DNA from: Clostridia bacterium | GTDB lineage: Bacteria > Bacillota > Clostridia > Saccharofermentanales > UBA5734 | Assembly (NCBI GenBank): GCA_009928985.1 | Contig: SABL01000018.1 | Location: 1 to 33,195 of the forward strand | DNA: 33,195 nucleotides | Reading direction: 5' to 3' | Program-made: the position numbers and the translations under genes | Shown here: positions 1-33,195 of the stretch, one piece after another | Layout: each line of letters opens with the position of its first letter | Numbering within the stretch: the first letter of the stretch is position 1 | Notes under the pieces: model-generated | The model's input: the letters and a program-made list of their open reading frames with translations, nothing else | Told to the model about the DNA's origin: nothing | The model's database searches: none

Positions 1-505
1 CAAGAATCGCAGGTGCTGGCGCGGCGAAGGATTTGAGGATCGAGACCGGCGTAGCCGCAGTACTGCCGGGCGTATAGAGAGCAAATTCGGCCGCTTGCTG
101 GAGCCGGCGGATGCGCTCGCCGTCCTGGCCCCAGTCCTTAAGGCCTTGGCGCCAGAGGCTGGCCTGGCCCTCCGCATACGCTTCAACTGTCTGGCCTTTG
201 CGCTGGGCATCGGCAGCCTGGACCCAGGGCAGGAAATCATCTGCTTTCAGGTCGGGAAAAGTCAGAAGCAAATTAGACATGTCACCTTTGGGATCGATGA
301 TGATCGCCGGAACCTGGTCAAGGGCTGCTTCTTCCAGAAGGCTGATGCACAGGCCGGTCTTGCCGCTGCCGGTCATGCCGACACAGACCGCATGGGTGGT
401 CAAATCCTTGGCATCATAAAGCAGATAGCCCTCCTGGGGTGCCATCGTCTCGGGATCACAGGGTCTGCCCAGGTAAAACGCGCCTAATTTCTCAAAAGAA
501 TCCAT
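1..505 (-). CDS. HerA/DUF87-type P-loop ATPase, N-terminal part (gene runs off the window's left edge)
   Basis: Not in the ORF track because it has no stop inside the window. The reverse strand from ATG at 505 reads [86 protein letters not shown]..., open to position 1. Walker A is GMTGSGKTG and there is an IIIDPKGD strand. Confidence 0.75.
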
Positions 506-634
506 TCACAGCCTCGCTTTCCGCCACTGGCCAACCAGACCAGTGGCCAGCTCTATCGTGACAATCACAATCCATGATCTGTTTCTGTTCTTTCTTGATT
601 TTAAGCTTCTCACTGCGCCCGGACAAGGATGCTG

Positions 635-643
635 TGCTATAAT
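635..643 (+). promoter_or_regulatory. Extended -10 promoter element (TGcTATAAT) upstream of UPF0303-mntP
   Basis: TGCTATAAT at 635-643, about 36 bp before the ATG at 679; no strong -35. Confidence 0.5.
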
Positions 644-678
644 CGAGTCACTTGTGCGCCAATCGGAGGTCTCGTCTC

Positions 679-1173
679 ATGAAAATTGTCAACTATGAAG
701 CTCATGCTGACTACCAGCGCCTGTCAGACCAGGAGAAAGAGCTTGTTTTCACATCCTTTTCCCGCGCCGATGCCCTGGCCCTGGGCCTTCTCATGCTTGA
801 GCATGCAAAATCCTATCCGGATCCTGTTGCCGTCGAAATCACGATCAATGGCCTGGTTGTTTTCCGTCATTTCAGCGATGGTTCGCTTCTGGACAGCGAG
901 CTCTGGCTCCAGCGCAAGCGCAATTCGGTCGACCTGATGGCGATGTCGTCCTTGCGTTTCAGGCATTGGCTGGACATGTCTGGCAAAGAGCTTGGCGACC
1001 GCAAGCTCGATCCGGCTGAGTATGCCTCGTACGGCGGCGGTTTCCCGATCGTGCTCGCGGGCACTGGCATGATCGGATCGATCTGTATATCCGGTCTGCC
1101 CAACCATATCGAAGATCACCAGATCGTGGTGGATGCCCTGACCGCCTTGAAAGCCCGGAAAGCAGGGCTCTGA
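679..1173 (+). CDS. UPF0303 / HbpS-like heme-degrading-domain family protein
   Basis: MKIVNYEAHADYQRLSDQEKELVF...YGGGFPIVLAGTGMIGSICISGLPNHIEDHQIVVDAL; SD CGGAGG before ATG 679 (track start 652 is too early). Confidence 0.75.
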   Translation: MKIVNYEAHADYQRLSDQEKELVFTSFSRADALALGLLMLEHAKSYPDPVAVEITINGLVVFRHFSDGSLLDSELWLQRKRNSVDLMAMSSLRFRHWLDMSGKELGDRKLDPAEYASYGGGFPIVLAGTGMIGSICISGLPNHIEDHQIVVDALTALKARKAGL

Positions 1174-1177
1174 CGTC

Positions 1178-1750
1178 ATGACTTTGCTGGAACTTTTCCT
1201 GATTGCAGTCGGCCTGTCCATGGATGCTTTTGCCGTGGCCCTGTGCAAGGGTTTGTGCATGAAACGGCTGGACTATCGCCAGGGTCTGACGATTGCAGGC
1301 TTTTTCGGTTTTTTCCAGGGCGCCATGCCCCTGCTGGGCTGGCTTCTGGGCCGCCAGTTTTCTGTCTACATCACCAGCTTCGACCATTGGCTGGCCTTCA
1401 TCCTGCTTTCATTGATTGGGGCCAAAATGATCCACGAAGCGTTCAAAAAGGATGCCGAAGACCCACATTGCGAGATCAAACTCGATCTTCGCGAGTTGAC
1501 TGTCCTGGCCATTGCGACCAGCATCGATGCCCTGGCAGTGGGGATCACCTTCGCCTTCCTGGCCGTCGACATCCTGCCAGCCGTCAACTTCATCGGCCTG
1601 ACCACATTGGTCCTTTCTTTCTTCGGTGTCGTGATCGGCAACCGTTTTGGCCTGGCACTGAAAAACAAGGCCGAGATCGCCGGCGGCAGCGTGCTGATCC
1701 TGATCGGCCTGAAGATCCTGTTCGAACACTTGGGTCTCCTGGTGCTCTAA
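1178..1750 (+). CDS. mntP: Manganese efflux pump MntP family
   Basis: 190 aa; MTLLELFLIAVGLSMDAFAVALCKGL and the internal repeat AIATSIDALAVGITFAFL, typical of the MntP/YebN fold; starts 4 bp after UPF0303 stops. Confidence 0.9.
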   Translation: MTLLELFLIAVGLSMDAFAVALCKGLCMKRLDYRQGLTIAGFFGFFQGAMPLLGWLLGRQFSVYITSFDHWLAFILLSLIGAKMIHEAFKKDAEDPHCEIKLDLRELTVLAIATSIDALAVGITFAFLAVDILPAVNFIGLTTLVLSFFGVVIGNRFGLALKNKAEIAGGSVLILIGLKILFEHLGLLVL

Positions 1751-1805
1751 ACGTCATTGAACCCAGATGCTTTGAGCGCCCTCGGAATCCTGGTCTTCTG
1801 AGTGC

Positions 1806-3023
1806 CTAGCAAACGGTCTCTTGTTCCCCATTGCCGTGTCCTGCTTCGGCGGATGCGGCATTTTTTTGCGCTGTCTGGCGCGCCATTTCCCGGGCCACCA
1901 CCCACTGGCGGACCAGCGCGTAGGCGACTGACATGAACGGGATGAACAGGATCATGCCCAGGACACCCAGCAGACCGCCACCGATTACGACGGCAGTCAA
2001 GACCCACAGGGCGGGCAGTCCGATCGAGCTGCCAACCACTCGCGGATAGATCAGGTTGTTTTCCAGTTGCTGGATGACCAGGAAGAGGATGACAAAGGCC
2101 AGGGCTTGCCAGGGGTTGATCAAGAGGATCAGGAAAGCTCCGACGACCAGAGCGATGTACGCGCCCACCATCGGAATCAGGGCCGTGACAGCGATCAGGA
2201 CGGCAATCAGGAGCGCATAGGGGAACTGGAACACGGCCAGAATCACCAGGAAAATGACGCCCAGGATGATTGCCTCCAGGAACTGGCCGGCAAAGAAGGC
2301 GCTGAAGGTCTGGTGGGTCAATGCCAGGACCGCACGGATCCGGTTGCTGGCCTTGGGTGTGAAAATGGCATCAAGCAGTCTCAGGCTCTGGCGCTGAAGT
2401 TTTTCCTTGGCCAGCAGCAGATAGATGGCAAAGATCAGGCTGAGAACGAGTGATACAACCCAGCCAAACGCCGAAGCCAGCCAGTTGACCGTCGAGTTGA
2501 GCCAGCTGCCCCCCTGACCTTGCAGCAAGGCTAAAGCCCAATTGAGAAGATCAGCCGTGCTGAGTTTGAGGGTGCTGGCCAAGTCTTTGAGCCAGGGGTT
2601 GTCCGTCGTGGTCTGGTTGATCCAGGCTTCGGACTGCGCCAAAAGACTGGGCAGGCGGCTGGAGAGATCCGAAATGCTGGCGATGACCTGCGGCACAACG
2701 AGGGCCAGAATCCCTGCCGAGACCAAGAGGGTCCCCAGCAAGGTCAGGACCAGGCTTAGCGGGCGCAGCCATTTGCCAGTCCGGCTGTCAGCCCGGTGAC
2801 CTGGCCGGTGCCGTCCCACGAAACGCTCGATGGCCCGCATCGGCAAGTTCATAAGATACGCAATGGCCATGCCCAAAAGCAAGGGCATGGCCACAGCGAG
2901 AACATGTTCCAGATAAGCAAGGACTTCGGCCGCGCGATCGAGTGCAAAATACACACTCACGACAGCAACCAGGGACAAGGTCAAAGTGCGGGGGGTGAAG
3001 CGTCTGGTTTCTGGTTTTTCCAT
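1806..3023 (-). CDS. AI-2E family transporter (PF01594-like permease)
   Basis: 405 aa, about 8 hydrophobic segments, C-terminal signature NLIYPRVVGSSIGLPALWVLTAVVIGGGLLGVLGMILFIPFMSVAYAL. Confidence 0.9.
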   Translation of the reverse strand: MEKPETRRFTPRTLTLSLVAVVSVYFALDRAAEVLAYLEHVLAVAMPLLLGMAIAYLMNLPMRAIERFVGRHRPGHRADSRTGKWLRPLSLVLTLLGTLLVSAGILALVVPQVIASISDLSSRLPSLLAQSEAWINQTTTDNPWLKDLASTLKLSTADLLNWALALLQGQGGSWLNSTVNWLASAFGWVVSLVLSLIFAIYLLLAKEKLQRQSLRLLDAIFTPKASNRIRAVLALTHQTFSAFFAGQFLEAIILGVIFLVILAVFQFPYALLIAVLIAVTALIPMVGAYIALVVGAFLILLINPWQALAFVILFLVIQQLENNLIYPRVVGSSIGLPALWVLTAVVIGGGLLGVLGMILFIPFMSVAYALVRQWVVAREMARQTAQKNAASAEAGHGNGEQETVC

Positions 3024-3085
3024 GATTCCCTCGCCAGGGCGCGGCTGAATTGCTTGTTCCAGCTGACCGCACCCTGTGCGGAATC

Positions 3086-3091
3086 ATTATA
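3086..3091 (-). promoter_or_regulatory. Possible -10 (TATAAT) for the AI-2E permease
   Basis: ATTATA on the + strand (TATAAT on minus) about 60 bp upstream of the permease start, overlapping the hydrogenase stop codon. Confidence 0.35.
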
Positions 3092-6000
3092 CCTGATGAA
3101 CGATGGTTTTTTCTTTTTTGAACTTCCGAAGCTCATGCTGCAGTTTGGCATCATCGACGGTCAGGCCATCGAGGGTCATGAAAATGTCCTCCGTCGGGTG
3201 ATTGCCTTTGAGACGGATGGCCTTGACATCGACAAAAGAATCCATCTTGTCCTTGCTGATCTGAGCCAGAAGGCTGTTGTACGTCTCACGCGAACCTTTG
3301 CCGGCACAGGTGTCACAGAAGCAGACGGTCAGCTCATGGGTCATGAAGGCTGAGTTGCCCTTGTTTCTGACCATGCTGGTGACTCCATCGCCAAGGCGGG
3401 CGTGATAATGGGTGTGCAACAGCTCGTGAGCCAGCTCGGAATTGGGTTCGCCATAGAACTCCTCATACAGGCGCAAGATATCGGGATTTTCCTGGGACTT
3501 GCGGTAGGTCGAGGTCTTGTCGATGTTAACCAGGACAGCCTGGCGGTTGTCGAGCGCGTCGATCTTCTCCGGAACGGGATGGCCGGCGCCGCAGATGCAG
3601 CCGCCCGGGCAGGCCATGACTTCGATCAGGTCATAGCCGACATCAATGCCCTGGATGATCTTGTGGATGATCGGCTCGGCATTGTGCAGGCCGGAGATGA
3701 CGGCGACGCGGACATTCGTGCCATTGGCATCGATCGTGGCTTCCTTGACGCCCTCGAAACCGCGGATGGTCTCGAAATCGAGGTGATCGGTCAGCGGCTT
3801 GTTGGTCAGTTTCTCGACCGCCATGCGCAGGGCTGCCTCGGCCACACCACCGGACGCACCAAAGAGGATGCCGGCGCCGGTGACCTGCTTGTAAGGTTCG
3901 TCAAATTCGCAGGGCACGATCTCGGAGGCTTCGATGCGGGCCTGATGCTTCATCTCCAACAGCTCGGTCGTGGTCAGGACGGCATCGACATCACGGTTCT
4001 TGCCAACGGCAAATTCCGGACGCGCTGCTTCGTATTTCTTGGCCAGGCAGGGAACGACTGAAACGACGAAAAGGTCCTTGCGATCGATGCCGGCGATCTT
4101 GCCACCGAAGTGGTTCTTGACCGTGGCACCCATCATCTGCTGCGGGCTCTTGGCTGTTGACAGGTGCGGGATCAGCTCGGGGTAGCGGCGCTCGACGAGG
4201 TTGACCCAGCCAGGGCAACAGGAGGTGAACTGGGGCATCACGCCGCCACTATTGACGCGGTTCAGGAATTCGGTGGTTTCTTCGACAATCGTCAGGTCAG
4301 CGGCGAAGGTGAAGTCGAAGACCTTGTCAAAGCCCAGGCTCTTGAGCATGCCGGCTGTAAAAGGAGCCGCTTCATTGAAGGTCTTGCCATAATGCTGGGA
4401 AATGACGCTGCGGACAGCCGGGGCAACGAAAGCCACGACGGTCTTTTTCGGATTGTGGATGGCGCGGAAAACACGGTCACGTTCGCGCTTGTAATCCAGC
4501 GCCCCGCAAGGACAGGCATTGACACACTGGCCGCAGCTGACGCAGTCGGTCTGGTCCAAAGGCAGTCCACTCTTGGTGCCGACCAGCTGGCGGCCATGCT
4601 TGATGTAGAAGGTCAGGATGTCCGGGCCTTCGATTTCGGCGCAGGCCGCGATGCAACGGCCGCAGGAAATGCACTTGTTATGGTCGCGGATGATGAACGG
4701 GTGGTCTTCGACGATCGGGATGTAGGGACGGTCATGGACGGGCTCACGGTACTCGATGCCATGGTTGGTCGCCTCATTTCTGAGGTTGCAGTCATAGCGC
4801 TCGGCGCAGCCGCATTTGAGGCAGCGGCGAGCTTCGGTGACAGCAGCCTCCTCGGACAGACCAAGCTCAACTTCGACGAAATTGTCCTTGCGCGCATCGA
4901 TCGAGATCGCCGGCATGGCGGCGCGGCGGAATTTCGGACGTTCTTCGAATTCCCAGCGCGGCAGGTCTTCCATCGAGCCACGGCTGCAGCTGTAGTCGAC
5001 ATTGGATTCGCGGACATAACCGATGTTGAGGTAGTTGTTCATGGCTTCAGCCGCACGGCGGCCGGCGGCGACGGCCTGGATAACCGTGGCCGGACCGGTG
5101 ACACAGTCACCACCCGCGAAGATATTGTCCTCAGATGTCTGGGAGGTCTTGCCATTGATTTCGATGTCGCCCCATTTGTTGAGCTTGACCGGCAAGTCAT
5201 TGTAAAGGAACTGGGTATTGGTGCTCTGGCCGATGGCACCGATGATGGTGTCGGCTTCGATGAACGTATCGCTGCCTTCGATCGGGACCGGGCGGCGGCG
5301 GCCGGAACGGTCGGGCTCACCGAGCTGCATGCGGATGCATTCGAGGCGTTTCTTGCCGTTATCGCCCATGGAAATTTTCGTCGGGGCCATCAGGAAAATC
5401 ATTTCGACGCCTTCGTGCAGGGCTTCTTCCACTTCATAGGCTTCGGCGGGCATCTCTTCCTGGGTGCGACGATAGACCAGCTTGACCGACTTGGCACCTT
5501 TGCGGAGAGCGGTACGGGCACAGTCAATGGCGGTGTTGCCGCCGCCGACGATCACGGCGTCGCCGAGCTCGATCTCACGGCCGCGGGTGACCTGCTCGAG
5601 GTAATTGATGCCGAGCATGACGCCGGCAAGGTTTTCACCTTCGATCGACATCGGTGTGGCACGCCAGGAACCGATCGCCAGGTAAACGGCATCGAAATCT
5701 TTGTGCAGGTCTTCGAGGCTGATATGGGTGCCGAGCGTCTTGCCCGTGACAATCTTGACCCCAAGCGAACGCATGGTGTCGATTTCCTTGTCCAGGGTGG
5801 CCTTGGGCAGGCGGTATTCCGGGATACCGTAGCGCATCATGCCGCCGGCAAACTGCTGGCGTTCAAAGACGGTGACTTCATGGCCATTGATGGCACTGTA
5901 GTAGGCTGCGGCCAGACCAGACGGGCCGGCACCGACGACAGCAACTTTTTTGCCAGTGGGCTCCTCCTTGGAGGGCAGCCAGGCCTGCTCACGATTCATG

Positions 6001-6557
6001 TCCCAGTCAGCAGCGAAACGCTTGACATGGTTGATGGCAACCGGTGAATCAACCAGGCTGCGGCGGCACTGGGCTTCGCAAGGGTGTGGGCAGACGCGGC
6101 CGCAAACAATCGGGAAGGGGTTTTTGTCCTTGATGATGCGGACGGCAGCTTCGTAATTGCCGTTGCTGACCTGGGCCAGGTAGCCCTGGATATCGATATT
6201 GGCCGGGCAGGTCTGGACGCATGGGGCGACGCAGTCAGCGTTGTGGTCGCTCAGCAACTGCTCCAGGCGGATCCGGCGGTAGCCTTCCAGCTTGGGGCTG
6301 TTGGTGGTGATCACCATGCCTTCTTTGATCGGGGTCTGGCAAGCCTTGACATCGCGTTCCTTGCCCTTGTCGCCGAGTTCAACGACACACAGGCCGCAGT
6401 TGCCATTAGCCCGGTCCAGGCGGATGTCATAGCACAAATGTGGAATATTGACGTCCTCCTGCAGCAGCGACTGCAGGATGGTCAGATTGTCATAGACTTC
6501 CATCTCGCGGCCGTTGACACTGACCTTGATGCGTTTCTGATTGGATATTGATTTCAT
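3087..6557 (-). CDS. Multidomain fusion: 2Fe-2S/NuoG-like N-terminus + GltD-like FAD/NAD(P) oxidoreductase + 2x[4Fe-4S] + [FeFe]-hydrogenase H-cluster domain + C-terminal CxCxxC domain
   Basis: N-term CGLCVVELG 2Fe-2S motif; GltD-like CGRVCPHPCEAQCRR, VAVVGAGPSGLAAAYY, VIVGGGNTAIDCARTALRKGA; two 4Fe-4S motifs (CISCGRCIAAC, CVSCGQCVNACPCGA); H-cluster motifs FTSCCPGW, VVPCLAKKYE, EVMACPGGCICGAGHP. ATG 6557 (MKSISNQK) with upstream GAGGGAGAG is the likelier start. Confidence 0.92.
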   Translation of the reverse strand: MKSISNQKRIKVSVNGREMEVYDNLTILQSLLQEDVNIPHLCYDIRLDRANGNCGLCVVELGDKGKERDVKACQTPIKEGMVITTNSPKLEGYRRIRLEQLLSDHNADCVAPCVQTCPANIDIQGYLAQVSNGNYEAAVRIIKDKNPFPIVCGRVCPHPCEAQCRRSLVDSPVAINHVKRFAADWDMNREQAWLPSKEEPTGKKVAVVGAGPSGLAAAYYSAINGHEVTVFERQQFAGGMMRYGIPEYRLPKATLDKEIDTMRSLGVKIVTGKTLGTHISLEDLHKDFDAVYLAIGSWRATPMSIEGENLAGVMLGINYLEQVTRGREIELGDAVIVGGGNTAIDCARTALRKGAKSVKLVYRRTQEEMPAEAYEVEEALHEGVEMIFLMAPTKISMGDNGKKRLECIRMQLGEPDRSGRRRPVPIEGSDTFIEADTIIGAIGQSTNTQFLYNDLPVKLNKWGDIEINGKTSQTSEDNIFAGGDCVTGPATVIQAVAAGRRAAEAMNNYLNIGYVRESNVDYSCSRGSMEDLPRWEFEERPKFRRAAMPAISIDARKDNFVEVELGLSEEAAVTEARRCLKCGCAERYDCNLRNEATNHGIEYREPVHDRPYIPIVEDHPFIIRDHNKCISCGRCIAACAEIEGPDILTFYIKHGRQLVGTKSGLPLDQTDCVSCGQCVNACPCGALDYKRERDRVFRAIHNPKKTVVAFVAPAVRSVISQHYGKTFNEAAPFTAGMLKSLGFDKVFDFTFAADLTIVEETTEFLNRVNSGGVMPQFTSCCPGWVNLVERRYPELIPHLSTAKSPQQMMGATVKNHFGGKIAGIDRKDLFVVSVVPCLAKKYEAARPEFAVGKNRDVDAVLTTTELLEMKHQARIEASEIVPCEFDEPYKQVTGAGILFGASGGVAEAALRMAVEKLTNKPLTDHLDFETIRGFEGVKEATIDANGTNVRVAVISGLHNAEPIIHKIIQGIDVGYDLIEVMACPGGCICGAGHPVPEKIDALDNRQAVLVNIDKTSTYRKSQENPDILRLYEEFYGEPNSELAHELLHTHYHARLGDGVTSMVRNKGNSAFMTHELTVCFCDTCAGKGSRETYNSLLAQISKDKMDSFVDVKAIRLKGNHPTEDIFMTLDGLTVDDAKLQHELRKFKKEKTIVHQV

Positions 6558-6641
6558 GCTCTCCCTCACCTTGCAATGTGGCAAACAACTGGCTGCCTCA
6601 GAAACAAGCCGGTATTTGTCACGTATGTTACCAACAAATCC

Positions 6642-6669
6642 ATTATAGCGAAAAGGACATTATATGCAA
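6642..6669 (-). promoter_or_regulatory. Candidate promoter of the hydrogenase gene
   Basis: Minus strand TTGCAT - 16 bp - TATAAT, about 85 bp upstream of the ATG. Confidence 0.5.
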
Positions 6670-7010
6670 TCCAAAACCGCTCATTTGTGCAATATTTCTG
6701 AGCAAATATGGTCTATTTAAGTGCGACTTCCGGTCTTTCATTGACCATTGTGATCAAGACACACCAATAACCTCTCCAAAATAGACCACTTCTTGTTGCG
6801 AAGTTGAAAACGTTTTCGATCATGATTCTTGCCAGCCGGTCCTGGTCTGGGTTGCGCGAGAGGGCCTGTGGTGGTGCGAAAGGTGGTCCCGAATGCGGCA
6901 ATTGGCGTTCCCTGCCGCATTGCCTCAGGCCCTGTCTTTGCGTTGACAGGACTTCAAGGCTGAATCAGAATGGACGAGGACACGAAATCCACCGGAGAGG
7001 TTCTATCAAC

Positions 7011-8882
7011 GTGACGATGCTACGCCTGGCCGCCAGCGGCTTTTCACCTTTGCCCCGGACCCTGATTTTCCTGGTTTTTGCAGGCATGTTCTCAATTTTT
7101 TCAGCCCAATGGGTCGCTACAGGCACCCTGTACGGGGCTATGCGCTGGGTGCGGCGCCAGTTCCCTGCTTTCCTGCTTTCCGTCCCGGCTGCTGCCGCGA
7201 TCCCGCTCCTGACAGCAGCCTTGACCAATCGCCTGTGGCCCGGTTTCACCCTGGGTTATTTACTCGTTTATATTGTGGCCAAAGCCGACCAGGTCAAGTA
7301 TGAGACGGCTTTGACCCATTTCCTCTGGTCCGATTTGTTCAAAACCTCTGATCCGGGCAAGTTCCGCGAGTTGATCGGACATTATATCCGGCCGGCTTTT
7401 TTCCTGCCGATGCTTTTAGGCCAATTGCTGGGCAATGGACTGCTCCACCTGTTGACCGGCGGGATCTTCCTGTCCGGGCCATCAGCTGCCAGTGGACGCT
7501 GGCTGGCCGCATTCGCCGGGGCCAGTCTCCTGGCCTTGTTCTGGCGCTACGGACTTTGGGTGCAGAACAAATGGCTCCACAGGTGGCTGCATGTGCCTGT
7601 CTTGTCGAGCCAAAACTACGACCAGAATGTCCGATTGCATGGATCTTGGCTGGCTTTTTTCGCGCACATCCATCTGGTGTCGATCGACCAGGACATACCA
7701 GACACCTACTCGCCTGAACGGACAGAGCAGATCCAGAGTCACCTGCTGGCCAACGCCGGGCAGATGGCGCAGTCGCCTGCAAAAACCAAGCCAACCATCA
7801 TCGTCCTCGCGATCGAGGCCCTGTGGGATATCACGCGGATCCAGGGACTGGAATTTGCCGAAGATCCTTTGCAGGCTTTCCGGGCCGATTATGCCGGCGA
7901 TGTCACGGCCAGCTGTTTTGCCGGACTGACGGCCAATTCCGAATTTGAATTTTTGACCGGACTTTCCATCTCGCTGCTGCACGACTCAGCCTGTCCTTTT
8001 ATCAAGATCAACCGTCCTTTGCCAGCACTTCCTTCTCATCTGAGGCAGCTAGGTTACCTGACGACCGCCATCCACAGTTACACCCGCACCTTCTACGATC
8101 GTGACAAAGTCTACCCACTGCTTGGTTTCGAACAATTCATCGGCCTCGAGGAATTGACGGCCCAGGGATTTGCCCGGCAAAAGGGCTGGTACATGGCTGA
8201 TGAGGCTCTGCTTGAACCCATCCTGGCGCAGCTGCACCAGACAGAGAATCCCCAGTTGATCTACACCCTGACCATGCAGAACCATGGGCCTTATGCACCG
8301 GACCGCTACGCCGAAGGGGCAATCGATCCCGAAGCCAGACCCCGGTTTGCCTCCAAACTCAACGTGTCAGATGGCGACCGCCATGCCGTGATCAATTATA
8401 CCCAGGGGGTTCGCGATGCCGGGCACCTGTACGCAAAGCTCTGTCAGCAAATCGAGCAGCTGGACCGGCCTGTGCTGCTTTGCGCCTTTGGCGACCATCT
8501 GCCAGGGATCGGCGAGCATTCCGGCTATCGCATGATGGTGGATGCCGGGATGGCTGCCACAGCGCAAGATCCAGCCTTGTACCAGGTACCGGTTTTTTAT
8601 CATGCCAACCAGGCAGCTCGAAAGGCCGGATTGTCTGGGAAGCTGGCCCTGGACCATGCCCACCACAGCCAGTGGCCCGGTTTCAATGTCCTGGGGGCCA
8701 GGCTGCTCGAGGCAGCAGGCCTGCCATTGCCACCGCTGCAGCGGCTGGTTCTGGAGCTGGAAAAGATGGGGGACGCAGACGAAAACAACACCTCGAACCA
8801 GTCCCGCAAGGACCTGCTCGAGGTGTATGAATGGATCCAGTATGACTGGCTCTGGGGGCAAGGCTACACCCTGCCACACTAA
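7011..8882 (+). CDS. LTA synthase family protein / sulfatase-fold phosphoglycerol transferase
   Basis: N-terminal TM segments, then PTIIVLAIEALWDITRI..., ASCFAGLTANSEFEFLTG, YTLTMQNHGPY, LLCAFGDHLPG. SD GGAGAGG (6994-7000) supports GTG 7011 rather than 6804. Confidence 0.85.
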   Translation: MTMLRLAASGFSPLPRTLIFLVFAGMFSIFSAQWVATGTLYGAMRWVRRQFPAFLLSVPAAAAIPLLTAALTNRLWPGFTLGYLLVYIVAKADQVKYETALTHFLWSDLFKTSDPGKFRELIGHYIRPAFFLPMLLGQLLGNGLLHLLTGGIFLSGPSAASGRWLAAFAGASLLALFWRYGLWVQNKWLHRWLHVPVLSSQNYDQNVRLHGSWLAFFAHIHLVSIDQDIPDTYSPERTEQIQSHLLANAGQMAQSPAKTKPTIIVLAIEALWDITRIQGLEFAEDPLQAFRADYAGDVTASCFAGLTANSEFEFLTGLSISLLHDSACPFIKINRPLPALPSHLRQLGYLTTAIHSYTRTFYDRDKVYPLLGFEQFIGLEELTAQGFARQKGWYMADEALLEPILAQLHQTENPQLIYTLTMQNHGPYAPDRYAEGAIDPEARPRFASKLNVSDGDRHAVINYTQGVRDAGHLYAKLCQQIEQLDRPVLLCAFGDHLPGIGEHSGYRMMVDAGMAATAQDPALYQVPVFYHANQAARKAGLSGKLALDHAHHSQWPGFNVLGARLLEAAGLPLPPLQRLVLELEKMGDADENNTSNQSRKDLLEVYEWIQYDWLWGQGYTLPH

Positions 8883-8885
8883 TCA

Positions 8886-9911
8886 TCAAAGGTGGAGGCG
8901 AATCCCCTCGTCTTTGGCCAGATTTTTCAGCTTGTCAACATTTTCCGGATTGCCCAGGACGATCAAGGAGTCCCCTGTCGCCAAGTTTTCGCTGGCCTGC
9001 GGATTGAAGACCATGGTCCGGCTGCCGGATTTCTTGATCGCCATGACGATCAGGCCCGTGCGCTCAGGGATTCTAGCCTCGCGCAGGGTCTTGTCTTTGA
9101 GTTCTGATCCATCACCCAGCAGGACTTCTTCCAAATTGAAAACCTCATCACCGGCATACGTCACGACGTCCAGAAATGAGAAAATCGAAGGCCGCAGGAC
9201 CATGGCTGCCATGCGTCTCCCGCCGATCTCATTGGGCGAAATCGTCCGGTCCGCCCCAGCCATGCGCAATTTTTCGTGCGCATGGGGCTCGATCGCGCGG
9301 GAAATAATGTAGAGATTGGGGTTGAGATATCGTGCGGTCAGAATGGTGAAAACATTTTCCGTATCCGAGGATAACGCGCAGATCAGGCCCTCGGCGTTGT
9401 GGATATTAGCCTGCTCGAGGGCCGATTCATGGGTCGGATCGCCGTGGATGGCCAGGATCCCGCGGTTGTGGAACTCATGGATTTTCTCCTCGCGCAGATC
9501 GACGACGACAAACGGCACTTTGCCGGCTGACAGCTGGGACATGACATTCTGCGCCGTCTCGCCGGCGCCGCAGACGATGTAGTGTTTGTGCAAGGCTCTG
9601 ATCCGGTTATCCATGCGACGCCTCCGCCAGACTGTCTGGAGCTGGCCCTCTGTCAGGAATGCCACCAGGCTGGTCAGGGCATAACCGACAAAACCCAACC
9701 CGGCGAAAATGATGAAAACGGTAAAGATCTTGGCCGCTTCGGAAAGCTCGGCCACTTCTTTGAATCCAACCGTGGCGATCGTGATCACCGTCATGTAGAA
9801 CGCATCGAGAACACTGACCTGCAGCAACGCGACATAGCCGATGGTTCCGAGGATCATCAGAAGCAAAAAAAAGATCAGGACCAGAATCAAGCTCTTATGC
9901 TCTCGCACCAT
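8886..9911 (-). CDS. Two-TM potassium channel with RCK (TrkA_N/TrkA_C) domains
   Basis: TM1-pore-TM2 (MTVITIATVGFKEVAEL), Rossmann HYIVCGAGETAQNVMSQL, TrkA_C end. ATG 9911 has SD GGAGTG; the longer GTG start at 9956 is also possible. Confidence 0.88.
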   Translation of the reverse strand: MVREHKSLILVLIFFLLLMILGTIGYVALLQVSVLDAFYMTVITIATVGFKEVAELSEAAKIFTVFIIFAGLGFVGYALTSLVAFLTEGQLQTVWRRRRMDNRIRALHKHYIVCGAGETAQNVMSQLSAGKVPFVVVDLREEKIHEFHNRGILAIHGDPTHESALEQANIHNAEGLICALSSDTENVFTILTARYLNPNLYIISRAIEPHAHEKLRMAGADRTISPNEIGGRRMAAMVLRPSIFSFLDVVTYAGDEVFNLEEVLLGDGSELKDKTLREARIPERTGLIVMAIKKSGSRTMVFNPQASENLATGDSLIVLGNPENVDKLKNLAKDEGIRLHL

Positions 9912-9968
9912 ACATACACTCCATGCCTGATGAAAGGTCCTGACAGAAGCTTGCACTCCTAGGAAAAA

Positions 9969-9994
9969 TCCCTCCGGCCCTAAGGTCGGAGGGA
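9969..9994 (-). terminator. Intrinsic terminator for the fumarase-DUF1858 operon
   Basis: Minus strand TCCCTCCGACC-TTAG-GGCCGGAGGGA followed by TTTTT. Confidence 0.8.
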
Positions 9995-10042
9995 CTCGTC
10001 TAAACCATTACAGTCGTCAACATCTGCAATCCAGGCGAACAA

Positions 10043-10264
10043 TCAGAATGAAGCTTCCGGCAGATCCCTGACTTCAAAAAAGCTGTTCAGCTCAAAGAGC
10101 AGTTTCTCGACATCAAGACCGTGGACCATGCAGGCTTCTTCAATCGTTTCACCGGAAGCCATGGCACAGCCGAGGCAATGCAGGCCATTTTTGAAGAAAA
10201 TCGGCACCGTGCCCCGGTCAAGGTTCAGCACATCCGAAATGATCATATCTTTGTTAATTTCCAT
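10043..10264 (-). CDS. DUF1858 domain protein (hybrid-cluster-associated redox disulfide type)
   Basis: 73 aa; MIISDVLNLDRGTVPIFFKNGLHCLGCAMASGETIEEAC, with the CxxC motif typical of DUF1858. Confidence 0.88.
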   Translation of the reverse strand: MEINKDMIISDVLNLDRGTVPIFFKNGLHCLGCAMASGETIEEACMVHGLDVEKLLFELNSFFEVRDLPEASF

Positions 10265-10294
10265 GGGTAATCCTCCTGTGCTTCGTGCACGCCG

Positions 10295-10879
10295 TCATTT
10301 TACACCAGCAACAGGCTCACTGGCAACCGGCAGAGCCCAGTTTGCAGGACCGCTCTCATAGAGATTGTTACCCTGGGTATCGATCAGGACAACGACCGGA
10401 AAATCAAGAACCTCAAGCCGGCGGATGGCTTCAGCTCCAAGATCGTCGTAGGCGATGACCTCGGCCTTTTTGATCCGCTGAGCCAGGAGCGCACCTGCTC
10501 CGCCTGTGGCTCCCAGGTAAATCGCACCATATTGCTTCATCACCTCGATCACAGCCGGCGACCGGGCGCCTTTGCCGATCATGCCGACGAGGCCTTGCTC
10601 GATCAGGCGCGGGGCATAGGCATCCATGCGGCCACTCGTCGTTGGACCCGCCGAACCGACTGGCAAGCCGGGGCGGCCCGGGCAGGGTCCGGCGTAATAA
10701 ATCGTCTGTCCGGACAGCTCAAGTGGCAATGGCTCGTTCTGGTCAAGGGCCATGATCAGTCTTTTATGGGCTGCATCGCGGGCTGTATACAGGACACCCG
10801 ACAAAGAAAGCAAATCCCCTGCTTTGAGGGACAGGACTGTTTTCCGGTCGAGGGGCAATTGGAGGTGGATCCGTTCCAT
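10295..10879 (-). CDS. Class I fumarate hydratase, beta subunit (C-terminal domain type)
   Basis: AGDLLSLSGVLYTARDAAHKRL...IYYAGPCPGRPGLPVGSAGPTTSGRMD...GAIYLGATGGAGALLA. Confidence 0.92.
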   Translation of the reverse strand: MERIHLQLPLDRKTVLSLKAGDLLSLSGVLYTARDAAHKRLIMALDQNEPLPLELSGQTIYYAGPCPGRPGLPVGSAGPTTSGRMDAYAPRLIEQGLVGMIGKGARSPAVIEVMKQYGAIYLGATGGAGALLAQRIKKAEVIAYDDLGAEAIRRLEVLDFPVVVLIDTQGNNLYESGPANWALPVASEPVAGVK

Positions 10880-10922
10880 GTGTGAAGCTCCGTATTCTTG
10901 GCAATCTGCGTGAGAGGTCCGG

Positions 10923-11768
10923 TTAAAGAGTCAGCGAGGCATGTCGGGTGGCATGGCAGCTCATGTTGACTGCCACCGGCAGGCCGGCGATGTGTGTCGG
11001 ATAGGCTTGCACGTGGATCGCCAGGGCTGTCATCCGGCCACCGAGGCCGCCCGGGCCGATCCCAGTGGCATTGGCAGCCGCCAGGAGTTCTTGTTCCAGC
11101 TGGTGCAGGTGAGGCTGGGGATTGGCACTGCCGACCGGGCGAAGCAGGGCTTCCTTGGCTATCTCGGTCACTTTCTCCAGTGTGCCACCGAGGCCGACTC
11201 CAACAATGATCGGCGGGCAGGGGTTCGGTCCGGCGGCGCGGATGGTGTCGATCACAAACTGGCGCACACCGTCAATGCCGGCAGAAGGGCTGAACATCTT
11301 GACTGCTGACATGTTTTCGCTGCCAAAACCCTTGGGGGCCACGGTGATCTCCAGCTCATCGCCGGGTACGATGTCATAATGGATCACGGCTGGCGTATTG
11401 TCTCCGGTATTGACCCGCAGGATCGGGTCTGAAACGACCGATGCCCGCAGATAGCCATCGCGGTATCCCTTGGCCACACCGGCGTGGATGGACTCGGTCA
11501 GGGAACCACCCACAACCTGGACATCCTGGCCGATTCGGACAAAGACAACCGCCATGCCGGTGTCCTGGCAGATCGCCAGGCGTTGCTGCCGGGCCAGGGC
11601 AGCATTCTCGATCAGTTCCTCGAGGATCGCCTGGCCAGCCGGTGATGGTTCGGCCTTGCGGGCTGCCTCGAGGGCTTGCTGGATATCCGGGCTCAGCTCT
11701 ATGTTGGCTTGCTGGCACAAAGAAGCGACCGCTTCGGTGACCTTCTGGCATTCAATCTGTCTGGACAT
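10923..11768 (-). CDS. Class I fumarate hydratase, alpha subunit (Fe-S)
   Basis: RQQRLAICQDTGMAVVFVRIGQ, APKGFGSENMSAVKMF, NPCPPIIVGVGLGG, GIGPGGLGGRMTALAI; start set at ATG 11768 with purine-rich SD. Confidence 0.93.
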   Translation of the reverse strand: MSRQIECQKVTEAVASLCQQANIELSPDIQQALEAARKAEPSPAGQAILEELIENAALARQQRLAICQDTGMAVVFVRIGQDVQVVGGSLTESIHAGVAKGYRDGYLRASVVSDPILRVNTGDNTPAVIHYDIVPGDELEITVAPKGFGSENMSAVKMFSPSAGIDGVRQFVIDTIRAAGPNPCPPIIVGVGLGGTLEKVTEIAKEALLRPVGSANPQPHLHQLEQELLAAANATGIGPGGLGGRMTALAIHVQAYPTHIAGLPVAVNMSCHATRHASLTL

Positions 11769-11809
11769 GTTCCTCTTCTTCCTTGCAATGGATGGACTGT
11801 GCAAATCAG

Positions 11810-11838
11810 ATTATAGCGGACGAGCTGCAATTTGTCAG
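11810..11838 (-). promoter_or_regulatory. Candidate promoter of the fumarase operon
   Basis: Minus strand CTGACA - 17 bp - TATAAT, about 42 bp upstream of ATG 11768. Confidence 0.55.
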
Positions 11839-11918
11839 TCCTGACCAAGAATGACGCATTTTTTCCATAACTTCCTGTAAATAGTGTTCATTTGGATCCT
11901 TAAAACCCTGGTCATGGC

Positions 11919-11948
11919 TTGACACTTGAATTCATTGCGTACGATAAT
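11919..11948 (+). promoter_or_regulatory. Candidate promoter of the HU gene
   Basis: TTGACA - 18 bp - GATAAT upstream of the SD/ATG at 11983. Confidence 0.5.
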
Positions 11949-11982
11949 ATCAGAAGAAAAAACTGCCTGAAGGAGGCTCCAA

Positions 11983-12258
11983 ATGAACAAGACTGATCTG
12001 ATCGATGCCGTCGCTAAATCAACTAAGCTGAGCAAAAAGGACAGCGAAAATGCCATCACTGCCGTCCTTGACTCCATTTCGGATGCTTTGTCCAAGGATG
12101 ACAAAGTCGTGCTTGTTGGTTTCGGAACCTTTGAGGTGAGGAAGCGCGCTGCCCGCAAGGGACGCAACCCCAGCACCAAGCAGGAGATCAAGATCCCCGA
12201 GTCCAAAGCCCCCGTTTTCAAGGCTGGCAAGGGCCTCAAGGACAAAGTCAACGGCTGA
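11983..12258 (+). CDS. hup: HU family DNA-binding protein
   Basis: [32 protein letters not shown]...[48 protein letters not shown]. Confidence 0.97.
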
Positions 12259-12302
12259 TTCACCGGACTCACACCTTCTGAACCCAGTTCCATATAAGGA
12301 GT

Positions 12303-12941
12303 TCATTCTCCAGGCACAGGATAGCCGCCCATGGTTGCTTCGGCGACCATGGGTGGTTTTATTTGCCGCGTCCATTGGATCACCAGATCAGTCACTTCAT
12401 CACACATCATGCTGATGGCTGCAGTATTGGAAACAGCTGGACCTGGACTGTTCTTGGTCTTGAGGCAATAGCGGATGTCTCGCTCAATCTGGCTGATCGG
12501 GACCTTGAATTCCTCGGCCACGAGCGGGTAGAGCATTTTGCTCACCGGACGCAACATGCGGTCATTGCCTGCCGCCACAACCAGCATGTAACGCAAATAG
12601 CGATATCCCTTGAGACGGGGCATCAACTGCCAGCGCCTCATGACCTCATCGACAGCCAGAACCCGCAAGGGTTTGAGCTCGTCCGGGTCCATGATCATGT
12701 CCCGGACCAGTTTCTGGGTCGTATCCATGATGCGCCGGGCCGCCAGCGGTGTACCTTTGCGCCCATCCACCAGATATTGCATCCGGCCCGCTGTATCCAT
12801 CATGCCGACCATGCCCTGCCGCTTGATCATCCGCGAAACGTGATTGAGCAAGTCAAAATCCGAAGCCGCGATAAAAAAACCGGTCTGGTCAGCCGGCGCG
12901 AGTCGGGAAATTTTCCGCTGGATCGATTCCTCTCGTCCCAT
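12303..12941 (-). CDS. Spo0A_C-like DNA-binding domain protein lacking a recognisable receiver domain
   Basis: LKGYRYLRYMLVVAAGNDRMLRPVSKMLYPLVAEEFKVPISQIERDIRYCLK resembles the Spo0A C-terminal effector domain (IKGY.YLR...LYP.IA..F......VERAIRHAIE); the N-terminal ~100 aa do not show the receiver Asp/Lys pattern. Confidence 0.7.
   Translation of the reverse strand: MGREESIQRKISRLAPADQTGFFIAASDFDLLNHVSRMIKRQGMVGMMDTAGRMQYLVDGRKGTPLAARRIMDTTQKLVRDMIMDPDELKPLRVLAVDEVMRRWQLMPRLKGYRYLRYMLVVAAGNDRMLRPVSKMLYPLVAEEFKVPISQIERDIRYCLKTKNSPGPAVSNTAAISMMCDEVTDLVIQWTRQIKPPMVAEATMGGYPVPGE
12325..12364 (+). terminator. Intrinsic terminator downstream of HU
   Basis: CCGCCCATGGTTGC-TTCG-GCGACCATGGGTGG-TTTTATTT: 14-bp stem with two G-U pairs, UUCG tetraloop, U-tract. 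Confidence 0.85.
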
Positions 12942-13093
12942 ACTAGTATGACCTCCTTGACACCTGACCTGCTTCTATCGTCCTGGCAATAGAAACAGGT
13001 GTTTGATCATTGTGCCAGCAGGGGTCATGCCCTGTGAATCAACTGGTCCAGAAATTTTTGTCGAGCGCTGAGCTTCGACAGGATCCACAGTCC

Positions 13094-13354
13094 CTATTCT
13101 GTGAGACTGGTCAAAAAAGCCACCAGATCAGCGAGAGCCCATGCCTCATCCTCGCCTTCACAGTGGATCGTGATGCACTGGCCCTGGCGAATGTTGGCAG
13201 CCATCATGTCCAGGATGTTGCGGGCAGGAATGTACTGGCGTCCGGCCCGGACCACAATCTGGCAGCGATACTGCTTGGCTTTGGCACAAAAAAGGCTCGC
13301 CAGGCGAGCATGCAAACCCGATGGATTCTCGATGCAGACCGTGCGGACAATCAT
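13094..13354 (-). CDS. HPr-like phosphocarrier protein (non-canonical)
   Basis: MIVRTVCIENPSGLHARLASLFCAKAKQYRCQIVVRAGRQYIPARNILDMMAANIRQGQCITIHCEGEDEAWALADLVAFL; HPr fold with active-site GLHAR. Start is ATG 13354, overlapping the upstream stop (ATGA). Confidence 0.85.
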   Translation of the reverse strand: MIVRTVCIENPSGLHARLASLFCAKAKQYRCQIVVRAGRQYIPARNILDMMAANIRQGQCITIHCEGEDEAWALADLVAFLTSLTE

Positions 13355-13830
13355 GGCACATCCTCGCCAGTCGCTTCTCTGATCGCCAGGCCCCTCGAAT
13401 TGACAACGGTTGTTTCGATCAAGGTGGCCCGGACGAGATAGCCGCTCCTGGGCGTGTATTCGATCCGGTATTGGCTGCCAGGTTCCAGCGTGATCTGCCA
13501 CTGATTGTAGAAATACCGCCGCCCTTCAGTTGTCAGGCTGTTCCAGCCCAGATTCTGCCGGTCGACTTGCACCTCCTCGATCGCATAAGTTTCGGTCAGC
13601 AAATTCACCGTGTCGAGCAGGCGGGGTACGGTCATGGAGAGCATCAAAGCCAAAAACAGCCCAGTCAGCGCGACCGGAGCCAGATAACCCAGGGAAATTC
13701 GGTTGCGCCGTTCCTGATTGACCCTCAGGGCCTTGAACAGCAAAACAAGGACTACCAGGCTCATGATGGTGGATAAGAACAAGCTCCAAAAAAAGAAGAT
13801 CAAATCCAGGCCCCCACTTTTTACCTGCAC
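13351..13830 (-). CDS. Hypothetical membrane protein (about 2 TM + extracytoplasmic C-terminal domain)
   Basis: 159 aa, two hydrophobic segments (LIFFFWSLFLSTIMSLVVLVLLF; ISLGYLAPVALTGLFLALMLSM), 4-bp ATGA overlap with the HPr-like gene. Confidence 0.65.
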   Translation of the reverse strand: MQVKSGGLDLIFFFWSLFLSTIMSLVVLVLLFKALRVNQERRNRISLGYLAPVALTGLFLALMLSMTVPRLLDTVNLLTETYAIEEVQVDRQNLGWNSLTTEGRRYFYNQWQITLEPGSQYRIEYTPRSGYLVRATLIETTVVNSRGLAIREATGEDVP

Positions 13831-13997
13831 AAAACAGCAGGCTTGCGATTGGCCTCATTATAGCATGATGTTAATTTCTGGTGAATGAGCTCGACCGGGC
13901 TTCCATCTGGGTGTACAATAAGCACGCCAGATGCAAATCGGCAACAAATAGCAATTAAGCTTTCGGGCTTTGCATAGATAATGAGGTACATACAGAC

Positions 13998-14249
13998 ATG
14001 AACAACTTTGATACAGTCAAAGAATTTACAGATATTCTGGTAAACTGCCAGGGAAAAGTCACATTTATCACAGCCCAGGGCGATCGCCTGGTCACTGACA
14101 GCATGCTCTCCGCCCTGGTCGGTTTTGCCTCCCTGATTTCTGTCGCCGAATCGATGGATGTCCGTTTCGAGTGTGAGCACCCGGCTGATTGTGAAAAATT
14201 GCACCATTTCATGCGCAAATACAAATTAAGCATCTATCGCAGCGCATGA
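13998..14249 (+). CDS. HPr-like domain protein lacking the active-site histidine region
   Basis: MNNFDTVKEFTDILVNCQGKVTFITAQGDRLVTDSMLSALVGFASLISVAESMDVRFECEHPADCEKLHHFMRKY; resembles clostridial 'DVKEFV..V.k...didl..g.y.VdakSimgifsLdls..i.v' HPr-like proteins. Confidence 0.6.
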   Translation: MNNFDTVKEFTDILVNCQGKVTFITAQGDRLVTDSMLSALVGFASLISVAESMDVRFECEHPADCEKLHHFMRKYKLSIYRSA

Positions 14250-14300
14250 TAAAAAACCCAATCAGTAAAAAAACGCCCGCATCGAGTCCAAAAAACCAGC

Positions 14301-14346
14301 TTGACTATCCTTTTCAGTGCGTTAAAATGTTAACCGAAGTTAACAT
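14301..14346 (+). promoter_or_regulatory. feoAB promoter with overlapping palindrome (candidate metalloregulator operator)
   Basis: TTGACT (14301-14306) - 16 bp - TAAAAT (14323-14328); perfect inverted repeat ATGTTAAC-CGAA-GTTAACAT at 14327-14346. Confidence 0.6.
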
Positions 14347-14421
14347 CAGGCCAGCGTCCTGAGCTGGCTGCGGCGGCCCCGCATGCCACAACAGGTTTGG
14401 AGCGGGCGAAAGGATCCAGTC

Positions 14422-14661
14422 ATGCCTGTACCGCTTTCAGAGTTCAAACCCGGAGAGAGCGGGACCATTGTCTCCATCCAGGGTACCGGTGCTTTGCGCC
14501 AGCGCCTGATTGCCATGGGCGTCACCCCGGGCACCTGGCTGATTGTCAGAAAATTTGCCCCCTTGGGTGATCCCATGGAAATTCGCCTGCGCAACTATAA
14601 CCTGTCCATCAGGAAGCGCGACGCAGCCATGATTGCAATGGTGCGGGAGGACCGCCTGTGA
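14422..14661 (+). CDS. feoA: FeoA domain protein
   Basis: MPVPLSEFKPGESGTIVSIQGTGALRQRLIAMGVTPGTWLIVRKFAPLGDPMEIRLRNYNLSIRKRDA. Confidence 0.93.
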   Translation: MPVPLSEFKPGESGTIVSIQGTGALRQRLIAMGVTPGTWLIVRKFAPLGDPMEIRLRNYNLSIRKRDAAMIAMVREDRL

Positions 14662-16808
14662 ACATCCATCTGGCGCTGGCTGGCAACCCCAACTGTGGCA
14701 AAACAACCCTATTCAATCGTCTGACAGGCACGCGCCAGACAACGGGCAACTGGCCCGGTGTAACCGTCGAGAAAAAAGTCGGTGTGATCCGGCGCGGGCC
14801 CAATCTGTTCACCCTGGTCGATTTGCCCGGGATCTATTCCCTGTCCCCCTATTCGATCGAGGAAATTGTCACCCGCAACTACATCCTCGAAGACCAGCCG
14901 GACGTGATCGTCAATATTATCGACGCCAGCAACCTCGAGCGCAACTTGTACCTGACTTTGCAGCTGAAAAAGCTCGGCCGGCCGATGATTGTGGCTCTGA
15001 ACATGATGGACGAGATCGAGCAACGAGGCGACCTATTGCACTTGGAACGCCTTGAGGCCCTGCTCGGCATGCCAGTCGTGCCCATATCTGCCAAACTAAA
15101 CCAAGGCATCCTCGAGTTGATCGATGCGGTCAGGACCCTGGCTATTTCAATCGGACACAAGGATGGCGACCACCACCACATCCTGTCAGAGCGGCCCTTT
15201 GGCAACGAAGCGATCCCACCTGTTCCTGCGTTGGGCCACGGTCGCGAGCCAGGACCGGCCGGGCAGCCCCTTCATCATCCCATCCATCCTGCTGCCAGTC
15301 CCATCCATCCCAGGGGCAAAGGCAAACCTGCCCAGCCCTTCGGGCCCGGTCACAAGCCACATTCTCCTCATGGACCTGGACGAGGCATCGGCCACGGACA
15401 AGGACCTGGCCCCGGTCACGGGCCCGGCCAGGGAGCTGGCATCGGCCGTGCCCTGCAGGCAGAACACGACCACACCAGCGATCAACCGGAAACCATGGCC
15501 CGATTGCCGCTCGATTTTCAGCCAGAGTCCGATGAGGAAACCCAGATCCTGTACCAGGAAGCAGCCCGCATCACCCGACAGGTCCTCGAGCATCGCCTGC
15601 ACCCAGCTGACCTGACCCGTTCCGACCGGATCGACCAGGTCCTGACCCACCGCATCTGGGCGCTGCCGATCTTCCTTTTGATTTTGTTCCTGGTCTTCCA
15701 GCTCACCTTCCATGAAAACCTGGGCGGCCGCCTGACCGGCTGGCTGGACCTCTTTTTCAGTGAAACCCTGAGTGGATGGGTCCGGACCGGTCTTGGCCTT
15801 GCCGGAGCGTCGCCTTGGATCAGCTCCCTTGTGGTCGATGGCATCATCGCCGGGGTCGGCGGTGTCCTGACGTTCCTGCCCCAGATCGCCCTGCTGTTCA
15901 TGTTCCTGTCCGTGCTCGAAGACACCGGCTACATGGCCCGGGCCGCCTTCATGGTCGACAAGGTTTTCCTCAAATTCGGCCTGTCCGGACGCAGTTTCAT
16001 CCCGATGCTGATGGGGTTTGGCTGCACCGTACCAGCCATCATGGCCGCCCGTTCCCTGGAAAACCAGCGCGACCGGCGCCTGACCATCATGATCACGCCC
16101 TTCATGTCATGTGGCGCGCGCATGCCGATCTATGCCTTTTTTGCCGCCATCTTCTTCCCCACCCATAAAGGCCTGGTGACTTTCTCGATGTATGTGCTCG
16201 GCGTCATCGTCGCCATCCTCTCGGCGGTCCTCCTGAGCAAGACCGTCCTGCGCGGCAGTGAGGCTCCCTTTATCATCGAACTGCCCCCTTACCGGTTACC
16301 TGATACCAAATCCTTGTTCCTGCACATCTGGGACAAGGTCAAAGACTTCATGGTCCGAGCTGGCACCCTGATTTTTGCCATGTCGGTTGTGATCTGGATT
16401 TTCAGGACCTTCACACTGACCTTTTCCGTCGCCACGGACAGCTCACAAAGCATTTTCGGCCTTCTGGGCAGCCAGATCGCACCCTTGCTTTCGCCCCTGG
16501 GCTTCGGCAACTGGCAGTCCAGCGTAGCTCTTCTGACAGGCCTGATCGCCAAGGAAGCCGTCGTAGCCTCGCTGGGCATCCTGTTCACCCCGGAACAGAT
16601 CGCTATGACCTTCACCCCGCTCGCAGCCTATGCGTTCATGACCTTCACGTTGCTCTACACGCCCTGTGTCGCAGCGCTGGGCGCACTGGCCCGCGAAATG
16701 CAAAGCTGGCGCTGGACACTGGCAGCCATCCTCTACCAGATCGGCGTGGCCTACCTGATCTCCCTGCTGATTTTCCAGGGCGGCCTTCTGCTCGGCCTGG
16801 CTGCCTGA
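14658..16808 (+). CDS. feoB: Ferrous iron transporter FeoB with a His/Pro/Gly-rich insertion
   Basis: G domain ALAGNPNCGKTTLFNRLTG, GNWPGVTVEKK, LVDLPGIYSL, ALNMMDE; membrane core AAFMVDKVFLKFGLSGRSFIPMLMGFGCTVPAIMAAR; GTGA overlap with feoA. Confidence 0.96.
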   Translation: MNIHLALAGNPNCGKTTLFNRLTGTRQTTGNWPGVTVEKKVGVIRRGPNLFTLVDLPGIYSLSPYSIEEIVTRNYILEDQPDVIVNIIDASNLERNLYLTLQLKKLGRPMIVALNMMDEIEQRGDLLHLERLEALLGMPVVPISAKLNQGILELIDAVRTLAISIGHKDGDHHHILSERPFGNEAIPPVPALGHGREPGPAGQPLHHPIHPAASPIHPRGKGKPAQPFGPGHKPHSPHGPGRGIGHGQGPGPGHGPGQGAGIGRALQAEHDHTSDQPETMARLPLDFQPESDEETQILYQEAARITRQVLEHRLHPADLTRSDRIDQVLTHRIWALPIFLLILFLVFQLTFHENLGGRLTGWLDLFFSETLSGWVRTGLGLAGASPWISSLVVDGIIAGVGGVLTFLPQIALLFMFLSVLEDTGYMARAAFMVDKVFLKFGLSGRSFIPMLMGFGCTVPAIMAARSLENQRDRRLTIMITPFMSCGARMPIYAFFAAIFFPTHKGLVTFSMYVLGVIVAILSAVLLSKTVLRGSEAPFIIELPPYRLPDTKSLFLHIWDKVKDFMVRAGTLIFAMSVVIWIFRTFTLTFSVATDSSQSIFGLLGSQIAPLLSPLGFGNWQSSVALLTGLIAKEAVVASLGILFTPEQIAMTFTPLAAYAFMTFTLLYTPCVAALGALAREMQSWRWTLAAILYQIGVAYLISLLIFQGGLLLGLAA

Positions 16809-16833
16809 ACGTTTTGGAATTTGGGACGGTCGT

Positions 16834-19256
<2,423 letters not shown>

Positions 19257-19886
19257 TCAGCCCTTGGTCCGGCCCTGCGAAAGCAGGATCTGTGGCAGCA
19301 AGGCCAGGATCACAAGCAGCACCGACCAGATCAGCATCGGCAGCGAGAGCCAGCCGGCCAGATTCTGGGCCAGACTGCCTGAAGGCACGATCAACATCGG
19401 ACCGAGCAGGTCATAGGGCCAGTCCAGGGCTGAAAACAAGCCGGTGAAAAAGCCTTCGACAATGATCAGGGCTGGCAAAGAAACGATGAAAGCATCCGAC
19501 AGCCACAGACCCGGTGATCGGGCAGGAATAAGCAAGAATAGCAGGGCCAGGGCCAGGCCGATTGTGATCGGCAATGAAACATCATACACCCGGTTGTTTT
19601 CGATGCAGATCCAGAGGTGGTAGATGACCTCGGACAAGGATGCAAACCCGGCGATGTACAGACGCTGGCGGCTCTTGCCGATCCAGAACAGCAACGCGAC
19701 AATAATCGCCACGATCAGGTAGGTCAGCCACGCTGCCAAGGCATCGGAAGCCCGGGTCAGGCCAGCCAGAAACTCGGCTCCGGTCCGGATCATGGTGGCG
19801 AAATAGCGGAAAGGCGCTGCCAATGGGGTCGACCAGGCGAACAATAAAACCGCCAGGACAATCCCGGCGCGTGTCTGGCTTTTCAT
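19257..19886 (-). CDS. Hypothetical polytopic membrane protein
   Basis: 209 aa, about 6 hydrophobic segments; family not recognised. Confidence 0.6.
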   Translation of the reverse strand: MKSQTRAGIVLAVLLFAWSTPLAAPFRYFATMIRTGAEFLAGLTRASDALAAWLTYLIVAIIVALLFWIGKSRQRLYIAGFASLSEVIYHLWICIENNRVYDVSLPITIGLALALLFLLIPARSPGLWLSDAFIVSLPALIIVEGFFTGLFSALDWPYDLLGPMLIVPSGSLAQNLAGWLSLPMLIWSVLLVILALLPQILLSQGRTKG

Positions 19887-19915
19887 CGTGAAGACTCCTG
19901 AAAATTTTTGCTATT

Positions 19916-19924
19916 ATTATAGCA
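19916..19924 (-). promoter_or_regulatory. Extended -10 (TGCTATAAT) for the 19257-19886 gene
   Basis: Minus strand TGCTATAAT about 30 bp upstream of the start codon. Confidence 0.45.
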
Positions 19925-19946
19925 TAGCTCGGGCGCTGGAAAATCG

Positions 19947-21008
19947 TTGGTCAACCGATGTTCGCTGTCCCGGGGAAAGGTGGAAAAACGCTTGCTGCCT
20001 GGCCTGACACTCGTCTCTGCTATTCAACTTTCGCTGAGCATTGCCCTGATCCGGGATCTCCTTTGGGGCTTGGTCTTCTTTCTCGTTGCGATCCTGCTGC
20101 TAAGGGCGCTCTACGAGCCGACTCAGCTGGAAGTCACACGGCAGATTCTTCTAACTGCAAAGCCTGATAACGGCTCATCAAAAGCACCCCATGAAGGCAT
20201 CGTGCCCGATCTGATCCCTGACAACGAACCTGGCCAGGACATGCCAGCCCCGAGCGGCCTGCGCATTGCCTTGATTTCGGACTTGCACGCCGAATGGCTG
20301 CGCCTCAGGCCGGAGCGCATCGCCCAGGCCCTCGCAGCGGAAGATGTTGACCTGCTGCTTTTTGCCGGTGATCTGACGGGGCGCCATCATCGACCCGAAC
20401 TGGCCAAACCCTGGCTCGATGCTCTGACAGTCATTTGCCAGCGAATGGGAAATGCCTGCTATGCCGTCCCTGGCAACCATGATTCACCAGCATCACTCAA
20501 CTTGCTGCGCCAGGCTGGCTTCACCATGCTCATAAACGAAAGCCGGGAGGTCCGGGAACGATCCGGTCGGGACTGGCTCCTGGTCGGTCTCGACATCCTG
20601 AAAAAAGGCCAGCCTGACTTTGAGCTGGCAGTCAGGAATGCATCGTCCCCCGGGGCAGATTCGAGGGCAACAATCCCGCCAGAGCGTCGCCTGGTCCTGG
20701 CCCACAATCCAGACACATTTTTTCTGGTTCCACCCGGTCAAGCTGGGTTCTTTCTGGCTGGACATTTCCACGGCGGCCAGATCTACCTGCCCTTTCATCT
20801 GGAATTTTTCCTTTTAAGGCGGGAAAAATTGGGCCGGATGGGTTATCATAAGGGAAGTTTTGCCTTGAACGGAATGTCCGGATACATCAGCCGCGGTCTC
20901 GGCTCCGTATTGTTCCCGCTGCGGTTGGGATCCATCCCCGAACTGCCGATCCTGGAGCTTCGACCTGACACACAGTCCAGCGCGGTCCCAAAAAAGGTTG
21001 AGCAGTAA
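19947..21008 (+). CDS. Metallophosphoesterase (YkuE/Calcineurin-like)
   Basis: LRIALISDLHAEWLRLRP, LLLFAGDLTG, CYAVPGNHDSPA, LVLAHNPD, FLAGHFHGGQ; N-terminal TM. Start uncertain (TTG 19947 or GTG 19980). Confidence 0.9.
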   Translation: MVNRCSLSRGKVEKRLLPGLTLVSAIQLSLSIALIRDLLWGLVFFLVAILLLRALYEPTQLEVTRQILLTAKPDNGSSKAPHEGIVPDLIPDNEPGQDMPAPSGLRIALISDLHAEWLRLRPERIAQALAAEDVDLLLFAGDLTGRHHRPELAKPWLDALTVICQRMGNACYAVPGNHDSPASLNLLRQAGFTMLINESREVRERSGRDWLLVGLDILKKGQPDFELAVRNASSPGADSRATIPPERRLVLAHNPDTFFLVPPGQAGFFLAGHFHGGQIYLPFHLEFFLLRREKLGRMGYHKGSFALNGMSGYISRGLGSVLFPLRLGSIPELPILELRPDTQSSAVPKKVEQ

Positions 21009-21041
21009 AATACAACTTGAACCATTGGAGGTCATACGACT

Positions 21042-21536
21042 TTGAAAGAATCCATCATGCAGCTACTCGAAGCCTGGTTTGGCAATTCCCATGCCCTGGT
21101 CGTCCTGATCGGCTCCGCCATCCCGATCACGGAAATGCGCGCCACCATCCCCGCCGGCATCCTGGTCTGGGGCCTGAACCCGTGGCTGGTCATGCTGCTA
21201 GGCTTTGTCGGCGCCCTGCTGCCCGTTCCTTTCCTGCTCCTGTTTTTCTCCAGCGTCCTCAAATGGCTGCACCAGTTCCCATCCCTCAAAGGCCTGACCC
21301 AGTTCATCGACAACAAGATCCAGAAAAATGTCCACCATTTTGAGAAATCCTCCGAAGCTGCCCTGATCATTTTTGTCGCGATCCCTCTGCCCGGCACCGG
21401 CCTGTGGACTGGCAGTGCCGTCGCCTCCTTCCTTGGCTTCAAATTCTGGCGTTCCTTCGCCTGCGTCGCAGCCGGCGGCGCACTGTCGGCCATCGTTCTG
21501 ACCGTTCTATCTGTATTTTTTTCAGCAGTCCTCTAA
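21042..21536 (+). CDS. Small multi-drug export protein family (Sm_multidrug_ex, PF06695-like)
   Basis: GSAIPITEMRATIPAGILVWGLNPWLVMLLGFVGALLPVPFLLLFF ... AIPLPGTGLWTGSAVASFLGF. Confidence 0.85.
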   Translation: MKESIMQLLEAWFGNSHALVVLIGSAIPITEMRATIPAGILVWGLNPWLVMLLGFVGALLPVPFLLLFFSSVLKWLHQFPSLKGLTQFIDNKIQKNVHHFEKSSEAALIIFVAIPLPGTGLWTGSAVASFLGFKFWRSFACVAAGGALSAIVLTVLSVFFSAVL

Positions 21537-21672
21537 AATGTTGGACCGGCAAGCCCATCAAGAAATTCACTGAAGATCGATCCTCCAGCATTTCATATCA
21601 ATAAGTTTCCATGGTAACTTCAAATGGCTTGACTCCTGTCTATACTGGAGCCATCACGCCAAGGAGGCACGC

Positions 21673-22155
21673 ATGGATATATTCACACTACTTTTCTGGG
21701 CCATTGCCGTTGTTCTAACGGTCGTATCGCTGGTCCGCAACCGGGCCAAGACATTCGCGGCCATGAAAAAATCAAAAGGCATGATGGGCAGCATGCTGAG
21801 CGAAATCCTGGCCATCATCTTTTTGATCGGCCTGGTTTTGACCTACATTCCACCGGAGAGCATACAGTCCGTCCTGGGCTCGGCTAACGTTTACCTGGCC
21901 ACTTTCATAGCGGCTTTGACTGGTAGTGTCACCCTGATCCCGGCGTTTGTCGCTTTCCCTCTGGTCGGATCCCTCGTCAATGCTGGCGCCAGCATCGTGC
22001 CCGCGGTGGCCTTTTTAACCACCCTGACCATGGTTGGAATCGTCACCTTTCCCCTGGAGAAAAAAGAGTTCGGCAAGAAATTTGCCTTGACCAGAAATTT
22101 GATGAGTTTTGGGTTTGCCATAGTGATCGCTTTGGCGATGGGGGTTGTGTTATGA
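21673..22155 (+). CDS. Permease half-protein (ArsP_1/PF03773-like split permease, first half)
   Basis: 160 aa, 4-5 TMs, LTGSVTLIPAFVAFPLVGSLVNAGASIVPAVAFLTTLTMVGIVTFPLE; ATGA overlap with the next gene. Confidence 0.7.
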   Translation: MDIFTLLFWAIAVVLTVVSLVRNRAKTFAAMKKSKGMMGSMLSEILAIIFLIGLVLTYIPPESIQSVLGSANVYLATFIAALTGSVTLIPAFVAFPLVGSLVNAGASIVPAVAFLTTLTMVGIVTFPLEKKEFGKKFALTRNLMSFGFAIVIALAMGVVL

Positions 22156-22877
22156 CTGCTGTATTAAATGGAATCAAGAAAAACCGTCTACTGGCTCTGG
22201 TGGCCCTAGCTTATCTCGTCCTGTTTATCGTAGCTCCGGGCAAGGCATCGTCATCCGTCCAGAACAGTGTCTACTACCTGGTTGAAATGTTGCAGGTATT
22301 GCCCGTCATCTTCCTGTTGACCGTTGTCATCGAAGCCTGGATTCCCAAGGAAACCATCATTTTGCACATGGGTGACAAGTCCGGCCTGTGGGGCAATTTC
22401 CTTTCCCTGGCCCTTGGCAGCCTGTCAGCCGGGCCCATCTATGCAGCATTTCCGATCAGCAAGACACTGCTCGGCAAAGGTGCCAGCATCACCAATATCG
22501 TGATCATCCTGAGCTCCTGGGCTGTCATCAAAGTCCCGATGCTGGCCAACGAGGCCAAGTTCCTTGGACCGGACTTCATGGCTGTCCGCTGGGTCCTGAC
22601 CGTGGCAGCCATCTTGGTCATGGGGGCCCTGATGGGGAAAATCGTCAAGAAAAAGGATCTTCCAGCTGACGATGCGGATGAAAAAGCGACCCTGACCATC
22701 CAGCAGGAATACTGTGTCGGTTGTGGTGTCTGTGTCAAAATGATGCCTGGCCTGTACGCAATGAAAGATAACAAAGCGGTCGTGCAGTTTGAACCAGGGC
22801 CCGGTGTGCCGAGCGAAAAGATCCGCCAGACCGTGCAAAAATGCCCGACCAAAGCGATCGTCTATTTGCCCGAGTAA
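22152..22877 (+). CDS. Permease half-protein (second half) with fused single-cluster ferredoxin domain
   Basis: TM region with SAGPIYAAFPISKTLLGKGASITNIVIILSSWAVIKVPML, then C-terminal CVGCGVCVKMMPGLYAMKDNKAVVQ...VQKCPTKAIVYL. Confidence 0.75.
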   Translation: MTAVLNGIKKNRLLALVALAYLVLFIVAPGKASSSVQNSVYYLVEMLQVLPVIFLLTVVIEAWIPKETIILHMGDKSGLWGNFLSLALGSLSAGPIYAAFPISKTLLGKGASITNIVIILSSWAVIKVPMLANEAKFLGPDFMAVRWVLTVAAILVMGALMGKIVKKKDLPADDADEKATLTIQQEYCVGCGVCVKMMPGLYAMKDNKAVVQFEPGPGVPSEKIRQTVQKCPTKAIVYLPE

Positions 22878-22960
22878 GCCGGCCGGAAAGATCCGGGTTT
22901 GAATCGCATTATTTAACATAGCTGTAACACAAACCCGAACAGACTTTATTTCCACGCGGT

Positions 22961-22996
22961 ATAAATGCCCCAGATCAAATGATCAGGGGCATTTAT
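22961..22996 (+). promoter_or_regulatory. Long inverted repeat overlapping SD and start codon of the ABC transporter gene
   Basis: ATAAATGCCCC-A-GATC-AAAT-GATC-A-GGGGCATTTAT; right arm includes the SD-like AGGGG and the AT of ATG 22995. Confidence 0.7.
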
Positions 22997-25900
22997 GCGT
23001 ATTCAGTTAAGCAAAACCAATCCTCAGCTTATCCGTTCATTCAGCTTGCTAGTGATTGTCCTGGCAAGCACGTGTCTCTTGCTGGCAGGCTGCCAAAGCA
23101 CCGCCGGGCCGGTCGAGACAGCAGTCCCGTCCAGCACGGTCGTCACCGTGCAAGACCTGGCGCAAACTCAAGCCATCATCGCCGTGGAAAGCGGAACCAT
23201 CGCGGAAAAAGAAATGCTGGCAGCGTGGCCCCAGGCCAGATACCTGTATGTCAACAGCCCGACAGATGGTTACCTGGCGGTCCAGACGGGCAAGGCCGCG
23301 GCCTATGCCGGTGACCAGGCCATCTTTGACAGCGCCAGGCGCGCTGGATTATCTGGGCTGGCCGCTTTGCCTGAAAAGATCGGACAGGATGGTAAAGTTG
23401 CGGTCGGGATCAGCCCGGTCAGCAGCATTCCTGATTTGACCGGTCTGATCAATGCCTTCCTGGCAGAAATGGAATCGGATGGTGTTCTGGCGGATATGTA
23501 CCAGCGCTGGGTGGTCGAAGGTGACTATGCCATTCCTGAGATTCCCGAACCTGCCAATCCGGAACGCACGGTGCGCATTGGTACGACCGGACTGCTCGAG
23601 CCTTACACCTTTTACCAGGGAACCGGCCTGACCGGCTATGAAATTGAAATGATGCGTCGCTTTGCACACTGGGCCAATGTCCGTTACGAGATCCAGACCT
23701 ATGATTGGGGTGGGATCATCCCCGCCTGCGCCAGTGGCAAAGTCGACCTGATCATGAGCAACCTCTTTGACACCGACGAACGCGATGAAACGATCCTTTT
23801 CTCGGATCCATACATTCGCGTGACCACAGCCCTGATCATCCCAGATGATCCCGCAGGAACTAAGCCAGCGAATCTCCAGCCCGATTCCGACACTGGTCCA
23901 GCAACAGGACCGGCTTTGCCCACCCTGCAGGAACTGAATGGCCAGCGCTTTGCTGTTGTCACGGGTACCTTGCTGGACGACTATGCCCGGACCTATTTCC
24001 CGCAGAGTGAAATCATCTCTTTCAATCATGTCACGGACATGGTGACAGCGGTGATCAGCCAGAAAGCAGCAGCCTGCCTGCTGGATGAGCCCGTGGCGCA
24101 GTTGGTGGTGCAAAAGAATCCCGGTCTGGCGATCGTCGAGGAACTTGTCTTGGCAGACGACTATGCCTATGCCGCAGCCAAGACCGAATTCGGAGCCCAG
24201 CTGGCGACCCAGCTCAGTGACTTCATCGCCGCAAGTGACGCCAATGGCACGCTGGACGAGCTCAAAGCCATCTGGCTGGGCAGGGATGAAACGGCCAAAG
24301 TTTTAAGTGACTGGACCTTGTTACCTGAGACCAATGGCACCATTCGGTTTGTCACCGTGGCCCAAGCCGAACCTTTCAGCTACTATCGGGGATCTGAAAT
24401 GGTTGGCTATGACCTTGATCTTCTGGTTCGTTTTTGCGCGACCTATGGGTATGGCCTCGAGATCACCGACACAGCAGCAGGCACGTGGATGGCGGGACTG
24501 GCCAGCGGCAAATACGATCTGGCTGCGGCAGCAATATCCGTCACGCCTGAACGCAGCCAGGCGGTTTATTTTTCGACGCCGAATTACCACGGCGGCATCG
24601 TCGCCGTGGTCGCCACGCCGGCAGGAGAACAACCCTCAGGGCAAGGCCAGGCAAGTGGCCAGGGCAACCGTTCCGCCCGGTTCCAGAGCCTCGCCGATTT
24701 TTCCGGATCGGTCACCGGGACTCAAACCGGCACCGTTTTCGACCAGATTCTTTCTGGCCATATCCCCGGTCTGACCTTCCAATATTTTGATGACATCAGC
24801 TCCATGGTCCTGGCCCTCCAGAGCGGCCGGGTCGAAGCGATTGGTCTCGATGAACCGGTCGCCCGCCTGGTCACGGCCCAGATGGCTGATTTGACGATTT
24901 TCCCCCAGACCGTGGAAACTGACCAGTATGGTTTTGCCCTGGCTAAAGGCAGCCCGCTGACCAGTCAAATCAGTACCCTGGTCGAAGAATTTGCCGCAGA
25001 CGGCACACTGGAAGCCCTTAAGGAAAAATGGTTCGGGGCCGACGAGTCAAAGAAAACCATTCTGGTCAAGCCAGCAGAAAATCCTGTTGGAACGCTGCGC
25101 TACGCCCACGATTCGACCCTCGCTCCGATGGCCTACATCGGCAAAGCAGGTGAATCCCTGGGCTACGAAGTCGAACTGGCTGCTCTGTTTGCCCAGCGCC
25201 TTGATCTGAAGCTGGAAATCACCCAGACCAGCTTTTCGTCTCTTTTGAGCATGCTCAGCAGCAACAAGGCTGATCTGGTCTCAGGGGCGATGTCGATCAC
25301 AGATGAACGCCGCGAAAGTGTCGATTTCCCCGCCTCCCACTACACGGGTGGCATCGTCCTGGTGGTGCGCAAAGCTGATTTATCCGGAACCGAGGCAGCC
25401 GTCGCCAGCTCGAGCGAATTTGAACCAGAACAAGGATTCTGGCGCAGTACAGGACAGCAGCTTGCCAGCAGCTTCCACAAAAACTTCATCAAGGAAAACC
25501 GCTGGCAGCTGGTCTTGTCCGGAATCTGGATCACCCTGGTGATCTCGCTCCTGTCAGCCCTGGCTGGAACAATTTTTGGTTTTGGTGTCTGCCTGTTGCG
25601 CCTGAGCCAGCGCCGCCCAGTGGCTCTGATGGCCAAAGCCTTCATCCGCCTGGTCCAGGGCGTTCCGCTTGTAGTTCTGCTGATGATCCTCTATTATGTC
25701 GTCTTCGGTTCGGTCGACATCAGTGCCATCCTGGTCGCTGTCATCGGGATCGCGATCAATTTTGGCGTCTATGTCAGTGAAATGATGCGGACCGGGATCG
25801 AAGCCGTCGAAAAAGGCCAGATCGAAGCCGCCCTCGCGCTCGGCTACTCCAGGATCCAGACCTTTCGCAAGATCACCTTCCCGCAGGCAGCGCGTCATTT

Positions 25901-26174
25901 TCTACCCGTCTACAAAGGCGAATTCATTGCAATGGTCAAAATGACCTCAATCGTCGGCTACATCGCGATCCAGGACCTGACCAAAGTGACCGACATCATC
26001 CGCAGCCGGACGTATGAAGCCTTCTTCCCGCTGGTGATCACCGCGGCCATTTATTTCTTGCTCGCCTTCGTCTTGACGGCCCTGCTGGACCAGATCGAAA
26101 TCCAGGTCGATCCACGGCGCCGGTCGCGCAAGGTCAGAGGCGTGAAGCAGCAGACAAAAGGGGCAGAGTCATGA
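22995..26174 (+). CDS. Lipoprotein-type fusion: multiple amino-acid substrate-binding lobes + ABC permease domain
   Basis: Lipobox LLLAGC; SBP_bac_3-like lobes repeated (VRIGTTGLLEPYTFY..., IRFVTVAQAEPFSYY..., LRYAHDSTLAPMAYI...); C-terminal permease GIWITLVISLLSALAG...VRLVQGVPLVVLLMILYY...EAALALGYSRIQTFRKITFPQAAR. Confidence 0.92.
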   Translation: MRIQLSKTNPQLIRSFSLLVIVLASTCLLLAGCQSTAGPVETAVPSSTVVTVQDLAQTQAIIAVESGTIAEKEMLAAWPQARYLYVNSPTDGYLAVQTGKAAAYAGDQAIFDSARRAGLSGLAALPEKIGQDGKVAVGISPVSSIPDLTGLINAFLAEMESDGVLADMYQRWVVEGDYAIPEIPEPANPERTVRIGTTGLLEPYTFYQGTGLTGYEIEMMRRFAHWANVRYEIQTYDWGGIIPACASGKVDLIMSNLFDTDERDETILFSDPYIRVTTALIIPDDPAGTKPANLQPDSDTGPATGPALPTLQELNGQRFAVVTGTLLDDYARTYFPQSEIISFNHVTDMVTAVISQKAAACLLDEPVAQLVVQKNPGLAIVEELVLADDYAYAAAKTEFGAQLATQLSDFIAASDANGTLDELKAIWLGRDETAKVLSDWTLLPETNGTIRFVTVAQAEPFSYYRGSEMVGYDLDLLVRFCATYGYGLEITDTAAGTWMAGLASGKYDLAAAAISVTPERSQAVYFSTPNYHGGIVAVVATPAGEQPSGQGQASGQGNRSARFQSLADFSGSVTGTQTGTVFDQILSGHIPGLTFQYFDDISSMVLALQSGRVEAIGLDEPVARLVTAQMADLTIFPQTVETDQYGFALAKGSPLTSQISTLVEEFAADGTLEALKEKWFGADESKKTILVKPAENPVGTLRYAHDSTLAPMAYIGKAGESLGYEVELAALFAQRLDLKLEITQTSFSSLLSMLSSNKADLVSGAMSITDERRESVDFPASHYTGGIVLVVRKADLSGTEAAVASSSEFEPEQGFWRSTGQQLASSFHKNFIKENRWQLVLSGIWITLVISLLSALAGTIFGFGVCLLRLSQRRPVALMAKAFIRLVQGVPLVVLLMILYYVVFGSVDISAILVAVIGIAINFGVYVSEMMRTGIEAVEKGQIEAALALGYSRIQTFRKITFPQAARHFLPVYKGEFIAMVKMTSIVGYIAIQDLTKVTDIIRSRTYEAFFPLVITAAIYFLLAFVLTALLDQIEIQVDPRRRSRKVRGVKQQTKGAES

Positions 26175-27283
26175 TTGAGGTCAAAAACCTGAGCAAAACC
26201 TATGCCAATGCCACACCCCTGACCGCGGCCTGTGCCACCATTGCCAAGGGCGAAATCATCTCGATCATTGGTCCATCTGGCACGGGGAAAAGCACGTTCT
26301 TGCGCTGCCTCAACGGGCTCGAGACACCGACTTCCGGTGAAATCTGGATCGACGGTGTCAAGCTGGGTGAAAAAGGCACCAACCTTTCCCAGATCCGCCA
26401 GAAAATGGGCATGGTTTTCCAGTCTTTCAACTTGTTCTCACATTTGACCGTCGTTGAAAATATCATGCTGGCACCGGTCGACCTCCTGGGGCTGAGTCGT
26501 CAGGACGCCTACAACGAAGCCCTGCGGCTGCTGAGAACAGTCGGACTGGCAGAAAAGGCGCACCATTACCCCGACGAACTCTCCGGCGGCCAGAAGCAGC
26601 GGGTGGCCATTGTCCGCGCCCTAGCCATGCACCCGGACATCCTGCTCTTTGATGAGCCCACCAGCGCTCTGGATCCAACCATGGTAGGAGAAGTACTCAC
26701 CGTCATCCGTTATTTGGCCAAGGCAGGGCTGACGATGTTGATCGTGACCCATGAAATGAAATTTGCCCGTGATGTATCAACACGCATTTTCTACATGGAT
26801 GAGGGCATCATCTACGAAGAAGGTCCACCCAGCCAGATCTTTGATCATCCTCAGAAGAACCGGACACGCGTCTTTGTCAACCGCCTGAAACTGTTCCAGC
26901 GCCAGATCACCGCCCGAGATTTCGACTTTGTCGCCATGGTCAATGACCTGACCGAATTCGCCCACCGGCATGCCTTGCCTGCCGCAAAGACCCTCAAATT
27001 TCAGCAGATATTCGAAGAAATCTGCGTCGCGGTGATTTTGCCTGTCCTGCCGGACACTGGATTTGTGCTTGAATTCATGGCGACAGCCAGTGAGGACCAT
27101 GCACACTGCGAAGTCGAACTGAGCTGGATGGGTGAGCGGTTCCATCCCTTCGAGCAAGGGGATCACCTGGCCATCAAGATCGCACTGGCCATGACACAGA
27201 AAGCCGAATACACGTTTACCCGCGACAAGGATTTGGATGCAACGACAGTCTGGGGGGAAAACAGACTCAAGATCGAATTTTAG
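26171..27283 (+). CDS. Polar amino-acid ABC transporter ATP-binding protein with about 125-aa C-terminal extension
   Basis: GPSGTGKSTFLRCLNGLE, Q-loop, LSGGQKQRVAIVRALAM, DILLFDEPTSALDP; GlnQ-like core ends near residue 240, then a distinct domain. ATGA overlap with the upstream gene. Confidence 0.93.
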   Translation: MIEVKNLSKTYANATPLTAACATIAKGEIISIIGPSGTGKSTFLRCLNGLETPTSGEIWIDGVKLGEKGTNLSQIRQKMGMVFQSFNLFSHLTVVENIMLAPVDLLGLSRQDAYNEALRLLRTVGLAEKAHHYPDELSGGQKQRVAIVRALAMHPDILLFDEPTSALDPTMVGEVLTVIRYLAKAGLTMLIVTHEMKFARDVSTRIFYMDEGIIYEEGPPSQIFDHPQKNRTRVFVNRLKLFQRQITARDFDFVAMVNDLTEFAHRHALPAAKTLKFQQIFEEICVAVILPVLPDTGFVLEFMATASEDHAHCEVELSWMGERFHPFEQGDHLAIKIALAMTQKAEYTFTRDKDLDATTVWGENRLKIEF

Positions 27284-27324
27284 CTAGATCAATTCTGGAT
27301 TGCAATTAATCAGGAGGATATACC

Positions 27325-27561
27325 ATGAACGACGATTCTCAACCGAATGAAAAGGACAACCGGCTCAACGAAGATGAGCTCGATCAGGCAACGGGAGGAT
27401 TCAATCTCTATCACCCCAAGTCCGGGCTGCCAATCGTAACACCAGCCACACCAGCCTGTGCTCATTATGAAAGTAACAGTTATCTCCCTGTTAAAGTATG
27501 TTCGACCTGTGCCCATATGGGGGATATCCAGGGCATTCCAGTTTGCAAAAACCCCCTGTAG
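27325..27561 (+). CDS. Small Cys-rich peptide with double-glycine-type leader (candidate RiPP/bacteriocin-like precursor)
   Basis: MNDDSQPNEKDNRLNEDELDQATGG|FNLYHPKSGLPIVTPATPACAHYESNSYLPVKVCSTCAHMGDIQGIPVCKNPL; strong SD AGGAGGA 7 bp upstream. Confidence 0.65.
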   Translation: MNDDSQPNEKDNRLNEDELDQATGGFNLYHPKSGLPIVTPATPACAHYESNSYLPVKVCSTCAHMGDIQGIPVCKNPL

Positions 27562-27620
27562 GGGATCTTTACTCATCCATGGTATCATCCTAGCATCAGA
27601 AGAATTTGCTGGAGGCTACC

Positions 27621-28682
27621 ATGGATACGGTCCGGGCATTTTTAAATCGCAAGAACATCATTTTTTCCGCGCATCGCTACGGCGTCGATGCCATGGGGGC
27701 TATGGCGCTGGGCCTATTCTGTTCGCTCCTGATCGGCACCATCCTCAATACGATCGGCACCCAGACAGGTTTTGCAGCTTTGAATACGATCGGCGGCTAT
27801 GCCAGTGCGATGTCAGGTCCGGCGATGGCGGTTGCGATCGGTTACGCCCTGCAGGCACCGCCGCTGGTCCTGTTCTCGCTGGCTACCGTCGGTCATGCGT
27901 CCAACCAGCTCGGCGGTGCGGGTGGACCGTTGGCGGTCCTGGTCATTGCCATCCTGGCCGCCGAATGTGGCAAAGCTGTCGCCAAGGAAACCAGGATCGA
28001 TATCCTGGTCACGCCGCTGGTCACCATCCTCGTCGGTGTTGGCTTGGCGGCCTGGTGGGCACCAGCAATCGGTGCAGCGGCAGCATCGGTTGGTCATTTC
28101 ATCATGTGGGCGACCGAGCTGCAACCGCTGGTGATGGGCGTCCTCGTTTCCGTCGCGGTCGGCATCGCCCTGACTCTACCGATATCCAGCGCGGCGATCT
28201 GCGCTGCCCTGGGCCTGACCGGCCTCGCCGGTGGAGCCGCCCTGGCTGGCTGCAGTGCCCAGATGGTCGGTTTTGCCGTCCTCTCCTTCCGCGACAACAA
28301 TTGGGGCGGCTTTTTCGCCCAGAGCCTGGGCACCTCGATGCTCCAGATGGGCAACATCGTCCGCAATCCACGCGTCTGGCTGCCAGCGATCCTGACATCT
28401 GCCATCACCGGTCCGATCGCGACCGTAATCTTCAAATTGCAGCAAAACGGCCCTGCTATCGCCTCAGGCATGGGAACCTGTGGCCTGGTCGGGCCGATCG
28501 GTGTCTACACCGGCTGGATTTCCGATATCGCTGCTGGCAGCAAGACTGCGATCATCGCCCTGGACTGGCTCGCCCTGGTCCTGGTCGTTCTCGTCCTGCC
28601 TGCCCTCCTCACCTGGGTCTTCGGCCTCTATTTCCGCAAAATCGGCTGGATCCGGGAAGGTGACCTCAAACTGGGTGCTTAA
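27621..28682 (+). CDS. PTS transporter subunit IIC (PTS_EIIC_2 family)
   Basis: MDTVRAFLNRKNIIFSAHRYGVDAMGAMALGLFCSLLIGTILNTIG...GHASNQLGGAGGPLAVLV...GPIGVYTGW; SD GGAGG before ATG 27621. Confidence 0.85.
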   Translation: MDTVRAFLNRKNIIFSAHRYGVDAMGAMALGLFCSLLIGTILNTIGTQTGFAALNTIGGYASAMSGPAMAVAIGYALQAPPLVLFSLATVGHASNQLGGAGGPLAVLVIAILAAECGKAVAKETRIDILVTPLVTILVGVGLAAWWAPAIGAAAASVGHFIMWATELQPLVMGVLVSVAVGIALTLPISSAAICAALGLTGLAGGAALAGCSAQMVGFAVLSFRDNNWGGFFAQSLGTSMLQMGNIVRNPRVWLPAILTSAITGPIATVIFKLQQNGPAIASGMGTCGLVGPIGVYTGWISDIAAGSKTAIIALDWLALVLVVLVLPALLTWVFGLYFRKIGWIREGDLKLGA

Positions 28683-28806
28683 GAAAACACATGTTAATTC
28701 AGATTGACGGACTGTTTATGGCATTCGTCGCCGTCTCAGGATGAAGGATTGGCGGCTGGTATTTTTTGCATCGTGGTGGATGCAGCACCACTGATTTCAG
28801 TTCGGT

Positions 28807-29007
28807 TCAAACCCGAATCAAGGTGACGCCTTGGAGAGCTGTCAGCGACACATCAAATGAAACCTCGCCTTCCGGTTGTTGCTGCATAATGTGTATCAGC
28901 CTGAGCGGTTCCATCCTGTGTGGCATATTGAATGCTCACGGATGCTTCCGAACCGTTGGCTCTTGCTATGGTCACACTGCCTTGACCCATATTTCATTTG
29001 AAAAAGC
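28807..29007 (-). pseudogene. Decayed Calx-beta domain fragment
   Basis: Minus strand in pieces across frames: AFSNE / NMGQGSVTIARANGSEASVSIQYATQDGTAQADTHYAATT / PEGEVSFDVSLTALQGVTLIRV*. The middle piece matches the Calx-beta pattern (..GsV.v.R..Gs.g.vsv.YaT.DGTA.a..dY..). Confidence 0.6.
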
Positions 29008-29168
29008 GTCTGCTCATCTAACTATACCCCTGCTTTTTTGACGATCCATAATGCTATTTAACAAAAAAATTACCGCACGCTAATCTGCTGCCAATCTTTT
29101 GCTGAAATAATGTTAATGAATTTACAGTCGTTCGATTTTTTGTAAATAGATTCTGGAGGAACTGTCTC

Positions 29169-29597
29169 ATGTTAAAAGTCCTCTTTGTCTGTCTTCACAA
29201 CTCGGCTCGAAGCCAGATGGCGCAGGAATTTCTCAATGATCTGGGCAAAGGCAAATTTATCGCTGAAAGCGCCGGTCTCGAACCAGGCGTGCTCAATCCG
29301 AGAGTCGTTCAAGTGATGCAGGAAATCGGCTATGACATCTCGGGTAATCCATGCAATTCGGCGTTCGATTTTTTCAAGCAGGATCGTCGGTACGAACTCG
29401 TGATCACTGTTTGTGACCAGGCCAGTGGTCAGCGCTGCCCGGTCTTCCCTTCTGCAAAAGCCACCCTGAATTGGAGTTTCGAAGACCCCTCCAGCTTGAT
29501 TGGCAGCGAGGCGGAAGTCCTTCAGCAGACGCGCAAGATACGTGACCAGATCAAGACTCGCATCGAAGAATTCATTCGCGTCTACAACGTCGGTTAA
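29169..29597 (+). CDS. arsC: Arsenate reductase (LMW-PTP fold, thioredoxin-coupled type)
   Basis: [44 protein letters not shown]. Confidence 0.88.
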
Positions 29598-29650
29598 TCC
29601 GTCTGCTTTTTAACCGATCCGTCTGCTTCTCTAATCATCGGTACGACTTG

Positions 29651-31375
29651 TTATCGGCGCGCTTTTATTTTCAGCGCCAACATGGTGATGTCATCGGCCT
29701 GCGGCGCCTCCTGGACGAAGGCATCAATGTCGATCTGGATCCGTTTCAAAAAGCCATCCAGAGCAGTAACAGCCACCTGATTAGCGAGAGTGATCAGCCG
29801 GTCATCACCATAGAGCTCATTGTCGGCATTGGTGGCTTCCGTCACCCCATCCGTGTACAAATACAGGACATCCCCCGCACCCAGCAAGATCTCGCTCTGC
29901 CGGTAGACAATGCCTTCCATGCCGGCCAACACGAAGCCGGGAATCGACTTCAGGTAAGTGAAAGCGCTGCCACCGGTCTTGAGCAATGGTGGATTGTGGC
30001 CAGCGTTGACATAGGTCAGCTTGCCGGTCGAGAGTTCCAGCAGTCCCATCCAGGCAGTGACGAACAAGTTGCCACCATTGCCCTCGCAGAGCTGTTCATT
30101 GGTCACAGTGAAAACCTCAGCCGGCGACTTGCCGCTCAGGACATTCTGTTTAATCAATGCTTTGGCAATGGCCATGAAAAGGGCTGCAGGGACACCCTTG
30201 CCGGAAACATCGGCAACAACCACGCATAAATGGTCTGCGTCTGGTTGGAAAAAGTCGTAGAAATCGCCACCGACTTCCTTGGCCGGCAACATGGAGGCCT
30301 GGATTTCATACTCATGGACAGCGGGAAATACCTGCGGCAGCATCGAGGCCTGGATCTCGCGCGCAACATTGAGTTCGGCGCTGATTCGTTCCTTCTCCCC
30401 CGTGATGGTCTTCAAATTGATCATATAGCTTTTCAGCCCGCTGGTCATGTCACTGATGCTTTCGGACAGCAGCTCGATCTCATCTTTCGTGTGAACCGGA
30501 ACCGGTTTGAACAGCAATTGCGTCGGATCATCCTGGGCACGATCGCTCTGGGCCACGAAATCCCGGGCACTGTGCGAAAGGTTGCGGATCGGACTGATCA
30601 CAAAGCGATTGAGGAAATAAATGAAGCCCAAAAGGAAAACTGCGAGAATCAGGATCGTGCCCAGCGCAACAGAAATTAGGTAGCCGCGCATCGTCTCCCG
30701 GATCTCTTCCATCGACAGATCGAGGGCCAGGATACTGACCACCTGGCTATCCGAATCAAAAACCGGCACATAGGCGGTCAGGACATAACCGTAGAGTTCC
30801 GTATCATTGGCGATGAACTGGACCGTGGCTGTTTCTGGCTGGTCTTGCATGCTCGAGGCGATCAAGCTGGCGGTCTCCAAGTCATAGTCAGCATCTGCTG
30901 CATCGCCGATCACCCCAGGTGTGTTGACCGCCGTAAAAAAGTCCGGATCCTCTGCCAGGATATCGGAACTCGTGGCACTGATGACATAGTACATGGTCTG
31001 GAAATCGGCCGGATCCGGAAAATAAACCACATAGAGCGACCGGATCTCAGAATATTCCAAAAACAGGTCCAGCGCTGCTTTCTGGTTGTAATAGGCCTCC
31101 GACATCTCCCCGGTGGCAATGCTCAGGGCCAGCTCATCCCCGTTCAGCCAGCTGAGGGCCTGGTACAGCTGGGTTTCTGCATAGACATAATAGCGCTCCA
31201 TCATACTGGTGGTATGGACGTAATAGCCATACCCACCGATGAAGGTTGCCAGCAGCAGCGCAAACAGAGTGCAAAACAGGATCAGCCGGGTCTGCAATTT
31301 CCTGCGCTTGTTGTGAGCCGATTTCACGAGTGGGCGAGTATTTTCTCCAATAGCCGGTGCCTTGCTGTCAGCCAT
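29651..31375 (-). CDS. SpoIIE/PP2C-family serine phosphatase with N-terminal extracytoplasmic sensor and HAMP
   Basis: TM, about 180-aa extracellular region, TM, HAMP-like NRFVISPIRNLSHSARDF; PP2C/SpoIIE motifs IQASMLPQVFPA, KEVGGDFYDFFQ, VVVADVSGKGVPAALFMA, YTDGVTEATN, DDITMLALKI. Confidence 0.94.
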   Translation of the reverse strand: MADSKAPAIGENTRPLVKSAHNKRRKLQTRLILFCTLFALLLATFIGGYGYYVHTTSMMERYYVYAETQLYQALSWLNGDELALSIATGEMSEAYYNQKAALDLFLEYSEIRSLYVVYFPDPADFQTMYYVISATSSDILAEDPDFFTAVNTPGVIGDAADADYDLETASLIASSMQDQPETATVQFIANDTELYGYVLTAYVPVFDSDSQVVSILALDLSMEEIRETMRGYLISVALGTILILAVFLLGFIYFLNRFVISPIRNLSHSARDFVAQSDRAQDDPTQLLFKPVPVHTKDEIELLSESISDMTSGLKSYMINLKTITGEKERISAELNVAREIQASMLPQVFPAVHEYEIQASMLPAKEVGGDFYDFFQPDADHLCVVVADVSGKGVPAALFMAIAKALIKQNVLSGKSPAEVFTVTNEQLCEGNGGNLFVTAWMGLLELSTGKLTYVNAGHNPPLLKTGGSAFTYLKSIPGFVLAGMEGIVYRQSEILLGAGDVLYLYTDGVTEATNADNELYGDDRLITLANQVAVTALDGFLKRIQIDIDAFVQEAPQADDITMLALKIKARR

Positions 31376-31484
31376 ATCTTTCAGTCACACCGGTATCATC
31401 ATTGACAATTTCAAGCAGGCCACCATTGACATGCTCGAGCTCTTCGTCCGTCTTTTTCTCGACTGACTTTTTATCGTCGTCCAT
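31368..31484 (-). CDS. 38-aa small ORF with double-glycine-like motif, overlapping the phosphatase start
   Basis: Not in the ORF track (too short). MDDDKKSVEKKTDEELEHVNGG|LLEIVNDDTGVTERYG*; upstream purine-rich AAAGGGGGAA; 8-bp overlap with the phosphatase ATG. Confidence 0.55.
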   Translation of the reverse strand: MDDDKKSVEKKTDEELEHVNGGLLEIVNDDTGVTERYG

Positions 31485-31749
31485 CTGTCGTTCCCCCTTT
31501 TACCCCTGCAATCACCTGGCTGACTTAAGCTTGACAGTCATTTATTAAATCAAACAGGGTCTCTGTTACAATCGTGTTAACCAAGGCAAAATCCAGAGGC
31601 ATTGGATCCGTTCCAAACGATAGCGCAGCGTCCCATTTCCAGCACTGGTAACGCATGTTCATAAAAAGACCGGGGTGATTGCCTATACTGAACGCATCAT
31701 AATAACGCCGCAAAGTCTGCAGATAGCATTAGAGTCTAAGGGGAACACC

Positions 31750-32373
31750 ATGACTGAATCTAACCATCATCACGGGCATCATCACGCACACCATCATGTC
31801 CATCAGCATACGCCTGAACGGCTGGAACAGCCTGAGCGCGTCCGTGAGCTCAATCCAGCCGGAACTCTGGAGCGGTTGAATTTTAATCCGAACGAAGTCC
31901 TGTGTGATATCGGTGCCGGCAGCGGACTTTTCACCCTGGCGGCCGCCCGCATCAGCCAGCAAACGGTCTATGCAATCGATATCAACCCGCGCATGCTCGA
32001 GGCAATCGAAGCCAAAGCCGCGGCTGCGGGCATTCAAACCATCGAAACGCGCCTGGTCAGCGATGACACGCTACCAGTACCAGACCATGCCGCAGACCTG
32101 GCCCTGGTCGCCACGGTGCTCCATGAAATTCCTGACAAACCGTCCTTCATCTCCGAGATCCGCCGCCTGTTAAAACCCTCCGGCCGCCTGGCCGTCATCG
32201 AATTTCACGCAGCTGAAACACCCATGGGACCGCCGGTCAGCGAACGCCTTGGCTCGGAAGAAGTCACCGCTTTGATGATCTCGCAAGGATTTAAACCCCT
32301 CGACCAGTTCGACCTCAGTCGCAATCTCTATTGCCTGGTCTTTTCGCCCCCGGCAGCCGCTGCCAGCGTTTGA
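31750..32373 (+). CDS. Class I SAM-dependent methyltransferase with His-rich N-terminus
   Basis: MTESNHHHGHHHAHHHVHQHTPERLEQ..., VLCDIGAGSGLFTLAAA, VYAIDINPRMLEAI, EIRRLLKPSGRLAVIEF. Confidence 0.88.
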   Translation: MTESNHHHGHHHAHHHVHQHTPERLEQPERVRELNPAGTLERLNFNPNEVLCDIGAGSGLFTLAAARISQQTVYAIDINPRMLEAIEAKAAAAGIQTIETRLVSDDTLPVPDHAADLALVATVLHEIPDKPSFISEIRRLLKPSGRLAVIEFHAAETPMGPPVSERLGSEEVTALMISQGFKPLDQFDLSRNLYCLVFSPPAAAASV

Positions 32374-32400
32374 TGAATCATCCCCATCAGTGACTGAGTG

Positions 32401-32443
32401 GAGCTGTTTCAAAACTAGTTCGTTTTGAGACAGCTCTTTTTTT
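32401..32443 (+). terminator. Intrinsic terminator downstream of the methyltransferase
   Basis: GAGCTGTTTCAAAAC-TAGTTC-GTTTTGAGACAGCTC-TTTTTTT. Confidence 0.85.
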
Positions 32444-32480
32444 GTGTTTTGGCACGCCTCCCATAGGTTAGTGGATCAGG

Positions 32481-32552
32481 ATCCCTACGCAAACTGGCCT
32501 TATCGAAATACATGATTTTAATCCATTTGATAAGGCCAGTTTGCGTAGGGAT
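32481..32552. repeat. 72-bp fold-back element with 24-bp perfect inverted arms
   Basis: ATCCCTACGCAAACTGGCCTTATC (32481-32504) and its exact reverse complement (32529-32552) separated by 24 bp; no U-tract follows. Confidence 0.8.
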
Positions 32553-32623
32553 TGGAACAGCCAGCCAGAAAAGTTCTTTTTGGAGGAGCCAAAAAATCAA
32601 GCTGTAACACTGGTGCCCCTTTT

Positions 32624-32641
32624 TATCTTGATTTCAAGATA
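32624..32641. promoter_or_regulatory. MarR-type operator 1
   Basis: TATCTTGA-TT-TCAAGATA, perfect 8-bp arms, overlapping a possible -35 (TTGATT). Confidence 0.7.
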
Positions 32642-32653
32642 TTTCTTGGGTAT

Positions 32654-32671
32654 TATCTTGATATCGAGATA
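32654..32671. promoter_or_regulatory. MarR-type operator 2
   Basis: TATCTTGATATCGAGATA, near-perfect palindrome centred 30 bp from operator 1, overlapping a possible -10 (TATTAT 32651-32656). Confidence 0.7.
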
Positions 32672-32709
32672 AACACCTTGCACGAAGTACAGGTTACGGA
32701 GGTTGACCC

Positions 32710-33165
32710 ATGAGTCAAGACAGTCTCAAGCTGGTCATTGCACTGGCCCGGGCACACACAGCATTATTTACTCGGATCGAGAAAAATGTGCAGCAGTTTG
32801 GCCTCACGACCAGCGAATTTGGCGTTCTGGAGCTGCTGTATCACAAGGGTGACCAGGCTGTCCAGGCTGTGGCGGATAAAATCCTCGTGACCAGTGGCAC
32901 CGTGACTTATGTGATCGATAAGCTGCAAAAAAAGGGCCTGGTCTTGCGCCGGCAATGCGAAACCGATCGTCGTGTGTTCTATGTCACCCTGACCGATGCT
33001 GGCCACAAGCTGATCGCCAACAGTTTCCCCCAGCACGAACAATTTCTGGATGACCTGTTCCAAGGCGTTGCAGCCGACGACAAGCAGCTGCTGATCCGCC
33101 AATTGGTGCAGGTCAAGACAGCGATTGACCGCAAGGAGGCATCCCCCGATGATCCGGAAAATTGA
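32710..33165 (+). CDS. MarR family transcriptional regulator
   Basis: LTTSEFGVLELLYHKGDQAVQAVADKILVTSGTVTYVIDKLQKKGLVLRRQCETDRRVFYVTLTDAGHKL. Confidence 0.93.
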   Translation: MSQDSLKLVIALARAHTALFTRIEKNVQQFGLTTSEFGVLELLYHKGDQAVQAVADKILVTSGTVTYVIDKLQKKGLVLRRQCETDRRVFYVTLTDAGHKLIANSFPQHEQFLDDLFQGVAADDKQLLIRQLVQVKTAIDRKEASPDDPEN

Positions 33166-33195
33166 CCACCAGAACATGGGCCGCAGCAATCTCGG
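33149..33195 (+). CDS. Pirin-family protein, N-terminus only (runs off right edge)
   Basis: Not in ORF track. ATG 33149 with SD AAGGAGG gives MIRKIDHQNMGRSNLG..., resembling pirin N-termini; overlaps the marR 3' end by 17 bp. Confidence 0.5.
   Translation, partial: MIRKIDHQNMGRSNL

Follow-up and report, generated by a model that had tools for sequence, protein, structure and literature searches.

The 33,195-nucleotide stretch of DNA analysed here (the window) contains, on its forward strand at 22995-26174, an open reading frame for a 1059-aa lipoprotein-permease in which lobes of substrate-binding domains (SBDs) precede the membrane part in an order that raises the question of which lobes pair with which. 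In family-3 substrate-binding proteins (SBPs) the chain runs through most of lobe 1 (1a), then lobe 2 (2), and finally the last strand-helix piece of lobe 1 (1b). A sequence-only reading had treated the first lobe 2 and the last lobe 1 as orphans that might pair with each other as a split, circularly permuted SBP. The idea of a permutation stands, but the pairing of the two end lobes does not. The protein is very probably the SBD-permease subunit of a type I importer with three tandem, self-contained and circularly permuted family-3 SBDs, each built as 2-1b-1a, and neither end lobe is then an orphan.

The order proposed for the protein was parsed with lobe HMMs built in this analysis, alongside the Pfam model SBP_bac_3 (PF00497), a model of lobe 1 that consists of 1a followed by 1b. 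Behind a signal peptide with the lipobox LLAGC and a predicted lipid anchor at Cys33 (22995-23093, identified from the sequence by a lipobox pattern scan), in the extracellular part, the lobe HMMs place unit 1 at 23148-23843 (lobe 2 at 23148-23393, 1b at 23394-23516 and, after the 1b-1a joint, 1a at 23568-23843; profile matches at residues 59-132, 135-173 and 193-282). Unit 2 extends over 23925-24614 (lobe 2 at 23925-24161, 1b at 24162-24281, 1a at 24336-24614; residues 313-388, 390-428 and 450-539) and unit 3 over 24681-25373 (lobe 2 at 24681-24926, 1b at 24927-25037, 1a at 25089-25373; residues 568-643, 645-680 and 701-791). E-values for all lobes and the transmembrane (TM) match at residues 839-1031 range from 4e-13 to 1e-87. 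The lobe-1 starts that had been read at 23571, 24333 and 25086 lie at most one codon from the HMM starts at 23568, 24336 and 25089. The order 2-1-2-1-2-1 ahead of the permease is likewise borne out, both by the PF00497 matches and by the lobe HMMs, and the last 1a (residues 701-791) does continue straight into the permease.

PF00497 hits the protein with an overall E-value of 1e-76 and two full matches, while only profile positions 1-94 (1a) are found in the last copy and only positions 103-130 (1b) in the N-terminal piece. The mature N-terminus had been called a lobe 2, and this is correct except that 1b is also present: by the lobe HMMs and by an alignment (E 3e-4) that covers the C-terminal half of solved SBPs, residues 112-234 out of 235, it is an SBP lobe, so the objection that it might be no such lobe falls away. 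The same applies to the other segments described as lobe 2-like, which do contain lobe 2 but also hold the 1b of lobe 1, and it is this that makes a permuted parse possible. The architecture can be written as [2-1b]-[1a-2-1b]-[1a-2-1b]-[1a]-TMD or, equally, as three [2-1b-1a] units followed by the TM region. PF00497 and the lobe HMMs identify homologous lobe 1 and lobe 2 sequences of family 3, but the units run 2-1b-1a and not in the canonical domain order 1a-2-1b; this is the rotated segment order of a circularly permuted binding protein. The rotated order in this protein is real. A mis-called start or a missing upstream 1a was ruled out by a six-frame HMM search, which found no further lobe 1a in the rest of the window, and an assembly artefact by a relative in another genome that shares the three-unit architecture at 75-77% identity end to end, together with purifying selection on all lobes.

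More distant relatives (~40% identity) have one unit fewer, and others two fewer, with the rotated order kept. The search for homologues with the same lobe order that the sequence-only reading had suggested found them with one, two or three units as well as in free-standing forms. After removal of duplicates, 39 proteins had one unit, 14 had two and three had three; additional parses gave three two-unit proteins in which 1b went undetected and one more three-unit protein. Another 16 were free-standing 2-1b-1a proteins of ~260-300 aa. One of these (P0002, 260 aa) is encoded in the window's own genome (locus L008, 1420-2202, contig C148), in an operon where its gene is followed by its own permease and ATPase genes. 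In some of the fusions an ATPase is found on the same chain. The parse is not biased towards the rotated order, since in the same run 27 SBPs came out as canonical 1a-2-1b and the GlnPQ-type protein L111 as 1a-2-1b-1a-2-1b-TM. A few proteins do not fit: some frames are partial or cut by a contig end, some seem to be frameshifted, and L124 parses as 1a-2-1b-1a-TM, its frame opening directly with a 1a. In two homologues the coding sequence is interrupted, through either decay or sequencing error. The two-unit protein of genome G1086 (L140, 592-2940) is divided by an in-frame TAG, and the first lobe 2 of the homologue in G879 sits in an overlapping frame (L057, 555-4083).

At class level, 18 of 392 genomes had matches that cover both SBD and permease (our own count); the figures were 14 of 190 genomes for the order to which the window belongs and six of 399 for the phylum. 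Within one family such matches came from 39 of 250 genera, some of them spanning a free SBP gene and an adjoining permease gene. The plasmid collection gave no match. The rotated architecture is conserved across many families.

The small members of the family bear directly on the pairing. In a closed ring, two canonical internal SBDs (1a-2-1b) would be joined by a third made from the first 2-1b and the last 1a. The lobe order permits this, but one-unit and free-standing members have only one 2-1b and one 1a, so the 1a that follows is the only partner available. Whole 2-1b-1a units also swap between free and fused proteins. In genome G666 a unit A forms a lipoprotein of its own, whose gene immediately precedes that for a fusion of units B and C with the permease, while in G860 it is fused, as A-B-permease; over 219 residues the two genomes are 79% identical in unit A and 84% in unit B. 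The order is reversed in G923 for the two units related to these (37-44% identity). In the window protein, unit 1 groups over its entire length with the unit of the one-unit protein L067 as its sister, unit 2 matches unit 1 of the two-unit proteins L058 and L135 (in a quick tree where the position of unit 2 is weakly supported), and unit 3 matches their unit 2, with 50% identity in 2-1b and 63% in 1a. With unit 1 sister to L067 and units 2 and 3 like those of L058, the whole resembles a two-unit protein that has gained a further module at the N-terminus. The 2-1b-1a block moves between proteins as a module and is phylogenetically coherent. A single origin of the permutation was considered as well: the tree takes five label changes, yet the starred branches force just one, and the permutation may have arisen once or several times.

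The same register emerges when distances between segments of one kind are compared. Among 18 non-redundant proteins with at least two units, distances between lobe-2 segments and distances between 1a segments correlate at 0.77 when each lobe 2 is set against the 1a of its own permuted unit. The correlation drops to 0.43 in the ring register; 60 shuffles of the units give 0.32 +/- 0.08, with a maximum of 0.53. Joint loss of the ligand Arg and Asp, used as a second register test in proteins with at least two units, gave p values of 0.09 for the permuted and 0.52 for the ring register, neither of them significant; in one-unit proteins p was 0.006, a significant value but one confounded by phylogeny.

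The joints between segments also differ. The 1b-1a joint measures 19-23 residues in every parsed two- and three-unit protein. The 1a-2 joint varies from 11 to 31 residues, compared to 10-16 in canonical SBPs, and in some homologues it is as short as in these (11-14 aa), where joint length alone is undecisive. In the window protein both 1a-2 joints are low-complexity linkers with low pLDDT: that between units 1 and 2 (23844-23924) is 26% identical to the 75-77% homologue with a dN/dS of 0.88, and that between units 2 and 3 (24615-24680) has a dN/dS of 0.42, against 0.04-0.17 for the lobes, ends included. The 1b-1a joint is nearly constant in length and constrained, whereas the 1a-2 joint is variable and under far looser constraint. 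The disordered, fast-evolving segments lie between a 1a and the next lobe 2, exactly where a ring needs a structured hinge, which argues against it.

AlphaFold2 modelled the soluble part of the two-unit protein L135 from 15 sequences with a pLDDT of 88.6 and a pTM of 0.52, and the only internal stretch below 50 pLDDT was the 1a-2 joint at 246-248. Foldseek superpositions of this model on canonical SBPs gave alignments of ~240 columns, a length that must cross the 1a-2 joint, with an rmsd of ~30 A and a target TM of ~0.4; in the model, accordingly, the contiguous 1a-2-1b stretch does not form a canonical domain. We infer that a pTM of about 0.5 is to be expected from two rigid bodies that are equal in size and independent of each other, and global scores and superpositions suggest that the two units are such bodies. 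Folding of a permuted unit as one domain is thereby predicted from the two-unit homologue. The model of the window's own protein is weak (four sequences, pLDDT 60.6, pTM 0.36), from an alignment too shallow for use alone, and has ordered 1b-1a and disordered 1a-2 joints.

Taken with the one-unit and free members, the exchange of modules, the lobe distances and the linkers, the two-unit model makes the ring closure suggested by the sequence-only reading highly improbable, even though the end lobes are constrained and hold the ligand residues and the 1a-2 joint is near canonical length in some homologues. A domain swap in trans, with the 2-1b of one chain pairing with the 1a of its partner in the transporter dimer, is very unlikely as well. 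Such a swap is compatible with the sequence of every unit, a homodimeric permease is expected, and domain-swapped dimers are reported for the canonical SBP SP0092; on the other hand, the ~20-residue 1b-1a joint allows pairing in cis, some units are free-standing, with no permease fused to them, and the AlphaFold2 monomers are compact, confident units.

It would be extremely improbable that the protein is a decayed remnant, i.e. what is left of a canonical tandem after loss of the first 1a and the last 2-1b, with two SBDs still working and a useless half-domain at either end. Duplication with subsequent loss at both ends is one standard route to circular permutation, and may describe how the order arose. 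As a description of the present protein it is contradicted by end lobes as constrained as the internal ones (dN/dS 0.16 and 0.08) that keep their ligand residues, by the conservation of the architecture in many families, and by the lack of a leftover lobe in any frame elsewhere in the window.

The permease domain (BPD_transp_1/HEQRo_perm_3TM, 25500-26114) is of the HEQRo/PAAT type, as indicated by Pfam and NCBIfam (TIGR01726 at 64.9 bits against a cut-off of 42.2, plus PF00528) and a best PDB match to 4yms (E 1.6e-37). It is adjoined on the same strand by the gene for a GlnQ-type ABC ATPase (26171-27283; NCBIfam PRK09493, E 2e-87, below the equivalog cut-off), which is extended at its C-terminus by ~120 aa. 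The ligand Arg in 1a and Asp in lobe 2 are kept in all three units, and three binding sites per chain are expected, as proposed earlier. In GlnBP-type proteins these residues hold the carboxylate and amino groups of the amino acid, and the substrates are probably polar amino acids, judging from the family and the Arg/Asp pair.

The protein would then work as the SBD-permease subunit of a type I ABC importer of the polar amino acid family. Lobe 2 and 1b would pair with the directly following 1a to make each unit self-contained, the ~20-residue 1b-1a joint bridging the former chain ends, C-terminus to N-terminus, within lobe 1, and disordered linkers would string the units together from 1a to the next lobe 2. 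The chain would be tethered by lipid at Cys33 and, after the third unit, by the permease. As a permease homodimer with two copies of the adjoining GlnQ-like ATPase, the transporter would carry six SBDs that capture amino acids and probably compete to dock, by analogy with the four sites of GlnPQ. The three units are only 19-36% identical to each other, so that their ligands or affinities may not be the same. The two ends of each unit would emerge at the hinge, and the lipid and permease tethers would start there instead of at the lobe-1 helix.

The ATPase extension, at 26876-27283 in the window and at 32 related loci (alignment A4), marks one group of these importers; the ATPases of free-standing permuted systems are without it. 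HATPase_c_2 (PF13581) matches nine of the 33 extensions (best E 1.4e-5), the window's own copy not among them, which suggests a degenerate HATPase_c_2 or RsbW-like domain; a PDB search gave no match to the extension. Near the importer, on the minus strand at 29651-31375, is a gene for a SpoIIE-type PP2C phosphatase with a HAMP domain, and together the phosphatase and the HATPase_c_2-like extension may bring partner-switching systems to mind. A PTS_EIIC_2 gene lies downstream (27606-28682), and a closely similar one follows a homologous importer (L001, 4591-5349). Upstream, at 21673-22877, lie two adjoining genes, either of which corresponds to a portion of the ArsP_1 permease family; a ferredoxin-like 4Fe-4S domain ends the second.

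Among the closest known systems is GlnPQ of Lactococcus lactis (PMC8025302; PDB 6h30), which has two SBDs per chain and is described as having four sites competing for docking. Like the window protein, it has tandem family-3 SBDs N-terminal to a polar-amino-acid permease, a separate GlnQ-type ATPase and several sites that would compete. Its two SBDs are canonical 1a-2-1b, however, with 1b leading into the permease, whereas the window protein has three 2-1b-1a units ahead of the TMD and a permease tether that leaves the end of 1a (a hinge strand), not the 1b helix. Natural permutation is known from TpMglB-2 of Treponema pallidum (PMC4990184), also a lipid-anchored binding protein of an ABC importer, but a single sugar-binding type I domain of another fold class and cut, with no permease fusion. 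Structure comparison has likewise found the related type II betaine binders OpuAC and ProX to be permuted relative to one another (PMC2395249), although these bind quaternary amines and belong to another subcluster. GlnBP, ArgBP and AncQR (PDB 1wdn, 4prs, 4zv1) share the lobes and ligand residues with the permuted units but have the canonical order, and matches of the permuted profile to them always come as two stretches. Among the best 60 PDB matches of each search there was no solved permuted chain: the hits fall into two stretches that follow the canonical order, and only the GlnPQ tandem is matched across the junction. No report of a permuted family-3 amino-acid SBD, single or tandem, was found in the literature searched, from which most subscription journals were missing.

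A second permuted register, 1b-1a-2 (L049, L178-L190), was found in 14 of 37 genomes of one genus (G412 and 13 others, at 67-98% identity). Eleven of these read as a separate SBP gene adjoining a permease gene, L190 joins SBP and permease in a single protein of 535 aa, and for the remaining two the frame length of 541-542 aa points to fusion. It is possible, although we hold this only tentatively, that Clostridia re-cut the family-3 amino-acid SBP more than once, in at least two registers, 2-1b-1a (free, or fused in one to three copies) and 1b-1a-2 (free and fused), and that the 2-1b-1a form tethers both lipid anchor and permease at the hinge.

Family-3 SBPs are textbook folds, biosensor scaffolds and kin of the ligand domains of glutamate receptors. 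Permuted units explain the fragmentary SBDs that profile searches see at the ends of such proteins. With the permuted module occurring free, single, double and triple beside canonical relatives, it is directly testable how binding and the Venus-flytrap motion fare after permutation and, in the same natural series, whether docking onto the translocator depends on the tether point. Tethering at the hinge, if true, may change how open and closed domains dock, and would let units be strung together in varying number and identity.
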